In this document: piece by piece, positions 1-64,000 of the stretch
Layout of the letters: every line of letters begins with the position of its first letter
Numbering within the stretch: the stretch's first letter is position 1
The notes under the pieces: generated by a model
Databases searched by the model: none
The model's input: the letters and a program-made list of their open reading frames with translations, nothing else
Told to the model about the DNA's origin: nothing
From: Pseudofrankia inefficax
GTDB taxonomy: Bacteria > Actinomycetota > Actinomycetes > Frankiales > Frankiaceae
DNA length: 64,000 nucleotides
Assembly (NCBI RefSeq): GCF_000166135.1
Contig: NC_014666.1
Span: 2,852,001-2,916,000, forward strand
Direction of reading: 5' to 3'
Made by a program: the position numbers and the translations under genes

Positions 1-1
1 G

Positions 2-31
2 TCCCTCGTCTCGTCCGCCTCCGACGCCTGA
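2..31 (+). CDS. Possible 3' end of an upstream gene (partial)
   Basis: Frame 2 is open from the window edge and ends SLVSSASDA-stop at 29-31. Every sense codon in this stub ends in G or C, which is what coding DNA looks like in this genome. In related actinobacteria a phosphatidylinositol mannosyltransferase gene often lies just upstream of the membrane-protein/pdxS block, so this could be its C-terminus. Only nine residues are visible, so family assignment is not possible. Confidence 0.3.
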   Translation, partial: SLVSSASDA

Positions 32-255
32 GGCGGCCAGCTGGTGTCCAGCGAGCGGTAGTCGACCAGGAGGCCGACCCCGATCCGCCCAGGCCGAAGG
101 CGTTTGGGTCACGCTGCGGGAGACGTTGGGAGGGCGCTCAGCGCCCGACAGGCGGGTCGGCCGAAGGGCGCCGCGCGCCCGGTCCCGGCCGGCCGCCGGC
201 GACGTTCCGAGGGCGGGGCAGTCGGATCGACCAAGCGTTCACTACGCTGCCCAGG
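32..255. other. Non-coding spacer before the first complete gene
   Basis: No ORF with convincing start and codon bias fits this stretch. It presumably holds the promoter and leader for the membrane protein at 256. I see no clear hairpin or regulatory palindrome. Confidence 0.4.
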
Positions 256-879
256 ATGACTCTCGTCGTGGTCGTGGTCGCCGCGGTGGTGGCGATCGCG
301 ACCTACCTCACCTGGCTGGCCCGCCGCCTCGACCGGCTGGGCGTGCGGGTGGACGCGGCGCGGGCCGGGCTGCTCACCCAGCTGGTGGCCAGGGCCGCGG
401 CCGCCGCCGCGCTGGCCTCCAGCCGCGGGCTCGCGCCGCTGGAGGCGGTGGCCGAGCAGTCGGCGGCCGGGCACCTGGCGCTGCGTTCCGGGGCCCCGCT
501 GGACACCGCCGTGGAGGAGACGGAGAACCAGCTCAGCCGCGCGCTTCGGGCGCCCGAGGTGGCCTCCAGCGGGCAGGGCGCTCCGGAGCTGCTGCACGCC
601 GTCGACTCGGCGGCCGCTCGGGTCGCGCTCGCCCGGCAGCTGCACAACGACGCGGTCCGGGACCTGCGCGCGTTGCGCGGACGGCGGTTGGTGCGCGTGC
701 TGCGGCTGGGTGGCCGCCGGCCGCTGCCGGCCTACTTCGAGATCGACGACGCCCTCCCGGCCTGGGTCGAGACGCCGTTCGTGCCGGCGGCCGGGGACAT
801 TCCGTTCCGTCGGCCGGTGGCCGACGCCGCGGCGGCCCTCGGCGACGTGCCCGACACCCAGCCCGAGGCGGCCCCGTGA
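256..879 (+). CDS. Conserved actinobacterial membrane-anchored protein of unknown function
   Basis: This 207-residue protein has one N-terminal hydrophobic helix (about residues 2-18, rich in Val and Ala) followed by a positively charged stretch, so it is probably anchored with the remainder cytoplasmic. The rest is an Ala/Arg/Leu-rich, probably helical domain with no catalytic motif I recognise. A gene of this type sits immediately upstream of pdxS in many actinobacteria, for example the equivalent Streptomyces locus, so position supports a real conserved gene. The ATG at 256 starts exactly at the hydrophobic helix. A palindrome 7 bp after the stop may end its transcript. Function unknown. 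Confidence 0.7.
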   Translation: MTLVVVVVAAVVAIATYLTWLARRLDRLGVRVDAARAGLLTQLVARAAAAAALASSRGLAPLEAVAEQSAAGHLALRSGAPLDTAVEETENQLSRALRAPEVASSGQGAPELLHAVDSAAARVALARQLHNDAVRDLRALRGRRLVRVLRLGGRRPLPAYFEIDDALPAWVETPFVPAAGDIPFRRPVADAAAALGDVPDTQPEAAP

Positions 880-885
880 GACCCC

Positions 886-897
886 GGTAGCGCTACC
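886..897. promoter_or_regulatory. Perfect 12-bp palindrome GGTAGCGCTACC
   Basis: The sequence GGTAGCGCTACC is a perfect inverted repeat with no loop, located between the membrane-protein gene and pdxS. Lack of a loop argues against a terminator hairpin and for a dimeric protein-binding site, but no regulator can be named. The 880-1068 gap probably contains the pdxST promoter. Confidence 0.25.
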
Positions 898-1068
898 CAT
901 CGGTCACCAAGAGTGATACTCGCTGGGCTTCTTGGGGAGAAGGTGGCTGCGGCCGGTCGTACCATGGTGGAACAGGGATAAGCCCGACCACTCGCGAGAC
1001 CACTCGGGCCGAGACCAGTCTCTGATGAAACCTGCCCGCCGTTGCCGATGTGAGAGAGACGGACCGCT

Positions 1069-2028
1069 ATGTCTGCCGGAGCCACGCCCGCCGCAACGCC
1101 CGCCGGAGTCCCCGGGGTAGCGCCCGGCGGGCCAGCCGGGCCGGGCCGCCAGGCCGGCACCGCGCGGGTGAAGCGGGGCATGGCCGAGATGCTCAAGGGC
1201 GGCGTCATCATGGACGTCGTCAACGCCGAGCAGGCCAAGATCGCCGAGGATGCCGGGGCTGTCGCCGTCATGGCGCTGGAGCGCGTCCCGGCCGACATCC
1301 GGGCCGAGGGCGGGGTCTCCCGGATGAGCGACCCGGACATGATCCAGGGGATCATCGAGGCCGTCTCGATCCCGGTCATGGCCAAGGCCCGCATCGGCCA
1401 CTTCGTCGAGGCCCAGGTGCTGCAGGCGCTCGGCGTGGACTACATCGACGAGTCCGAGGTGCTCACCCCGGCCGACCCGCACCACCACATCGACAAGTGG
1501 GGCTTCACCGTCCCCTTCGTCTGTGGCGCCACCAACCTGGGGGAGGCGCTGCGGCGGATCTCCGAGGGCGCGGCGATGATCCGCTCCAAGGGCGAGGCGG
1601 GCACCGGCGAGGTGTCCAACGCCGTCGTGCACATGCGCACCATCCGCGGCGAGATCGCCAGGCTGTCCACGCTGCCGGCTGACGAGCTCTATTCGGCGGC
1701 GAAGGAGCTGCGCGCCCCGTATGACCTCGTGGCCGAGGTCGCCGCGCTGGGAACGCTGCCCGTCGTGCTCTTCACGGCCGGCGGCATCGCCACCCCGGCC
1801 GACGCGGCGCTGATGATGCAGCTCGGCGCGGACGGCGTGTTCGTCGGCTCCGGCATCTTCAAGTCCGGCGACCCGGCGAAGCGGGCGCGGGCGATCGTCG
1901 AGGCCACGACGATGTACAACGACCCGGGCGTCATCGCCAAGGTCTCCCGGGGCCTCGGCGAGGCGATGGTCGGCATCAACGTCTCCGAGACCCCGAACGC
2001 CGCCCGGTTCGCCGACCGCGGCTGGTGA
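1069..2028 (+). CDS. pdxS: Pyridoxal 5'-phosphate synthase, synthase subunit PdxS
   Basis: PdxS condenses ribose 5-phosphate, glyceraldehyde 3-phosphate and ammonia to form pyridoxal 5'-phosphate; the ammonia is supplied by PdxT. The 319-residue protein has a TIM-barrel sequence with the family's key residues: D49 (in MDVVNAE), K106 (in AKARIGHF) and K174 (in RSKGEAGTG). These correspond to Asp24, Lys81 and Lys149 of Bacillus PdxS with a constant offset of 25, so the only difference is a 25-residue Ala/Pro/Gly N-terminal extension. The ATG at 1069 is preceded by a GAGAGAGAC purine run. pdxT follows after a short gap, so the two subunits are co-transcribed. Confidence 0.97.
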
Positions 2029-2077
2029 CGGTGGGCGTGACGGCACGGTGCCGGGCGCGCCGGCCGAGGGTGGGTAC

Positions 2078-2680
2078 ATGACAGTGGGGCGTCCCCGGGT
2101 GGGCGTGCTCGCGCTGCAGGGTGACGTGCGGGAACACGTGCGGGCGCTGGCCGTGACCGGCGCCGACGCGGTCGAGGTGCGGCGGCCCACGGAGCTGGCC
2201 GCCCTCGACGGTCTGGTGCTGCCGGGCGGTGAGTCGACCACCATCGGCCGGCTCCTGAAGATCTTCGAGCTGCTCGAACCGCTCCGGGATGCCGTCGCGG
2301 ATGGTCTTCCGGTGTACGGTTCGTGCGCCGGCATGATCCTGCTCGCGCGGGACGTGCTGGACGGCCGGCCCGACCAGCCGCTGATCGGTGGGCTCGACGT
2401 GGTCGTGCGGCGCAACGCCTTCGGTCGTCAGGTCGACTCTTTCGAGGCCGACCTCGACGTGGCCGGGGTCGGCGGTCCGCCCGTGCACGCCGTGTTCATC
2501 CGCGCCCCGTGGGTGGAGAAGGCCGGCGACGCGGTGACGGTCCTGGCTCGGGTCGGGGAGCATCCGGTGGCCGTGCGGCAGGGGCACCTGTTGGCCACCT
2601 CGTTCCACCCCGAGCTGACCGGGGACACCCGGATGCACGAGCTGTTCGTCGAGATGGTTCTACAGAGGGGCAGGGCATGA
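2078..2680 (+). CDS. pdxT: Pyridoxal 5'-phosphate synthase, glutaminase subunit PdxT
   Basis: PdxT is the class-I glutamine amidotransferase that hydrolyses glutamine and channels ammonia to PdxS. The catalytic triad is visible: C83 in YGSCAGMI, then H177 and E179 in FHPEL; the PGGEST loop is also present. I place the start at ATG 2078, giving 200 residues beginning [17 protein letters not shown], because a GAGGG run lies 7 bp upstream and homologues begin near this point. An in-frame GTG at 2048 would add ten non-conserved residues. Its stop codon overlaps the yebC start (ATGA), implying translational coupling. Confidence 0.96.
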
Positions 2681-3432
2681 GCGGTCACTCCAAGTGGGCG
2701 ACCACGAAGCACCAGAAGGCGGTCAAGGACGCCCGTCGGGGCAAGCTGTTCGCCAAGCTGATCAAGACGATCGAGGTCGCGGCGAAGACCGGCGGCGGCG
2801 ACCCCGCGGGCAACCCGACGCTGGCCGACGCGATCGCGAAGGCGAAGTCGCAGTCGGTGCCGAACGAGAACATCGACCGCGCCGTCAAGCGCGGCTCCGG
2901 TGAGCTCGGGGACTCCGTGAACTACGAGTCGATCACCTATGAGGCTTACGGCCCGAACGGTGTCGCGGTCATGGTCGAGTGCCTGACCGACAACCGCAAC
3001 CGGGCCGCCTCGGACGTCCGGGTGGCGATCACCCGCAACGGTGGCACGGTCGCCGACCCGGGCTCGGTCGCCTACCTGTTCAACCGCAAGGGCGTCCTGC
3101 TGGTCACCAAGACCAAGGACCTGACCGAGGATGACGTGCTGGTGGCGGTGCTCGACGCCGGCGCCGACGAGGTCAACGATCTCGGCGAGGCGTTCGAGGT
3201 CATCTCCGAGGCGACCGACCTGCACGCGGTCCGGGTCGCGGCGACCGACGCCGGCCTGGTGATCGACTCGGCGGACATCTCGTGGCTGCCGAGCGTCAGC
3301 GTGCCGCTGGAGGCCGAGCCGGCCCGCAAGGTGCTCAAGCTCGTCGACGCGCTGGAGGACCTGGACGACGTCCAGTCCGTCTGGTTCAACGCCGACATCT
3401 CCGACGAGATCATGGAGCTGGTGGCCGGTTAG
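2677..3432 (+). CDS. YebC/PmpR family protein (TACO1-like)
   Basis: This 251-residue protein begins with the family signature [14 protein letters not shown] and continues with the usual three-domain YebC pattern ([15 protein letters not shown], then [19 protein letters not shown]). Family members have been described both as transcriptional regulators and as ribosome-associated factors that help translate difficult stretches such as polyproline. The abundance of Ala/Pro-rich proteins in this window makes the second role attractive, but that is inference. It starts with an ATGA overlap on pdxT and stands directly before ruvCAB, as in most actinobacteria. Confidence 0.95.
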
Positions 3433-3503
3433 CCGCGTGTCGCGGATGTCCTGATGCGCCCCCCTCCTAGACTCCGAACAGGCGTTCGTGCCGAGCTGGC
3501 TGG

Positions 3504-3576
3504 CCCTGTTCGCTGACCTTCGGTCAGCTTCCCGGGAGGCCGTTATGTCTGCCCGGGGGGCGACCCCCGGACCCCC
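3504..3576 (+). repeat. Dispersed intergenic repeat, copy 1 (upstream of ruvC)
   Basis: Bases 3504-3533 are identical to the reverse complement of 31186-31215, and contain the hairpin GCTGACCTTCGGTCAGC. A second block, 3553-3576, matches the reverse complement of 31138-31161 at 22 of 24 positions by hand alignment. The spacer between blocks differs in length (19 versus 24 bp). Both copies lie in intergenic DNA, here between yebC and ruvC. No ORF or transposase is associated. Confidence 0.75.
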
Positions 3577-3606
3577 GGTGTCGAGCTTCGCTCGACCGCC
3601 GGGGGT
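3571..3606 (+). terminator. Two-tier hairpin between yebC and ruvC
   Basis: ACCCCCGG pairs with CCGGGGGT and, inside it, TCGAG pairs with CTCGA around a short loop. There is no following T-run, which is common for terminators in very GC-rich actinobacteria. It overlaps the end of the dispersed repeat and could either terminate the pdxS-yebC transcript or act in the ruvCAB leader. Confidence 0.45.
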
Positions 3607-3657
3607 CGGCACTGTTCGCTCCGGCCAGTGAACCCAGCACCAGGAGGCCGAGGGGCG

Positions 3658-4182
3658 ATGCGGGTAATGGGGGTTGACCCCGGGCTGACGAGATGTGGGC
3701 TCGGGGTCGTGGACGGCGGCGGCGCGGGGCGGCGGGCGGCGCTCGTCGAGGTGGGCGTCGCGCGCACCCCGGCCACCGAGGACGTGGCCATCCGGCTGCG
3801 GGACATCTCGGTGCAGATCGACCTGTGGCTCGACCGGCACCGGCCCGACGCGGTCGCGGTCGAGCGGGTGTTCAGCCAGGCCAACGTGCGCACGGTCATG
3901 GGCACCGCCCAGGTCGGCGCCGTCGCCATCGTGCTCGCCGCGCGCCGCGGCCTGCCGGTCGCCCTCTACACCCCCAGCGAGGTCAAGGCCGCCGTCACCG
4001 GCAGCGGCCGCGCGGACAAGGCCCAGGTGACCTTCATGATCTCCAAGCTGCTCGACCTGGACACCCCGCCGAAGCCGGCCGACGCCGCGGACGCGCTCGC
4101 CCTCGCGCTGTGCCATGTCTGGCGCGGCCCCGGGCTCGCGCGGGTGCGGGCGGCCGTTGCCGGCGGGGGGGCGCAGGCATGA
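3658..4182 (+). CDS. ruvC: Crossover junction endodeoxyribonuclease RuvC
   Basis: RuvC is the dimeric resolvase that nicks Holliday junctions symmetrically. The 174-residue protein shows the RNase-H-like catalytic acids: D7 in MGVDPG, E69 in AVERVF, and the C-terminal DAADAL cluster. The length matches the family. I chose ATG 3658, which places MRVMGVDPG at the N-terminus; the purine-rich AGGAGGCCGAGGGG runs just ahead. The stop overlaps ruvA (ATGA). Together with ruvA and ruvB it forms the RuvABC resolvasome operon. Confidence 0.96.
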
Positions 4183-4796
4183 TCGCGTCGGTCGCGGGGA
4201 CGGTGCTGTCGGTGTCGCCGACGGCGGCCGTCGTCGAGGTCGGCGGGGTCGGGCTGCTGGTCCAGTGCACCCCGGCGACGCTGGCCGGCCTGGCCGTCGG
4301 CGAGCCGGCCCGGCTGGCGACCGCGCTGGTGGTCCGCGAGACCGAGCTGACCCTCTACGGCTTCGCCGACGCGGACGAGCGCGACGTCTACGAGACCCTG
4401 CAGGGCGCGGCCGGCGTCGGCCCCAAGCTCGCCCAGGCGGTGCTGGGCGTGCTCGCCCCCGACGAGGTGCGCCGGGCCGTCGCGGACGAGGACCTGGCGG
4501 CGCTGACGCGGGTCCCGGGCGTCGGCCGCAAGGGCGCCCAGCGCATCGTGCTCGACCTCAAGGACAAGCTCGGCCCGCCCGTCGGCGGCGCGCCCGCGCG
4601 GCAGGCCGCCGGGGGCCGGGTCCTGCCGGCGCCGCGCACGGCCCCCGAGCAGGTCACGGACGCGCTGGGCGGGCTCGGATACTCGACCCGGGAGGCCGAG
4701 GACGCCGTGGCGGCGGTGCTGGCCGGCGACGGCACCGACACCGACGACGTGTCAGCCATGCTGCGCGCCGCGCTCGCCTTCCTGCGGCCGCGGTAG
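4179..4796 (+). CDS. ruvA: Holliday junction branch migration complex subunit RuvA
   Basis: RuvA binds four-way DNA junctions as a tetramer and loads the RuvB motor. The 205-residue protein begins [14 protein letters not shown] and shows the OB-fold domain, then two helix-hairpin-helix motifs ([12 protein letters not shown] and [20 protein letters not shown]), and finally the small C-terminal RuvB-contacting domain ([15 protein letters not shown]). It overlaps ruvC by ATGA and is followed by ruvB after 29 bp. Confidence 0.95.
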
Positions 4797-4825
4797 CCGG
4801 GACCACGAGCCGACAGGTGGCGCGG

Positions 4826-5914
4826 ATGGGTGAGGACGGGCTGGTCGCCGCGGCGGCCACCGCCGAGGAGCGTGCCTTCGAGGCGGGGCTGCGGCCGCGG
4901 ACGCTGGCGGAGTTCGTCGGCCAGCGCAAGGCCAGGGAGCAGCTTTCGATCATGCTGGCCGGGGCGCGCGGGCGCGGCCGGCCACCGGACCACGTGCTGC
5001 TGTCCGGGCCGCCGGGGCTCGGCAAGACCAGCCTCGCGATGATCATTGCCCAGGAGCTGGCGGTGCCGCTGCGTTTGACCAGCGGCCCCGCGATCGAGCG
5101 GGCCGGCGACCTGGTCGCGATCCTGACCGCGCTCGCTCCCGGCGAGGTGCTCTTCATCGACGAGATCCACCGGATCGCCCGGCCGGCCGAGGAGCTGCTC
5201 TACTCGGCGATGGAGGACTTCCGCGTCGACGTGGTGCTCGGCAAGGGGCCCGGCGCGACCGCGATCCCGCTCGACGTCGCGCCGTTCACCCTCGTCGGCG
5301 CCACCACCCGCGCCGGCCTGCTGACCGGGCCGATGCGCGACCGGTTCGGCTTCACCGCGCACCTGGACTTCTACGACCCCGACGAGCTCGTCGCGGTCCT
5401 CGCCCGCTCGGCCCGGCTGCTCGGGGTGGAGCTCACGCCCGAGGGCGCGACCGAGGTGGCGGGGCGTTCCCGGGGCACCCCCCGGATCGCCAACCGGCTG
5501 CTGCGCCGGGTTCGGGACTACGCCGAGGTGCGCGCCGACGGGGTCGTCACCCTCGACGTCGCGCACGCCGCGTTGCGGGTGTACGACGTGGACCCGCTGG
5601 GCCTCGACCGGCTTGACCGCGCGGTGCTCACGGCCCTGGTGAAGCGCTTCGGCGGCGGGCCGGTCGGGCTCACCACGCTGGCCGTGTCGGTCGGGGAGGA
5701 GCCGGAGACCGTCGAGGACGTCGCCGAGCCGTTCCTGCTGCGGGCGGGCCTGCTGGTCCGGACCTCGCGCGGCCGGGTGGCCACGCCGGCGGCCTTCACC
5801 CACCTCGGCTTCGACCCGCCGGACCAGGAGCTCGGCCGGTCCCAGGTGCCGCCGGCCCAGACGGCCCTCTTTTCCGAACCGGGTTTCCGCGCGGAGGCCG
5901 CGCCAGAAAGCTGA
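4826..5914 (+). CDS. ruvB: Holliday junction branch migration ATPase RuvB
   Basis: RuvB is the hexameric AAA+ motor that drives branch migration. The 362-residue protein has Walker A at about residues 60-68 (SGPPGLGKT), Walker B (LFIDEIHR), sensor 1 (LVGATTR), the arginine-finger region (GPMRDRFGF) and the C-terminal winged helix (HLGF). I use ATG 4826 ([11 protein letters not shown]) with AGGTGG about 5 bp ahead; an in-frame GTG at 4817 is an alternative that adds three residues. Confidence 0.96.
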
Positions 5915-6226
5915 CGCGCGGCGCCGCCCGATCCGGGGGTCGCCGTCCGACGGAAGTCCCTGTGGACGGACACCGCTCGTCCACAGAGCGCCGCGCGGTC
6001 CTGACACGTGGCGCATCAGGGCACACGCTATGAGCACAGATCGTCGTGCGCTCGCGATCGGAGCACTCGCTGTGACCATACGGATGTCATCCCGCTGGCC
6101 CAGACCAGGCCGGCGGAGCGGCAACAGGGCCGACCCAATGGCGAAACCGGCGCGTCTTGGTGCCCTCCCGTCGAGTCCCGTGGCCTGATACGTACGATCG
6201 GCCGCGACACCGAGGAGGAACAGGAC
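5915..6226. other. 312-bp intergenic region between ruvB and yajC
   Basis: It contains the strong hairpin at 5960-5986 and, after it, less GC-rich DNA that probably carries the yajC-secD-secF promoter. The open frame running through it toward yajC lacks actinobacterial codon bias, so I do not call a gene here. Confidence 0.5.
5960..5986 (+). terminator. Hairpin downstream of ruvB
   Basis: CTGTGGACG and CGTCCACAG form a perfect 9-bp stem around a 9-base loop, 45 bp after the ruvB stop. No T-tract follows. The arms also resemble DnaA boxes (consensus TTGTCCACA) imperfectly, so a protein-binding role is possible, but termination of the ruv operon is the simpler reading. Confidence 0.5.
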
Positions 6227-6700
6227 GTGCAACCAATCGCGGCCGCGGCGATCGCGGCCAACAACGAGGCCGCCAGCAAGTCGGGTGGCGGCTTCGGGAG
6301 CTGGCTGCTCCCGCTCCTGATCGTCCTGGTCGGGGTCTACTTCTTCACGATGCAGCGTCGGCGGCAGCGCGCGGCTCAGAGCGAGCAGTCGAAGCTCGGC
6401 CCCGGCACGCTCGTCATGACGCGCAGTGGGCTCTACGGGACGATCGTCGAGACCGACGGCGAGGACATCCTGCTGGAGATCGCGCCGGACGTGGTCTGCC
6501 GGTTCAACCGCGGCGCGATCGGCCGGGTCATCAGCTCCCCGGACACCCCAGGTGTCCCGGAGGAGGACACCCCGGTGTCGTTCGAGAAGGACGCGGAAAC
6601 GCCGTCGGACGAGACGCCCACCGCCGAGACGCCGGCAGACGAACCGGCCGCGGCCCCCGAGGCGCCCGAGGCCAGCCAGCCGCCGAAGAAGGACCTCTAG
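6227..6700 (+). CDS. yajC: Preprotein translocase accessory subunit YajC
   Basis: YajC is the small inner-membrane partner of SecD and SecF. The start is GTG 6227, chosen because a GAGGAGGA ribosome-binding site lies at optimal distance and the preceding frame is not coding-like. The 157-residue product has a single transmembrane helix (about residues 24-41, WLLPLLIVLVGVYFF) and then the conserved cytoplasmic YajC domain (QSKLGPGTLVMTRSGLYGTI). The C-terminal 50 residues are an acidic Pro/Glu/Thr-rich tail longer than in E. coli. secD follows after about 200 bp. Confidence 0.9.
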   Translation: MQPIAAAAIAANNEAASKSGGGFGSWLLPLLIVLVGVYFFTMQRRRQRAAQSEQSKLGPGTLVMTRSGLYGTIVETDGEDILLEIAPDVVCRFNRGAIGRVISSPDTPGVPEEDTPVSFEKDAETPSDETPTAETPADEPAAAPEAPEASQPPKKDL

Positions 6701-6898
6701 GCGCGGCCCGCGCCGTCCTCTCTTCGCGCGTGAGCGGCCCTGCCGCGGGCGGCGCGTCGGAATCGGCTCACCAGTTCTTCGTGGACAGAACGACTCTTCG
6801 GGCCCTCGCGGGGCGACGGAACGTCTCAACGCCTGCGCCCGTCGGATAGTTTGGCTCCGGTCGGGATCATCCGATCCGGTGGGCAGAAGGGAAATCCG

Positions 6899-8782
6899 TT
6901 GGCACGACGGTCGACGCGAACGCGGGAGACCCGTTCGTCATGGCTCCGGCTGGGGTTCCTGGCCGGTGTGCTCGCGGTGCTCTACGCGATCATGGCTCTC
7001 ACCGGGACGTTCACGCCTCGGCTCGGCCTGGACCTGCAGGGCGGCACGAGCGTCATCCTCACGCCGCGCGCGACGCAGGCGGGCCAGAAGGTCAACGGCG
7101 GCGCGGTCGACAAGGCGGTCGACATCATCCGCCAGCGGGTCGACGGCCTCGGTGTCGCGGAGTCCGAGGTCAAGCGCAACGGCAACCAGATCGAGATCTC
7201 GGTGCCAGGCCGCGGCCGCTCCGACGTGGTGAACCTCGTCGGCCAGACCGCCGAGCTGCGGTTCCGGACGGTCTACACCTCCGGCGCCGGCACGGCGGTC
7301 GTGGCCTCCCCGACGGCGACCGCCTCGGTCGCCCCGGCCGCGTCGCCGTCGGCGGGCAGCACGCTCGCCCCGGCGAGCGCCACGCCGACCGCCGCCGGCG
7401 CGACGACCCCGGCCACCCCCAAGCCCACGGCCGGTGGCGCCGCGACTCCGACCGCCAGCGCCACCTCGACGGCGCGGGCCGACGCGGTCGGTTCGGCGCT
7501 GTTGGCCGCCGGCGCCACGACGCCTACCCCGACCAAGGCCCCGACGCCGGCCGCCTCGGCGAGCACCGCCGTGGCCGCGACGGCGTCACCCACCCCGGCG
7601 GCGACCGCCAGCCCGTCGGCGAGCGCGGCGACGCCGCCCGCCGACGTGCAGAAGAAGTACGACGCGCTGGTCTGCCCGGAGAAGGTGCACACCACCGACG
7701 CCCCCGGTGACTGGACCGCCGCGTGCTCGAAGGACAACACCACCAAGTACCTGCTGATGCCCGCTTCCGTCGTCGGAACGGACGTCAAGACCGCCCAGGC
7801 GCAACTGCAGACCACCGGCGGCACCGCGAACGTCTCCACCGGCCAGTGGGTCGTCTCCGTCAGCTTCACCGGCTCCGGCCAGAAGAAGTTCACCAAGCTG
7901 ACCGAGGACACGATCAACAAGCCGGTGGCGATCGTCCTCGACGGCGTCGTCCAGTCGGCGCCGGTCACCAACGAGCGCATCCCCGGCGACGCGAGCATCT
8001 CCGGCAGCTTCAACCAGTCGTCCGCCGAGGACCTCGCGAACGTCCTGAAGTACGGCGCGCTCCCGTTGGCGTTCGAGAAGTCGCAGGCCGAGTCCATCTC
8101 GCCGACGCTCGGCCACACCGAGCTGCGCGGCGGCCTGCTCGCGCTCGCCATCGGCCTCGGGCTGGTCATCCTGTACTCGTTCTTCTACTACCGCCTGCTG
8201 GGCGTGGTCGTGATCGCGTCGCTCGCGGTCAGCGGGCTGCTGGTCTACGCCACGGTCTGCCTGCTCGGCTCGGCCATCGGCTTCACGCTGACGCTCGCCG
8301 GCATCGCCGGCCTCATCCTGTCCGTCGGTGTCACCGCCGACTCGTTCGTCGTCTACTTCGAACGGATCAAGGACGAGGTGCGGGAGGGCCGGACGATCGG
8401 GCACGCGGTCGAGCGGGCCTGGCCGGCGGCCCGGCGCACCATCCTGTCCGCGGACACGGTCTCGTTCCTGGCCGCGGCGGTCCTCTACATCGTGTCCATC
8501 GGCTCGGTCCGCGGCTTCGCGTTCACGCTTGGCCTGTCGACGCTGTCCGACGTGGTGCTCGTGTTCATCTTCACCCGGCCGCTCGTGACGCTGCTGGTCC
8601 GGCTGCGGCTGTTCACGTCGCCGCGGTGGTCGGGCCTGAACCCGTCGAACCGGGGCGGGCCGCTGGCGGCCGCGCGGCCTAGGCTCGCCCGGCGGGCGGC
8701 GCCGGCCGACGGGCCCGGCTCGCCACCGGGAACCGCGACCGCGCGGGTCGGCCGGTCATCCGGACAGAAGCGGGAGTCCTGA
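6899..8782 (+). CDS. secD: Protein translocase subunit SecD
   Basis: SecD, with SecF, uses the proton-motive force to help release translocated proteins on the outer face. The 627-residue product has one N-terminal transmembrane helix (LGFLAGVLAVLYAIMAL), the GLDLQGGTSV motif, an outside P1 region, then five C-terminal helices with GVTADSFVVYFERIKDE. I choose the TTG at 6899 because AGAAGGGA precedes it by about 7 bp and the protein then starts just before helix 1. Residues about 134-247 are a low-complexity Ala/Thr/Pro/Ser insertion inside P1, absent from compact SecDs. secF starts one base after the stop. Confidence 0.93.
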   Translation: MARRSTRTRETRSSWLRLGFLAGVLAVLYAIMALTGTFTPRLGLDLQGGTSVILTPRATQAGQKVNGGAVDKAVDIIRQRVDGLGVAESEVKRNGNQIEISVPGRGRSDVVNLVGQTAELRFRTVYTSGAGTAVVASPTATASVAPAASPSAGSTLAPASATPTAAGATTPATPKPTAGGAATPTASATSTARADAVGSALLAAGATTPTPTKAPTPAASASTAVAATASPTPAATASPSASAATPPADVQKKYDALVCPEKVHTTDAPGDWTAACSKDNTTKYLLMPASVVGTDVKTAQAQLQTTGGTANVSTGQWVVSVSFTGSGQKKFTKLTEDTINKPVAIVLDGVVQSAPVTNERIPGDASISGSFNQSSAEDLANVLKYGALPLAFEKSQAESISPTLGHTELRGGLLALAIGLGLVILYSFFYYRLLGVVVIASLAVSGLLVYATVCLLGSAIGFTLTLAGIAGLILSVGVTADSFVVYFERIKDEVREGRTIGHAVERAWPAARRTILSADTVSFLAAAVLYIVSIGSVRGFAFTLGLSTLSDVVLVFIFTRPLVTLLVRLRLFTSPRWSGLNPSNRGGPLAAARPRLARRAAPADGPGSPPGTATARVGRSSGQKRES

Positions 8783-8783
8783 G

Positions 8784-9986
8784 ATGTCTTCGCCGATCAC
8801 CCGGTTCCTGCGCGGCCAGCACGCCTTCGACTTCATCGGCCGACGCCGGGTCTGGTACATCATCTCGGGCGTACTGCTCACGATCTGCGTCCTGAGCATG
8901 ATCGTGCGAGGCTTCTCGCTGGGCATCGACTTCTCCGGCGGCGCGGTCTTCCAGTTCCCGTCCAAGGGCCACTCGATCGAGGACGCCCGCGGTGCCCTGC
9001 ACCACGCCGGGGTCAACGCGGACGATGCGGTCATCCAGGAACTGCAGACCAGCAAGCAGCTGCGGGTGCAGACCCCGGTCCTCACCGACACCCAGACGAC
9101 CAAGGTGACGACCGCGATCGAGCAGGACTTCGGCGTGAAGTCCAACGAGATCGACATCTCGACGGTCGGCGCCTCGTGGGGCTCGACCATCACCAACAAA
9201 GCCATCGAAGGCCTTGTGATCTTCCTGGTCCTGGTGATGGTGTACCTGTCGGTCCGGTTCGAGTGGAAGATGGCGGCCGCCGCGATGGCGGCGCTGGTCC
9301 ACGACCTGGTCGTGACGCTCGGCGTCTACTCGCTGATCGGCTTCGAGGTCACCCCGGACACGGTCATCGCCGTGCTGGCCATCCTCGGCTTCTCGCTGTA
9401 CGACACCGTCGTCGTGTTCGACCGGATACGCGAGAACACGGCCGGGATGGCGACCTCCAGCAAGCGCACCTACGCCGAGGCCACGAACGACTCGCTCAAC
9501 GAGACCCTGATCCGGTCGCTGAACACCTCGTTCATCGCGCTGATCCCGGTCGCGTCCCTGTTGTTCGTCGGCGCCGGGCTGCTGGGCGCCGGCACGTTGA
9601 AGGACCTGGCGCTGGCTCAGTTCGTCGGCATCGCCTCCGGTACGTACTCGTCGATCTTCATCGCCGCGCCGCTGCTGGTCGACTTCAAGCGGTCCGAGCA
9701 GGCGGTCAAGGCCCTCGACGCCCGGGTCACCCGGGCCAGGACGAGCGCCGCCCGCTCCGCGGCCGAGACGGCCAAGGCCGGGTCGGGACCGGCGCCGGGT
9801 GGGCGATCCCAGGCCTACACCGTCGCGTATGCCACGGACGGGCCTGAGGTGGGCGACGACCGAACGCCGGCGCCGGCCGGGGCGACACCCCGACGGCCCG
9901 GAACCCGACCGGCGGCGGGCCGCGGGCCCGCCGCGGCGCGCCGAAGCGGTGGACGCGGTCGCTCCGGCGGCAGGAAGCGGCGGTAA
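8784..9986 (+). CDS. secF: Protein translocase subunit SecF
   Basis: SecF is the partner of SecD in the RND-type translocation motor. The 400-residue protein shows helix 1 (VWYIISGVLLTICVLSMIV), GIDFSGGAVFQF, an outside domain, and the C-terminal membrane block with YDTVVVFDRIREN and SLNTSFIALIPVASLLF. The last 80 residues are a basic Arg/Ala/Gly/Pro tail ending GRGRSGGRKRR. It starts immediately after secD, with the purine run GGGAGTCCTGAG as ribosome-binding site, and precedes apt by 9 bp. Confidence 0.95.
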   Translation: MSSPITRFLRGQHAFDFIGRRRVWYIISGVLLTICVLSMIVRGFSLGIDFSGGAVFQFPSKGHSIEDARGALHHAGVNADDAVIQELQTSKQLRVQTPVLTDTQTTKVTTAIEQDFGVKSNEIDISTVGASWGSTITNKAIEGLVIFLVLVMVYLSVRFEWKMAAAAMAALVHDLVVTLGVYSLIGFEVTPDTVIAVLAILGFSLYDTVVVFDRIRENTAGMATSSKRTYAEATNDSLNETLIRSLNTSFIALIPVASLLFVGAGLLGAGTLKDLALAQFVGIASGTYSSIFIAAPLLVDFKRSEQAVKALDARVTRARTSAARSAAETAKAGSGPAPGGRSQAYTVAYATDGPEVGDDRTPAPAGATPRRPGTRPAAGRGPAAARRSGGRGRSGGRKRR

Positions 9987-9995
9987 GAAGGCGCC

Positions 9996-10556
9996 ATGAC
10001 AAGCATCGACACCCCACAGGACGCGGCGCTGGCCGCGGGCGCCGAGGCGCTGCGCACCCATGTGCGCGACGTCCACGACTTCCCGCAGCCCGGGGTGGTG
10101 TTCAAGGACATCACCCCGCTGCTGGCCACCCCGGCCGCGTTCGGAACCGTCATCGGGGCGCTCGCCGAGACCGCCCGGCGGGCCGGCGCGACCGTCGTCG
10201 CCGGGATCGAGGCCCGCGGCTTCCTGCTGGCCGCGCCGGTCGCGGACCGGGTGGGCGCCGGGATCGTGCCGATCCGCAAGCAGGGCAAGCTTCCCGGCCG
10301 TACCGTCGCCGAGTCCTACGCCCTGGAGTACGGCACGGCCACGCTGGAGATCCACCATGACGCGGTCGGCCCGGGGGACCGGGTGCTCATCGTCGACGAC
10401 GTGCTCGCCACCGGTGGCACTGCCGCCGCCGCGGCGAACCTGATCCGGCACGGCGGCGCCGAGGTCCTCGGCCTCGCCGTCCTGATGGAGCTCACGTTCC
10501 TCGCCGGCCGTGAGCGGATTCCGTCACTCGATGTGACCGCCCTGCTGGCAATCTGA
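9996..10556 (+). CDS. apt: Adenine phosphoribosyltransferase
   Basis: Apt salvages adenine by transferring ribose 5-phosphate from PRPP to give AMP. The 186-residue protein has the type-I phosphoribosyltransferase fold with FPQPGVVFKDITPLL near the N-terminus, the adenine-binding region AGIEARGFLLAAPVAD, and the PRPP loop VLIVDDVLATGGTA. ATG 9996 is preceded by AAGAAGG. It lies between secF and rel, a standard actinobacterial arrangement that puts purine salvage beside ppGpp metabolism. Confidence 0.96.
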   Translation: MTSIDTPQDAALAAGAEALRTHVRDVHDFPQPGVVFKDITPLLATPAAFGTVIGALAETARRAGATVVAGIEARGFLLAAPVADRVGAGIVPIRKQGKLPGRTVAESYALEYGTATLEIHHDAVGPGDRVLIVDDVLATGGTAAAAANLIRHGGAEVLGLAVLMELTFLAGRERIPSLDVTALLAI

Positions 10557-10853
10557 CCGTCGCTCGCCGACTCCTCCGCATCCGTCCGATTCACGGGAGA
10601 CGCGAGGGTGACTGGCTGCGGCCGGTCGAGGCGCGCTGTCCGGGGGGACCGCCGGGGAGTCGGGCCTGGACTCCGCCTGACCAGCCAGGCGGTTCCGGCT
10701 CGACGGGCAGTCATAAGTTCCCTGACCGTGGGCAGAACTGAGCCTGCCGGCCGGTCTGGCCATGGGGATCACACCGCGAGGGCCCGGGTTGCGGAAGGAC
10801 CGCGGCTAACCCAGCGTTAGTCTCGAAGTCATACTTTCCGGCAGGAGCAACCC
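10557..10853. other. Intergenic region containing the rel promoter
   Basis: About 300 bp without a convincing gene. Just upstream of rel an inverted repeat CTAAC-N5-GTTAG occupies 10806-10820, with AT-richer DNA (CATACTTT) after it, which may be the promoter. The rel ribosome-binding site AGGAG lies at 10843-10847. Confidence 0.4.
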
Positions 10854-13562
10854 GTGCCCGACGCAGTCCCGGTGACCACCGGCGCCACGCTCCCGGCGTC
10901 CGGGCCCGCCAAGGGCCCGGCCCCGGAGCGGCGTCGCGTGCCGTCCGGGACCGCCGCGGGCGCTGGCGGGGACGGGACAACCGGCGCCCGGCGCGACGAC
11001 GCAGCCGAACCGGGACTCGGCACCGAGCCCGGCCCAGGCACCTCGGCGAACGGCGGAGAGGCGCTGGTCACCCCGCCGGACGACGGCTTCGGCGCGGGCG
11101 CCGTCGGGGACGACGCACCGGCCCTGGAGTCGCCCGGCGCGGGCAACGGCGCCGCGGGCCCCGCCGCGGGCCCCGTCGGTGGCCCCTCGGTGGTCGCCAT
11201 CGGCGGCGGCCTGCTCGCCCACGGCGGTGTGCTCGCCGTCGGCCGGCTGGGCGGCCCGGGGGAGCTGCCCGAGGACGGTTCCCCGGTCCCGCCGCGGCTG
11301 GGCCACGAGTCGCCACCGGTGCCCCGGCGGCTGCGGGCCCGGCTGTCCCGGCTCTCGGCGCACCGCGCCACGCCGCCGTCCGCGCTCGACCCGGTGATCC
11401 GCGGCGTGGTCGCCAACCACCCGAAGGCGGACACCGGCCCGGTCCAGCTGGCCTTCCAGGTCGCCGACGCCGCGCACGCTGGCCAGGTCCGCGCCTCCGG
11501 CCACCCCTACATCACGCACCCGATCGCCGTCGCCGGCATCCTGGCCGATCTGGGCATGGACGTCCCCACGCTGTGCGCGGCGCTGCTGCACGACACGCTC
11601 GAGGAGACGACGCTCACCGTCGAGCAGATCCGCGAGCAGTTCGGCGACCAGGTCGCGCTCATCGTCGACGCGGTCAGCCGGCTGCAGAAGGTCAACGCCG
11701 GCGAGATGGCGCAGGCGGAGATGATCCGCCGGATGGTGATCGCGATGGCCCGTGACCCGCGCGCGCTGGTCGTCAAGCTCGCCGACCGGCTGCACAACAT
11801 GCGCACGCTGCGCTTCCTGCCCGAGCACCGCCAGGAGCGCAAGGCCCGGCAGACCCTCGAGGTCTACGCGCCGCTGGCGCACCGGCTCGGGATGAACTCG
11901 CTGAAGTGGGAGCTGGAGGACCTCTCGTTCGCCGCGCTCTACCCGAAGCGCTACGACGAGATCGTCCGGCTCGTCGCCGACCGGGCGCCGAGCCGGGACG
12001 TCTACCTCGACGACGTCACCGCGCAGGTGCAGGGCTACCTCGCCGCGGCGGGCATCGAGTCGGTGGTCGTCGGCCGGCCCAAGCACTACTACTCGATCTA
12101 CCAGAAGATGGTCGTGCGCGGCCGGTCCTTCGACGACATCTACGACCTGGTCGGCATCCGGGTGCTGGTCGACTCGGTCCGGGACTGCTACGCGGCGCTG
12201 GGCACCGTCCACGCGAACTGGAAGCCGATCCCGGGCCGGTTCAAGGACTACATCGCGATGCCCAAGTACAACATGTACCAGTCGCTGCACACGACGGTGA
12301 TCGGCCCGGAGGGCAAGCCGGTCGAGCTGCAGATCCGCACGCACGGCATGCACAACCGGGCCGAGTACGGCATCGCCGCCCACTGGAAGTACAAGGAGGA
12401 CGGTCGGACCGCCAGCCGCCGCCGTGCCGCCGACCCGGACCTGACCAGCTGGCTGCGCCAGATCCTCGACTGGCAGCGCGAGTCCGCGGACCCGGGTGAG
12501 TTCCTCGACAGCCTGCGGTTCGAGGCACCGGCCGACGAGGTCTTCGTGTTCACCCCGAAGGGCGACGTCATCCCGCTGCCCGCCGGGTCGACCCCGGTCG
12601 ACTTCGCCTACGCCGTGCACACCGACGTCGGCAACCAGTGCGTCGGCGCGCGGATCAACGGCCGGCTCGTCGCCCTCGACACCGCGCTCGACAACGGCGA
12701 CACCGTCGAGGTCTTCACCTCGCGGGCGCAGTCCGCCGGCCCGAGCGAGGACTGGCTGACCTTCGTCCGCTCGTCCAGGGCCCGCTCGAAGATCCGCCAG
12801 TGGCACGCGCGGGAGCGGCGGGAGGACGCCGTCGTCGCCGGCCGGGACGCCATCGCGCGCACGCTGCGCCGCCACGGCCTGCCGCTGACCAGGCTGATGA
12901 CCGGCGAAGGCCTGCTCACCCTGGCCAAGGAGCTCGGCTACTCCGACGTCAGCGCGCTGTACGCCGGCGTGGGCGAGAACAACATCAGCGCACAGGCGGT
13001 CGTCAACCGGCTACTGAGCGCGATGGGAAGCCCGGAGGCGACCGAGGAGGACGTCGCCGACGTCGTCCTGCCGATCCGCCCGCTGCGCCGTTCCACCGGC
13101 GACCCGGGCGTACTGGTCTCCGGGACCGCCGACATCTGGGTGAAGCTGGCCCGGTGCTGCACGCCGATGCCGGGCGACGAGATCGCCGGCCTGGTGACCA
13201 GGGGCCGGGGCGTGTCGGTGCACCGCGCGGACTGCACCAACGTCGGCGAGGTCAGCTCGACTTCGGCGGACCGCTTCGTCGACGTCGAGTGGGCACCGTC
13301 GTCCGGCTCGGTGTTCCTGGTGGTGATCCAGGTCGAGGCGATGGACCGGGCGAAGCTGCTCTCGGACGTCACCCGGGTGCTGTCCGACCACCACGTCAAC
13401 ATCCTGTCCGCGTCGGTGACCACGAACCGCGAGCAGGTGGCGATCAGTCGCTTCACCTTCGAGATGGGGGACGCCAAGCACCTAGGCCAGGTTCTGGCCG
13501 CGGTCCGGCGGATCGACGGGGTCTATGACTGTTTCCGTGTCACGTCTGGCGTACAGGGCTAG
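10854..13562 (+). CDS. rel: RelA/SpoT homologue 1: (p)ppGpp synthetase/hydrolase (long Rel)
   Basis: Rel makes and degrades the alarmone (p)ppGpp. Domains in order in this 902-residue protein: a low-complexity N-terminus of about 170 residues; the HD hydrolase ([12 protein letters not shown]246-D247 in [21 protein letters not shown]); the synthetase with R408/K410 in [21 protein letters not shown] and catalytic E491 in VELQIRT; TGS ([14 protein letters not shown]); a zinc-finger region ([12 protein letters not shown]); and a C-terminal ACT domain. The hydrolase ED pair is E250-E251 here, an Asp-to-Glu change, while synthetase motifs are intact. The GTG start has AGGAG 6 bp ahead. A paralogue follows 91 bp downstream. 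Confidence 0.94.
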
Positions 13563-13587
13563 GCGGGCCGTGACCGAGGGAGGTGCG

Positions 13588-13629
13588 ATGACGATGAAAC
13601 TGTCTCGTCGCGCCTCCTTCGGTCTTTAG
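13588..13629 (+). CDS. 13-codon leader ORF upstream of the second RSH gene
   Basis: ATG 13588 is preceded by a strong GAGGGAGG ribosome-binding site at ideal spacing and encodes MTMKLSRRASFGL followed by TAG at 13627-13629. Its end lies inside the hairpin that pairs with the ribosome-binding site of the next gene. A short peptide with a strong start signal and such a position is typical of regulatory leader ORFs. The peptide itself has no recognised family. Translation is inferred, not shown. Confidence 0.5.
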   Translation: MTMKLSRRASFGL

Positions 13630-13642
13630 GGAAAGACGGAGG
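13613..13642 (+). promoter_or_regulatory. Leader hairpin pairing with the Shine-Dalgarno of RSH 2
   Basis: CCTCC (13613-13617) can pair with GGAGG (13638-13642), and GTCTTT (13622-13627) with AAAGAC (13632-13637), with a four-base bulge on one side and a four-base loop. GGAGG is the best ribosome-binding site for the gene starting at 13654. A ribosome finishing the 13-codon ORF would occupy the left arm and release the site. Confidence 0.5.
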
Positions 13643-13653
13643 GCGGGGGCGCG

Positions 13654-16359
13654 ATGGACACTGGGGCGCGGGCAGCACTGCCAGCCGGTGGCAGTCTGTC
13701 CCCGGACGTCGCGGCCCAGCAGGCCGTCGGCGACGAGGCCCGTCCGCTCGGCGCCGCCCGGACGGCGAGCCACCGGCTGGCCCATCTCGCCCGGCGGGTC
13801 GCCTCGGCCCGGGGCGGGCAGATCCCGCCGGAGCTGCGCGGCATCGTCGAGGCGCACCGCGACTTCCACCCCAGGGCCGAGATCGGCGGGGTGATCCAGG
13901 CCTACCAGGCCGCCGAGCGGTTCCACCACGGCCAGATGCGCCGCAGCGGTGACCCGTACATCGTCCATCCGCTCGGCGTCGCCGAGATCCTCGCCGAGCT
14001 CGGGGTCGACACCACGACCCTGGTCGCGAGCCTGCTGCACGACACCGTCGAGGACACCGGCGCGACCCTCGAGGTGCTGGCCGACGAGTTCGGCACCGAG
14101 GTCGCGAACCTGGTCGACGGCGTCACCAAGCTGGACAAGATGCGCTTCGGCGACGCGGCCGAGGCCGAGACGCTGCGCAAGCTGATCGTGGCGCTGGCCA
14201 AGGACTACCGGGTCCTGGTCATCAAGATCGCGGACCGGCTGCACAACATGCGCACGCTGGAGTTCATGTCGCCGCCCAAGCAGGCCAAGATCTCCCAGGT
14301 CACGCTGGAGATCCTCGCGCCGCTGGCGCACCGCCTCGGGGTCAGCGTGATCAAGCGCGAGCTGGAGGACCGGGCGTTCGCCGTCCTCGACCCGGACCAG
14401 TACCGGCGCACCCAGGAGCTCGTGGACGACCTGACCGCCGCCGAGCGGGAGAGCGGCCAGCTCGCGGCGGTCGTCGCCCGGCTGCGGGCCGGGCTCGGCG
14501 AGGCGAAGATCAACGGCGAGGTGTCCGTCCGCCTGAGCCACCTGTTCTCGATCTACAAGCGGGCCCAGGACCGGGGCCGGCCGCCGCGGGACTACTACGA
14601 CGTCGTCCGGGTGCTGGTGCTGGTCGAGGACGTCCGGGACTGCTACGCCGCCCTCGGGGTCATCCACGGCCTCTGGCGCCCGGTACCCGGCCGGCTGCGC
14701 GACTTCGTCGCCACCCCGAAGTTCAACATGTACCAGTCGCTGCACACCACGGTCACCGACGCCACCGGGCACGCCGTCGACATCCAGATCCGCACCCCGC
14801 AGATGCACGTCCTGGCGGAGACCGGCATCGTCGCCCGCCCGGTCGGCGAGAGCGCGGACGGCGCCCGCCTGGAGGGCCTGTCGTGGCTGCACAGCCTGCT
14901 GGACTGGGAGGGCGACGCGAAGGACCCCGGCGAGTTCCTGGAGTCGCTGTCCAGCGACCTGGACTCCGACGAGGTGCTGGCCTTCACCCCGAAGGGCAAG
15001 GCGATCGCGCTGCCGGCCCGGTCATCTCCGGTCGACGTGGCCTACGCGGTACACACCGACGTCGGCCACCGGGCGGTCGGCGCCCGGGTCAACGGCCGCC
15101 TGGTGCCGTTGCACACCCGGCTGCGCAACGGTGACGTGGTCGAGATCCTCACCTCGAACCTGCCCCATGCCGGGCCGTCGGAGGACTGGCTGTCGTTCGT
15201 GAAGACGGCCCGCGCCCGGGTGCGCATCCGCCGCCGCCTCGCCCGCGGCCGGCGTGAGCCCGTCGACTCCTCCAGCGGCAGCCGGCACAGCCCGGCGCCG
15301 GAGGCCGTCGTCCCGGAGGGGGCCGCGCCCGCGCGGCGCCCGGACGAGGCCGTGGCGGCCGCCACGGTGGCGCCCACGGCGCCGCGGACGCCGGCCGGGA
15401 CGAGCGGGCCGCCGGCCGGCTCCACCGCCATGGAAGGCCCCGACACGCGGGCGGTGGCGCGTGCCGCCGCCCTCACCCCGACGGGGCCCGTGGTGGGCTC
15501 CCTGGACGCGGCCCCGGGCGCCGGCGGCGAGCCTGCGGCGACCCCGCCCGGAGACCGGCCCGCGCGCACGTCCGCCTGGCCGGCGGCGGACGGCGCGGCG
15601 GGAGTGAGCGAGCCGGCGGTGGCGAGCTTGGCCCCGACCGCCGAGGCGGCCCCGGCGAGTGCGGTGGCCCGGCCGGGCACGGTCGGCGTGGCGGCCGCTG
15701 GCCTGGCGGACCTGGCGATGGCGGGCGCGGGGACGGCCGCCGACGCCGATCTTGCAGTCGCCGGCGCGGCGGCGGCCGTCTCCGGTGGCACGGTCCCGGG
15801 GCGGTCCGCGCCGGGCTCGGGTGGGCGCCGGTCGCGGCCGGCCCCAGCCCCCGTGGAAGGCAGACGGCCGACGCCGGCCTGGGCGGGCGTCGCGTCGCTG
15901 GACGGGCGCCCGGACGCCCCGGTGCGGATCGCCCGCTGCTGCCTGCCGCTGCCGGGGGACGAGCTCATCGGCTTCGTCACCCATCACGGCGCTCACCACC
16001 AGGCCGTGACGCTGCACCGCCAGGAGTGCGCGAACGCCCGGCCGGGCGGGACGGCGGCGCCGGTGCGGGAGCCGGTGGGCGTGCTGCACTGGGAGGTGCC
16101 GCCGGCGCACGCCTTCCCGGCGGAGATCGCCGTCGAGGCGTTCGACCGGTACGGGCTGCTCGCGGACATCACCGAGGTGCTCTCGGACACCGCGGCGGGA
16201 CTGCGGGCCGCGTCGACCTCGACCTCCGAGGACCGGGTGGCGCACGCCCGGTTCACCGTCGAGGTGACCGGTCCGCGCCAGCTTGAGGCGGTCCTGGCCG
16301 CGGTGCGCGGGGTCGGCGGCGTCTACGACTGTTATCGGGCCTGTCAGACCGCGTCATAG
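13654..16359 (+). CDS. RelA/SpoT homologue 2, hydrolase-like with degenerate synthetase
   Basis: This 901-residue paralogue has the same plan as the preceding gene. The HD domain is complete: DPYIVHPLGVAEIL, H129-D130 and E133-D134 in LLHDTVEDT, and [12 protein letters not shown]. In the synthetase region the RxK substrate motif reads R293-L-S295 (lysine lost), and the catalytic glutamate is D376 in VDIQIRT. The family's YDLVAIR is YDVVRVLV. TGS (VLAFTPKGKAIALP) is kept. A roughly 190-residue Ala/Pro/Gly linker then separates TGS from the zinc finger (CCLPLPGDELIG) and ACT domain. I infer mainly (p)ppGpp hydrolysis or regulation. Confidence 0.85.
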   Translation: MDTGARAALPAGGSLSPDVAAQQAVGDEARPLGAARTASHRLAHLARRVASARGGQIPPELRGIVEAHRDFHPRAEIGGVIQAYQAAERFHHGQMRRSGDPYIVHPLGVAEILAELGVDTTTLVASLLHDTVEDTGATLEVLADEFGTEVANLVDGVTKLDKMRFGDAAEAETLRKLIVALAKDYRVLVIKIADRLHNMRTLEFMSPPKQAKISQVTLEILAPLAHRLGVSVIKRELEDRAFAVLDPDQYRRTQELVDDLTAAERESGQLAAVVARLRAGLGEAKINGEVSVRLSHLFSIYKRAQDRGRPPRDYYDVVRVLVLVEDVRDCYAALGVIHGLWRPVPGRLRDFVATPKFNMYQSLHTTVTDATGHAVDIQIRTPQMHVLAETGIVARPVGESADGARLEGLSWLHSLLDWEGDAKDPGEFLESLSSDLDSDEVLAFTPKGKAIALPARSSPVDVAYAVHTDVGHRAVGARVNGRLVPLHTRLRNGDVVEILTSNLPHAGPSEDWLSFVKTARARVRIRRRLARGRREPVDSSSGSRHSPAPEAVVPEGAAPARRPDEAVAAATVAPTAPRTPAGTSGPPAGSTAMEGPDTRAVARAAALTPTGPVVGSLDAAPGAGGEPAATPPGDRPARTSAWPAADGAAGVSEPAVASLAPTAEAAPASAVARPGTVGVAAAGLADLAMAGAGTAADADLAVAGAAAAVSGGTVPGRSAPGSGGRRSRPAPAPVEGRRPTPAWAGVASLDGRPDAPVRIARCCLPLPGDELIGFVTHHGAHHQAVTLHRQECANARPGGTAAPVREPVGVLHWEVPPAHAFPAEIAVEAFDRYGLLADITEVLSDTAAGLRAASTSTSEDRVAHARFTVEVTGPRQLEAVLAAVRGVGGVYDCYRACQTAS

Positions 16360-16636
16360 TCCTCGCCCGGTAACGCGGCCCGCGCGTCCGGGGGTTTGTC
16401 GTGAACCAGTGGTCTCGCGGTGGGCGGGCGCAATTGCATATGCACGGGCGAATTGCGACCGAGAGCCGGCCGCGGCGGACTGAGCCGCTTTCGCGCGGCG
16501 CGCATTGTCCGACAGGTCGGAATTCTGCCCGGAATCCCGACTCCGCTGGCGAACCGGACGGCCGCCAACAAGGAAATGTCAACCGGCCGGCGGACGGGTT
16601 GCCCGATTCGTGCCGCCAGGGCGCCTACGGCGAGGC
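16360..16636. other. Convergent intergenic region between RSH 2 and the XRE regulator
   Basis: This 277-bp stretch is noticeably less GC-rich than its flanks and contains the small palindromes GCAATTGC and TGCATATGCA near 16430-16443. No coding frame has normal codon bias. I see no textbook terminator, although GCAATT/AATTGC arms could pair. Confidence 0.4.
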
Positions 16637-18277
16637 TCAGGCGAGCACGCGCAGCTGCTCGTCGAGGTCGCGGACCGGCTGCGAGGACTGCCACGGCACC
16701 AGCCGCTCGCGGACCCGCTGCACCCGCGCGAAGCCGAGCGAGAAGTCCGTCTGCGCGACAACCGCCAGCGCGTCGGCGGCGAACCGGCAGGCGGCGTCGA
16801 TGTCGCGCCGGGCCAGGTGCACGTCCGCGATGTCCCCCAGCAGCAGTGAGCGCTTCTTGGTCGCCGCCGGCCCGGCGGCGCGCAGTGCCTCGATCGCCGC
16901 GGCGTAGGCCGCGGTCGGCCGGCGCAGCCGGGTGAAGGTGGTGACCCGCAGGCCGTCGAGGCGGCCACGGTCGAAGAAGCCGGTCCAGACCCGGTCGTCG
17001 GTCGGCTCCGCCTTGTCGAACGACTCCTGCGCCCGGTCGAGCGCGGCCATGGCGGCCCGGCCGTCGCCGCGGGCGGCCTGCTCCTCGGCCTCCCTGGCGG
17101 CGAGCCAGGCCCTGGTCAGCGGGCTCGCGCTGGCGCCGATCCGCCGCTGCGCCTCGGCGAGCAGGGCGCAGGCCTGGTCGTGGCGGCCGGCACCGCCCGG
17201 CTGGTAGCTCTCGTACCCGAGCACGCAGGCCCACAGCGCCGGGTCGTCGGCCTCGCGGGCCGCCTCGATCGCCACCCGGTAGTAGGCCAGCGCGGAGGCG
17301 TTGTCGCCCAGGTCGAACGCGAGCCAGCCGGCGAGCGCCGCGGTCTCGCCCGCGGTGCTGGCGAGCTGGCGCCGCGCCGGCGACCGGGTCGTCGACTCGA
17401 GCAGCTGGGCGAGCGTGGCCAGGTGGCCGGTGACCCGGCCCATCAGGGTGCGCGCGGGCACCCGCTCCTCCAGGCCGAAAAGGCCGGCGGTGTGCTGGGA
17501 AAGCTGGTGGGCCAGCTCCGGGGTGACCGGGCTGCGCTGGCGCAGCGCCGCGGACAGCCGGTCCCAGGGCGACTCGTCGCTCGCGCCGGCCGCAGCGGCG
17601 ACCGGCCCCGCGGCGCCGCTCGCGGCCACCATGCGCAGGAAGTCGCGCCGTTCGGCCGGGACGCCGCGCAGGTCGGTCGGCTCGTCCGCGCCAAGGCCAA
17701 TGGACGGAACACCGTCGACCGGAATTCCGGGAAGGCCGGCCAGCATATTTCCGGCCAACGATTCCACGCAGTCGGCCATGACCGGGAATGCGGGCGGAAT
17801 TCCGATCGAGGCCATTCCCGTCATCGGGTCGTCCTCGATGAAACCGAGTTCGGCGGACGAGCGGTGGAAAAGCGCGCGCAGGAGCCGCTGGTAACGCAGG
17901 CTCGGCTTCTTGTCGCCCTTTTCCCACTTGCAGATCATGTTGCCGGTGACGCCGGCCTCGCGGCCCTCGTGGAGCACCGCGAAACGGCGCAGCTCGACGG
18001 CGAGGCGTTCCTGCGACCAGCCCTTCTCCTCCCGGCACAGCCGCAGCCGGCCGTTCGGGGTCCGGCCGGAGCCGGAGCCGGAGTCCGGCGCGAGGTCCAT
18101 GTCGGCCGGCGGCCGGGCCGCGGGTGGCGTGTGACCAGCGCCACTACCGCCGATGCCGCGGGGGTGGGTGGCGGCGCGGCCGTGGTCGCCGGTGGCGCCG
18201 GCCAGGCCGCGGCGTGAGGGCACCGTCGCCGGACGGATCGCGCCCGCGCGCGCCGCAGCCCCGAGCGATATCGGCAT
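16637..18277 (-). CDS. XRE-family transcriptional regulator with TPR-like C-terminal domain
   Basis: A 546-residue protein. An N-terminal Ala/Gly/Pro region is followed by a helix-turn-helix (about residues 73-120: LRLCREEKGWSQERLAVEL, then GNMICKWEKGDKKPS). The C-terminal half is a helical-repeat domain rich in Ala/Leu/Arg, as in Streptomyces-type XRE/TPR regulators. An internal RRDFLRMVAASGAAGP segment resembles a twin-arginine signal but is far from the N-terminus and is common in this family. I choose ATG 18277 since GGAGG lies 6 bp upstream. Target genes are unknown; the divergent helicase gene is one candidate. Confidence 0.8.
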   Translation of the reverse strand: MPISLGAAARAGAIRPATVPSRRGLAGATGDHGRAATHPRGIGGSGAGHTPPAARPPADMDLAPDSGSGSGRTPNGRLRLCREEKGWSQERLAVELRRFAVLHEGREAGVTGNMICKWEKGDKKPSLRYQRLLRALFHRSSAELGFIEDDPMTGMASIGIPPAFPVMADCVESLAGNMLAGLPGIPVDGVPSIGLGADEPTDLRGVPAERRDFLRMVAASGAAGPVAAAAGASDESPWDRLSAALRQRSPVTPELAHQLSQHTAGLFGLEERVPARTLMGRVTGHLATLAQLLESTTRSPARRQLASTAGETAALAGWLAFDLGDNASALAYYRVAIEAAREADDPALWACVLGYESYQPGGAGRHDQACALLAEAQRRIGASASPLTRAWLAAREAEEQAARGDGRAAMAALDRAQESFDKAEPTDDRVWTGFFDRGRLDGLRVTTFTRLRRPTAAYAAAIEALRAAGPAATKKRSLLLGDIADVHLARRDIDAACRFAADALAVVAQTDFSLGFARVQRVRERLVPWQSSQPVRDLDEQLRVLA

Positions 18278-18823
18278 GGCCAACCTCCAGTCAGCGCTGC
18301 TCCGCCGCTTTCCGCTGAACGCGTCCGCCTATTCAGCGCCGGCCGCGGTGAGGGCATCGGAATCCGTGCTGACTCCGGCCCGACCCGGGCTGGCGGCGAA
18401 GGGTGACAGGGATCAGGGTAGCCGGTCGCTGTGACGGATATGGGCGGTGCCCCGACGTACTTGTTCACCGTCCGTGCAGAGCCTGGTTTGCCGGAACGGA
18501 AGGTGGCTGCTCGCGCGGCCTCCCGAAACTCGTCACGTGGTGCGTGGGTGGCGCCAGGTAACCGCAGGTGCATCGGGACGTGCAGCTGGTCGCCACAACG
18601 GCCGTGCCCCCTACCGTGCGGATCTGGCATGACCGTGCGCGGGTGCGCCGGAAACCGCACCTCACGATCATGGGTTCGAAATTATTGTGCTGTGCGTGGG
18701 CCACCGTTGACTCTGGGGAGGGGTGTCTGGCCGTGATGGGGGAGGAAACCACCCGGCGGCACGTGGCCGCGCGAACGGGCCAACGGGGCCGGTTGTCGGT
18801 GCCGCCTCATAGAGTCAGCAACC
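18278..18823. other. 546-bp divergent intergenic region
   Basis: This region separates the regulator (-) from the helicase (+) and must hold both promoters. It has less GC at third positions in every frame than real genes here. A 101-codon frame at 18431-18736 is open but its codon use is not convincing. Locally AT-rich DNA (TTCGAAATTATTGTG near 18676) could be a promoter. No strong inverted repeat was noticed. Confidence 0.4.
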
Positions 18824-20638
18824 GTGAGCGTCAGCCCCCAACAACTTCAGCCGCACCAGCTCGGCGCCCCGCCGGTTCCTGACCCGAGCCCCGCCTCCCG
18901 CCCGCTGCGCGCCTGGCAGCGAGCGGCGCTCGACCGTTACCGGGCCGCCTCGGGAGCTGGCAGCCGCGATTTCCTCGCGGTCGCCACGCCGGGCGCGGGC
19001 AAGACGACCTTCGCTCTCACCGTGGCGGCCGAGCTGCTGGCCGCGGGCATCGTGACGACGATTTCCGTGGTCGCGCCGACCGAGCACCTCAAGCGGCAGT
19101 GGGCGGACGCGGCGGCCGGCCTCGGCATCTCGCTCGACCCGAACTTCCGGAACTCGGCCGGCGCGACGTCGCGCGACTACACCGGCGTGGCGCTCACCTA
19201 CGCCCAGGTCGCCGCGCACCCCGCGCTGCACCTGGCCCGCACGAAGTCCCGGCGCACGCTCGTCATCCTCGACGAGGTGCACCACGCGGGCGACGCCCTG
19301 TCCTGGGGCGAGGCGGTCCGGGAGGCCTTCTCCCCGGCCGCCCGCCGGCTGGCCCTCACCGGGACGCCCTTTCGCTCGGACGTCAACCCGATCCCGTTCG
19401 TCACCTATCTCCCGGGCGCCGACGGGGTGACCCGCAGCGTCGCCGACTCCTCCTACGGCTACTCCGAGGCCTTGCGGGACGGCGTCGTCCGCCCAGTGAT
19501 CTTCCTGGCGTACTCCGGCGAGATGAGCTGGCGCACCAGCGCGGGCGCGGAGCTGACGGCCCGGCTCGGCGAGCCGCTGACGACCGAGCAGACGGCCCAC
19601 GCCTGGCGCACCGCGCTGGACCCGAAGGGCAACTGGATGCCGGCCGTCCTGGCCGCCGCGGACACCCGGCTGTCCCAGGTGCGCCGGGGCGGCATGCCGG
19701 ACGCGGGCGGCCTGGTGATCGCCACCGACCACGCCAACGCCCGCGCCTACGCGGCACTGCTGCGCCGGATCAGCGGCACCGAACCGACCGTCGTGCTGTC
19801 GGACGACCCGACCGCGTCCGACCGGATCGAGGCGTTCCGACGCTCCGACGCCCGGTGGATGGTCGCCGTCCGGATGGTCTCGGAGGGCGTGGACGTGCCG
19901 CGGCTCGCGGTCGGCGTCTACGCCACGTCGGTGGCGACGCCGCTGTTCTTCGCCCAGGCCGTCGGCCGGTTCGTCCGCGGCCGTGGCCGGGCTGAGACCG
20001 CGTCGGTGTTCGTGCCCAGCGTCCCGGTCCTGCTGGACCTCGCCGGCCAGATGGAGGTGCAGCGCGACCACGCGCTGGACAAGCCGCTGCGCGAGCCGGA
20101 GGGGTTCGACGACGACGCGTTGCGCGAGGCCAACCGGCGCCGCGACACCGCGGACAAGCCCGACTCGCCGTTCACCGCGCTCGAGTCCAGCGCTGAGCTG
20201 GACCGGGTCATCTTCGACGGTGGCGAGTTCGGCGCCCCGGCCGCCGCTGGCTCCGCGGAGGAGGAGGACTTCCTCGGGCTACCCGGCCTGCTGGAGCCCG
20301 ACCAGGTGGCGACGCTCCTACGCCAGCGGCAGGCCTCCCAGCTCGCCGCCGAGCGTGGCCGCAAGGCGAAGGCCGCGCGCCAGGCCGAGGCCGCCGGTCC
20401 GGTGCCCGCCCAGGCAGGCCCGCGGCCGGCCGAGGAGGGCCGCCCGGTCCACGAGGTGATCGGCGAGCTGCGCCGCGAGCTCAACCGCCTGGTCGCGGCG
20501 AACAACCACCGGACCGGCCGTCCGCACGGCATGATCCACGCCGAGCTGCGCCGGACCTGTGGCGGTCCGCCGAGCGGCCAGGCCACCGCTGCCCAGCTGC
20601 AGGCCCGGATCGACACCCTCCGCAAGTGGAACTCCTAG
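18824..20638 (+). CDS. SF2 DEAD/DEAH-box helicase
   Basis: A 604-residue superfamily-2 helicase. Motif I is ATPGAGKTT (about residues 60-68), motif Ia VVAPTEHLKRQW, motif II DEVHH, motif III LTGTPFR, and the second RecA domain ends with motif VI QAVGRFVRGRGR. N-terminal RAWQRAALDRY resembles the Q-motif region of XPB/RecG-like helicases. The C-terminal 180 residues are charged and probably helical (RQRQASQLAAERGRKAKAAR), ending in a region found in actinobacterial homologues. It is likely a nucleic-acid-dependent ATPase for DNA repair or restructuring; substrate unknown. The start is GTG 18824. Confidence 0.88.
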   Translation: MSVSPQQLQPHQLGAPPVPDPSPASRPLRAWQRAALDRYRAASGAGSRDFLAVATPGAGKTTFALTVAAELLAAGIVTTISVVAPTEHLKRQWADAAAGLGISLDPNFRNSAGATSRDYTGVALTYAQVAAHPALHLARTKSRRTLVILDEVHHAGDALSWGEAVREAFSPAARRLALTGTPFRSDVNPIPFVTYLPGADGVTRSVADSSYGYSEALRDGVVRPVIFLAYSGEMSWRTSAGAELTARLGEPLTTEQTAHAWRTALDPKGNWMPAVLAAADTRLSQVRRGGMPDAGGLVIATDHANARAYAALLRRISGTEPTVVLSDDPTASDRIEAFRRSDARWMVAVRMVSEGVDVPRLAVGVYATSVATPLFFAQAVGRFVRGRGRAETASVFVPSVPVLLDLAGQMEVQRDHALDKPLREPEGFDDDALREANRRRDTADKPDSPFTALESSAELDRVIFDGGEFGAPAAAGSAEEEDFLGLPGLLEPDQVATLLRQRQASQLAAERGRKAKAARQAEAAGPVPAQAGPRPAEEGRPVHEVIGELRRELNRLVAANNHRTGRPHGMIHAELRRTCGGPPSGQATAAQLQARIDTLRKWNS

Positions 20639-20695
20639 CGGCCGGCTCCCGCCGCGACCGCGCTCGGGCTCGGGCTCGGGCTCGATAAACGCCAC

Positions 20696-20731
20696 AGGGC
20701 TGGCCGCCGCCGGAAGGCGGAGGCCAGCCCT
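20696..20731. terminator. Bidirectional terminator hairpin
   Basis: AGGGCTGGCC-GCCGCC pairs with GGCGG-A-GGCCAGCCCT around GGAA, giving a roughly 15-bp stem with one bulge. It sits exactly between the convergent helicase (ends 20638) and cyclophilin (ends 20748) genes and can serve both. Confidence 0.8.
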
Positions 20732-20747
20732 GCTGGGTCAGGCTCGG

Positions 20748-21695
20748 TCAGCCGGTCGGGCTGGCGGACGCCTTGGCCGTCGCGGACGGCTTGGCCGTGG
20801 CGGACGCGGTCGTCGCCGGTGTGGCGGTGGCGGTCGGCGTGGCCGCCGCCGGCTGCTCCTGGTTGATCGTGATCGAGGTGATCTGCGGCTTGGTCACCGG
20901 CTGGCCGTCGGCGCCGCCCTCGACCACGCCCGGCTTGGTGATCTTGTCGAGCACGTCGAGGCCCTGGGTGATCTGCCCGAAGACGGTGTAGCCGCCGGCC
21001 AGCGCCTGCGCACCCTGCTCGCTCGGGTTGGCGTAGTTGATGAAGAACTGGCTGCCGTTCGTGTCGGCTCCCGCGTTCGCCATCGCGAGCACGCCGCGGT
21101 TGTAGTTCACGCCCGAGGTGTTCTCGTTCTTGTACTTGAAGCCCGGCGTCCCGTTGCCCGTCGCCGTCGGGTCGCCGCACTGCAGGACGAAGATCCCGGC
21201 CTCAGGACCGTAGGTCTCCCGGTGGCAGGTGGTGTTGTCGAAGTACTTCGCCTGCGCCAGCTGGTAGAGCGCGTGCACGGTGCACGGAGCCTTGGCCGGG
21301 TCGAGGGTGGCGACCATCGTGCCGTAGTTCGTGTTGATGGTCATCGTCGCCGGCTTGGTCGAGACCGTCGGCGCGGACGGCGGCATGGCGGCGTTCTTCG
21401 CCACGGTGCCCGTCGTGTCCTTCGTGTAGACGCAGTCGCCGACCTTCGTCGTCACCGCTGGGGTGGCGCTCGCGCTCGCGGTCGGAGTCGGGGTGGCGCT
21501 CGCGGTGGTGCTGCCGCCGCCGCCCACGGTCAGCACGACGGCCACGACCGTGCCGGCGACCACGACGGCCACGATCGCCGCGACGATCGCGAGAATGCGC
21601 TGCCGGCGGCGCCGCAGGGCGTAGCGGCGTTCCGCCTGCCGCTGCGCGCGCGCCATCTCAATCTCGCGCCGCCGCCGCGTCTTCGAGTTGCTCAC
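20748..21695 (-). CDS. Membrane-anchored peptidyl-prolyl cis-trans isomerase (cyclophilin type)
   Basis: A 315-residue protein: a charged cytoplasmic N-terminus (SKTRRRREIEMARAQRQ), one transmembrane helix (ILAIVAAIVAVVVAGTVVA), a Ser/Thr/Pro-rich outside linker, and a cyclophilin domain with the family pattern (TCHRETYGPEAGIFVLQCGD, TGNGTPGFKYKNEN, GVLAMANAGADTNGSQFFI). It ends in a repetitive Ala/Thr/Lys/Ser tail. It should catalyse proline isomerisation outside the membrane, probably in folding of exported proteins. GTG 21695 is chosen because AGGGAGG precedes it; a GTG at 21719 lies upstream of that site. Confidence 0.9.
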   Translation of the reverse strand: MSNSKTRRRREIEMARAQRQAERRYALRRRRQRILAIVAAIVAVVVAGTVVAVVLTVGGGGSTTASATPTPTASASATPAVTTKVGDCVYTKDTTGTVAKNAAMPPSAPTVSTKPATMTINTNYGTMVATLDPAKAPCTVHALYQLAQAKYFDNTTCHRETYGPEAGIFVLQCGDPTATGNGTPGFKYKNENTSGVNYNRGVLAMANAGADTNGSQFFINYANPSEQGAQALAGGYTVFGQITQGLDVLDKITKPGVVEGGADGQPVTKPQITSITINQEQPAAATPTATATPATTASATAKPSATAKASASPTG

Positions 21696-21956
21696 CGACC
21701 GGGCCTCCCTGCCCTCCACGCATCACCAGACCGTGCTCGCCCGCGAACTCCCGAAGGCCCGCCGACGCCGGGCCCAGCCTCGTGAGCGCGGCTGGGTGTT
21801 GCCTTGGCGTCGGCTTAGCGAAACCTGTGGAGGCGCTGTTTCCGGCTGCGCCCGCACCGCTCGCCGCGCGGCCGCTCCCCGGGACGGCCGCCGCGTTCGC
21901 TCGGTCCGGCGCTTACGCGGACCGCCCGAACCTACCCGGTGGCGAATCCGACGGAT

Positions 21957-23219
21957 TCAGAGAGTGTCGCGCCCGCCGAGGTAGGGACGCAGCACCTCGG
22001 GGACGGCCAGCGTCGCGTCGGCCTGTTGGAAGTTCTCCAGCACGGCGGCGAGCAGCCGCGGGGTCGCGACGGCCGTGTTGTTCAGCGTGTAGGCGAAGTG
22101 AATCTGGCCGTCCGGGGTCCGGTAGCGCAGGTTGGCCCGCCGGGCCTGCCAGTCCTTCAGCGACGAGCAGCTGTGTGTCTCCCGGTACATCCCGAGCGAC
22201 GGGAACCAGGTGTTGATGTCGTTCATCCGGTACTTGCCGACGCCCATGTCGCCGGTGGAGCACTCGACGACCTCGTAGGCCAGGCCCAGCGCCTGGAGGA
22301 TCGCCTCGGCGGTGCCCAGCAGCTCGGCGTGCCAGCGGTCGGACTCGGCCAGGTCGTCCGCGCAGATGACGAACTGCTCGACCTTCTCGAACTGGTGGAC
22401 CCGCAGCAGCCCGCGCACGTCCCGGCTCGCGCTGCCGATCTCGCGGCGGAAGCAGGTGGAGATGCCGGCGTAGCGGATCGGCAGCCGCGAGGCGTCCAGG
22501 ATCTCGCCCGAGTGCAGGCCGACCAGCGCCACCTCGGCGGTGCCGGCGAGGTACGCGTCGTCGGCCGGGATCTCGTAGATCTCCGCGCGGCCCTTCGGCA
22601 GCATGCCGCTGCCGACCAGCGGCGCCTCCTTGACCAGGACCGGCACCGACATCAGCTGGAAGTCCCGGCCGCGCAGCACGTCGAGGGCGTAGGAGTGCAG
22701 CGCCCGCTCCAGCAGGACCAGGTCGCCGCACAACGCGTACGCGCGCTCGCCTGCGACCCGGCGGGCGCGGGCGAACTCGGCCCAGCCACGCTTCTCGGCC
22801 AGGTCGACGTGGTCGAGCGTCTCGAAGTCGAACGTCGGCGGGGTGCCCCAGGTGCGCACCACCGTGTTGGCCGACTCGTCCGGCCCGACCGGCGCGCCCT
22901 CCCACGGGATGGTCGGCGTCGCCAGCATCAGCTCGGTCAGCCGCTCGCTGGTCGCGGCCTGCTGCTCGTTCAGCCGCCTGAGCTCGGCGTCGGTCTCGGC
23001 GCTCTGGGCGCGCAGCTCCTCCTTGCGCGCCGCGTCGGCCTTGGCGAACTCCTTGGCGGACGACTTGCGGCGGGACAGCGCCTGGTCCTTCGCGAACTGC
23101 AGCTCGCGGTTTTCCTGGTCGAGCTTGAGCAGCTCGTCGACGTCGAGGTCGAGCCCCTTGACGCGCACCGCCTGCTTCACCACGTCCGGGTTGTCCCGGA
23201 TGAAGCGCTTGTCGAGCAT
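21957..23219 (-). CDS. serS: Seryl-tRNA synthetase
   Basis: A class-II aminoacyl-tRNA synthetase of 420 residues charging tRNA-Ser. It begins MLDKRFIRDNPDVVKQAV, followed by the long antiparallel coiled-coil arm (about residues 25-105) that recognises the tRNA variable arm. The catalytic core shows motif 2 (TCFRREIGSASRDVRG, HQFEKVEQFV) and motif 3 (NTAVATPRLLAAVLENFQ). Length and motifs are normal. The 246-bp region upstream (23220-23465) probably contains its promoter. Confidence 0.97.
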   Translation of the reverse strand: MLDKRFIRDNPDVVKQAVRVKGLDLDVDELLKLDQENRELQFAKDQALSRRKSSAKEFAKADAARKEELRAQSAETDAELRRLNEQQAATSERLTELMLATPTIPWEGAPVGPDESANTVVRTWGTPPTFDFETLDHVDLAEKRGWAEFARARRVAGERAYALCGDLVLLERALHSYALDVLRGRDFQLMSVPVLVKEAPLVGSGMLPKGRAEIYEIPADDAYLAGTAEVALVGLHSGEILDASRLPIRYAGISTCFRREIGSASRDVRGLLRVHQFEKVEQFVICADDLAESDRWHAELLGTAEAILQALGLAYEVVECSTGDMGVGKYRMNDINTWFPSLGMYRETHSCSSLKDWQARRANLRYRTPDGQIHFAYTLNNTAVATPRLLAAVLENFQQADATLAVPEVLRPYLGGRDTL

Positions 23220-23451
23220 GGAGTCCCGTCGTTCCTGATCGGAGTCTGGCCGGCCGGCCCTGCCCTGAAGCAGGCCTGCTCTCGTCCGAGACGGGCGTGC
23301 CCTGGCCTGAGGCGGGTCGTCACCGGCGTGGCGGCCGTCGACCGTTCGCTATAGGTCGGTTGAAGGTCACGCTATCAGCCGTCCGGACCGCGCCCGGCCC
23401 TCCCGGCGCCCGCGCCGCGGATCGCGTCCAGCCTGCCTTCAGCCGTGGGGG

Positions 23452-23477
23452 CCTACCGTCGAGGCCTACCGCCGAGG
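23452..23477. repeat. 13-bp tandem duplication straddling the crtB stop codon
   Basis: CCTACCGTCGAGG (23452-23464) is followed directly by CCTACCGCCGAGG (23465-23477), one mismatch. The crtB stop codon (CTA on this strand, 23466-23468) lies inside the second unit. Confidence 0.8.
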
Positions 23478-24479
23478 CCGGGGCAACTGGCGAGCGTGGA
23501 CGCGCAGCAGGGCGGCTCCGGCGACACCCAGCCGGCGGGGGGTGCCGACCGCGACCCGGCGGTCCAGCACCTGGTAGTCGGCCTTCTCGATCTCGTCGAG
23601 GATGCCGCCGTAGAGGCGCGCCGCGGTCCGCACGCAGTCCCGCGACGTCGGGTGCAGCAGCCGGACCCCCGGCGCCGCGGCGCGCAGGATCTCCTTGGCG
23701 CGCCCCACCTCGTGGCGCAGCAGCCGGCGCACCGCGCCGTCGACCACGCCGGTCGCCAGCCGTTCCCGGGTGACGCCGAACAGCTCCATCGACTCCCGCG
23801 GCAGGTAGACCCGGCCGCGGCGCAGGTCCTCGCCGACGTCGCGCAGGAAGTTGATCAGTTGGAACGCGGTCCCGAGGTCCCCGGCGTACGGCGCCGCGGC
23901 CGCCGAGCTGGGTTCCAGGACCGGCAGCATCTGCAGGCCGATGACGGTGCCCGAGCCGTACACGTAGGTCATCAGGTCGTCGAAGGTGTCGTAGCCGGTG
24001 ATGGTCAGGTCCATCGCCATCGATGCCAGGAACGCCTCGAAGTGGTCGACCGGGACGTCCCAGCGACGGATGGTGTGGAGCACGGCCGGCAGCACCGACA
24101 CGTCCGACCGGTACAACGGCCGCGCCAGCGCGTCGTGGCCGCCGCCGCCCGAGCCGGCCGGGCCCGTCGGGTCCTCGCCAGCGGTGCCCTGGCGCAGCGC
24201 GTCGATCAGCCTGCCGCCCCAGTCGGCCAGCCAGGCGGCCCGCTCGGCGGCCGGCAGCTGTGAGTCGAGGCTGTCGACGATGTCGTCCGCGTACCGGGCG
24301 AACCCGTAGAGAGCGTGGACGTACGGCCGTTTCCACGCCGGCAGCAGCAACGTCGCCAGGTAGTAGGTGCGGCCGTGCTCCGCGTTGAGCCGCCGCGCCG
24401 CCGCGTAGGAGCGGCGCAGCTCCGGGTCCGCGGCGATCGCGGCCAGCTCGGCCTCGCCACCCCGGGCAGCTGTGGTCAC
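23466..24479 (-). CDS. crtB: Phytoene synthase
   Basis: CrtB joins two geranylgeranyl diphosphates to give 15-cis-phytoene, the first carotenoid-specific step. The 337-residue protein has both aspartate-rich metal/diphosphate motifs: DDIVD (in YADDIVDSLD) and the second region INFLRDVGEDLRRGRVYLP. The gene is last in the - strand order crtI, moxR, DUF58, VWA, crtB and starts 53 bp after the VWA gene, so it may be co-transcribed with them. No crtE (GGPP synthase) is seen in the window. Confidence 0.93.
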   Translation of the reverse strand: MTTAARGGEAELAAIAADPELRRSYAAARRLNAEHGRTYYLATLLLPAWKRPYVHALYGFARYADDIVDSLDSQLPAAERAAWLADWGGRLIDALRQGTAGEDPTGPAGSGGGGHDALARPLYRSDVSVLPAVLHTIRRWDVPVDHFEAFLASMAMDLTITGYDTFDDLMTYVYGSGTVIGLQMLPVLEPSSAAAAPYAGDLGTAFQLINFLRDVGEDLRRGRVYLPRESMELFGVTRERLATGVVDGAVRRLLRHEVGRAKEILRAAAPGVRLLHPTSRDCVRTAARLYGGILDEIEKADYQVLDRRVAVGTPRRLGVAGAALLRVHARQLPRPRR

Positions 24480-24532
24480 AGCGCCTGAGGGTACGACGGC
24501 CGGTTTACGCCTGGGCGGCCGATCCGGGCCGT

Positions 24533-25492
24533 TCAGGGCAGCCGTCGGGCGAAGGCCAGGGAGAGCGCGGCCGCGGCGAGCCCCAGCCCGAGGCTGGTCG
24601 CGACGAACTGGTCGGTGATCTCGCGGAACTCCTTGCGGTAGCCGATCGAGCTGCCCAGGCCCTTGTAGATCGAGGTCAGCTCGTCCCCCGAGGTCGCCCG
24701 GTGGTGGGAGCCGCCGGTCTGCTCGGCGATCTGGCTGAGCGCCGGCTCGTTCACCGGCACCGGGATCAGCTGGCCGCCGACGTCGAGGGTGCCGTTGGGG
24801 GTGCCGTAGGCGATCGTGCTGACCGGGATGTGCGCGTCCTTGGCTGCCTGCGCTGCCTGGTTGTTCGGCCGGCCGCGGGTGGTCTCGCCGTCGGAGAGCA
24901 GCACGATCGCGGCCGGCGGCACCGCCTGCCCGCTGTTGACGAACTGGCTGCTGACCGTGTTGATCGCCGAGAGACCGGCGTAGATCCCCTCGCCGATCGC
25001 GGTCGCCGGGCCCAGCTGCAGGCCGTTGATGCCGGCCTTGACCGCGTCCCGGTCGGTGGTCGGCGGCACCAGCACCGCCGCGGTGCCGGAGAACGAGACC
25101 AGGCCCAGGTTGATCTTGGGTGGGAGCTGGTCGACGAACGCCTGCGCGCCCTGCTTGGCCGCCGCCAGCCGGCTGGGCGAGATGTCGGTGGCCGCCATCG
25201 AGTTCGACACGTCGATCGCCAGCACGATCGTCGCCCGTTCACGCGGGACCAGCTCGGTCCTGGCCGGGCGGGCGAGGGCGAGCACCATCCCGGTCAGCGA
25301 GAGCAGCAGCAGGGCCGCCGGGACGTGCCGGCGCCACCACCGTGGCCGGATCGGCAGCACCGAGGACAGCATCGACGCGGACGCCAGCCGGGCGGCGTAG
25401 CGGGCCCGGCGCAGCGACGTGACGATGTGCGCCGCGAGCAGCGCCGCGACGGCCAGCAGCAGCCACAGCCAGTGGGCCGACAGGAAAGTCAT
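24533..25492 (-). CDS. VWA-domain membrane protein (MoxR-associated)
   Basis: A 319-residue protein with an N-terminal transmembrane pair (HWLWLLLAVAALLAAHI; PAALLLLSLTGMVLAL), an outside von Willebrand factor A domain carrying the MIDAS metal site DVSNSMA and LSDGE, and a C-terminal helix (FVATSLGLGLAAAALSLAF). Such proteins partner MoxR ATPases and DUF58 proteins in assembling or activating membrane or secreted complexes. ATG 25492 overlaps the stop of the preceding DUF58 gene (ATGA), so translation is coupled. What this particular system acts on is unknown. Confidence 0.88.
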   Translation of the reverse strand: MTFLSAHWLWLLLAVAALLAAHIVTSLRRARYAARLASASMLSSVLPIRPRWWRRHVPAALLLLSLTGMVLALARPARTELVPRERATIVLAIDVSNSMAATDISPSRLAAAKQGAQAFVDQLPPKINLGLVSFSGTAAVLVPPTTDRDAVKAGINGLQLGPATAIGEGIYAGLSAINTVSSQFVNSGQAVPPAAIVLLSDGETTRGRPNNQAAQAAKDAHIPVSTIAYGTPNGTLDVGGQLIPVPVNEPALSQIAEQTGGSHHRATSGDELTSIYKGLGSSIGYRKEFREITDQFVATSLGLGLAAAALSLAFARRLP

Positions 25493-26597
25493 GACGTCCT
25501 GCCTGTTCGGGTCGCGTTCGTCCCGGGCCGCCCGCGGGCGCCGGCGGAGCGTAGGGCCGCCTGCCCGCGCCGGCTGGCCGCCGCGTAGCGGGCGATCTCG
25601 ATCAGCCAGTCGGTGTCGGTCCGCAGCCGCAGGTGCGACGCGCCGGCGCCCCGCAGCGCCGCGGCGACGTCGTCGCGGTGGCGGGCCGCGGCCTGCTCGT
25701 AGCGGGCCCGGAAGCGGCGCGAGTGCGTGGGCAGGTCGAACAGCGCGCCGGTCTCCGGGTCGACGACCGCGAGCGGGCCGACGTTCGGCAACGACAGCTC
25801 CAGCGGGTCGATGACCTCGATCGCGAGCAGGTCGTGCCGGCCGGCCAGCGCCCGCAGCGGGCGTTCCCAGCGCAGGTCGACGGACAGGAAGTCGGACACG
25901 ACGACCACCAGCCCGCGCCTGCGCGGCGGCCGGCGCAGCGACTCGATCGCCGTCGCCAGGTCCGTGCCAGCTCTGGCCCCGTCGGCGGTCCCGGCCGCGG
26001 CGGCCGTCCCGCGCCCGGCTCGCGGGGGCGGCTCGGCCGGGGTCCCGATCGTCAGCAGGGTGCGCAGGAGAGCCCGCAGGCCGGCCCGGCCCGGGCGGGC
26101 CGGGATCAGCCGGGTGCCGGTGTCGGTGAGCGCGACCGCGCCCATCCGGTTGCCGGTCCGCGCGGTCAGGAACCCGACCGCGCCGGTCGCCGCGATCGCG
26201 AGGTCTCGTTTCTCGCACCGGGCGCTGCCGAAGCGCTGGCTGCCGGTCAGGTCGACCAGCGCCCAGGTCTCCAGCTCACGGTCGGCGATCAGGTCGTGCA
26301 CGTGCGGGACCGTCGTACGGGCGGTGACCGCCCAGTCCATCCGCCGGACGTCGTCGCCGAACTGGTACTCGCGGCTCTCGGCCTTCTCGCTGCCCTGGCC
26401 CGGCAGCAGGCCGAGATAGTCGCCGAGCAGCAGCCCGTCGAGCCGGCGCAGCACGGTCAGCTCCAGGTGCCGCAGGGTCCGCTCGACGACCGGGTCGGTG
26501 GCCCGGACGTGCTGGCCGGCAGCGTAGGTCTGGCCCGCGGCGTGCGTCCGGCCGGCACTGTCGGTCTGGCCGGCGCTGTCGGTCCCCGGCCCCGGGC

Positions 26598-26601
<4 letters not shown>
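25489..26601 (-). CDS. DUF58 domain-containing protein (MoxR-associated)
   Basis: A 370-residue soluble protein with the DUF58 core (SREYQFGDDVRRMDWAVTAR) and a VWA-like fold afterward (TWALVDLTGSQRF; VVVVSDFLSVDLRWE). The first 35 residues are a repetitive Gly/Gln/Thr/Ala segment (SAGQTDSAGRTHAAGQTYAAG). Unlike the second DUF58 protein in this window it lacks transmembrane helices. Both ends overlap neighbours by ATGA (moxR upstream, VWA downstream), marking a tightly coupled three-gene operon. Confidence 0.88.
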
Positions 26602-27695
<1,094 letters not shown>

Positions 27696-27768
27696 GGCAG
27701 CATTCTCCCAGCCCCGCCGCGAGGCCGGCGCGGAAAATCGAGGCTCGGCCACGGTCGTCCGGTTTGTT

Positions 27769-27806
27769 TACGGTTCCTTAAGGCGGTTACGGTTTCCTGA
27801 GGCGGT
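27769..27806. repeat. 19-bp tandem duplication straddling the crtI stop codon
   Basis: Two adjacent 19-bp units (27769-27787 and 27788-27806) differ at three positions. The crtI stop codon (TTA on this strand, 27787-27789) spans their junction, so the second unit encodes the C-terminal residues RLRK and the first repeats that sequence beyond the stop. Confidence 0.75.
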
Positions 27807-29355
27807 TGCGGACACCCCCGCCCGGGCCGGGCGCGCGGCGGCCGGCGCGACCCGGGCCGACCACCCGTTCCGCGGCCAGCCGCCCCGAGAGCAGCACCAT
27901 CGGCACCCCGACGCCCGGACGGGTGCCGCTGCCGGTGAACACCACGTTTTCCAGGCCCGGCGCGAGATTGCCCGGCCGGAATGGGCCGGTCTGCCCAAAG
28001 GTGTGTGCCGCCGCGAACGGCGCGCCGGCCGTGAGCCCGCGGGCCAGCCAGTCCGCCGGCGTGGTCATCGACTCGACCGCCATCGTGGCGGCGAATTCCT
28101 CGTAGCCGTGACGTTCCAGGGTCGCGACCACCTCGTCGCGGTAGCGCGGGCCGATGACCGACCAGTCGAGTTCCGCCCCGGCGACCGCATTGGGCGTGGG
28201 GAACAGGACATGGAAGGCATGCCCCCCGGCGGGCGCGAGCGCCGGTTCGGTCATCGACGGGACGCTGACCAGGAATGACGGGTCGCTCATCAGCTCACCG
28301 CGGTCGATGATCTCACTGAACGTGCGCCGCCAGGCCGCGCCGAAATGGATGGTGTGGTGGGCCGCGTCCAGCCGGTCCGCGTCCGGGTGCGCGTGCGCTC
28401 CCGCGCCGGCCAGCAGCAGGAAGCACGACGGCGAGTAACGCAGCCGGGCCAGCCGGCGCGGCGTCACCGTGGGCGGCAGCAGCTCCCGGTAGGCGGTCGG
28501 CAGGTCCGGGTTGAGCACCACGACGTCGGCGGCGATCCGCTCGCCGGTCGCGGTGCGCACCGCCACCGCCCGGCCGCCGCTCACCTCCACCTCGGTCACC
28601 GCGGTGCCGTAGCGGAACGTGGCCCCGTGCTTGGCCGCGGCGGCGGCCATCGCCACCGGCACCGCGTGCAGGCCGCCCTCGGCGTGGAACACCCCGGCGA
28701 CCGAGTCCATGTAGGAGATCACCGCGTAGACGCCCAGCGCCTGGTGTGGAGCGAGACCGGCGTACATCGCCTGGAACGAGAAGAGCCGGCGGGTCCGCGG
28801 GTCGCGCAGGTGGCTCCCGACCAGCCGGTCGAGCCGGCGGAACGCGCCGAGCGCCGCCAGCCGGGCCAGCGACGGGCGCAGCAGGCCCAGCGGCGAGTCG
28901 AGCTGGGCGTCGATGAAGTCGCGCAGCTCGGCGCGGTAGATCGCCGTCACCGTCTCGACGAACCGCCGGTAGCCCGCGGCCTCGGCCGGGCCGCACAGCG
29001 CCGCGATCCCGGCCGCGGTGGCCTCCGGGTCGGCCCGTACGTCCAGCGCCGAGCCGTCCGCGAACCGGGCCCGGTACAGCGGGTCGAGCCGGCGCAGCGT
29101 CACCCAGTCGGCGAGGTCCTCGCCCACCGTGGCGAACGCGTCGGCGAGCAGGTCCGGCATCGTCAGCACCGTCGGGCCGGTGTCGAACTGGTAGCCGCCC
29201 GAGCGCCACACCCCGGCCCGCCCGCCGGGCACGTCGGCCCGCTCCAGCACGGTCACCCGGCGGCCGGCGCCGGCCAGCCGCAGCGCGGCCGACAGACCGC
29301 CCAGCCCGGCACCGACCACCACCACGTGGTCCGTCGGCCCCGTCACCGTCCGCAC
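27787..29355 (-). CDS. crtI: Phytoene desaturase (CrtI family)
   Basis: CrtI converts phytoene stepwise to lycopene using FAD. The 522-residue protein has the N-terminal dinucleotide fold (VVVVGAGLGGLSAALRLAGAG), the family GGRAGVWRSGGYQFDTGPT segment, and the C-terminal FAD signature (FTGSGTRPGVGVPMVLLSGRLAAERV). GTG 29355 has GGGAGGGGG just ahead. The divergent gene at 29466 shares its upstream region. A second CrtI-like enzyme at 32-34 kb is more CrtD-like. Confidence 0.92.
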   Translation of the reverse strand: MRTVTGPTDHVVVVGAGLGGLSAALRLAGAGRRVTVLERADVPGGRAGVWRSGGYQFDTGPTVLTMPDLLADAFATVGEDLADWVTLRRLDPLYRARFADGSALDVRADPEATAAGIAALCGPAEAAGYRRFVETVTAIYRAELRDFIDAQLDSPLGLLRPSLARLAALGAFRRLDRLVGSHLRDPRTRRLFSFQAMYAGLAPHQALGVYAVISYMDSVAGVFHAEGGLHAVPVAMAAAAAKHGATFRYGTAVTEVEVSGGRAVAVRTATGERIAADVVVLNPDLPTAYRELLPPTVTPRRLARLRYSPSCFLLLAGAGAHAHPDADRLDAAHHTIHFGAAWRRTFSEIIDRGELMSDPSFLVSVPSMTEPALAPAGGHAFHVLFPTPNAVAGAELDWSVIGPRYRDEVVATLERHGYEEFAATMAVESMTTPADWLARGLTAGAPFAAAHTFGQTGPFRPGNLAPGLENVVFTGSGTRPGVGVPMVLLSGRLAAERVVGPGRAGRRAPGPGGGVRNRLRKP

Positions 29356-29465
29356 ATCGGCCCCCTCCCAGTCCAGTTCCCGGCGGGGCCGGGTAAGCGC
29401 CAGGCGGCGCGGCGCCGGGTACGGTGCGTGCGTCCGCCCGGTCCGTCCCGCCTGGAGTAGTCGCC

Positions 29466-30170
29466 GTGTCCCATGTCACCGTCTCCGACGTGCTCGCGGT
29501 GGCCGTCTGCCTCGTCCTGCTGGCCGCCGCGCTGGGCGGGATGTGGCTGCTGCTGCGCCCCCCGCTGACCGCCGTGCGCACCGTCGAGGGCGTGCGCGCG
29601 GTCGAGGTGCGGCTGGCGGATGGCCGGGTCGAGATCGGCGAGGACGAGCGGGCCGACGCGCGTGTCGACCTGACGGTACGTCGCCGGGTCGGCCGGACCG
29701 TGCCCCGGCTGGTCAACGCCGGCGGCACGCTGCGCCTCGACGGCGAGACGAGCGAGGCGCGGCTGCGGCTGCGGCTGCCGCGTGCCACACCGGCGCGGGT
29801 GGAGCTGCGGGCCGGCGAGGTCAGCCTGTGGGGGTCGGCCGGCGACCTGGAACTGCTGACCGAGACCGCGACGATCGCCGGTCGGGAGCTGTCCGGGCGG
29901 CACGTGACCGCGCGCAGCGAGACCGGGGATGTCAACCTGCACTTCACCGGGGCGCCGGACCGGCTGGCGGTCGCGTGCGGGCCGGGCGCGGTCACCATCG
30001 TGCTGCCGGACGGCCGGTACGCCGTCGAGGTGGAGTCGCCCGACCCGGCGACCGTTCCCGACATCGACGTGCCCACCGACCCGGCCGCTCCGCACGCCGT
30101 CCTGGTGCGCAGTGACGGCGGTCAGGTCCGGATCGGAATCGCTGTATCCGGTGGCGCCCTGCCCATCTGA
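29466..30170 (+). CDS. Membrane-anchored DUF4097-like beta-repeat protein
   Basis: A 234-residue protein with one N-terminal transmembrane helix ([22 protein letters not shown]) and then a beta-strand-rich domain of short repeats ([34 protein letters not shown]) resembling DUF4097 putative adhesins. The repeats suggest a right-handed beta-helix-like stack outside the membrane. GTG 29466 follows GGAG by about 9 bp; the frame extends to 29424 but that part is not membrane-like. It is divergent from crtI and followed after 29 bp by metF. Function unknown; the family name is a moderate-confidence guess. Confidence 0.65.
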
Positions 30171-30199
30171 CGGCCACCCGTTGCGGCTACCCTCGCCGT

Positions 30200-31135
30200 A
30201 TGACAGCGGTAGGAAGCGCGCCGGCCACACCCCAGCGGGCGGGCACCAGGTCGGTGAAGGACTTTCTGGCCGCGGGCGAGATCTCCTACTCCTTCGAGTT
30301 CTTCCCGCCCAAGACCGCGGACGGCGAGCGGGCCCTCTGGCAGGCGCTGCGCGAGATCGAGGCGCTGCACCCGGCGTTCGTCTCGGTGACCTACGGCGCC
30401 GGCGGCTCGACCCGGGACGGCACGATCCGGGTCACCGAGCGGATCGCGGCCGAGACGACGCTGACCCCGATCGGCCACCTCACCGCCGTGAACCACTCCG
30501 TCGCCGAGCTGCGCCAGGTGATCGGCAGCTACGCCGGGGTCGGGGTGCACAACGTCATGGCGCTGCGCGGAGACCCGCCGGGCAACCCGCAGGGTGAGTG
30601 GGTCGCCCACCCGGAGGGGCTGCGCTACTCCAGCGAGCTGGTCGAGCTGGTGAAGTCGCTCGGGGACTTCTGCGTCGGCGTCGCCGCGTTCCCGGACAAG
30701 CACCCCCGCTCGCCAGACCTCGACAGCGACGCGGACTTCCTGGTCCGCAAGTTCGACGCGGGCGCCGACTACGCGATCACGCAGTTCTTCTTCGGCCCCG
30801 ACGACTACTTCCGGCTGGTCGACCGGGTGCGGGCCCGCGGCTGCTCGGCCCCGATCATCCCGGGCATCATGCCGGTGACCAACGTCGCGCAGATCGAGCG
30901 GATGGCGCTGCTGTCCGGCGCGGACCTGCCCGCCGACCTCGTCACCCGGCTGCGCGCCGTGGCCGACGACCCGAAGGCGGTCCGCGAGATCGGCGTCGAG
31001 GTCGCCACCGACCTCTCCGAGCAGTTGCTCGCCGGTGGCGCGCCGGGCCTGCACTTCATCACCCTCAACCGCTCCAGCGCGACCCGCGAGATCTGCCAGG
31101 CCGTCCGAGCGCGGCGCGCCGGGCCCGCCGCCTAG
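30200..31135 (+). CDS. metF: Methylenetetrahydrofolate reductase
   Basis: MetF reduces 5,10-methylene-THF to 5-methyl-THF for methionine synthesis, using a bound FAD. The 311-residue protein is a TIM barrel with [12 protein letters not shown] near the N-terminus, [16 protein letters not shown], the flavin-loop region [10 protein letters not shown], and [17 protein letters not shown]. Size matches bacterial MetF without the eukaryotic regulatory domain. It is convergent with the small gene at 31234, with a structured repeat between them. Confidence 0.95.
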
Positions 31136-31137
31136 GC

Positions 31138-31215
31138 GGGGGTCTGGGGGTCGTCCCCCGGGGCGGCATTTAGGAGGCGGACTGCGGGAAGCTGACCGAA
31201 GGTCAGCGAACAGGG
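31138..31215 (-). repeat. Dispersed intergenic repeat, copy 2 (downstream of metF)
   Basis: Inverted relative to copy 1 near 3.5 kb: 31186-31215 is identical to the reverse complement of 3504-3533, and 31138-31161 matches 3553-3576 at 22 of 24 positions. It begins three bases after the metF stop. The core hairpin GCTGACCGAAGGTCAGC lies at 31191-31207, and outer arms TTAGGAGGCGG (31170-31180) and CCGCCTCCTAA (31227-31237) enclose it, so it probably serves as a terminator for the convergent genes. Confidence 0.75.
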
Positions 31216-31233
31216 TTCGCCCACCCCCGCCTC

Positions 31234-31482
31234 CTAATCCTGGTCCTCGTAGGCGTCGAAGACGCACAGCAGCCACTCGTCCCGCAGCGGCTGCTCGCGG
31301 ACCAGGGCGAAGCCGGCATCGTTGGCGGCGTCGACGACGGCCATGACCAGGCCCAGGTCGAGCGAGCCGAACACGGGCGTGATCTTGACAGCCAGCACCA
31401 CCTGGTCACGGCGGGTGTTGAAGAACTCGGCCGGGTCAAGGTCGTCCACACTGTCGACGACGCCCGAAATCTGCTCGCTCAC
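31234..31482 (-). CDS. Small conserved hypothetical protein
   Basis: The GTG at 31482 gives an 82-residue acidic protein beginning MSEQISGVVDSVDDLDPAEFF, with alternating hydrophobic segments (QVVLAVKITPVFGSLDLGLVMAVVDAAN) compatible with a small alpha/beta fold. There is no transmembrane helix or known catalytic motif. No good ribosome-binding site is visible, so it may be translated from a leaderless mRNA; the start is 26 bp from the divergent phosphatidyltransferase gene. Function not recognised. Confidence 0.6.
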   Translation of the reverse strand: MSEQISGVVDSVDDLDPAEFFNTRRDQVVLAVKITPVFGSLDLGLVMAVVDAANDAGFALVREQPLRDEWLLCVFDAYEDQD

Positions 31483-31508
31483 GCGGGGGACTCTACGGGG
31501 AGGCGACG

Positions 31509-32192
31509 GTGGGCCGCGTGCGTACCCCCGTGCCGGCACGGGACAGCTACCTGCGTGCGTGGTCCGTCACCCATGGTGGGTACGACCCCGCGACCGGCGG
31601 CGCGCTCGTCCGCCGCTGGCTGGGCCTGACCTACCTGCTGGCCCGGCCGCTCGCCGCCCTGGGGGCCCCGCCGGCGGCGGTGACGGCCGTCGCGGCGGCC
31701 CTCCCGGCACTCGCGCTGGCTCCGGCCGCCGCCGGCGGGCGCTGGCCGCTGCTCGCCGGGGTCATCGTGCTCGCCAGCGCCGTGCTGGACAGCCTCGACG
31801 GCGCCGTCGCGATCCTGCGGGACCGCGTGAGCCCCGCCGGCTTCGTGCTCGACTCGGTGGCAGACCGGGTCGCCGACGCCCTCTACCTGATCGCGCTGTG
31901 GCTGCTGGGGGCGCCTGGCTGGCTCGCCGTCGCCGCGGCGGCCGCCCTGTTCCTGCTGGAGTACACCAGGGCCCGGGCCGGCAACGCGGGCTTCGGCGAG
32001 ATCGGGGTCGTCACGGTGGGGGAGCGGCCGACGCGGGTGATCCTCACCGTCGTCGGGCTGCTCGCCGCAGGGGTGCTCCCGGGGCTGCGGGAGCCGGTGG
32101 CCGCCGTGGCGACGGCGGCCGTGCTCGCGGTCGCCGTGGTTGGCCTCGGCCAGCTCGCCGCCGTGCTGCGGCGCGTCCTGCGGCGACGGTGA
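31509..32192 (+). CDS. CDP-alcohol phosphatidyltransferase family membrane protein
   Basis: A 227-residue protein with about six hydrophobic helices, matching enzymes that transfer a phosphoalcohol from a CDP-activated donor. The active-site pattern is present with all four aspartates: D-SL-DG-AV-A...G-FVL-D-SVA-D. The residue after the conserved Ala is Ile, where the consensus has Arg (DGxxAR). Substrate cannot be told from sequence; phospholipid head-group or inositol-type transfer is possible. GTG 31509 is preceded by GGGGAGG. It converges on the CrtD-like gene with a 31-bp gap. Confidence 0.82.
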   Translation: MGRVRTPVPARDSYLRAWSVTHGGYDPATGGALVRRWLGLTYLLARPLAALGAPPAAVTAVAAALPALALAPAAAGGRWPLLAGVIVLASAVLDSLDGAVAILRDRVSPAGFVLDSVADRVADALYLIALWLLGAPGWLAVAAAAALFLLEYTRARAGNAGFGEIGVVTVGERPTRVILTVVGLLAAGVLPGLREPVAAVATAAVLAVAVVGLGQLAAVLRRVLRRR

Positions 32193-32223
32193 GCGCGGCC
32201 GTCCCAGCCGCCGCGGGCCCGGA

Positions 32224-33747
32224 TCAGGCCGGGCCGACGAGGTCGGCGACGATCCGGGCGGACAGGGCGACCAACGGCAGACCCCCGCCGGGGTGGCTGG
32301 AACCACCGACGAGGAACAGCCCAGGCACCGCCGTCCGGTTCGCCGGCCGCAGGAACGCCGCCCGGGCGCCGTTGGACGACGAGCCGTAGATCGAGCCACC
32401 CGGCGTGCCGGTGCGCCGCTCGAGATCGGCCGGGCTGATCGGCTCGTACCAGCGCAGCCGGTCCCGGACGTCCAGGCCACGCGCGGCCATCAGCTCCAGC
32501 ACCCGGGCCGCGTAGGTCGCGACGAGTCCCGGGCGGTCCCAGTCGATGCCAGCTCGGCCTGGCCCGGGGTCGTGCGGCGGCGCGTTCACCAGGACGAACC
32601 AGGCCTCGCAGCCAGCCGGGGCGAGCGTCGGGTCGGCGGGCGCGGACACGTACACGGTCGGGTCGGTCGGCAGCCGGCCGCGGAAGACCGCGTCGAACTC
32701 GGCGTCGTAGTCCGCTGGGAACAGCACCGTATGGTGGCCCGTTCCGGCAGGCCCACTGGTCCCGGCCGCGCCTGGCCCGTCGGTGGGTGGGCCGAGGGCC
32801 AGGAGCAGGGCGAAACCGGACAGGGACGGCGTCGCCCGGCCGCCCGGCCAGCGGCCGGGCCGCCCCCCGGCCGAGCCGGCGAGCAGGCCGCCGTAGACCG
32901 TCGCCGCGTCCGCGTTGGCGACCACGACGTCGGCCGGCAACCGGCCACCGTCGGCGAGGATCACCCCGTCGACCCGGCCGCCAGGCCCACGGGAGATCGT
33001 CATCACCGGGGTGTCCAGCCGGATCTCGGCCTTGCGCTCGCGGGCCCGCTGGGCGATCGCCTCGCCGAGGCGGTACAGGCCACCGGGCACGTACCAGCCG
33101 CCGTACCGGCGCTCGATGTGCGCGATCACGGCGAGCGCGGCCGGCGCGCGGCGTGGGTCCGAGCCGGTGTAGGTCGCGTACCGCTCGACGAACATCCGCA
33201 GCCGGTCGTCGCCGAGGTACCGCGCGGCCACGCCCCGCAGGGTCCGGCCGGCGGTCACCGCGCCGATCCCGCCCGGATGGGCGGCGGCCAGGCGCAGCAG
33301 CCGGCCGGCGGACATCGGGCCGGACAGGAACGAGTCCCGGGTGACCTCCCAGACCTTCGCGGCATGCGCGTCGAAGCGAGCCCACTCGGCGCCCGCGCCG
33401 GCGTACAGGGTGTCGTCGAGCTCCGCGCGCAGGTCGTCGTCGCCTGCGCGGGCGGCGAAACCGGAGCCGTCGGCGAACCGGTAGGTGGCGATCGGGTCGA
33501 GGCGGCGCAGCTCGACGCTGTCGGCCAGCGCCCCGCCGGTCGCGGTGAACAGCTCCTCGAAGACCTCGGGCATGGTCAGCAGCGACGGCCCGGTGTCGAA
33601 CGAGAACCCGTCCCGGGAGTACCAGCCGAGCTTGCCGCCGAGCTGGGGTGCCTGTTCGCACACCGTGACGACGTGGCCGGCGGCCGCGAGCCGGGCCGCC
33701 GCCGCGAGCCCACCGACGCCCGCGCCCACCACCACGATCCTCGCCAC
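32224..33747 (-). CDS. CrtD/CrtI-type carotenoid dehydrogenase
   Basis: A 507-residue FAD-dependent carotenoid desaturase homologous to, but clearly different from, the crtI product. The dinucleotide motif is VVVGAGVGGLAAAARLAAAGH; the GGKLGWYSRDGFSFDTGPS segment and C-terminal VGGSSHPGGGLPLVALSARIV follow. Segments such as EVTRDSFLSGPMSAGRLLRL and the HPGGGLP ending recall hydroxyneurosporene 3,4-desaturases (CrtD). Next to CruG- and CruF-like genes, a 3,4-desaturation of a 1-hydroxylated acyclic carotenoid is the best inference; diapocarotenoid oxygenase is the main alternative. Confidence 0.82.
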   Translation of the reverse strand: MARIVVVGAGVGGLAAAARLAAAGHVVTVCEQAPQLGGKLGWYSRDGFSFDTGPSLLTMPEVFEELFTATGGALADSVELRRLDPIATYRFADGSGFAARAGDDDLRAELDDTLYAGAGAEWARFDAHAAKVWEVTRDSFLSGPMSAGRLLRLAAAHPGGIGAVTAGRTLRGVAARYLGDDRLRMFVERYATYTGSDPRRAPAALAVIAHIERRYGGWYVPGGLYRLGEAIAQRARERKAEIRLDTPVMTISRGPGGRVDGVILADGGRLPADVVVANADAATVYGGLLAGSAGGRPGRWPGGRATPSLSGFALLLALGPPTDGPGAAGTSGPAGTGHHTVLFPADYDAEFDAVFRGRLPTDPTVYVSAPADPTLAPAGCEAWFVLVNAPPHDPGPGRAGIDWDRPGLVATYAARVLELMAARGLDVRDRLRWYEPISPADLERRTGTPGGSIYGSSSNGARAAFLRPANRTAVPGLFLVGGSSHPGGGLPLVALSARIVADLVGPA

Positions 33748-33784
33748 CCGGCGACTCTAACGATCCCCGGCGCCACGCACCGCC

Positions 33785-33863
33785 GCGACAGGGAACCTCA
33801 GTGACAGGGAACCTCAGTGACAGGGAACCTCAGTGACAGGGAACCTCAGTGACAGGAACCTCA
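33785..33863. repeat. 16-bp tandem repeat array overlapping the glycosyltransferase stop
   Basis: Five near-identical units of GTGACAGGGAACCTCA: 33785-33800 (first two bases differ), 33801-33816, 33817-33832, 33833-33848 and 33849-33863 (one G deleted). The stop codon of the glycosyltransferase (TCA on this strand, 33861-33863) is the end of the last unit. The array fills much of the 113-bp gap to the CrtD-like gene. Confidence 0.9.
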
Positions 33864-35000
33864 GTGGACCGGGCGGCCCTTCCAACGCAGTGTGCCCCGC
33901 CTGTGCCGCCACCAGGACAGCCCGGTGAGCCAGGCCAGCGCGCCGATCGACACCGGGTGGGCGGCGGCGTCCGGCCAGCCTCGCCCACGGGTGGCCCTGG
34001 CGGTGACCAGCCGGCCGGCGACCCCGGCCAGGTAGCCGGCCAGGCCGGCCCGCGAGCCGCGCAGCGCGGCCAGCGCCGGCAGCACGAACAGCCACCCGAG
34101 CAGGCCCAGCTGGGCGGCGCTGGCCGCCGGCCGGCCACCACCCGCCGCCCACAACGACTTGGCGTACCCGTCGCGCAGCTCGCCGGCACCGCGGTACATC
34201 CGGGTCACGGCGAGGTCGGTCCCGTCGGCGACCACACCCCGCCCGCCGGCCCGCTTCACCGCCCGCAACAACGCGAGGTCCTCCAGCACCTCGGCACGCA
34301 CCGAGGCGTGCCCGCCGGCCCGCCGGTAGGCGGCGGCGTCGACGCAGAGCAGCTGGCCGTTCGCGGCCGACAGCGAGCCGCGCCGGGAGCGCTCGGCCGC
34401 CCGCAGCGGCAGCAGCGCCAGGAACGACCACTGCAGCAGCGGCTGGACCAGCCGTTCCAGGACGCCGAGCGCCTCCTGGCGCGGGTACGGGCAGACCAGG
34501 TCGAGCCCGGCCTCGCGCAGCAGCCCGACCGTACGGGCCACCGCGTCCGGTTCGACCGTCACGTCCGCGTCGACGAACACCAGCACCGTGCCGGTGGCCG
34601 CCGCGGCGGCCCGGTCGCAGGCGTGCGGCTTGCCGAGCCAGCCGTCGGGTGGGCCGGCCCCGCGCTGGAGCGCGACCCGGGGGTCGGCGGCGGCGAACGC
34701 CGCCGTGATCGCGCCGGTCGCGTCGCGGGAGGCGTCGTCGTGGACGATGACCTCCAGGTTCGGGACGTCGGTCGAGGCGAGCACGGCCGCGACGCAGGCA
34801 CCGATCCGCTCGGCCTCGTCGCGGGCCGGCAGCAGCACGCTCACCCGCTCGGCGACCGGTCGGGCCGGCGGCGGCCGTCGCCAGATCTGGGTGTTGACGG
34901 CGGCATGCGCCGCGACCAGCGCGGCCCCGGCCGAGCCGGACCAGACCGCGCCGCGGGCGGCCACCCCCACCAGCCGGGCCGTCCTTGCCCGGGCGGTCAT
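33861..35000 (-). CDS. Family-2-type glycosyltransferase, probable carotenoid glycosyltransferase (CruG-like)
   Basis: A 379-residue membrane-associated GT-A glycosyltransferase. After an N-terminal hydrophobic segment come VSVLLPARDEAERIGACV, NLEVIVHDDASRDAT, the metal-binding DxD motif (VFVDADV), and the acceptor region ED (EVLEDLALLRAV) followed by C-terminal hydrophobic helices. It overlaps the CruF-like gene by ATGA. In cyanobacteria and Deinococcus, CruF hydrates the carotenoid psi-end and CruG glycosylates the new hydroxyl; the adjacent pair here supports that role. Confidence 0.82.
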   Translation of the reverse strand: MTARARTARLVGVAARGAVWSGSAGAALVAAHAAVNTQIWRRPPPARPVAERVSVLLPARDEAERIGACVAAVLASTDVPNLEVIVHDDASRDATGAITAAFAAADPRVALQRGAGPPDGWLGKPHACDRAAAAATGTVLVFVDADVTVEPDAVARTVGLLREAGLDLVCPYPRQEALGVLERLVQPLLQWSFLALLPLRAAERSRRGSLSAANGQLLCVDAAAYRRAGGHASVRAEVLEDLALLRAVKRAGGRGVVADGTDLAVTRMYRGAGELRDGYAKSLWAAGGGRPAASAAQLGLLGWLFVLPALAALRGSRAGLAGYLAGVAGRLVTARATRGRGWPDAAAHPVSIGALAWLTGLSWWRHRRGTLRWKGRPVH

Positions 35001-36166
35001 CGCGGCGGGTCCGGGTCGGTCGGGTCCGGGTCGGTCGGGCCGTGGGGGGTGCGACGGGCCCGAGTACCGGGCCGTCGCGCCGGGAGGGGCCGCCACCGGA
35101 GCGGTCCGCCGCCGGTGGCGAGCAGGAGCGGGAGCCCCATGCCGATCCCGCCGGCCAGGGCCACCAGGGGCTGCCCGAAGAACGCCACACAGGCCAGCAG
35201 CCATGACCCGTACGTCCACCACACGAGACACAGCGGCACCCTGTCCCCTGGGGGCCACCCGGCTACTCCGTCCCCGGCGACGTTCCCGGCATGACCGCGG
35301 GTGGGGTCGGGCAGACGGTCCAGCACGGCGACGAGGACGGTGCCGACGACCAGCCAGCCGGCCGTGTTGGTCAGCGGGATGCCGTTGAGGCCGGGGCCGT
35401 CGCTGGGTGCCCAGGCCCAGAAGCCCTCGGCGACCATCCTCGGGTCGAGGAACAGGTCCCAGCCGGCCAGCAGCGTCCCGCCCACGAGCGCGGTCACCGC
35501 CTGGCCCGCCGGGCCCGGCCCGCGGATTGTCGTGGCGGCGTGACGGCCGAACAGCAGGGCGGGGTAGGCCATCATCGACCAGGCCAGCGGGATGATCACG
35601 GGAACGCCACCGATCTCGGGGCCGAGACCGTTGGTGTAGGCATACCGTCCGAACGGCCAGCCGGTGCGCAGCCCGACCACCTCGGCCACCAGCCCCAGCA
35701 CGATCGTGAGTGTCAGATAGCGCGCGGTGAATCCCCAGCCGCGCCGGTGCGCGGCGTGGCTCACCGAGGCGGTGAAGAACGCCAGCACCTGGGCGGCCGT
35801 CAACCAGGCCCGACCGGTCCCACCGGCCGCGAGCAGCGGGTACGGGATCTGCACGGCGACCACCGCCCCGGCCGCGAGCCAGGGCAGCGCGCCCGCTACC
35901 CGGCCACCAGGGGGGCCTCCGGGCATCGTCCGCCCGCGCTGGGAACCCATCGGGGTGGCCCGCCCGCGCCGGCTGCTCGTCGCGGTAGCCCGTCCGGTCG
36001 GCGCGTCCGCCTGGCCGACATCCGGGTGCCGGTCGCCCGCGGCCCGGGCGCCGCCGGGCCTCCTCTTCTCCTGGACGTGGTCCGCGTTCTCCTGGACGTG
36101 GTCCGCGCGGCCACCGCTGGGCGAGCCAGCTGGGGGGCCGCCGAACGAGTCCGGGCCGAGACGCAC
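34997..36166 (-). CDS. Carotenoid biosynthesis membrane protein (DUF422, CruF-like hydratase)
   Basis: The C-terminal 300 residues form a polytopic membrane protein with the DUF422 features: GFTARYLTLTIVLGLVAEVVG, TGWPFGRYAYTNGLGPEIGGVP, and WDLFLDPRMVAEGFWAW. Homologues are 1',2'-hydratases of acyclic carotenoid ends (CruF). The first 90 residues are a hydrophilic Gly/Arg/Pro segment with a duplicated ADHVQE(N/K), so the true start may be further inside, for example ATG 35950 or 35926; no clear ribosome-binding site decides. ATGA overlap with the following glycosyltransferase. Confidence 0.8.
   Translation of the reverse strand: MRLGPDSFGGPPAGSPSGGRADHVQENADHVQEKRRPGGARAAGDRHPDVGQADAPTGRATATSSRRGRATPMGSQRGRTMPGGPPGGRVAGALPWLAAGAVVAVQIPYPLLAAGGTGRAWLTAAQVLAFFTASVSHAAHRRGWGFTARYLTLTIVLGLVAEVVGLRTGWPFGRYAYTNGLGPEIGGVPVIIPLAWSMMAYPALLFGRHAATTIRGPGPAGQAVTALVGGTLLAGWDLFLDPRMVAEGFWAWAPSDGPGLNGIPLTNTAGWLVVGTVLVAVLDRLPDPTRGHAGNVAGDGVAGWPPGDRVPLCLVWWTYGSWLLACVAFFGQPLVALAGGIGMGLPLLLATGGGPLRWRPLPARRPGTRARRTPHGPTDPDPTDPDPPR
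36066..36107. repeat. Exact 21-bp tandem duplication in the CruF-like gene 5' region
   Basis: Bases 36066-36086 and 36087-36107 are identical and adjacent. Read in the CruF-like frame they encode ADHVQE(N/K) twice. Because 21 is a multiple of three the frame is preserved. Confidence 0.85.
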
Positions 36167-36173
36167 GTCTCGG
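36156..36173. promoter_or_regulatory. Perfect palindrome CCGAGACG-CA-CGTCTCGG
   Basis: Two perfect 8-bp arms separated by two bases lie just after the GNAT stop and cover the first possible start codon of the CruF-like gene. It may be an operator, or an mRNA hairpin affecting the upstream start; it is too short in loop to be a stable terminator. Confidence 0.35.
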
Positions 36174-36177
36174 AGGT

Positions 36178-36912
36178 CTACAACGCTCGGGCGGGCCGGC
36201 CGAAACGGGCGGCCATCGCGCCACGGCGGTGCCGTGGGCTGGGCGGCGGCAGCTCCTTGCCGAGCACCGCGTAGGGGGTGTAGCTGCCCGGGAAACGGAA
36301 GTTCGACAGCAACGGGACGAAACCCTCGCTGGCGTAGAGCCGGCGGGCCCGGCTGTCCGGCAGCTCCAGCGCGGACAGCGCCGCGGTGCGGTAGGGCACG
36401 TCGCGCAGCAGCTCCCGCAGCAGCTCCCGGCCGATGCCCTGGCCCTGGTACTCCGGCAGGACGTGCAGCTCGACGATCTCGAGGCAGTCCTCCAGCCAGT
36501 GCACCGACGCGGCGGGGGACAGCGCGGTGGCCACCACGTCATGCCACCACTGACCCTGCCTGCCCGGCATCGCGTAGGTGACGCCGACCAGGGTGTCGTC
36601 GGAGGTCAGCGCGGCGACCGCGCGCAGGTCGCGCCGTTCCGTGTGCCGGCGGGCGTGCGTCATCCGGTCGCGGGCGGCGCGGACCGGATCCGCCTCGTGC
36701 ACATCCAGGAAGGCCGCCTTGTAGACGGCGATCACCTCACCGAGGCGGGCACGCATCCGGGCGGGCGTCCAGCGCACCAGCCTGATGTCGGCACTCGCCA
36801 AGGCCTGCCTCGCAGTGAGTGGACGGGCGGTCGGGAGGTTGACGATAACCCGGCACTCTCGCCCCGTGCCCGGTGACCGAGTAACTGTCTCAAACGGGAC
36901 ACGGTGTGTCAT
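36178..36912 (-). CDS. GNAT-family N-acetyltransferase
   Basis: A 244-residue protein with the GNAT fold: VVELHVLPEYQGQGIGRELL contains the acetyl-CoA pyrophosphate loop (QGQGIG), followed by ALSALELPDSRARRLYASEGFVPL with the usual C-terminal tyrosine region. The substrate is unknown. Its ATG overlaps the stop of the CrtA-like gene (ATGA), so the two are translationally coupled, but there is no direct evidence that it modifies carotenoids. The first 40 residues are not typical of the family, so an internal start is possible. Confidence 0.83.
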   Translation of the reverse strand: MTHRVPFETVTRSPGTGRECRVIVNLPTARPLTARQALASADIRLVRWTPARMRARLGEVIAVYKAAFLDVHEADPVRAARDRMTHARRHTERRDLRAVAALTSDDTLVGVTYAMPGRQGQWWHDVVATALSPAASVHWLEDCLEIVELHVLPEYQGQGIGRELLRELLRDVPYRTAALSALELPDSRARRLYASEGFVPLLSNFRFPGSYTPYAVLGKELPPPSPRHRRGAMAARFGRPARAL

Positions 36913-38015
36913 CGCGCCGTCGTGGAACCGTCAGGACGCAGCGGATCCCGGCCGTCGACGGTGCCATGGCCGGCGAGGACCGCGAACCGGGCGAACAGCT
37001 CCTCGGCGTACCAACCGACCTGCCCGGTCCGGCGGACGACGGCGGCGTGCGCCGGGCGCCGGTAGGCGAACGCACGGACGGCGGCGAGGCTCGGCCAGAC
37101 GCTGAACGTGCCCTGCAGCCCGATCGGCGCCTCCCCGATCCCGATCGCGAGCGTCGGTGCCACCGGGCCGTGCGGCTCGTCGGGGGAGGCGGCCAGGGCC
37201 GCGAGATCGGCGGCGACCGGAGGCGCGGCCCGCCAGAAGCTGACCGCGTGCCGGGGCGCGAGCCGGGCCCTGGTCAGCACCGCCACCAACCCTGGCGCCA
37301 CCGGTTCCCGGGTTGGGGGCGCTGTGCCAGCTGTCCCGCCGGCCGCGGATTCGCTGCCTTTCAGGTCCGGGACCGCCGCCAGGTCCGGGACCGCCGCCAG
37401 GTCCGGGACCGCCGCCAGGTCCGGGACCGCGGCCAGGTCCGGGGTCGCTGCCAGGCCCGGGGCCAAGGCCGGCCCGCCTGCGTGATCGCCGTTTGTGCCC
37501 TCCAGTGGTTGCGGAACGGCCGTGAGCGCGACCACTGGAGGGCCGAAGTCGCGATCATGGATGGCGGGTTGGCCCGAGGCCGCAGGGGTCCCGGCTGGAG
37601 GGTTCCCCGCCGGTGGGGGGCCGAAGGGCTCGCGGCCGGACCAGCGGCCACGCCAGGCGAGCGGGCACAGCTCGACGTGGAAGTGCTCGTCGGCGATCCG
37701 CCCCCAGGACCGGGCGACCGGAGAGCCCCCGAACGCCTCGGCGGCGGCCGGGCTGTCCCAGACCGCGACCAGCCCCCAGCGGCGCGGCTCGGCGTCCCGC
37801 GGAGCGAAGGCCCCGGGGGTGCCGGTGCCGACCAGCCTGGCGAACGTGAGCCCGTCCGCGCGGCGCAGCCGTGCCCGGTCCAGGGCCATCCGGCCGAGCG
37901 CCCCGCCGATCCGCCGGGTGGGTACCCGCCACAGGTCGACGGTCACCAGCGGCCGCCCGGTGGCGCTCGGCGGCCAGCCGAGCGGCCCTCCCGGCGACGT
38001 CTTCTCCCACGACAT
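36909..38015 (-). CDS. Spheroidene monooxygenase-like acyclic carotenoid ketolase (CrtA-like) with inserted repeat linker
   Basis: The two halves of a CrtA-type protein are present: residues about 1-115 (VTVDLWRVPTRRIGGALGRM; WGLVAVWDSPAAAEAF) and about 245-355 (RHAVSFWRAAPPVA; IGIGEAPIGLQGTFSVW; RRTGQVGWYAEELFARF). CrtA inserts a keto group at C-2 of acyclic carotenoids. Between them lies an extra region holding a 75-bp palindromic element (residues about 153-177) and an 18-bp tandem repeat encoding AAVPDL units (about 182-217), so the protein is 368 residues rather than the usual 230-250. GGAGGAGG precedes ATG 38015. Activity despite the insertion is unproven. Confidence 0.8.
   Translation of the reverse strand: MSWEKTSPGGPLGWPPSATGRPLVTVDLWRVPTRRIGGALGRMALDRARLRRADGLTFARLVGTGTPGAFAPRDAEPRRWGLVAVWDSPAAAEAFGGSPVARSWGRIADEHFHVELCPLAWRGRWSGREPFGPPPAGNPPAGTPAASGQPAIHDRDFGPPVVALTAVPQPLEGTNGDHAGGPALAPGLAATPDLAAVPDLAAVPDLAAVPDLAAVPDLKGSESAAGGTAGTAPPTREPVAPGLVAVLTRARLAPRHAVSFWRAAPPVAADLAALAASPDEPHGPVAPTLAIGIGEAPIGLQGTFSVWPSLAAVRAFAYRRPAHAAVVRRTGQVGWYAEELFARFAVLAGHGTVDGRDPLRPDGSTTAR
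37363..37470. repeat. 18-bp tandem repeat (six units) within the CrtA-like gene
   Basis: AGGTCCGGGACCGCCGCC is repeated at 37363, 37381 and 37399, then with increasing divergence at 37417, 37435 and 37453. In the gene it encodes consecutive AAVPDL-like hexapeptides. The period is a multiple of three, so copy-number changes keep the frame. Confidence 0.9.
37483..37557. repeat. 75-bp palindromic element, copy A (in frame inside the CrtA-like gene)
   Basis: The element runs TGATCG...CGATCA with long imperfect arms: a left arm containing CCCTCCAGTGGT and a right arm containing ACCACTGGAGGG around a variable centre. It is exactly 75 bp (25 codons) and is translated in the CrtA-like protein as RDFGPPVVALTAVPQPLEG with a few flanking residues. 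Copy B at 41575-41649 has the same length and about 57 of 75 identical positions by hand alignment, with differences concentrated in the loop and near one end. Confidence 0.85.
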
Positions 38016-38052
38016 TGACGCCTCCTCCCGGCCGGGCTACCGTCATCCTTGT

Positions 38053-38068
38053 TCGAACTTGTGTTCGA
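38053..38068. promoter_or_regulatory. LexA (SOS) box TCGAAC-TTGT-GTTCGA
   Basis: This is an exact match to the actinobacterial LexA operator pattern TCGAAC-N4-GTTCGA, and the perfect inverted repeat extends to 38049-38072 (TTGTTCGAAC/GTTCGAACAA). It lies 38 bp upstream of the CrtA-like start (-) and about 160 bp upstream of the HEPN-imuA'-imuB-dnaE2 operon (+), in a divergent promoter region. Confidence 0.92.
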
Positions 38069-38077
38069 ACAAAGTGT

Positions 38078-38122
38078 CGTTCGGACCAACACCGCTCGAA
38101 CCAACATCGTTCGGACCAACAC
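38078..38122. repeat. 15-bp tandem repeats between the LexA box and the mutasome operon
   Basis: CGTTCGGACCAACAC (38078-38092), CGCTCGAACCAACAT (38093-38107) and CGTTCGGACCAACAC (38108-38122) are adjacent; shorter degenerate units beginning CGTTC follow at 38123, 38140 and 38154. Each unit contains a GTTCG/CTCGAAC element resembling half a LexA site. Confidence 0.75.
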
Positions 38123-38229
38123 CGTTCGACACGCGACGTCGTTCCAGCAACATCGTTCAGCACCATGCCGGGCGGGCCGGCGACCGCACCTGGCGACCAG
38201 CCGGCGCGGTGGACCTCGGGAGGGTGGAG

Positions 38230-38829
38230 ATGACCAGCCAGCCAACACGGCACCAGCAGTCGTCCGTGCCACAGCAGGCCGGGCGTCCGCCCGTGTGCCC
38301 GCAGCCCGCCCTGCATCCCGTCCGGCCTCGGCCCCCGCAGTCTGCCAACGGGGTACGACAGGTCGCGTCGGCCGACCAGCGGGCCATGGTCCCGGCGGCC
38401 GGGATGCCGCGGCGTTCCCGGGACGATCTGCTCGCGGCGGCCCGGCACGGACTGGCCGAGGCGGCCTTCGCCCACCCGGCGGGGGAGCGGTACGCGCTCG
38501 CGCACCTGGCCGCGCTGCGGGTGGCCGCGGCGGTGCTGGCGGCCCGGGCCAGGCCGCGGCCGGGCCGGCGTGGCCGGCCGGTGAGCGCCTGGCGGCTGCT
38601 GGCCCAGGTCACCCCGGAGCTCGGCGAGTGGGCCGACTTCTTCGCCGCGGGCGCGCCCCGGCGCGCCGCGGCCGAGGCCGGGCTGTCCGTCGTGTCCATC
38701 CGCGAGGCCGACGACCTCGTCCGGCAGGTGGAGATCTTCCTCGGGGTGGTCGAGGAGGTCCTGGGCCTGCCGTCTCAGCCGGCGCTCATCGGGGCGGCGG
38801 CGCCGGTGGCGCGTTCCGGGACGGACTAG
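38230..38829 (+). CDS. SAV_6107-like HEPN-domain protein
   Basis: A 199-residue protein: a Pro/Gln-rich N-terminus of about 70 residues, then an all-helical domain. The HEPN signature R-x4-H is visible as R87-YALA-H92 (GERYALAHLAALR), with further helices (VSAWRLLAQVTPELGEWADFFAAG; IREADDLVRQVEIFLGVVEEVL). HEPN domains are often RNases or substrate-binding modules; the SAV_6107 group is actinobacterial. It is first in the operon after the LexA box and precedes imuA', so a role in SOS-induced mutagenesis is inferred. ATG 38230 sits behind GGAGGGTGGAG. Confidence 0.78.
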   Translation: MTSQPTRHQQSSVPQQAGRPPVCPQPALHPVRPRPPQSANGVRQVASADQRAMVPAAGMPRRSRDDLLAAARHGLAEAAFAHPAGERYALAHLAALRVAAAVLAARARPRPGRRGRPVSAWRLLAQVTPELGEWADFFAAGAPRRAAAEAGLSVVSIREADDLVRQVEIFLGVVEEVLGLPSQPALIGAAAPVARSGTD

Positions 38830-38831
38830 CC

Positions 38832-39875
38832 GTGCACCCGGTCCGCGCCCGCGGCTTCCCGAAGTCCCGTGACGCCCACACCCGTGACATCCACACCCGT
38901 GACGCCCACACCCGTGACATCCACACCCGTGACGCCCACACCCGTGACATCCAGCCCCGTCACATCCAGGCCCGTGACGCCCATCCGGTGGGGCGGCCGC
39001 CCGGCCGCCCGGAGCCGGTGCTGGCCGCGCTGCGGGACCTGCGGGAGCTGCGGGACCTGCGAGAGATCACCCACGGCGGGCCGGCCGACCCGCCTGATCT
39101 CGGTGACCCTGACCGGCTGCTGCCGGTGCCGGCGGCACTGGCCGGGCTGCTGCCCCGACGGGCGCTGGCACGGGGGACGACGGTGGCCGTCGAGGGGTCG
39201 GCCGCGCTGCTGCTCGCCGTGCTCGCCGAGCCGTCCCGGGCCGGGGCGTGGTGCGCGGTGGTCGGCTGCCCGGCGCTCGGCCTGCTCGCCGCGGCCGAGG
39301 CCGGGATCGCGCTGGACCGGCTGGTCCTGGTACCCGAGCCGGGCCCGCGCTGGCCCGTGGTCACCGCGGCCCTGATCGACGCCCTGGACGTGGTGGCGGT
39401 CCGCCCGCCGGCGGGAGAGCGGACGGCCGGCTCGGCCCGACGGCTCGCGGCCCGTGCCCGTGAGCGGGGCTGCCTGCTGCTCCCGGTCGGTGCCGGCTGG
39501 GAGGGCGCGGAACTGCGCCTGACCGCGGCGGAACGGTCCTTCCACGGCCTCGGCCAGGGGCACGGGCACCTGCGCGGGGCCCGGCTGCTGGTCCAGGTGT
39601 CCGGCCGGGGCGCGGCCAGCCGGACCCGCCACGGCTGGCTCACCGTCGCCGGCCCCGACCCCGTCGTCGAGCTCGACACCACCTCCGGCCTGAGCCCCGC
39701 CACCGGAGGCCCCGCCTTCGGACTGGACGGCGTCATCGCCCAGAGCCGGGCGGCTGGCCTGGAAGGGGCTGGCGCGGTCGCCGGGCTGGACGGCACCGCC
39801 GGGCCGCGCCCGGCCGCCGAGCCGGCGGCCGGCGTGGCGCGAGAGCTGCACGTCGTCGTCGAGGGGGCCGCGTAG
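38832..39875 (+). CDS. ImuA'-like RecA-related mutasome protein
   Basis: A protein of about 347 residues between HEPN and imuB. After a repetitive N-terminus (DAHTRDIHTR units, residues about 12-51) comes a RecA-like ATPase-type core lacking a canonical Walker A (TTVAVEGSAALLLAVLAEPS; WCAVVGCPALGLLAAAEAGIALDRLVLV), and a C-terminal RecA-like strand region (RGARLLVQVSGRGAASRTRHGWLTV). This matches ImuA', a cofactor for ImuB and DnaE2 in mycobacteria. The GTG at 38832 is 2 bp after the preceding stop; a clear ribosome-binding site is missing, so the start is uncertain. Confidence 0.8.
   Translation: MHPVRARGFPKSRDAHTRDIHTRDAHTRDIHTRDAHTRDIQPRHIQARDAHPVGRPPGRPEPVLAALRDLRELRDLREITHGGPADPPDLGDPDRLLPVPAALAGLLPRRALARGTTVAVEGSAALLLAVLAEPSRAGAWCAVVGCPALGLLAAAEAGIALDRLVLVPEPGPRWPVVTAALIDALDVVAVRPPAGERTAGSARRLAARARERGCLLLPVGAGWEGAELRLTAAERSFHGLGQGHGHLRGARLLVQVSGRGAASRTRHGWLTVAGPDPVVELDTTSGLSPATGGPAFGLDGVIAQSRAAGLEGAGAVAGLDGTAGPRPAAEPAAGVARELHVVVEGAA
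38866..38985 (+). repeat. 15-bp tandem repeat, eight units, in the imuA' 5' coding region
   Basis: Units alternate CCCGTGACGCCCACA and CCCGTGACATCCACA from 38866, six times very regularly, then two degenerate units to 38985. The encoded peptide is a repeat of RDAHT/RDIHT. The alternation makes a 30-bp higher-order period, suggesting past duplication of a 30-bp block. Confidence 0.92.
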
Positions 39876-39877
39876 TC

Positions 39878-41491
39878 ATGCCCGTGCGGATGCTGGCTGT
39901 GCACTGCCCGGACTGGCCGACGCTGGCCGCCGGGATCGGCCCCGAGGTGCCCGCCGCCGTGATCGAGGCGAACCGGGTGGTGAGCGTGACCGCTGCCGCC
40001 CGCGCCGCCGGGGTGCTGCCCGGGCTGCGCCGGCGCGACGCCCAGGGGCGCTGCCCGCGGCTGCGGCTGCTGGCGGCCGATCCCGATCGGGACGCCCGGG
40101 TGTTCGAGCCGGTGGTGGCCGCGGTCGAGACCGTCGTGCCCGGCGCCGAGGTGACCCGGCCGGGCGACTGCCTGGTGCCGGTCCGCGGCGCGGCCCGCTA
40201 CTTCGGCGCGGAGGCCCTCGTGGTCGCCCAGATCCGTGGCGCGGTGGCCGCCGTCGCGGGCGACTGCCGGATCGGGATCGCCGACGGGCCGTTCGCCGCG
40301 GGGCTGGCCGGCCGGCTCGGTGAGACGGTGCCCGCCGGGGCCAGCGCCGGCTTCCTCGCCGGGCTGCCGGTGGAGCTGGTCGACCGGCCGGAGCTCGCCG
40401 GGCTGCTGCGCCGGCTGGGGCTGCCCACCCTGGGCGCGTTCGCCGCGCTGCCGGCGGCCCAGGTGCTCGACCGGTTCGGCCCGGACGGGGCGCTCGTCCA
40501 CCGGCTGGCCAGGGGCGACGACGAACGGCTGCCGGAGCCCCGGGCCGTCCCCCCGGACCTGACCGTCGACACCCGCCTCGACCCGCCGGCCGACACCGTC
40601 GAGCAGGTCGTCTTCACCGCGCGCCGCCTCGCCGAGGACTGCCACGCGAAGCTGCTGGCCGCTGGCCTGGCCTGCGCCCGGGTCGCGATCGAGGCCGAGA
40701 CCGAGAACGGGGAACGGCTGCGCCGGGTCTGGCGGCACGACGGCCCGCTGACCGCCGCCGCGATCACCGACCGGATCCGGTGGCAGCTCGACGGCTGGCT
40801 GTCCGCCGCGGCCCTGGCGTCGGAGGCCAGCCGGGCCGCCCCGCCCGGGACCGGCTATGGGCCCGGGTTGGCTGGGCCTGGGTCGGCTGGGGCCGGGCAC
40901 GGGCCGACGGCGGGCGTGACGTGGATCCGGGTGGTTCCGGAGGACCTGCTGGCCGCCGACGGCCGCCAGTTGGGGCTGTGGGGTGAGCCGGGCGCGGCCG
41001 ACGGCCGGGTGCGCCGGGCTCTCGACCGGGTCCAGGGCCTGCTCGGGCCGGAGGCGGTCCTGACCGCCGAGGTGCGCGGCGGGCGTGACCCCGCCACGGC
41101 GGTCCGGCTGGTGCCGTGGGGCGAGCCCCGCGGGCCGCGCGACGCCCTCGACGCGGACCGGGCCGGCGCCCCCTGGCCCGGGCGGCTGCCCGCGCCCGCG
41201 CCGGCGACCGTGCTCGCCGAACCGCGTCCCGCCCTGCTGCTCGACGCCGCCGGCGAACCGGTCGTCGTCAGCGGCCGGACGGTGGCCACCGGGGCGCCGG
41301 CCTGGCTGGCCGTCGACGGGCGCCCGCCGGTCCGGGTGACCGGCTGGGCTGGTCCCTGGCCGGCCGACGAGCGCTGGTGGGAGCCTTCCGGCCGCCGCCG
41401 CGCCCGTTTCCAGCTGACCACCGAGGACGGCGACGCCCGCCTGCTGTTCGTCGAGGGCGGTCGATGGTGGTGGGAGGCGTCCTACGGCTGA
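39878..41491 (+). CDS. imuB: ImuB, catalytically inactive Y-family polymerase homologue
   Basis: A 537-residue Y-family-like protein acting as the scaffold of the SOS mutasome. The usual catalytic acids are missing: the first motif (normally HVDMDAFF) reads AVHCPDWP and the second (normally S-DEAFLD) reads GDCLVPVRG. The helix-hairpin-helix-like region LRRLGLPTLGAFAALP is retained. Q364-LGL-W368 is the beta-clamp-binding motif that positions DnaE2. ATG 39878 follows GAGGGGG. Known for mycobacteria: ImuA', ImuB and DnaE2 together carry out damage-induced mutagenesis. Confidence 0.93.
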   Translation: MPVRMLAVHCPDWPTLAAGIGPEVPAAVIEANRVVSVTAAARAAGVLPGLRRRDAQGRCPRLRLLAADPDRDARVFEPVVAAVETVVPGAEVTRPGDCLVPVRGAARYFGAEALVVAQIRGAVAAVAGDCRIGIADGPFAAGLAGRLGETVPAGASAGFLAGLPVELVDRPELAGLLRRLGLPTLGAFAALPAAQVLDRFGPDGALVHRLARGDDERLPEPRAVPPDLTVDTRLDPPADTVEQVVFTARRLAEDCHAKLLAAGLACARVAIEAETENGERLRRVWRHDGPLTAAAITDRIRWQLDGWLSAAALASEASRAAPPGTGYGPGLAGPGSAGAGHGPTAGVTWIRVVPEDLLAADGRQLGLWGEPGAADGRVRRALDRVQGLLGPEAVLTAEVRGGRDPATAVRLVPWGEPRGPRDALDADRAGAPWPGRLPAPAPATVLAEPRPALLLDAAGEPVVVSGRTVATGAPAWLAVDGRPPVRVTGWAGPWPADERWWEPSGRRRARFQLTTEDGDARLLFVEGGRWWWEASYG

Positions 41492-41761
41492 GCCGAGCGT
41501 GGTCGGGCCGGTCGGTGTGAGGACCGGCCCGGTGCCGGACCCGGCCTGGTTCGCCCCGTCTCGCATTCGCGCATGATCGCCGTTTGCGCCCTGCGGTGGT
41601 TGCGATCGAGCCCGGAATGCAACCACGGGAGGGCCGAAACGACGATCACTCAGGCCAGGCCGGGTCGACGTTGGGGCAGCGGCACTAGATGTGGTGACCA
41701 AGTACGCCGTGGCAGCGCGCGGCGGTGCCTGCCGGGGCGGCCCGGCGTCTGGGGGATAGGC
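41492..41761. other. imuB-dnaE2 intergenic region with palindromic element
   Basis: This 270-bp gap is dominated by the 75-bp palindromic element at 41575-41649. The open frame runs upstream from dnaE2 through it, but homologues begin at the SWWNPAVSWAELERRMSG region, so I treat it as non-coding. Confidence 0.6.
41575..41649. repeat. 75-bp palindromic element, copy B (between imuB and dnaE2)
   Basis: Same length and ends (TGATCG...CGATCA) as copy A. Arms: GGTGGTTGC pairs with GCAACCACG-type sequence, and ATCGCCGTTTGCGCCC with the complement of GGGCCGAAACGACGAT, with mismatches. As mRNA it would form a strong hairpin ahead of dnaE2. Confidence 0.85.
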
Positions 41762-44700
41762 GTGAGCTGGTGGAACCCGGCCGTTTCGTGGGCGGAGCTG
41801 GAGCGGCGGATGTCCGGGCGCCCACCCCAGCCGGGCGGGCAGGGCGGCCCGGAGGGGGATGGCGGGGACGCGCCCGCGTGGTCGAGGCACCGGGAGCCCT
41901 ACCGGCCGGCCCCCGAACTGGTCGCCGCCGCGGCCGCGGCCCGCGCCGAGGGGGCGCCCGGCGTTGACGGCGCGGCCAGGCCGGCCCCGGCGGCGGCCCC
42001 GTACGCCGAGCTGCACTGCCACTCGGCGTTCAGCTTCCTCGACGGGGCCAGCCAGCCGGAGGACCTGGTCGAGGAGGCTGCCCGGCTCGGGCTGTCGGCG
42101 CTCGCGCTGACCGACCACGACGGCATGTACGGGGTGGTCCGGTTCGCGGAGGCAGCCGAGCAGGTGGGCCTGCGGACGCTCTACGGGGTGGAGGTCTCCC
42201 TGGCCCCGGGCCCGGACCGGCCCGTGCCGGGGCCGGACACGGGGGAACCCCGTCCGGGCCCGCGTCGGCCGGGGCCGCCCGGGGAGGCACCGGCCCCGCG
42301 CCCGGGGGTGCCCGACCCGGTCGGGGACCACCTGCTCGTGCTGGCCCGGACTCCGGAGGGGTACCGCCGGCTGTCGCGGGCGGTGTCCGACGCGCACCTG
42401 GCCGGCGGGGAGAAGGGCCGCCCGCTGACCAGCCTGGACGTGCTCGCCGCGGCGGCTGGCGACGGACACTGGCAGATCCTGACCGGCTGCCGCAAGGGGC
42501 TGGTGCCCGCCGCGCTGGCCGCCGGCGGCCTCGACGCGGCCCGGGTCGCCCTCGACGGGCTGGTCGGCCGGTTCGGCCGGGACAACGTCGCCGTCGAGCT
42601 GTGGGACCACGCGCACCCGCTCGACTCGGACCGCAACGACGCCCTCTACGGCCTCGCCCAGGAGGCCGGGCTGACCTGCGTCGCCACCAACAACGTCCAC
42701 TACGCCACGCCGTCGGCCGGTCGGCTCGCCGCGGTGATGGCCTCGATCCGGGCCCGCCGGTCGCTCGACGAGATGGACGGCCACCTGCCACCGGCCGGCG
42801 CCGCGCACCTGCGTTCCGGCGCCGAGATGACCGACCGGTTCGCCCGGTATCCGGGCGCGGTGGAGGCGGCGGCACGGGTCGGGACCGAGAGCGCCTTCAA
42901 CCTGCGGCTCGTCGCCCCGAGGCTGCCGGACTTCCCGGTGCCGCCCGGGCACACCGAGGCCAGCTGGCTGCGGCTGCTGACCATGCAGGGCGCGGCCCGC
43001 CGGTACGGGCCGCCGGTACGGGAGCGGGTCGGCGGCGCCTACGACCAGCTCGCCCATGAGCTCACCCTGATCGAGTCGCTCGGCTTCCCCGGCTACTTCC
43101 TGATCGTCCACGACATCGTCGAGTTCTGCCGCCGGGAGGACATCCTCTGCCAGGGCCGCGGCTCGGCGGCGAACTCGGCGGTCTGCTACGCGCTGGGCAT
43201 CACCGGCGTCGACGCGGTCTCCTTCGGCCTGCTGTTCGAGCGGTTCCTCGCCCCGGAGCGGGACGGGCCACCCGACATCGACCTGGACATCGAGTCCGGC
43301 CGCCGCGAGGAGGTCATCCAGTACGTCTACGGCCGCTACGGGCGGGACCGGGCCGCCCAGGTGGCCAACGTCATCAGCTACCGGTCCCGCTCGGCGGTGC
43401 GCGACGTCGCCCGCGCCCTCGGTTTCTCCCCCGGCCAACAGGACGCCTGGTCCTCCGGCATAGACCGCTGGTCCCCACTACCCGCCGCCGCGCCGCCCGC
43501 CCCGCCGGCGGCCGTCCCGGCCGTGCCCGCCGCGGTGACGCCCGGGCCGGGCCAGGCCGTGGAACCGGCCGACCGGATCGGCACAGCGATTCCGGTCGAG
43601 GTGGTGGGGCTCGCGGGCCAGTTGCTTGGGTTTCCGCGTCATCTGGGCATTCACTCGGGCGGGATGGTGATCTGCGACCGGCCGGTGGCCGAGGTGGTGC
43701 CGGTGGAGTGGGCCCGGATGCCGGGGCGGACCGTCATCCAGTGGGACAAGGACGACTGCGCCGTCGCCGGGCTGGTCAAGTTCGACCTGCTCGGCCTCGG
43801 GATGCTGGGCGCCCTGCACCTCGCGTTCGCCCTGATCCGGGACCACCACGGGCGTCACCTGGACCTGGGGGAGATCCCGCCGGAGGACCCGGCCGTCTAC
43901 GACATGCTCTGCGCCGCGGACTCGATCGGCGTCTTCCAGGTGGAGAGCCGGGCTCAGATGGCGACCCTGCCCCGGCTGCGGCCACGCCGGTTCTACGACC
44001 TGGTCGTCGAGGTGGCGCTGATCCGGCCCGGGCCGATCCAGGGCGGCTCGGTGCATCCGTACATCCGGCGCCGCAACGACCTCGAGGAGGTCACCTACCC
44101 GCACCCGCTGCTGGAGCGCTCGCTGAAGAAGACCCTCGGCATACCGCTCTTCCAGGAGCAGCTCATGCAGATGGCGATCGACGTCGCCGGGTTCACCGCG
44201 GCCGAGGCGGACCAGCTGCGCCGGGCGATGGGCGCCAAGCGGGCGACCGAACGGATCGACCGGCTGCGCGAGCGGTTCTACCAGGGCATGGCCACCAACG
44301 GGATCACCGGCGCGGCGGCCGACGAGCTGTACACGAAGCTCGCCGCGTTCGCGAACTTCGGCTTCCCGGAGAGCCACTCGGTCAGCTTCGCGTTCCTCGT
44401 CTACGCCAGCGCCTGGATCAAGCTGTACTACCCGGCGGCGTTCTGCGCGGCGCTGCTCAACGCCCAGCCGATGGGCTTCTACTCCCCGCAGAGCCTGGTC
44501 GCCGATGCCCGCCGGCATGGCGTCACCGTGCACGGCCCCGACCTGAACGCCTCCGGCGCGGGCGCGATCCTGACCGGCGAGGGGCGGCCCGCCGGGCTGG
44601 CCGAGCCGGTGTGGGACGGGGAGCCGGCCGGTGAGCCGGTCGGGGACGTGCCGGCTCCTGCCCGGATCGGGGTCGGGGCCGCGGCCGGCCAGGCCCCGCC

Positions 44701-45451
44701 GAACGGGGAAGCAGACGGCTTGACGGGGCCGCGGCATCCGGCGGTCCGGCTGGGCCTGGCCGGGGTCCGCCTGATCGGGACGGCGAACGCGGAGCGGATC
44801 GTGGCCGCGCGCGACGTAGGCGGGCCGTACCGGGACATGGCGGATCTGGCGCGCCGGACCGGCCTGGCCGCGGCCCAGCTGGAGGCGCTGGCCACCGCCG
44901 GGGCGTTCGGCTGCTTCGGCCTGGCCCGCCGGGAGGCGCTGTGGGCTGCCGGCGCCGCGGCCCAGGCGAGGCCCGACCGGCTGGAGGGGACGGCGCTGGT
45001 CGGGGATCCGGCGGCGGTCGCGGCGCACCTGCCCGGCATGTCCGGCGCGGAGGAGATCGTCGCCGACCTGTGGGCGACCGGGATCACCCCGAGCCGCTAC
45101 CCGACCGAGTTCGTCCGGGACCGGCTGGACGCGCTCGGCGTGGTGGTCGCCACCCGGCTGGCGCGGCTCCCGGGTGACCGGCGGGTGGTCGTCGCCGGCG
45201 TCGTCACCCACCGGCAGCGCCCGGCGACGGCTGGTGGGACCACCTTCCTCAACCTGGAGGACGAGACTGGCCTGGTGAACGTGATCTGCTCCCGGGGAGT
45301 CTGGGTCCGTCACCGTGTGGTGGCCACCTCCGCGCCCGCGCTGATCGTCCGCGGCCGGCTGGAGAAGGCCGACGGCGTGGTGAACGTGATCGCCGAGCGC
45401 CTCGAGCGCCTCCCGCTCGCCGTGGCCCGCCGCTCCCGGGACTTCCGGTGA
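41762..45451 (+). CDS. dnaE2: Error-prone DNA polymerase DnaE2
   Basis: A 1229-residue C-family polymerase, the catalytic member of the SOS mutasome. PHP domain: AELHCHSAFSFLDGASQPEDL, LALTDHDGMYGVV, LYGVEVSLAPG. Polymerase core: CQGRGSAANSAVCYALGIT, the catalytic PDIDLDIESGRREEV, HSGGMVICDRP, and the tHhH and OB parts (FLNLEDETGLVNVICS) near the C-terminus. The GTG at 41762 gives SWWNPAVSWAELERRM, matching the usual DnaE2 N-terminus. Two low-complexity Pro/Ala/Gly stretches (near residues 150-180 and 580-600) are inserted. Confidence 0.95.
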   Translation: MSWWNPAVSWAELERRMSGRPPQPGGQGGPEGDGGDAPAWSRHREPYRPAPELVAAAAAARAEGAPGVDGAARPAPAAAPYAELHCHSAFSFLDGASQPEDLVEEAARLGLSALALTDHDGMYGVVRFAEAAEQVGLRTLYGVEVSLAPGPDRPVPGPDTGEPRPGPRRPGPPGEAPAPRPGVPDPVGDHLLVLARTPEGYRRLSRAVSDAHLAGGEKGRPLTSLDVLAAAAGDGHWQILTGCRKGLVPAALAAGGLDAARVALDGLVGRFGRDNVAVELWDHAHPLDSDRNDALYGLAQEAGLTCVATNNVHYATPSAGRLAAVMASIRARRSLDEMDGHLPPAGAAHLRSGAEMTDRFARYPGAVEAAARVGTESAFNLRLVAPRLPDFPVPPGHTEASWLRLLTMQGAARRYGPPVRERVGGAYDQLAHELTLIESLGFPGYFLIVHDIVEFCRREDILCQGRGSAANSAVCYALGITGVDAVSFGLLFERFLAPERDGPPDIDLDIESGRREEVIQYVYGRYGRDRAAQVANVISYRSRSAVRDVARALGFSPGQQDAWSSGIDRWSPLPAAAPPAPPAAVPAVPAAVTPGPGQAVEPADRIGTAIPVEVVGLAGQLLGFPRHLGIHSGGMVICDRPVAEVVPVEWARMPGRTVIQWDKDDCAVAGLVKFDLLGLGMLGALHLAFALIRDHHGRHLDLGEIPPEDPAVYDMLCAADSIGVFQVESRAQMATLPRLRPRRFYDLVVEVALIRPGPIQGGSVHPYIRRRNDLEEVTYPHPLLERSLKKTLGIPLFQEQLMQMAIDVAGFTAAEADQLRRAMGAKRATERIDRLRERFYQGMATNGITGAAADELYTKLAAFANFGFPESHSVSFAFLVYASAWIKLYYPAAFCAALLNAQPMGFYSPQSLVADARRHGVTVHGPDLNASGAGAILTGEGRPAGLAEPVWDGEPAGEPVGDVPAPARIGVGAAAGQAPPNGEADGLTGPRHPAVRLGLAGVRLIGTANAERIVAARDVGGPYRDMADLARRTGLAAAQLEALATAGAFGCFGLARREALWAAGAAAQARPDRLEGTALVGDPAAVAAHLPGMSGAEEIVADLWATGITPSRYPTEFVRDRLDALGVVVATRLARLPGDRRVVVAGVVTHRQRPATAGGTTFLNLEDETGLVNVICSRGVWVRHRVVATSAPALIVRGRLEKADGVVNVIAERLERLPLAVARRSRDFR

Positions 45452-45547
45452 GGCCGGGTGTCGGGGCGCCCGTCGCCGGATCACCCCCGTTCGATTACCA
45501 TCGGTTATCTTCACGGTCGCCTTGGTTACCGAACGTAGGGATAGCCG

Positions 45548-45637
45548 ATGTCTCGATGGATGGTGACGGTCGCCGGAGTGTCGGTGGGAGGCCTCGTCGT
45601 CGGCGTGGTCATCGGGTTCTCGCTGCCCGCCCGATGA
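45548..45637 (+). CDS. 29-residue single-pass membrane mini-protein
   Basis: ATG 45548 opens a frame whose product is a positively charged start (MSRWM), one hydrophobic helix (VTVAGVSVGGLVVGVVIGF) and a basic end (SLPAR). Its TGA (45635-45637) overlaps the methyltransferase ATG (45634) as ATGA. The frame has strong third-position GC. Upstream DNA (near 45490-45545) is AT-richer, as a promoter would be. A tiny membrane protein of this kind could be a real gene or a coupling leader. No family recognised. Confidence 0.55.
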   Translation: MSRWMVTVAGVSVGGLVVGVVIGFSLPAR

Positions 45638-46524
45638 CGGTCCCGGCCGCGGCGCCGTCGACGGGCCCGCCGGTGGACGGCCGGGCGGGCCCGCCAGCCC
45701 AGCCCGCGGGCGCGTACCGGGCGGCGGAGCGGGCCGACCCGCGGCACGCCGCCGTGTGGCGGGCGCTCACGGATGTACTCGCGGCCGGTCCGGCCGGCAC
45801 CGGGGCCGGTCCAGCCGGAGCCGGGCTGACCGTGGTCGACGCCGGCGGGGGCAGCGGCGGGTTCGCCGTGCCACTGGCCGAGCGTGGCCACCGGGTGCTG
45901 GTCGTCGACCCGAGCCAGGACGCCCTGGCCGCCCTGGCCCGCCGGGCCGCCGACGCGGGGGTGGCCGCGCGGGTGACCGGCCGGCAGGGTGACCTGAGCG
46001 AGCTGAGCGCCGTGGTCGGTCCTGACCTCGCCGCGGCCGGCGGCGCGGACCTGCTGCTGTGCCACGCGGTCCTCGACCGGGTCGACGACCCGCGGCGAGC
46101 CCTCGCGACGGTGCTGCGGGTGCTGCGGCCCGGCGGCTGGCTGAGCCTGCTCGTCCCGGGCCGGGCCGGCACCGTGCTGGCGCGCGCGCTCGCGGGCAGG
46201 TTCGACGAGGCGGCCCAGGCCCTGGCCGGCCCGTACCCGCCGGCGCCTGGCCGGCGCCTGGCCGGCGAGACCCACCGGTTCGACACCGACGAGATCGTCG
46301 GCCTGGTGCGCGCGGCCGGTGCCGAGGTCGTCGCCGTGCACGGGGTCCGTGTGCTCACCGACCTCGCGACACCGCCGGCAGGCGGCGGGGACGAGCGGGA
46401 GCCCGCGGCCGGCTGGGCCGAGCGGCTGGCCGACCTGGAGGCCGCCGTCGCCACCCGTCCGCCCTACCGGGACCTCGCCGCCCAGCTGCACGTCCTCGCC
46501 CGTCGCACGGAGGCCGGACCGTGA
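45634..46524 (+). CDS. SAM-dependent methyltransferase
   Basis: A 296-residue class-I methyltransferase. SAM motif I is TVVDAGGGSGGFAVPLAERGH, motif II VLVVDPSQDALAALAR, and motif IV/V region DLLLCHAVLDRVDDPRRALATVLRVLRPGGWLSLLVP. The first 35 residues are a Pro/Ala linker. The product resembles ubiquinone/menaquinone or tRNA cmo5U-type methyltransferases but the substrate cannot be decided. It is coupled to the mini-protein upstream (ATGA) and to dinB downstream (GTGA), an arrangement also seen in other actinobacteria. Confidence 0.87.
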   Translation: MTVPAAAPSTGPPVDGRAGPPAQPAGAYRAAERADPRHAAVWRALTDVLAAGPAGTGAGPAGAGLTVVDAGGGSGGFAVPLAERGHRVLVVDPSQDALAALARRAADAGVAARVTGRQGDLSELSAVVGPDLAAAGGADLLLCHAVLDRVDDPRRALATVLRVLRPGGWLSLLVPGRAGTVLARALAGRFDEAAQALAGPYPPAPGRRLAGETHRFDTDEIVGLVRAAGAEVVAVHGVRVLTDLATPPAGGGDEREPAAGWAERLADLEAAVATRPPYRDLAAQLHVLARRTEAGP

Positions 46525-47753
46525 CCGGCGCGACGGCCGGCCCGGCCGGGACGGGCACCGACCGGTCGGTGGGCAGCCCGATCCTGCATGTCGACATGGA
46601 CGCGTTCTTCGCCTCGGTGACCCTGCTGGAACGCCCGGAGCTACGCGGCCGGCCTGTGATCATCGGCGGCGGGACGCGCGGCGTCGTGCTGTCCGCGACC
46701 TATGAGGCACGCGCCTTCGGGGTGCGCAGCGCGATGCCGCTCGCCCGGGCGCGCCGGCTGTGCCCGCCGGCGCTGGTGCTCCCGCCCGAGCGGCACCGCT
46801 ACCACGAGGTCTCCACCCGGGTGATGGCGATCCTGCGGGACATCACCCCGCTGGTCGCCCCGCTCTCGGTGGACGAGGCCTTCCTCGACGTCTCCGGATC
46901 CAGGCGGCTGTTCGGTACCCCGGCCGAGATCGCTCGGCTGATCCGCGCCCGGGTACTCGCCGAGGAGGGCCTGACCTGCTCGGTCGGAGTGGCGCCGACG
47001 ATGTTCGTCGCCAAGATCGCCTCGACCCGGTCCAAGCCCGACGGCCTGCTGGTGGTGCCGGCGGGCGGGGTGCTGAGCTTCCTGCACCCCCTGCCGACCT
47101 CCGCCCTGTGGGGCGTCGGCCAGGCCACCGAGGCGGCGCTGGACCGGCTGGGGCTGCGCACCATCGGCGACATCGCCGACTGCCCGCTGCCGACGCTGCA
47201 GCGCGCGCTCGGCCAGGCCGCCGGCGCGCACCTGAACGCCCTCGCGCACGGCCGCGACGAGCGCGCCGTGGACCCCGGCTCGACCGAGGTCAGCATCAGC
47301 GCCGAGCACACCCTGTCGGTCGACAGCTCCGACCAGGACGCCCTGGCCCGGGAGTTGCTGCGCCTGTCGGGCCAGGTGGCCCGGCGACTGCGTGACCGCG
47401 GCCGGGTCACGAGGACCGTCAGCATCAAGATCCGGTTAGCCGACTTCAGCACGCTCACCCGGGCGCGCACGCTGCGCGAGCCGACCGACGTGAGCCAGGA
47501 GATCTACCGGGCCGCGCTGGAGCTGTTCCACGAGGCCGGCTTCGCCGGCAAGGCCGTCCGGCTGGTCGGAGTGCGGGCGGCGAACCTGGCGGACGCGGGC
47601 GGTGCCGGCCACCAGCTCGCGTTCGACGAGCGGCCGGTCGGCTGGTCCCAGCTCGACCGGGCCACCGACGCGGCCGGGCGCCGATTCGGGACCGGCTCCG
47701 TCGGCCCGGCCAGTCTGCTGCCCCGCCAGCCGAGGCGGCCGGAGAGCATCTGA
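46521..47753 (+). CDS. dinB: DNA polymerase IV (DinB)
   Basis: A 410-residue Y-family translesion polymerase. Unlike ImuB it keeps both catalytic motifs: LHVDMDAFFASV and SVDEAFLDVSG. TCSVGVAPTMFVAKIASTRSKPDG and the helix-hairpin-helix LWGVGQATEAALDRLGL are present, followed by the little-finger domain. A QLAF stretch near the C-terminus is a possible weak clamp-binding site. The start is GTG 46521, overlapping the methyltransferase stop. No LexA box was noticed directly upstream of this gene group. Confidence 0.95.
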   Translation: MTGATAGPAGTGTDRSVGSPILHVDMDAFFASVTLLERPELRGRPVIIGGGTRGVVLSATYEARAFGVRSAMPLARARRLCPPALVLPPERHRYHEVSTRVMAILRDITPLVAPLSVDEAFLDVSGSRRLFGTPAEIARLIRARVLAEEGLTCSVGVAPTMFVAKIASTRSKPDGLLVVPAGGVLSFLHPLPTSALWGVGQATEAALDRLGLRTIGDIADCPLPTLQRALGQAAGAHLNALAHGRDERAVDPGSTEVSISAEHTLSVDSSDQDALARELLRLSGQVARRLRDRGRVTRTVSIKIRLADFSTLTRARTLREPTDVSQEIYRAALELFHEAGFAGKAVRLVGVRAANLADAGGAGHQLAFDERPVGWSQLDRATDAAGRRFGTGSVGPASLLPRQPRRPESI

Positions 47754-47795
47754 GCCGAGCCGCGTCTCAGTCGAGCGTCCGCGGCTGGCGGGCGT

Positions 47796-47817
47796 CCGTC
47801 GACGAAGGTCTCGACGG
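47796..47817. terminator. Hairpin between convergent dinB and DUF3040 genes
   Basis: CCGTCGA and TCGACGG form a perfect 7-bp stem with an 8-base loop in the 107-bp convergent gap. There is no T-run. Confidence 0.45.
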
Positions 47818-47860
47818 CATGGCCAGGGTGGAGCGCGTCACGATCCGCGACGCCGGCGGG

Positions 47861-48253
47861 TCAGCCTTCCCAGCGACGGCGCCAGCGCTCCTCGACCCGC
47901 TCCATGAAGGTGGCACGGGTGCGCCGGCGCGCGGCCGTCCCGCCGCGGCGGGGGTCGGCGCTGCGCCCGCTCATCCGGCGCAGGTCAGCCGCTCCGCGCA
48001 GCGCGGCGGTCAACATGATCGAGAAGCCGAGAATGCCCAGGATGACGGTCAGCGTGGGTAGCTGGCTGAGAACGACGCCCACCACGAGGACAGCGAGGCC
48101 GAGGACAAAAAGCACCGCGTTGCGACGGATCCGTCGAACCAGGTAGGTCCGCGGGTTCGTGGACCGGACCGCGCTCGCGAATTTGGGGTCGTCCTCGACA
48201 AGAGCGCGCTCGATCTGCTCGAGCATGCGCTGCTCGTTCTCCGAGAGCGGCAT
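47861..48253 (-). CDS. DUF3040 membrane protein
   Basis: A 130-residue protein with the DUF3040 N-terminus (MPLSENEQRMLEQIERAL, then EDDPKFASAVR), two closely spaced transmembrane helices (NAVLFVLGLAVLVVGVVLS; LTVILGILGFSIMLTAAL), and a basic C-terminal tail ending RVEERWRRRWEG. Members are widespread in actinobacteria, commonly close to dinB and mraZ as here. Function unknown. Confidence 0.9.
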   Translation of the reverse strand: MPLSENEQRMLEQIERALVEDDPKFASAVRSTNPRTYLVRRIRRNAVLFVLGLAVLVVGVVLSQLPTLTVILGILGFSIMLTAALRGAADLRRMSGRSADPRRGGTAARRRTRATFMERVEERWRRRWEG

Positions 48254-48565
48254 CTACGCACTCCTCCCGCGACCCCAGCTCCTCAACCGGGCCACCTCGA
48301 CCCGGCAGGACGAACCTAACCAAGGATAGGCATCGACACGCGGGCGTGGGGGACAACAGCCATCCTCGGTACCAGCCCTTTACCTGAGCCACCCACCCGC
48401 GCGTCCATTGTCGCGCACTGGCCATGACAAGGCGGGGCGGGCGCTGGCCCGCGCCCGTCCGCGACCCGGGCACATCGGTGCTATTCGGACTGGCGCAGGC
48501 GGTCGTCACCCATGCGCGCCGCCGCGGCCGGCGCCGAGCGAGTGGCCGGGCGCCGTTCAGCGGGC
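48254..48565. other. 312-bp intergenic region between DUF3040 and the transglutaminase gene
   Basis: It contains the upstream region of DUF3040, with a short AT-rich block (AACCTAACCAAGGATAGGC near 48314-48332) that may be its promoter, and the 3' side of the transglutaminase operon. No gene with convincing codon bias. Confidence 0.4.
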
Positions 48566-51500
48566 CTAGGCCTGGGCCGCCGGCTCACTCGGCTCGGGTT
48601 CGGGCTCGGCCGCTGCCGGGGGAGCGGGCCGGGCCGGCCGGCGCCGCCACGCCCGTTCGGCGGCGCCATACGCCCCCGAACGGGTCGCTCGCCGCAGCAC
48701 GGACGGCGGCGCGACCTGCGCGACCAGCCTGCGGCTGCGTGGCGCGACCGACAGCAGCGCGCCGACGGCGATCGTCACGTCCGCGGCCACGGTGTCCGCG
48801 GCGGCCCCGACGGAGGTGCCGGGTGGGGCGTAGCGGACCCGCTCCTCGGCCCACGCCAGTCGGGCCAGCGCCGCCCGCGCGGCCACGACCCGGTCCTCGG
48901 TCGCCTCCGGCCCGGCCGACAGGTAGCGGTCAAGCCTGGCGATCACCATGCGGGGCGAGTCGCTGAGCCGCAGCGGGATACCGAGGTCCGTCGCCACGTC
49001 GAGCAGCTCCGTCCAGCCGGCCCGTACCCGGGCGCTGGCCTCCGCGGCGGCGGCCGCCGCGGAGGGCTCCGGCCCGGACCCACGGCGGGCCGGGTCCCCG
49101 CCCAGCCGGCGGCGGCGCAGGACGACCCGGGCGATCGCCGGCGTGGCGAGCAGGGCCAGGCCGGCCAGCGCGATCAGGACCCAGATCGCGACGCGGATCA
49201 CGCCGTGGACGGTGCCGGTCGAGCCCGCCGCCGTCCCGGTCTGGCCGCCGGTCTCCAGCTGCTTCTGGCCGGGCTGCGGCTTCCAGGTGTTCGTGCCGAG
49301 GTCGAGGTCGCCCACCGGGGTCGGGTTGAACGCCACCCAGCCCGCGCCGGGCAGCCAGACCTCGGTCCACGCGTGCCAGTTGCCTGCCTTGTACAGCAAC
49401 GACCCGTCCGGCTGCCGGACATCGGCGGTATAGGCGTAGCCCTCCGCGACCCTGGCCGGGATTCCCAGCGTTCGGGCCATGACCGCCATCGCCGTCGCGT
49501 AGTGGTTGCAGAAGCCCGTGTGGGTGCCGAACAGCAGATCGCTGACGCTGCCCGCCGGCGCGTGCACGTCATAGGTGAACGGCGCGGAGGTCAGGTAGTC
49601 CAGCAGCGCGTCTGCCTTCGCGTAGGCGGTCGTCGCCGTCGCGGTGACCGTCTGGGCCTGCTGGCCGATCCGCGGGTCGAGGCCGGCCGGCAGGGCCAGG
49701 TCGAGCTTCAGCGCGGCCGGGACCGGCCCGGACCTGGCGAGCTGGTCCGGGCTGGGATTCGGGATCTGGGCCTGGACCGTGTAGACCGCGCCGGCGGCCG
49801 TCGTCCCCGCGTCCGCGTAGATCGTGCCGGTCGCCTGGTGGAGCTGCCAGGAGCCCTCCAGGCCGGACACGGACGTGGCCACGGCGGGCACCGGCAGCTC
49901 GGACTCGTGGAAGTCGGGGTGTACGGAGATCGTCGCCGTCAGCTTCGTGGTCGCGACTCCGGCTGGCGGGCCGGGCAGGCCGTGGTCCAGCGGGGGGTCC
50001 CCGGACGCGGGCAGCGCCTGTTCGGTGAAGCCACTCGTGCCGTTGAAGTCGTCGAGTGCGGTCTCGCGCAGGAAGACGTCGCGGAAGGCGTCCGGATTGG
50101 ACGTGCGCACGCTCAGCCGTGGCTGGGAGAGGTCGCCGTCCTGCAGGGTCTGGGCGAGGTCGGTCAGCGTGTGCCCGGAGCTCTGGGCGGTGGAGCCGTC
50201 CTGGCCCGACTGGGAGTTACCCGCGTCGGTGCCGGACGGCTGGCTGGCGGTCGCGCCGGGCGTCGGCTGCTGGGTCTGGGCGGCGGAGTCGTCCGGCGGT
50301 GTGGTCGGCTGGTCGGTGCCGCCGGCGTAGGACGGGAGCGTCACCCCGTCGGTGCGCGGCGTCGGCTCGAACGCGATCCAGCCGGTGCCGGGCAGCCAGA
50401 CCTCCGGCCACGCGTGCGCGTCCCCGCCGCGGATCAGCACGCTGCCGTCGGGCCGCCGCTCGCCGCCGATGAAGCCGACGGCGACCCGCGCCGGAATCCC
50501 GAGCGCGCGCACGAGCAGCGTCATCGCCGAGGCGAACTGCTCGCAGTACCCGGTCTTGCTGACGAACAGGAACTGGTGCAGCGCGTCCTGCCCGGTGGGC
50601 GCTCCGTTGAGGTCGTAGTGGAACGTGCCGTTGTGGAAGTAGTCCTGGATCGCGCGGACCTTGTCGAAGTCGCTCGTCCTGCCGGTGGCGAGCGACTGCG
50701 CCAGCGCCCGGACCTGCGGGTCGAGGTTGTCGGGCAGCTTCGTGTCGTAGGCGATGTCGGCCGGGATCGGGCCCTTGGCCGTCTGCTCCTGGCGGCTCGG
50801 CGCCGGGTCGGCCGCCGTGACCGTGTAGGTGGAGCCCGCGGCCGAGCCCTTCGGGTTGAAGATCGTCTGGCTGGCCTTGTCGAGCAGCCAGTCCGAGCCG
50901 AGGCCCTGGACCGAGGTCGGGACCCACGGCGTCGGCAGGAAGTCCTCGCTGTAGCCCGGCTCGATCGAGATCGTCGCGGTCACCGGGCGGGTGTCCACGT
51001 TGTCCGGCGGGCCGGGCAGCCCACGGCTGGAGACCGGAGCCTTGGGGTTGCCGCTGAGCTCCCGGAGGTTGAACGACTGGCGGACGGCGTCGTAGTCCTC
51101 CAGCGCCACCGTCCGCAGCTGGACCGCGCCGGTGGTCCGCACGGTCAGCAGCGGCTGCTGCTGGTTGACGTGCAGCCGGTCCTGCAGCGTCACCATCGGC
51201 CACTGCACCGTCGTACGGGTGCCAGCCGGGCCGCTGCTGCCGGTGGGCCCGTTCGCGCGGTGCAGCAGCCCGTGGTTGTCCAGCGTCGGAAGGACCAGCG
51301 GCGCCAGCACCGCCAGCAGCAGCGCGCCGAGGGCGACCCGGCCGGCCAGGCCGCCGAGCCACAGCTGGGTCCTTCCCTCGCCGCGGGTCGTCACCAGCCG
51401 GCCCCAGCGGTGCACGACCGTCCGGCCGTCCAGGAGCAGCAGGGCGAGGAACCCGAGCACACCCAGGGTGAACGGCCCGGCGCCGACGCCGTGCGGCAGC

Positions 51501-52066
51501 ACCGCCGCCGGCACCGCGAACAGGCCGAGCAGTGGCAGGCCCGCGAGGGTCGGGCGACCGGCGCCCACCACCAGCAGGTCGACGACCAGCGCGACGAACG
51601 CGGCGCCGAGCACCGTCAGCACGACCAGGCCGGGCCGGCTCGGCACGGGCGCGGCCAGCCGCGACATGTCCTGGCGGCCGCTGGACATCAGGTCCAGCAG
51701 GTAGGTGAGGCTCGCGCGGGTCGGCACGAAGCCCAGCCACGCCTCGGACCGGGCGCACAGCACGGTCAACGTCAGCAGCAGGCCGGCCAGGCTGAGTACC
51801 ACGGTGGCCGACGGGCCGAGACCCAGCGCGCGGCCGAGGGCGGCGAGCCCGACGACCGCGAGGACCGCGAGCAGCACCGGTCCGAACCACCAGAAGAACC
51901 CGTCGAACAGCGGGCGCAGCGAGCTCGCGCACAGCAGCGACGCGAGCGCTCCGACCAACGTCGGCACGGCCTGGCCGCGTGCCGCGCCGAGCCGCGCCGC
52001 CGGGGCGACCCGGCGTCCGGCGGACCGGCCGAACCCGGGATCGCGGACGGTCGCCGGCCGGGTCAT
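48566..52066 (-). CDS. TgpA-like membrane transglutaminase (DUF3488) with two transglutaminase cores
   Basis: An 1166-residue protein. Residues about 30-260 contain some seven transmembrane helices (DUF3488). The outside part holds two transglutaminase-like cores in tandem, each preceded by a similar beta-rich segment. Core 1: C508 (TGYCEQFASAM), H551 (DAHAWPEVW), E567 (AFEPTP). Core 2: C853 (TGFCNHYATAM), H898 (NWHAWTEVW), N914 (AFNPTP). A helix near 960-985 (VAIWVLIALAGLALLATPAIA) and a cytoplasmic DUF4129-like end follow. The usual protein has one core and about 700-800 residues. It overlaps the DUF58 gene (ATGA). Its substrate is unknown. Confidence 0.88.
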   Translation of the reverse strand: MTRPATVRDPGFGRSAGRRVAPAARLGAARGQAVPTLVGALASLLCASSLRPLFDGFFWWFGPVLLAVLAVVGLAALGRALGLGPSATVVLSLAGLLLTLTVLCARSEAWLGFVPTRASLTYLLDLMSSGRQDMSRLAAPVPSRPGLVVLTVLGAAFVALVVDLLVVGAGRPTLAGLPLLGLFAVPAAVLPHGVGAGPFTLGVLGFLALLLLDGRTVVHRWGRLVTTRGEGRTQLWLGGLAGRVALGALLLAVLAPLVLPTLDNHGLLHRANGPTGSSGPAGTRTTVQWPMVTLQDRLHVNQQQPLLTVRTTGAVQLRTVALEDYDAVRQSFNLRELSGNPKAPVSSRGLPGPPDNVDTRPVTATISIEPGYSEDFLPTPWVPTSVQGLGSDWLLDKASQTIFNPKGSAAGSTYTVTAADPAPSRQEQTAKGPIPADIAYDTKLPDNLDPQVRALAQSLATGRTSDFDKVRAIQDYFHNGTFHYDLNGAPTGQDALHQFLFVSKTGYCEQFASAMTLLVRALGIPARVAVGFIGGERRPDGSVLIRGGDAHAWPEVWLPGTGWIAFEPTPRTDGVTLPSYAGGTDQPTTPPDDSAAQTQQPTPGATASQPSGTDAGNSQSGQDGSTAQSSGHTLTDLAQTLQDGDLSQPRLSVRTSNPDAFRDVFLRETALDDFNGTSGFTEQALPASGDPPLDHGLPGPPAGVATTKLTATISVHPDFHESELPVPAVATSVSGLEGSWQLHQATGTIYADAGTTAAGAVYTVQAQIPNPSPDQLARSGPVPAALKLDLALPAGLDPRIGQQAQTVTATATTAYAKADALLDYLTSAPFTYDVHAPAGSVSDLLFGTHTGFCNHYATAMAVMARTLGIPARVAEGYAYTADVRQPDGSLLYKAGNWHAWTEVWLPGAGWVAFNPTPVGDLDLGTNTWKPQPGQKQLETGGQTGTAAGSTGTVHGVIRVAIWVLIALAGLALLATPAIARVVLRRRRLGGDPARRGSGPEPSAAAAAAEASARVRAGWTELLDVATDLGIPLRLSDSPRMVIARLDRYLSAGPEATEDRVVAARAALARLAWAEERVRYAPPGTSVGAAADTVAADVTIAVGALLSVAPRSRRLVAQVAPPSVLRRATRSGAYGAAERAWRRRPARPAPPAAAEPEPEPSEPAAQA

Positions 52067-53427
52067 CGGGGCAGCCCCAGCCCGGGGGCCTCGGCTGCGC
52101 CCAGTCGCGGCTGGGCGGAGCCTGGGCTGGCGGGAGCGGGACCTCCGGCGGGGGCCCCGGCCGTGGGCTCACCGCCAGGCGTGGGCACGCGGACGAACCG
52201 GGCGGCCGGACCGGCCAGCCGTGGCCAGTCGTCGGCGAGCCGGCTGCCGATCCCGGTGATCAGGACCCGCCAGCCGGCGCGGGAGAGCGCCAGCTCGCAA
52301 CCGGCCAGGTCGGCGCTGGCCCCGGGGTCCGCGCCCCATCGGCCGAGGTCGACGAGCACCGCGATGGCGGGCGCGTTGCGCGGGCGCATCGCGCCGAGCC
52401 GGCGCGCGACCTCCGGCGAGGTGCGGCCGAGCACCATCACGAGCATGCCGCCGTCGCCGCCGGCCACCGCGGCGTAGGCCGGGCGCGGATCGGCCTCCGT
52501 CACCTGGGTGATGACGGCGAGCTCGTCCAGCAGCGGGCCCGGGTTGCGGGCTGGCACCGCCGCCGCGAGCCCGCGGTGGGTGACCAGGCGCACCCCGTAG
52601 CCGCTGCGAGCCAGATGCGCGCCGATCGAGCCGACGGCGCTGACCGCCCACTCGAACGGCGACGCCGGCCCGACGTACTGCCCCCAGGAACCGAGGTGGT
52701 CGTCGAGCAGCAGGGTCGCGCCGCCGAGCCGCGGCGAGTCCTCGCGGCGCACCATCAGCTCGCCGGTCTTCGCGGTGGTGCGCCAGTGCACCCGGCGCAG
52801 GTCGTCGCCGGACCGGTACGGCCGCGTGGTCGCCTCGTCCTCACCCTTCAGCGCCGTGCGGCGCAGCACGGACGCGGCGGCCTGCGGCAGCGAGCGGGCG
52901 CCCGGCAGCTGCTCGATCGCCGGCGTCACCACCAGGTCGTCGCGGCTGCGGAACGCCCGGCTCAGCTCGCAGAAGCCGAACGGGTCGGCGAGCCGGATCG
53001 ACATCGGGCCGAGCTGGTAGCGGCCGCGCAGCCCGGCGCGGATCTCATAGGACAGGTCGCGGGTCCCGCCCGGCTCGATCCGGTCCACCACGAACCGGGC
53101 CGGTGCCGCCAGGCCGTCCGGGAGGTTGTCCTCCACGAGCAGCACCGACGACGGCAGCCGGGACATGTTGTCCAGCCGGACCCGCACCTGCGCGGCCTGC
53201 CCCACGGTGACGCGAGGCGGCTCGATCCGGCGGGTGCACGCCAGCCGGTAGCGGGTCCTGGAGACGAACAGCGCCGCCGACAGGGGCAGCAGCATCAACA
53301 ACAGCGCCACCCGGAGCAGGTCCTGCTCACCGAGCACGATCGCCGAGACGGCGCAGGCGCCGCCGGCGGCCAGGAAGGACCGTCCCCGGATGGTCAGGCC
53401 GCGCAGGGCGGCGGCGAGGTCGCGCAC
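52063..53427 (-). CDS. DUF58 membrane protein (system 2)
   Basis: A 454-residue protein with two N-terminal transmembrane helices (SFLAAGGACAVSAIVL; VALLLMLLPLSAALFV), an outside or membrane-proximal beta domain (RVTVGQAAQVRVRLDN), the DUF58 core (TTRPYRSGDDLRRVHWRTTAK) and a VWA-like C-terminal half, ending in a Pro/Gly/Ala tail. It lies between a MoxR ATPase and the transglutaminase, the classic moxR-DUF58-tgpA order. Confidence 0.9.
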   Translation of the reverse strand: MRDLAAALRGLTIRGRSFLAAGGACAVSAIVLGEQDLLRVALLLMLLPLSAALFVSRTRYRLACTRRIEPPRVTVGQAAQVRVRLDNMSRLPSSVLLVEDNLPDGLAAPARFVVDRIEPGGTRDLSYEIRAGLRGRYQLGPMSIRLADPFGFCELSRAFRSRDDLVVTPAIEQLPGARSLPQAAASVLRRTALKGEDEATTRPYRSGDDLRRVHWRTTAKTGELMVRREDSPRLGGATLLLDDHLGSWGQYVGPASPFEWAVSAVGSIGAHLARSGYGVRLVTHRGLAAAVPARNPGPLLDELAVITQVTEADPRPAYAAVAGGDGGMLVMVLGRTSPEVARRLGAMRPRNAPAIAVLVDLGRWGADPGASADLAGCELALSRAGWRVLITGIGSRLADDWPRLAGPAARFVRVPTPGGEPTAGAPAGGPAPASPGSAQPRLGAAEAPGLGLPR

Positions 53428-53437
53428 CGCTGGGCCG

Positions 53438-54472
53438 TCAGCGGCCGCGGCGCTGCTGTGGCCGGGGGGCCGAGCCGGGCCGGGGGATCGGGGTGCGGGC
53501 GATGATGTCGGTCAGCAGCCGGGCGGTGATGTCGATGACCGGCTCCCCGGACAGGGCCACCTCGGGCTGCAGCAGCAGCCGGTGGGCGATGACGGGGACC
53601 AGCAGCGCCTGCACGTCGTCCGGCAGCACGAAGTTGCGCCGGTCGAGAGCCGCCGCGGCCCTGGCGGTCCGGATCAGGTGCAGCGCCGCCCGCGGTGACG
53701 CCCCCAGGGCGACCTCGGGGTGGCGGCGGGTGGCGCCGACCAGCTCGACGATGTACTGGCGGACCTCGTCGGAGACGTGCACCGTGCGGACCAGCGAGAT
53801 CATCTGGACGATCTCGCTGGCGGACGTGACCGGGACGACGTCGTCCAGCGGGTCGGCGGTGCCGTGGTTCTCCAGCATCGCGAACTCGGCGGCCGGCGAC
53901 GGATAGCCCATCGAGATGCGCGCGGTGAACCGGTCGCGCTGGGCCTCGGGCAGCGGCCGGGTGCCCTCCATCTCCACCGGGTTCTGGGTCGCGATCACCA
54001 TGAACGGCGACTCCAGCCGGTAGGTGATGCCGTCGACGGTGACCTGGTGCTCCTCCATGCACTCCAGCAGCGCGGACTGCGCCTTCGGCTCGGCACGGTT
54101 GATCTCGTCGCCGACGACGATGTTCGCGAAGACCGGCCCCGGCCGGAACTCGAAGTCGCGGGTGCCCTGGTTGTAGACGCTCACGCCGGTGACATCGCCG
54201 GGCAGCAGGTCCGGGGTGAACTGGATACGGCGAACCCGGGCGTCGATCGAGCGTGCCAACGCCTTCGCCAGCATCGTCTTGCCGACGCCGGGCACGTCCT
54301 CGATCAGCAGGTGGCCCTCGGTCAGCAGCACGGCCAGCGCGGTCCTGATCGCCTCTGGCTTGCCGTCGATGACGGCGCCCACGGACCGCAGGACCCGATC
54401 GGCGACGTCGGTCAGCTGGCCGACATCTCCGGCGGGTTCACGCCAGTGCAGTATTCCGGGCTCCGTCGCCAC
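53438..54472 (-). CDS. MoxR-family AAA+ ATPase (system 2)
   Basis: A 344-residue MoxR ATPase: Walker A EDVPGVGKTMLA, Walker B VGDEINRAEPKAQSALLE, sensor 1 VIATQNPVE, and the lid SPRAALHLIRTARAAA. It heads the operon with DUF58 and the transglutaminase protein. The GTG start at 54472 is preceded by GGAGG. It is a different subgroup from the MoxR at 26.6-27.7 kb, which has a VWA partner rather than a transglutaminase. Confidence 0.93.
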   Translation of the reverse strand: MATEPGILHWREPAGDVGQLTDVADRVLRSVGAVIDGKPEAIRTALAVLLTEGHLLIEDVPGVGKTMLAKALARSIDARVRRIQFTPDLLPGDVTGVSVYNQGTRDFEFRPGPVFANIVVGDEINRAEPKAQSALLECMEEHQVTVDGITYRLESPFMVIATQNPVEMEGTRPLPEAQRDRFTARISMGYPSPAAEFAMLENHGTADPLDDVVPVTSASEIVQMISLVRTVHVSDEVRQYIVELVGATRRHPEVALGASPRAALHLIRTARAAAALDRRNFVLPDDVQALLVPVIAHRLLLQPEVALSGEPVIDITARLLTDIIARTPIPRPGSAPRPQQRRGR

Positions 54473-55105
54473 GTGGGCCCCCCTCCGGGATCAGCGGATG
54501 CGGCCCCCGGTGGGAGCTGTCCTCGCCCGAGTGTGACATCTCACCGGTCGATCTCGTTGTCCCAGGGCGAGGAAGACAGCCGGGACGGGGGATTTCCGCG
54601 CCGTATCGGGGTCGCGTGGTGCGCCGTAGTGCGGAGCGTGGCTCGTGGTGGTCCCCGGCGTTCCTCCGGCGGACCTCCTGGTGGGGCCGCCGCGCACAAC
54701 GAGTTTCTCGGCGGCTGCCCACTTCTGGGCGAGGGCCACTCATCCAGAGGGCCGCCTGAACCGGAGCGGCGGTGGGGCCGCCACCTGGGAGTCGACGTTC
54801 CCTGGCGGCCCCGAACCGGGCCCGCCCAGGGGTGCCAACCACCGGCGCGCGCGGCCGTCGGGGAATGGGACCGCGGGCCGGAATCGAGGTGGGGAGGGGG
54901 GTGGTTCGTCGGGGTGTCGTGGGGGTGCTAGGTGGGGGGCAGTGGGGTACAGTGGCGCGCAGTGGGGGAACGGCGATCGGCTGGTGGCCTGTTTGCGGCA
55001 TCCGTGCGCACTCGGGATCTCGGCGGGGTCCGGATCTTTGAGGTCTCGGATCGGCCGGGCGGTGCCGGCCCGTGACTCCGCCCTGGTGAGCGAGGAGGGG
55101 CGCCG
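54473..55105. other. 633-bp divergent intergenic region between moxR 2 and mraZ
   Basis: It must contain promoters for both operons. The mraZ side holds the TGGG array at 54933-54967. The frames running through it have poor codon bias and I call no gene. Confidence 0.5.
54933..54967 (+). promoter_or_regulatory. MraZ operator: TGGGG-type boxes at 10-bp spacing
   Basis: TGGGG occurs at 54933, 54943 and 54963, with TGGCG at 54953, so four boxes are spaced exactly 10 bp apart. Known MraZ operators are three or four direct TGGGN repeats with 5-bp spacers, i.e. 10-bp phasing. It lies about 140 bp upstream of mraZ. Another TGGGG at 54920 is out of phase by three bases. Confidence 0.75.
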
Positions 55106-55537
55106 GTGTTTCTCGGTAGCCACTCGCCACGCCTGGACGACAAGGGCCGGCTCACGCTGCCCGCGAAGTTCCGCGAGGAGCTGGAAGGAGGACTCGTGAT
55201 TACCAAAGGACAAGAACGCTGCCTTTATGTGTTTCCGATGGCCGAGTTCTCCAGAATCAGCGAGTCGCTGCGCACTGCGCCGGTAACGGCGAAGTCGCTG
55301 CGCGACTACAGCCGGGTCTTCTTCTCGTCGGCCAACGACGACGTCCCCGACAAGCAGGGCCGCATCACGATCCCGCCGGCGCTACGTGACTACGCGGGGC
55401 TGACCCGGGACTGCATCGTCAACGGCGCGAACACCCGGGTCGAGATCTGGGATACCGAGCGCTGGGCGGCCTACCTGACCGAGCAGGAGGAGAGCTTCGC
55501 GGAGCTGTCCGAGGAGGTGCTGCCCGGCGTCATCTAG
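55106..55537 (+). CDS. mraZ: Transcriptional regulator MraZ
   Basis: A 143-residue protein with two AbrB/SpoVT-like swapped-hairpin repeats: [17 protein letters not shown] and [17 protein letters not shown]. MraZ forms a ring and represses the division/wall cluster, including itself, by binding TGGG repeats like those upstream. GTG 55106 is preceded by GAGGAGGGG. It heads the cluster. Confidence 0.96.
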
Positions 55538-55949
55538 GGCCCGGCGGGATGCGGTCCGGCCGGGCACGACACCCATCGCCCTGGATCGTGATGCCACCTG
55601 GAGCGCGTCAGGCACCTCCCAGCGCTCCCCATCGCCCGCCGCCGAGACCCGCGGTGGGCCTAGCCGGCCAACGGGCCACGGTCAGGCAGCCGCCCCCGTA
55701 CCCGTGGCCTTCCGGCCCCGCAACGGGCCGTCGCGTGCCGAGTCCTCCTCCCGCCCCGCCACCGGACGCCACTTCCCCGGCGTCCGGCGGCCCGGCGGGG
55801 TGAGACCGGGGCGCGGGCCGCAGCCGGCCCGGTGCCGCACGGACGGGCCGGTCGCGGCCACCGGGCGCCTGCCACCGGGTGGAGCGCCAGCGGCTTCCGG
55901 TGGACCTGTCCGGCCGCGCGCACGCGACTGTCGAGAAGGGCGGCGACTG
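55538..55949. other. 412-bp gap between mraZ and rsmH
   Basis: Usually the two genes are much closer. The rsmH frame stays open upstream to 55704, with good third-position GC at first and poorer after about 55860, so an N-terminal extension of RsmH is possible. I see no separate gene and no clear hairpin. Confidence 0.4.
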
Positions 55950-56975
55950 GTGCAGGCCAGCCATATCCCTGTCCTGCTCGACCGGGTGCGCACGCTGCTC
56001 ACCCCGGCGCTGACCCAGCCGGGCGCGATCGCCGTCGACGCCACCCTCGGCCTCGGTGGCCATGCCGAGGCGATGCTGCGCGCGCTGCCCGAGCTGCGGC
56101 TCGTCGGCCTGGACCGGGACCCTCAGGCGCTCGCCGCCAGCCGCGAGCGGCTCGCCTTCGCGGCCGGCCGGGTCGAGTTCGCGCACGCCGTCTACGACGA
56201 GATTCCCGCCGTCCTCGACCGGCTCGGCATCCCGGCCGTCCACGCGGTGCTGTTCGACCTCGGCGTCTCCTCGCTGCAACTGGACCTCGACGACCGCGGC
56301 TTCGCCTACTCCCGGGACGCGCCGCTGGACATGCGGATGGACCCGACGACCGGGCGCACCGCGGCCGACGTGCTCAACACCTATGACGAGGCCGCTCTCG
56401 CCCGGGTGCTGCGCCGCTACGGCGAGGAGCCGTTCGCCCGGCGGATCGCGGCCGCGGTCGTCGCCGAGCGGGCCAGGGAGGCGTTCACGACGTCGTCCCG
56501 GCTCGCCGATCTGGTGCGCGCCGCGATCCCGGCGGCGGCCCGGCGGACCGGCGGCAACCCGGCGAAGCGCACCTTCCAGGCGCTGCGGATCGAGGTCAAC
56601 GCGGAGCTGGAGGTGCTGGAGCGGGCGCTGCCCGCCGCGCTCGACCGGATCGCGGTCGGTGGGCGGATCGCCGTGCTGGCCTACCACTCGCTCGAGGACC
56701 GGCTGGTGAAACGGGCGCTCGCCGACGTGACGACGACGCGCGTCCCACCCGACATGCCGGTCGTGCCGGCCGAGGCCGAGCCGACCTTCCGGCTGCTGAC
56801 CCGCGGGTCCGAGCCGCCGACCGAGGCCGAGACGGCGGCGAACCCGCGGGCCGCGTCCGCGCGGCTGCGGGCCGCCGAACGGCTGAGACACAACGGCCAG
56901 GACCGGGCCATGGGACACAAAGGCCAGGACAGGGTTTCGAGCCACCCAGGACGTGCCAGAGGAGGGCGATCATGA
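55950..56975 (+). CDS. rsmH: 16S rRNA (cytosine(1402)-N4)-methyltransferase
   Basis: RsmH (MraW) methylates N4 of C1402 of 16S rRNA in the decoding centre. From GTG 55950 the product has 341 residues, beginning with the conserved [15 protein letters not shown] motif I is [16 protein letters not shown], then [36 protein letters not shown], and [19 protein letters not shown] lies 10 bp upstream of the start. The C-terminus has an extra basic tail with a duplicated GQDR segment. ATGA overlap with the next gene. Confidence 0.94.
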
Positions 56976-57781
56976 CAGCTCCTGCGAGCGACGAGCACCG
57001 GCCGCTGTCAGACGGTGCCACCGCACTGGCGCCGCAGTCCGACCCGGCCGTCCGCCCGGCCCCGGCCCCGGCTCGCCGGCCCAGGCCGCGTCGGGCCGCC
57101 GTGCCCGCCGGGCTGCCCGCTCGTCCCACCGCTCGCGCGGCGGCCGGCCGCGCCGCCGCGCCGGCGGCCGAACCCGTCACCGCGCCGTCGCGGACCGAGC
57201 CCAGGCCGGCCCGTCAGCCGGCGAGGGCGCCCAGGCCTGAACCGCTGGCTGGGCCGACCGCCCTTGCCCGGGCGCGGGCCAAGGCCGCCCGCGCGCAGCG
57301 GGCCCCGCGGGCCCCGTTCGTCATCCTGCTGCTGGTGCTCATGGCCAGCGGGCTGCTCTGCCTGCTGCTGCTGAACACCGCGCTGTCCGAGAACGCCTTC
57401 CACGCGCACAGCCTGCAGGCCCGGTCCGCGCAGCTGGCCGACGAGGAACAGGCGCTGGCTGTCCATGCCGACCAACTGTCCGCGCCGGGCGCGCTCGCCA
57501 GCCGGGCGGCCGCGCTCGGCATGGTCGCGGGCGGCCTGCCGCAGTACCTGCCGCCCGGCGCGAAGCTGCCGCCGGGCGCCCGAGTGGTCGCCGGTGGCGG
57601 CGGGGACGCGGCCGGGGGCGTCATCTTCTACGTGGTGCCCGCGCCGGCGCCGGCCCAGCCGGCGGGCGCCGCAAGCGGCGCCCCGACGGCCCCGGCCAGC
57701 CAGGGCCAGCCAGCAGCCGGCCAGGTCAGCGCGGCGCCGTCAACGCCGGCCGTGACGGGTACCGGGACGTCTGGCCGGTGA
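56972..57781 (+). CDS. ftsL: FtsL-like septum protein
   Basis: A 269-residue bitopic protein in the FtsL position. The first 110 residues are cytoplasmic and Ala/Pro/Arg-rich, then one transmembrane helix ([21 protein letters not shown]), then a coiled-coil-like outside segment ([24 protein letters not shown]), and a Pro/Ala/Gly tail. FtsL recruits and activates FtsWI in the divisome. It overlaps rsmH and ftsI by ATGA and GTGA. Sequence identity to FtsL is always low, so the call rests on topology and position. Confidence 0.82.
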
Positions 57782-59874
57782 GCTCGACGCTCCTCCCACC
57801 GGACCGCCGCGCCTCCTCGCGGCTGCGGGTGGTGACGGAGGGCTCGCGAACCGGCTCCGCCCGGGCCGGCCGCCCGACCCGCGGCGACCGGGCCCGGCGG
57901 GAGCCGGCCCGGACCGTCGCGCGCTCCCCGTCGCCCGGCCGTCCCGGTCGCCGGCCGCCGCGCCGCCGCGGCGGCCGGGCGCTGGCGAGCTCCCGGCGCC
58001 GGCTGCGGATCGGCGTCGTCGTCATGACGCTGCTGCTGTTCGCGCTCGCGGCGCGGCTGACCCAGCTGCAGGGGTTCTCCGCGGCGACCTACGCCCGCCA
58101 GGCCGAGCGGCAGCGCACACAGGTGGTCAACCTGCCGGCGGTCCGCGGGGAGATCACCGACCGGGACGGCGCGACGCTCGCCGAGGACGTCGACGCCAGG
58201 TCCGTCTACGCGGACCCGAGCCTGGTCGACGACCGGGCGGTGACCGCCGCCAAGCTCAGCCCGCTGGTCGGCCTGCCCGCGGCGACGATCGAGCAGAAGC
58301 TGGCCGACCGCAAGCTGCGGTTCGCCTACATCGCGCGCGGCCTGACCCCGGATGTCGGCAACCGGGTGGAGGCGCTGGAGCTCAAGGGCGTCGGCGTGCT
58401 CCCTGAGCGCCGCCGGGTCTACCCGAACGGGACCGTCGCCTCGAACGTCGTCGGGTACACCAAGTTCGGCGCCAGGGACCTGCTGCAGGGCAACGGCGGC
58501 ATCGAGTTCGCCTACGACAGCGTGCTGCGCGGCCAGGACGGCACCCGCCGGCTGCAGACCGACCCGGCCGGCCGGGAGATCCCCTCCGCGCCCAGCAGCG
58601 AGAAGGCCCCGGTCGAGGGCAAGGACCTGCGCCTGACCCTCGACGAGGACATCCAGTGGGATGCCCAGCAGGCCATCGCGGCCGGTGTCGCGCAGACCCA
58701 GGCGGACGCCGGCACCATCGTGATCATGAATCCGAGCACCGGTGACATCCTCGCGATGGCCGACGCGCCCGACTTCGACCCGAACAACGTCGCCCAGGCC
58801 AACCCGGCCGCCCTCGGCAACCGGGCCACCGGCTACGCCTACGAGCCCGGCAGCGTCAACAAGATCATCACAATGGCGGCGGCCCTGGACCGTGGCGAGA
58901 TCACCGACACCACCCCGGTCACCGTGCCCGCGGACATCCGCCGTGGCGGGGTCACCATCCGAGACGCGGAGCCGCACGGGACCCTGCAGCTCACCGCCGC
59001 CGGAGTGCTCGCCCACTCCAGCAACATCGGCGCGGTGCTGATCTCGGAGAAGGTCGGCTCGGCCGGCCTGGAGGCGACGATGCGCGCCTTCGGCCTCGGC
59101 CGCCCGACCGGGCTCGACTTCCCGGGCGAGAGCGGCGGTCAGCTCGCGAGCTCGTCGACCTGGTCGGCCTCCCAGGCGGCGACGGTGTCCTACGGCCAGG
59201 GCATGAGCGCGACGGCGCTGCAGATGGCCACCGTCTACGCGACCATCGCCAACGGCGGGGTGCGGATGACGCCGCGGCTGGTCGACGCGGTCGGGTCGAG
59301 CTCCGGCGCGATGGTCCCGACACCGCGGGCGCCCGGCGTCCGGGTGGTCAGCGCCCGGACCGCGAGCACCCTGTCCGACATGCTCGAGCAGGTCACCACC
59401 TCCAACGGCACGGGCCCGGCCGCGGCCGTGCCGGGCTACCGGGTCGCCGGCAAGACCGGCACCGCCTACCGGATCGACCCTTCGTGCGGCTGCTACCGGG
59501 GCTACGTCTCGTCCTTCATCGGGTTCGCCCCGGCCGACCACCCGCGGGTCGTCATCGCCGTCGTCCTGGACAACCCGAAGACCTCTTACTTCGGCGGCAC
59601 CTCGGCGGCGCCGATCTTCCAGAAGGTGATGACCTTCGCCCTCGCCACGCTGGGCGTGCCGCCGTCCACCGCCGCCGCGCCGAGCCTGCCCCTGACCCAG
59701 CCCGGCATCGCCGACCAGCCGGACATCCTCGGCCCGGGCGACGTGCCGGTCAGCCCGGCCACGCCGGCCACACCGACACCGGGGCAGGGCGCCCAGACCG
59801 GCCCGAACGCCGGGGCCTCGAGCCCACCGGCCGCCCAGCCGGGCGCCACCCGGGCGCCACCGGCGGCCGGGTGA
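57778..59874 (+). CDS. ftsI: Penicillin-binding protein, FtsI/PBP3 type
   Basis: The septal peptidoglycan transpeptidase, 698 residues. A basic N-terminus of about 75 residues precedes the transmembrane helix (IGVVVMTLLLFALAARL). The outside PBP dimer domain contains RGEITDRDGATLA. Transpeptidase motifs: S359-VN-K362 (EPGSVNK), S414-S-N416 (HSSN) and KTGT at 559-562. The last 60 residues are a Pro/Ala/Gly tail. GTG 57778 overlaps the ftsL stop. Confidence 0.95.
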   Translation: MSSTLLPPDRRASSRLRVVTEGSRTGSARAGRPTRGDRARREPARTVARSPSPGRPGRRPPRRRGGRALASSRRRLRIGVVVMTLLLFALAARLTQLQGFSAATYARQAERQRTQVVNLPAVRGEITDRDGATLAEDVDARSVYADPSLVDDRAVTAAKLSPLVGLPAATIEQKLADRKLRFAYIARGLTPDVGNRVEALELKGVGVLPERRRVYPNGTVASNVVGYTKFGARDLLQGNGGIEFAYDSVLRGQDGTRRLQTDPAGREIPSAPSSEKAPVEGKDLRLTLDEDIQWDAQQAIAAGVAQTQADAGTIVIMNPSTGDILAMADAPDFDPNNVAQANPAALGNRATGYAYEPGSVNKIITMAAALDRGEITDTTPVTVPADIRRGGVTIRDAEPHGTLQLTAAGVLAHSSNIGAVLISEKVGSAGLEATMRAFGLGRPTGLDFPGESGGQLASSSTWSASQAATVSYGQGMSATALQMATVYATIANGGVRMTPRLVDAVGSSSGAMVPTPRAPGVRVVSARTASTLSDMLEQVTTSNGTGPAAAVPGYRVAGKTGTAYRIDPSCGCYRGYVSSFIGFAPADHPRVVIAVVLDNPKTSYFGGTSAAPIFQKVMTFALATLGVPPSTAAAPSLPLTQPGIADQPDILGPGDVPVSPATPATPTPGQGAQTGPNAGASSPPAAQPGATRAPPAAG

Positions 59875-60056
59875 CCGCGGGCGTCGGCGCCGATCCACCC
59901 ACCCCGGGTGATCGCGCGATGCCAGCCTGCCCACCGGCCGGCGGCGGCGGCCCGCTCGCCCCGAACGCGCCGGGTGAAATAGCCGAGGATCGCCCGGTTA
60001 ATACCCGCTGTTGTGGGGGCAGGGCTGACAGTTGTGCGAATTCCGAGGAGACCGCA

Positions 60057-60125
60057 TTGCCACGGGACGACACCGTGAGCAGGCGTGAGGCCGCGACGGG
60101 TGCCCTACTAAGGTCGACGGCGTGA
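60057..60125 (+). CDS. 22-codon leader ORF coupled to murE
   Basis: TTG 60057 has an excellent ribosome-binding site (GAGGAG at 60045-60050, 6-bp spacing). The peptide is MPRDDTVSRREAATGALLR followed by STA, and its TGA (60123-60125) overlaps the murE GTG (60122) as GTGA. murE itself has no good ribosome-binding site, so reinitiation is plausible. It contains two consecutive CTA codons, rare in this GC-rich genome. Translation is inferred. Confidence 0.45.
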   Translation: MPRDDTVSRREAATGALLRSTA

Positions 60126-61690
60126 CCCCACCGGCACTGCGCCCGGCCCACCGGCCGGCCCGCACGCTCACCGAGCTGCGCGCTCTGCTCGCTGACCTCG
60201 GAAGTGTCCAGCGCGCCGCCGCGGCCGACGTGGCGGCGCCCGAGGTCGTTTTGCACGGCGTCACGCACGACTCCCGCGCCGTGCAGCCCGGCGACCTCTA
60301 CGCGGCACTGCCCGGTTCGCACGCCCACGGCGCCGACTTCGCCGCCGCCGCGGCCGCGAGCGGCGCCGCCGCCGTGCTGACCGACCCCGCGGGCGCCGCG
60401 GCGCTGGCCGGCTCGGTCGACCTGCCGGTGGTCACGACCGCCGACCCGCGCAGCGACGTCGCCCAGGTCGCGGACTGGCTGTACGGCCAGCCGTCGCGCA
60501 GCCTCACGCTGCTCGGCGTCACCGGGACCAACGGCAAGACGACCTCGGCGTTCCTGGTCGACGCCGGCCTGCGCGCCGCCGGCCACCGCACCGGCCTGCT
60601 GGGCACCGTCGAGACCCGGATCGCCGACGAGCGCGTCGACTCGGTGCGGACCACCCCGGAGTCGAGTGACCTGCAGGCGCTGTTCGCCGTGATGGTGGAG
60701 CGCGGCGTCACCGCGGCCACGATGGAGGTCTCCAGCCACGCGCTGGCCCAGCACCGCGTCGACGGCCTGCGGTTCGCCGGCGCGCTGTTCACCAACCTCA
60801 GCCAGGACCACCTGGACTACCACCCGACGATGCGGGACTACTTCGAGGCCAAGGCCCGCCTGTTCGAGCCCGAGCGGACCGCCGCGTCGGTGATCGGGAT
60901 CGAGCCGGGCGCCGGCACCTGGGGCCTGGAGCTGGCGGCCCGCGTTCCGGGATCGGTCACCTACGCCCCGGACCCGCCCGCCGACTGGTGGGCCGACGAC
61001 CTGACCGTCGGCGCGCGGGGCAGCTCGTTCACCGCCCGCGGCCCGCGCGGTCTCGCCGTGCCGATGGAGGTCCGCCTGCCCGGGCGGTTCAACGTCGCCA
61101 ACGCCCTCGGAGCGCTCGCCCTGCTGGTGGCCGCCGGCATCGAGCCGCGGGCCGCCGCGGCCGGCATCGGCACGCTGGCCGGCGTCCCCGGGCGCATGGA
61201 GCCGATCGAGGCCGGCCAGCCCTATCTGGCCCTGGTCGACTTCGCGCACACCCCGGACGCCGTCGAGACCGTGCTGACGTCCGTGCGCGGGCTCGTCGAC
61301 GGCCGGGTGATCGTCGTCCTCGGCTGCGGCGGCGACCGGGACCGGGCCAAACGCCCCCTGATGGGTGCCGCCGCGGCGCGGCTGGCCGACCTGGCCTTCC
61401 TGACCAACGACAACCCGCGCTCCGAGGACCCGGCGGAGATCCTCGCCCAGATGACCGCGGGCATCGACCGGGTGGCCACCTCGGCGGCCAAGGTGACCGT
61501 CATCCCGGACCGGGCCGAGGCGATCGCCGCGGCCGTCGCCGAGGCCGGTCCGGGTGACGTCGTCGTCGTCGCGGGCAAGGGCCACGAACGCGGCCAGGAG
61601 CAGAACGGCGTCGTCACCCCGTTCGACGACCGGGCCGTCCTCGCCCAGGCGATCGCCGACGCCGGGCGGCCGACGGGCACGGGCCGATGA
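60122..61690 (+). CDS. murE: UDP-N-acetylmuramoyl-L-alanyl-D-glutamate--2,6-diaminopimelate ligase
   Basis: MurE adds meso-diaminopimelate to the peptidoglycan precursor. The 522-residue protein has the N-terminal UDP-binding region (THDSRAVQPGDLYAAL), ATP loop GVTGTNGKTTSAF, the central EVSSHALAQHRVDG, and D430-NPR-433, the DNPR motif diagnostic of meso-DAP rather than lysine. GTG 60122 overlaps the leader ORF. ATGA overlap with murF. Confidence 0.95.
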   Translation: MTPPALRPAHRPARTLTELRALLADLGSVQRAAAADVAAPEVVLHGVTHDSRAVQPGDLYAALPGSHAHGADFAAAAAASGAAAVLTDPAGAAALAGSVDLPVVTTADPRSDVAQVADWLYGQPSRSLTLLGVTGTNGKTTSAFLVDAGLRAAGHRTGLLGTVETRIADERVDSVRTTPESSDLQALFAVMVERGVTAATMEVSSHALAQHRVDGLRFAGALFTNLSQDHLDYHPTMRDYFEAKARLFEPERTAASVIGIEPGAGTWGLELAARVPGSVTYAPDPPADWWADDLTVGARGSSFTARGPRGLAVPMEVRLPGRFNVANALGALALLVAAGIEPRAAAAGIGTLAGVPGRMEPIEAGQPYLALVDFAHTPDAVETVLTSVRGLVDGRVIVVLGCGGDRDRAKRPLMGAAAARLADLAFLTNDNPRSEDPAEILAQMTAGIDRVATSAAKVTVIPDRAEAIAAAVAEAGPGDVVVVAGKGHERGQEQNGVVTPFDDRAVLAQAIADAGRPTGTGR

Positions 61691-63168
61691 TCCCGCTGAC
61701 GCTCGCCGAAGTGGCCGCGGCCACCGGCGGCAGGCTCGACGGCGGCGCCGACGCGGCGACCCTCGTCACGGCCGCGGTCGTCGACTCCCGGCTGGTCGAG
61801 CCTGGCGCGCTGTTCGTCGCGCTGCCGGGAGCCCGGGTCGACGGCCACGACTTCGCCGCCGGCGCCGTCGCGGCCGGCGCGCGCGCGGTGCTCGCCGCCC
61901 GCCCGGTCAGCGTCCCCGCCGTGCTGGTCGCCGACCCCGCCGGCGCGCTCATGGCGCTGGCCGCGCACGTCCGGACGCTGACGAAGGCGACCGTGCTGGC
62001 CATCACCGGCTCCTCGGGCAAGACGACGACCAAGGACCTGCTCGCCGACCTGCTCGGGTCCCTCGGGCCGACGCTCGCCCCGCCGGGGAGCTTCAACAAC
62101 GAGATCGGCCTGCCCCTGACGCTGCTGCGGCTGGAGCCGGACACCGAGTACGTGGCGCTGGAGATGGGCGCCCGGGGCATCGGCCACATCGCCGCGCTCT
62201 GCCAGGTCGCCCGGCCCCAGGTGGGGGTCGTCATCAACGTCGGCAGCGCGCACGTCGGCGAGTACGCCGACGGCCGGGCCGGCATCGCCCAGGCCAAGGG
62301 TGAGCTGGCCGAGGCCGCCACCGACGTCGTCGTGCTGAACGCCGACGACCCGCTGGTCGCGGCGATGCGCCCGCGCGCCGCCGGCCGGCGGGTTGTCACC
62401 TTCGGCGTCGCCGCGGACGCGGACGTGCGGGCCGAGCGGATCGCGCTCGACGCGGCCGGCCGGGCGTCGTTCGACCTGGTCACCGACGCCGAGCGCCACC
62501 GGGTGGCCCTCGCCCTGGTCGGCGAGCACCAGGTGGGCAACGCGCTGGCCGCCGCCGCGGCCGCCCTCGCGGTCGGGATGACGCCCACGGCCGCCGCCGC
62601 CGCGCTGGCGGCGGCCCGGCCGCGCAGCCGCTGGCGGATGGAGGTCACGACCGCGCCGTCCGGGCTGGTCGTCGTCAACGACGCCTACAACGCCAACCCC
62701 GAGTCGATGCGGGCCGCGCTGCGCGCCCTGGTCGGGCTCGGCGCCGACGGCGGTCCTGACCGGCGGCGGACCTGGGCGGTGCTGGGCCCGATGGGTGAGC
62801 TCGGGACCGCGGCCGAGGCCGAGCACGCCGAGCTCGGCCGGTTCGCCGCCCGGCTGGGCGTCGACCGGACGGTGGTCATCGGCGAGGCGGCCCGGCCGCT
62901 CGCGCAGGCGGCGGCGGGGGCCGGCGCGCGGGTGGACTGGGTCGCCGACGTCGACGCGGCCGCCGAGCTGCTCGCCACGGCGGCGCTCGGCGACGCCGAC
63001 GTCGTGCTCGTGAAGGCCAGCCGCGCGGCCGGCCTGGAGCGGGTCGCGGCGGCGCTCACGGCGACCGGCGCGGCCGGTCCCGGGGCCGCGAGAGGAAACG
63101 GAAGTACAGAGGCGGCCGAAAGTCCGGCGGCAGCGGGAAGTACAGAGGCGGCGGAACAGACGCCGTGA
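61687..63168 (+). CDS. murF: UDP-N-acetylmuramoyl-tripeptide--D-alanyl-D-alanine ligase
   Basis: MurF joins D-Ala-D-Ala to the UDP-MurNAc tripeptide. The 493-residue protein shows DSRLVEPGALFVALPG, the ATP loop AITGSSGKTTTKDLLA, FNNEIGLPLTLL, EMGARGIGHI and NDAYNANPESMRAALRAL. The final 27 residues are a low-complexity tail with a duplicated GSTEAAE. It starts with an ATGA overlap on murE and its stop overlaps the mini-ORF at 63165 (GTGA). Confidence 0.95.
   Translation: MIPLTLAEVAAATGGRLDGGADAATLVTAAVVDSRLVEPGALFVALPGARVDGHDFAAGAVAAGARAVLAARPVSVPAVLVADPAGALMALAAHVRTLTKATVLAITGSSGKTTTKDLLADLLGSLGPTLAPPGSFNNEIGLPLTLLRLEPDTEYVALEMGARGIGHIAALCQVARPQVGVVINVGSAHVGEYADGRAGIAQAKGELAEAATDVVVLNADDPLVAAMRPRAAGRRVVTFGVAADADVRAERIALDAAGRASFDLVTDAERHRVALALVGEHQVGNALAAAAAALAVGMTPTAAAAALAAARPRSRWRMEVTTAPSGLVVVNDAYNANPESMRAALRALVGLGADGGPDRRRTWAVLGPMGELGTAAEAEHAELGRFAARLGVDRTVVIGEAARPLAQAAAGAGARVDWVADVDAAAELLATAALGDADVVLVKASRAAGLERVAAALTATGAAGPGAARGNGSTEAAESPAAAGSTEAAEQTP
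63100..63152 (+). repeat. 17-bp direct repeat in the murF 3' end
   Basis: GGAAGTACAGAGGCGGC occurs at 63100-63116 and 63136-63152, a 36-bp period (12 codons) giving GSTEAAE twice in the MurF tail. Confidence 0.8.
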
Positions 63169-63263
63169 TCGAGGGGACGTGGGAAAGGGTGTTTAGCAGG
63201 GCCCGCGGGCCACAGCAGGCGCCGGCGGCCAGTGTGCCAGCCGACCGGGGCGGCCACGGGTGA
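63165..63263 (+). CDS. 32-codon mini-ORF bridging murF and mraY
   Basis: GTG 63165 overlaps the murF stop (GTGA), and the frame ends at TGA 63261-63263, which overlaps the mraY start GTG 63260 (again GTGA). The peptide starts [18 protein letters not shown] and is followed by an Ala/Pro/Gly end. About 27 of 32 codons end in G or C. It fills the whole murF-mraY gap, so continuous translational coupling is likely whether or not the peptide has a function. Confidence 0.45.
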
Positions 63264-64000
63264 GAGGTGTTCTCGTCGCGGCCTCGGTCGCGTTGTTGGT
63301 GTCGCTGCTCGGCACGCCGTGGGTCATCCGGCTGTTCCGCCGGCAGGGCTACGGCCAGGAGATCCGTGAGGACGGCCCGTCCAGCCACCTGAAGAAGCGC
63401 GGGACGCCGACCATGGGCGGCACCGCGATCGTCGCGGCCACCCTGATCGGCTACTTCGTCTCCCATCTGGCGACCGGCGCCGGGTTCACCGCGTCCGGCC
63501 TGCTGATCCTGATGGTGATGACGGGCCTTGGCGTCGTCGGCTTCCTGGACGACTACATCAAGATCCGCAAGCAGCGCAGCCTCGGCCTGACCGCGCGGAC
63601 GAAGTTCGCCGGCCAGGCGATCGTCGCGCTCGCGTTCGGCCTGCTCGCCGTGCGGTTCAAGAACGCCTCCGGGCTGCTGCCCGGGTCGACGTTCATCTCG
63701 ATCGTCCGTGACACCAACTTCTCGGTCGGGATCATCGGCTTCCCGCTGCTCGCCTGGATGATCATCGCGGCGACGTCCAACGCGGTGAACCTGACCGACG
63801 GCCTCGACGGCCTCGCGGCGGGCACCTCGGCGATGGTGTTCGGCGCCTACTGCGTGATCTCGTTCTGGCAGTTCGGCAACCTCTGCGAGCCGCACCACGC
63901 CGAGGCGGGCTGCTACTTCGTCCGTGACCCGCTGGACGTCGCGCTCGTCGCCGCGGCCGCGATGGGATCCTGTTTCGGGTTCCTGTGGTGGAACGCCAGC
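63260..64000 (+). CDS. mraY: Phospho-N-acetylmuramoyl-pentapeptide-transferase (partial, cut by window end)
   Basis: MraY transfers phospho-MurNAc-pentapeptide to undecaprenyl phosphate, forming lipid I. The visible 247 residues (of about 360) start [20 protein letters not shown] and include [11 protein letters not shown], the catalytic D97-D98 pair in [17 protein letters not shown], and N177-D183 in [12 protein letters not shown], with several membrane helices. No stop codon occurs before the window ends. GTG 63260 gives the standard MraY N-terminus. Confidence 0.95.

Follow-up and report, generated by a model that had tools for sequence, protein, structure and literature searches.

The window, a 64,000-nucleotide stretch of the Pseudofrankia inefficax genome, contains two 75-bp palindromes, one inside a CrtA-like gene and the other between imuB and dnaE2, which raises the question of what these sequences are and whether they move. 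An earlier note had taken them for members of a family of small palindromic mobile elements able to enter coding sequence. As listed in Table 1, both palindromes are real; copy A lies exactly where it was first placed, and copy B is displaced by one base from the position first assigned to it (41575–41649). The two copies form an ungapped direct repeat (76% over 78 nt), and their similarity runs outward past the 75 bp. When folded as RNA, copy A gave –50.7 kcal/mol (z –7.9) and copy B –44.6 kcal/mol (z –5.9, for the segment 41575–41649, one base off), and in both cases 0 of 200 shuffles were equally good.

Table 1. Features of the window around the two palindromes
Feature	Position	Strand	Remark
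CrtA-like gene	36909..38015	-	copy A in variable linker
Copy A left (alpha-type) arm	37448..37482	.	decayed
Copy A core, 75-bp palindrome TGATCG...CGATCA	37483..37557	.	in frame inside CrtA-like gene
imuB-like gene, IMS domain	39878..41491	+	upstream of copy B
Copy B full unit, 160 bp	41529..41688	.	runs CCGGTGCCGG (decayed CTAGTGCCGC) to GCGGCACTAG
Copy B left arm	41529..41573	.	
Copy B core, 75-bp palindrome	41574..41648	.	
Copy B right arm	41649..41688	.	terminus GCGGCACTAG
dnaE2 (error-prone polymerase)	41762..45451	+	start picked by codon-usage gene-calling script

Searches of the whole genome and of related genomes revealed far more than two copies, in agreement with the family that had been proposed. 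In the P. inefficax genome (8,815,781 bp), the pattern TGATCG-N55-75-CGATCA had 301 forward matches, well above chance, versus 1 for a reversed-pattern control, which however contains CTAG, rare in this genome, and understates the chance level. Of 92 listed plus-strand pattern places in the first 3.0 Mb, sorting by eye assigned 53 to the family of copies A and B, the remainder being coding sequence or members of another palindrome family. A BLAST search started from copy A returned 45 rows at E<1e-6, with some sites counted on both strands. Our estimate is 150–300 copies in this genome. The family was found in 8 of 8 genomes of the genus (4 to 138 rows each), while 2 of 27 other Frankiaceae genomes gave weak matches; it appears restricted to one actinobacterial genus.

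The 75 bp do not represent the unit of the element, as had been assumed. The mobile unit measures ~150–160 bp, has the termini CTAGTGCCGC...GCGGCACTAG and contains the palindrome as its core, flanked by arms of ~35 and ~43 nt that place the CTAG ends at fixed distances from it. The inverted CTAGTGCCGC arms constitute terminal inverted repeats, and the units have no transposase gene. In P. inefficax the arm pattern matched 29 times (1 match for the control), with arm pairs spaced ~150 bp and a core in between. Of the 236 distinct copies, which include copies from AgB1.9, 120 had no recognisable arm on either side. For copy A, no right arm was recognised, and the left flank agreed with the alpha arm at 18/35 positions (15/21 in the last 21 nt), the orthologous flanks being closer to it (27/35 in AgB1.9, 26/35 in DC12).

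Mobility was corroborated by two clean insertion polymorphisms. At L065:2430, a 182-nt block is specific to AgB1.9, the site being empty in P. inefficax and DC12; at L334:4561, a 145-nt block is specific to P. inefficax and the AgB1.9 site is empty. Both empty sites have a single CTAG, into which a whole unit was inserted, and at both filled sites one of the two CTAG copies has decayed, duplications of TA and of CTAG being indistinguishable there. These two were the only clean junctions: most absent sites differed over longer, messy stretches, and in single-site comparisons of P. inefficax with DC12 the intergenic flanks were mostly unalignable.

We consider it probable that copies A and B belong to an old, genus-wide family of ~150–160-bp MITEs of the IS630/Tc1-mariner type. 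An IS630/Tc1-mariner-type transposase acting in trans would have cut and pasted the unit into the TA within CTAG, duplicating the TA (at a CTAG target this looks the same as duplicating all 4 bp). The copies in P. inefficax may well be immobile relics. Profile searches with three transposase families (Y1_Tnp, DDE_5 and DDE_3) gave no match in its genome; the absence of DDE_3 and DDE_5 matches counts against the MITE reading, as do the scarcity of clean junctions and the many copies lacking a recognisable arm. The likely partner is an insertion sequence of the congener G029 (L368:1290-2563), which has DDE_3 and HTH domains and CTAG-bounded inverted ends. Beyond the CTAG, these ends agree in part with the alpha arm, at 16/25 and 15/25 positions (shuffle p 5e-5 and 1e-3, uncorrected for 36 anchored comparisons on six ISs), compared with 8–12/25 for two other DDE_3 ISs. 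Among the DDE_3 and DDE_5 ISs of the genus genomes, none was found with exactly these unit ends.

The mover could instead be an IS701-like (DDE_5) transposase producing a 4-bp CTAG target duplication, but we regard this as unlikely. DDE_5 matches are present in 6 of the 7 genus genomes searched, and these elements, too, are CTAG-ended, with a TGATC ~20 nt inside that resembles the core ends; in three of them (L305, L309 and L310) the ends run CTAG (one CTAA)...GTGATC, e.g. CTAGTACTACAGCCCCAGTGATCGCCG, and so combine CTAG with the TGATCG(CCG) of the core. However, when anchored at CTAG, the ends of the three ISs match the arms at 6–12/25 positions (12/25 at best, p 0.01), below both ends of L368, and their flanks, scanned with one 23-nt arm consensus, showed 7 or more mismatches. 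Moreover, the TGATCG of the element lies 31–39 nt inside the CTAG, not ~14, and P. inefficax itself lacks a DDE_5 match.

The copies favour the 3′ ends of genes, and gaps between divergent genes are depleted. Convergent, tandem and divergent flanking genes were counted 99, 105 and 15 times, versus 40, 104 and 75 expected for random places in the same loci, with genes taken from the codon-usage script and leaving out 14 edge copies, one overlap and two genic copies. The latter were the only ones inside predicted genes among 236 distinct copies, and both are the copy A insertion (P. inefficax and AgB1.9; the copy A of DC12 lies outside the 236), which does not suit the idea that the family habitually enters coding sequence. 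Gene stops located 30–32 or 38–41 nt from the core were TAG in 24 of 38 cases, against 87 of the 265 stops elsewhere (p 5e-4); both windows agree with the arm lengths but were set after viewing the histogram. In addition, at 23 of 303 gene stops the sequence was that of the arm end TAGTGCCGC, versus 0 in the control, and some copies are located on the TAG stop itself. Since CTAG can hold a TAG stop, some insertions keep the stop of the gene intact, which partly explains the abundance of copies just after genes.

Comparison of orthologous copies (33 gapless pairs out of 45 distinct shared pairs) indicated that the core ends and the GCCC/GG blocks change 4–8 times less than the loop. Because the AgB1.9 loci had been located by the exact core pattern, half the loop rate served as the reference for positions within that pattern; at positions free of this search bias, change was still ~4 times lower than in the loop. 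The core is also better conserved than the adjoining 40 nt, opposite to what a simple MITE would show. Selection on the fold, which the earlier note had entertained, found no backing: in 34 copies that had exact ends and a length of precisely 75 bp, paired columns covaried no more than in shuffles, and single changes kept pairing at a frequency of 0.373, compared with 0.349 expected from the mutation spectrum (the test was symmetric, AgB1.9 not being taken as the ancestor).

One might ask whether the host maintains these sequences at gene 3′ ends as a REP/BIME-like or terminator-like DNA element, spread passively. Such an origin is compatible with that of a MITE and would fit the 3′-end bias, the divergent depletion, the strong hairpin and the slow change of the core ends and blocks. 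Nevertheless, the lack of covariation or pairing constraint and of a Y1 transposase in P. inefficax speaks against it, and CTAG/TAG targeting together with promoter avoidance partly accounts for the bias, making this explanation improbable in our judgement. A tentative reading, to which we give a little more weight while still doubting it, is that the 75-bp core acts as a sequence-specific module under purifying selection after insertion, e.g., as a putative host-protein binding site at gene 3′ ends.

It seems very doubtful that the 75-bp palindrome moves on its own into GATC sites, among them the centre of a distinct MITE bounded by CTAG. A second palindrome family with different arms does have ~75-bp cores with similar ends (those ends were part of the search pattern), half of the copies show no arms, and at L083, L097 and L128 the orthologues differ by about the core alone, with one GATC left. 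Yet such core-less sites are explained equally well if the core was deleted between its two terminal GATC copies, and one core of DC12 has an interior deletion; inspection of the listed arm matches by eye showed no arm pairs spaced as they would be without a core, and the two clean insertions occurred at CTAG. A structured RNA element (no Rfam match on either copy up to E=1, besides the covariation and pairing results) and a RAYT/REP origin (0 matches to PF01797, Y1_Tnp, in P. inefficax, with matches in 5 of 14 control genomes) were both rejected.

With the MITE interpretation in mind, we return to the host genes. Copy A encodes HDRDFGPPVVALTAVPQPLEGTNGDH, in frame, within a minus-strand ORF that is CrtA-like, yet scores 140 bits where the NCBIfam equivalog cut-off is 300, and for which no Pfam match was obtained. 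Among seven CrtA-like orthologues (G034 was left out), the insertion is present in three and absent in four, so it is not carried by all of them; a copy inside a gene with element-free orthologues favours the view of a mobile family. Copy B does lie between imuB and dnaE2; the dnaE2 ORF would span copy B if started at the ATG at 41573, but in this longer version similarity sets in only at residue 141.

A close relative in kind, as judged by description, is RUP, the repeat unit of pneumococcus. According to PMC2229807, RUP is a 107-bp non-autonomous element with 108 intergenic repeats, and an IS630-type transposase is proposed to move it into TA, since its ends match those of an IS630. The probable Pseudofrankia MITE differs in its host, its length of ~150–160 bp, its strongly conserved 75-bp palindromic core, its CTAG target and the lack of an IS630-type match in the P. 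inefficax genome. With IS630 and ISY100, which duplicate a TA target and have inverted ends (PMC2170065), it shares inverted ends, probably a TA target within CTAG and, in the likely partner L368, a DDE_3 transposase, whereas the elements themselves have no transposase. A CTAG preference is indicated by the title of a work by Tenzen and Ohtsubo on TA in 5′-CTAG-3′, cited in PMC2170065.

Rickettsia palindromic elements are likewise palindromic and repeated, and the in-frame copy A recalls them; however, they are reported in 19 reading frames (PMC2229807), versus one genic insertion site among our 236 copies, so frequent in-frame gene entry of their kind was not seen here. REP/REPIN elements are high-copy, extragenic and palindromic too, and REPs serve as targets for other mobile elements (PMC1525189), but our units are CTAG-bounded and P. 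inefficax lacks the Y1 match expected of a REP/REPIN and RAYT system. Correia/NEMIS, by its description in PMC2229807, is also a bacterial MITE with TA at its ends, in another host, and fusion with reading frames is possible for one of its forms. No description of the present family was found among the titles and abstract openings listed in searches of open-licence papers; a Frankia IS survey (PMC2770080), which gives numbers of IS630 transposases for other strains of Frankia, contains no mention of palindrom-, MITE, miniature or CTAG. The family thus seems to represent a hitherto undescribed IS630-type MITE, of a kind already known.

These results illustrate how a CTAG-targeting element in a GC-rich genome may land on TAG stops without disrupting the gene. 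That the core changes so unevenly once inserted raises a testable question, namely whether the host uses these sites. If the core were indeed a functional module, a selfish MITE would have seeded hundreds of functional sites across the genus, and versions of one module would be borne by two MITE families that differ in their arms.

The two 75-bp palindromes of the earlier note (copies A and B, TGATCG...CGATCA) are both present and akin; the coordinates claimed for copy A held, whereas those for copy B were one base off and are corrected in the table. Nor do they stand alone. In the whole 8,815,781-bp genome of P. inefficax, the pattern TGATCG-N55-75-CGATCA gave 301 forward matches versus 1 for the reversed control, which understates the chance level since it contains CTAG, rare in this genome. 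By eye, 53 of the 92 plus-strand places listed, all within the first 3.0 Mb, belonged to the copy A/B family, as did 11 copies in one contiguous 334-kb stretch; scaling gives about 155 and about 290 copies per genome, respectively. The palindrome was exactly 75 bp long in 203 of 209 arm-scored copies, many of them fetched with such patterns and some recurring.

A covariance model built on 34 copies matched 10 of 35 family genomes, that is, all 8 of the genus and 2 of the 27 others, the latter with two matches each at E about 1e-3. Rows per genus genome ranged from 4 (best E 1e-4) to at least 138, both strands counted. An exact pattern scan over 84,980 species, from which records very close to the window's genome may be missing, returned 105 stretches, and the 80 listed were all from Frankia sp. 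AgB1.9 or F. nepalensis CN7. Among the genus genomes compared (G028-G034), G033 is 100% identical to AgB1.9 over a 172-nt stretch and is therefore AgB1.9 or its twin; G031 we take to be Frankia sp. DC12.

The core lies between CTAG-bounded arms, a typical full unit reading CTAGTGCCGCGACCGCCAAGGTCTGCCCGTCGCCT - 75 bp - TGGGGACGCCGGAACGGGCGAACCTTGCCGGAGGCGGCACTAG. Arm ends resembling GCGGCACTAG peak at offsets of 25 and 33-34 nt outward from the core and occur, within 2 mismatches, in 113 of 472 flanks versus 59 in shuffled flanks. Of 236 copies, 43 retained recognisable arms on both sides and 73 on a single side, whereas 120 had no recognisable arm. When the 73 AgB1.9 copies (61 loci) were compared with their P. 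inefficax orthologues, 45 were shared, 21 absent, 6 unclear and 1 partial; for the 62 P. inefficax copies, the AgB1.9 orthologues gave 43 shared, 4 absent, 5 unclear and 4 partial, 6 having no orthologue. The AgB1.9 insertion L065 stands where P. inefficax and DC12 have a single CTAG, and the P. inefficax insertion L334:4561 where AgB1.9 has one; at each filled site one flanking CTAG has decayed. Junctions at the other absent sites were messier. At three orthologous sites (L083 vs L344, L097 vs L350, L128 vs L362) the difference is approximately the core alone, with one GATC remaining; probably the hairpin was deleted by an event joining the two GATC copies that terminate the core. The copy B orthologue in AgB1.9 (L158:3350) has GCAGCGGCACTAGAT tandemly duplicated at its arm end.

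Features of the palindromic families and their surroundings (window coordinates unless a locus is named)
Feature	Position	Remarks
Copy A, core	37483-37557	75 bp
Copy B, core	41574-41648	75 bp
Copy B, full unit of CTAGTGCCGCGACCGCCAAGGTCTGCCCGTCGCCT/TGGGGACGCCGGAACGGGCGAACCTTGCCGGAGGCGGCACTAG type	41529-41688	160 bp
18-bp tandem repeats, CrtA-like linker	37362-37464	encode AVPDLA-like repeats
15-bp tandem repeats like CCCGTGACATCCACA	38866-38983	close to imuA'-like gene start
Second palindromic family, example sites	L197:5728, L249:5380, L338:4520 and others	similar core ends, ~75 bp, different cores and arms
Second MITE-like element, ends near ACCCTGCTGGCC...GGCCAGCAGGGT	L156:5252-5617, L091:5502-5874 (AgB1.9)	~290 bp

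Only 2 of 236 distinct copies (89 from P. inefficax, 147 from relatives) lie inside genes, both being copy A (in P. inefficax and in AgB1.9); one further copy overlaps the end of a gene, and 14 are at locus edges. Of the remainder, 99 lie between convergent genes (40 expected), 105 between tandem genes (104 expected) and 15 between divergent genes (75 expected), and in 84 of the 105 tandem pairs the upstream stop is the nearer. Where the distance between stop and core is 30-32 or 38-41 nt, ranges that match the two arm lengths but were chosen after inspection of the histogram, TAG accounts for 24 of 38 stops, versus 87 of 265 elsewhere; the stop itself reads as an arm end in 23 of 303 cases (control, 0). 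The 3'-end bias is thus partly due to CTAG targeting, and the rest probably reflects loss of harmful insertions.

The 25 codons that copy A adds to the CrtA-like gene are not universal: of seven orthologues (G034 left out), P. inefficax, G033 and G031 have them, and the four others (G028, G029, G030, G032) do not, their linker being shorter or almost missing. Beside copy A, positions of one arm type, alpha, are kept at 27/35 in AgB1.9, 26/35 in DC12 and 18/35 in P. inefficax. Copy A is an old, tolerated insertion within a variable linker. The 18-bp repeats lengthen this linker in P. inefficax and do not form a run in G033 or G031. An ATG at 41573, bordering copy B, opens a possible dnaE2 reading; were a start placed there automatically, it would probably be a mis-annotation, because similarity begins only ~420 nt downstream.

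The earlier suggestion of a selected fold found no backing: paired columns of 34 copies showed no covariation beyond shuffles, and in 33 gapless orthologous pairs single changes kept pairing at 47 of 126 paired columns (0.373 vs 0.349 expected). The palindrome is a symmetric consensus, without compensatory change in the fold. Substitutions in these pairs numbered 8/396 at the core ends and 9/330 in the GCCCT/AGGGC block versus 80/495 in the loop. Against half the loop rate, used for positions subject to search-pattern bias, core ends (p 2e-7) and GCCCT (p 4e-5) were still low. The GG/CC positions (25, 26, 50, 51), unaffected by this bias, had 5/132 (p 8e-5). Low change did not extend to every conserved position: TTT/AAA (20/198) was as expected given the bias (p 0.30), positions 27, 29, 47 and 49 had 13/132, and the fast-changing positions 13-14/62-63 had 30/132. 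Overall, 0.102 of aligned sites differed in the core versus 0.147 in the heavily gapped flanks within 40 nt. Any of three processes could produce this unevenness: purifying selection, if the core serves as a DNA-binding site, conversion between copies, or some effect of mutation.

The core format recurs elsewhere. Among 34 other palindromes found with the search pattern [TA]GATCG...CGATC[AT], 16 share another core motif (such as GTATGGA) over 75-77 bp, 9 of these with exact TGATCG...CGATCA ends; most sit between other arms, CGCCGATTTCCATACC...GGTATGGAAATCGGCG. One core format is therefore common to two arm systems. The ~290-bp MITE-like element bears a 75-bp palindrome of its own and sits inserted in 75-bp palindromes, with target duplications of ~8 bp (by eye); it matched 8 times in P. 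inefficax, 15 in G033, 2 in G031 and 0 in G030.

As to the transposase, Y1_Tnp, DDE_5 and DDE_3, the three families searched, had no match in P. inefficax. Congeners possess DDE_3 (IS630-type) elements with CTAG-bounded inverted ends. One of these, L368 (G029; 1.27 kb, HTH and DDE_3 domains), has ends CTAGTGCGCTGTCCACGAAGGTTGGCC / CTAGTGCGCTGACCACGAACGTT that agree with the alpha arm past CTAG at 16/25 (p 5e-5) and 15/25 (p 1e-3) positions; two other DDE_3 elements reach 8-12/25. In DC12, an IS630-type element whose ends are bounded by CTAG occurs in at least three near-identical copies (99.8-99.9%; L364, L367, L369), so the genus may possess an active transposase of this kind. IS630-family elements target TA, which is duplicated at insertion (PMC2170065), and one of the works cited there names in its title a preference of IS630 for CTAG. 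An IS701 (DDE_5) origin stays a rival, since three such elements of the genus (L310, L309, L305) have ends of the form CTAG...TGATC, which resemble the palindromic family in the bounding CTAG as well as in the TGATCG at the ends of its core; their match to the alpha arm, however, is only 9-12/25. The copy A/B family is most likely an old, genus-restricted MITE of the IS630 type. As such it belongs to an already known kind, with a core that is unusually well conserved.
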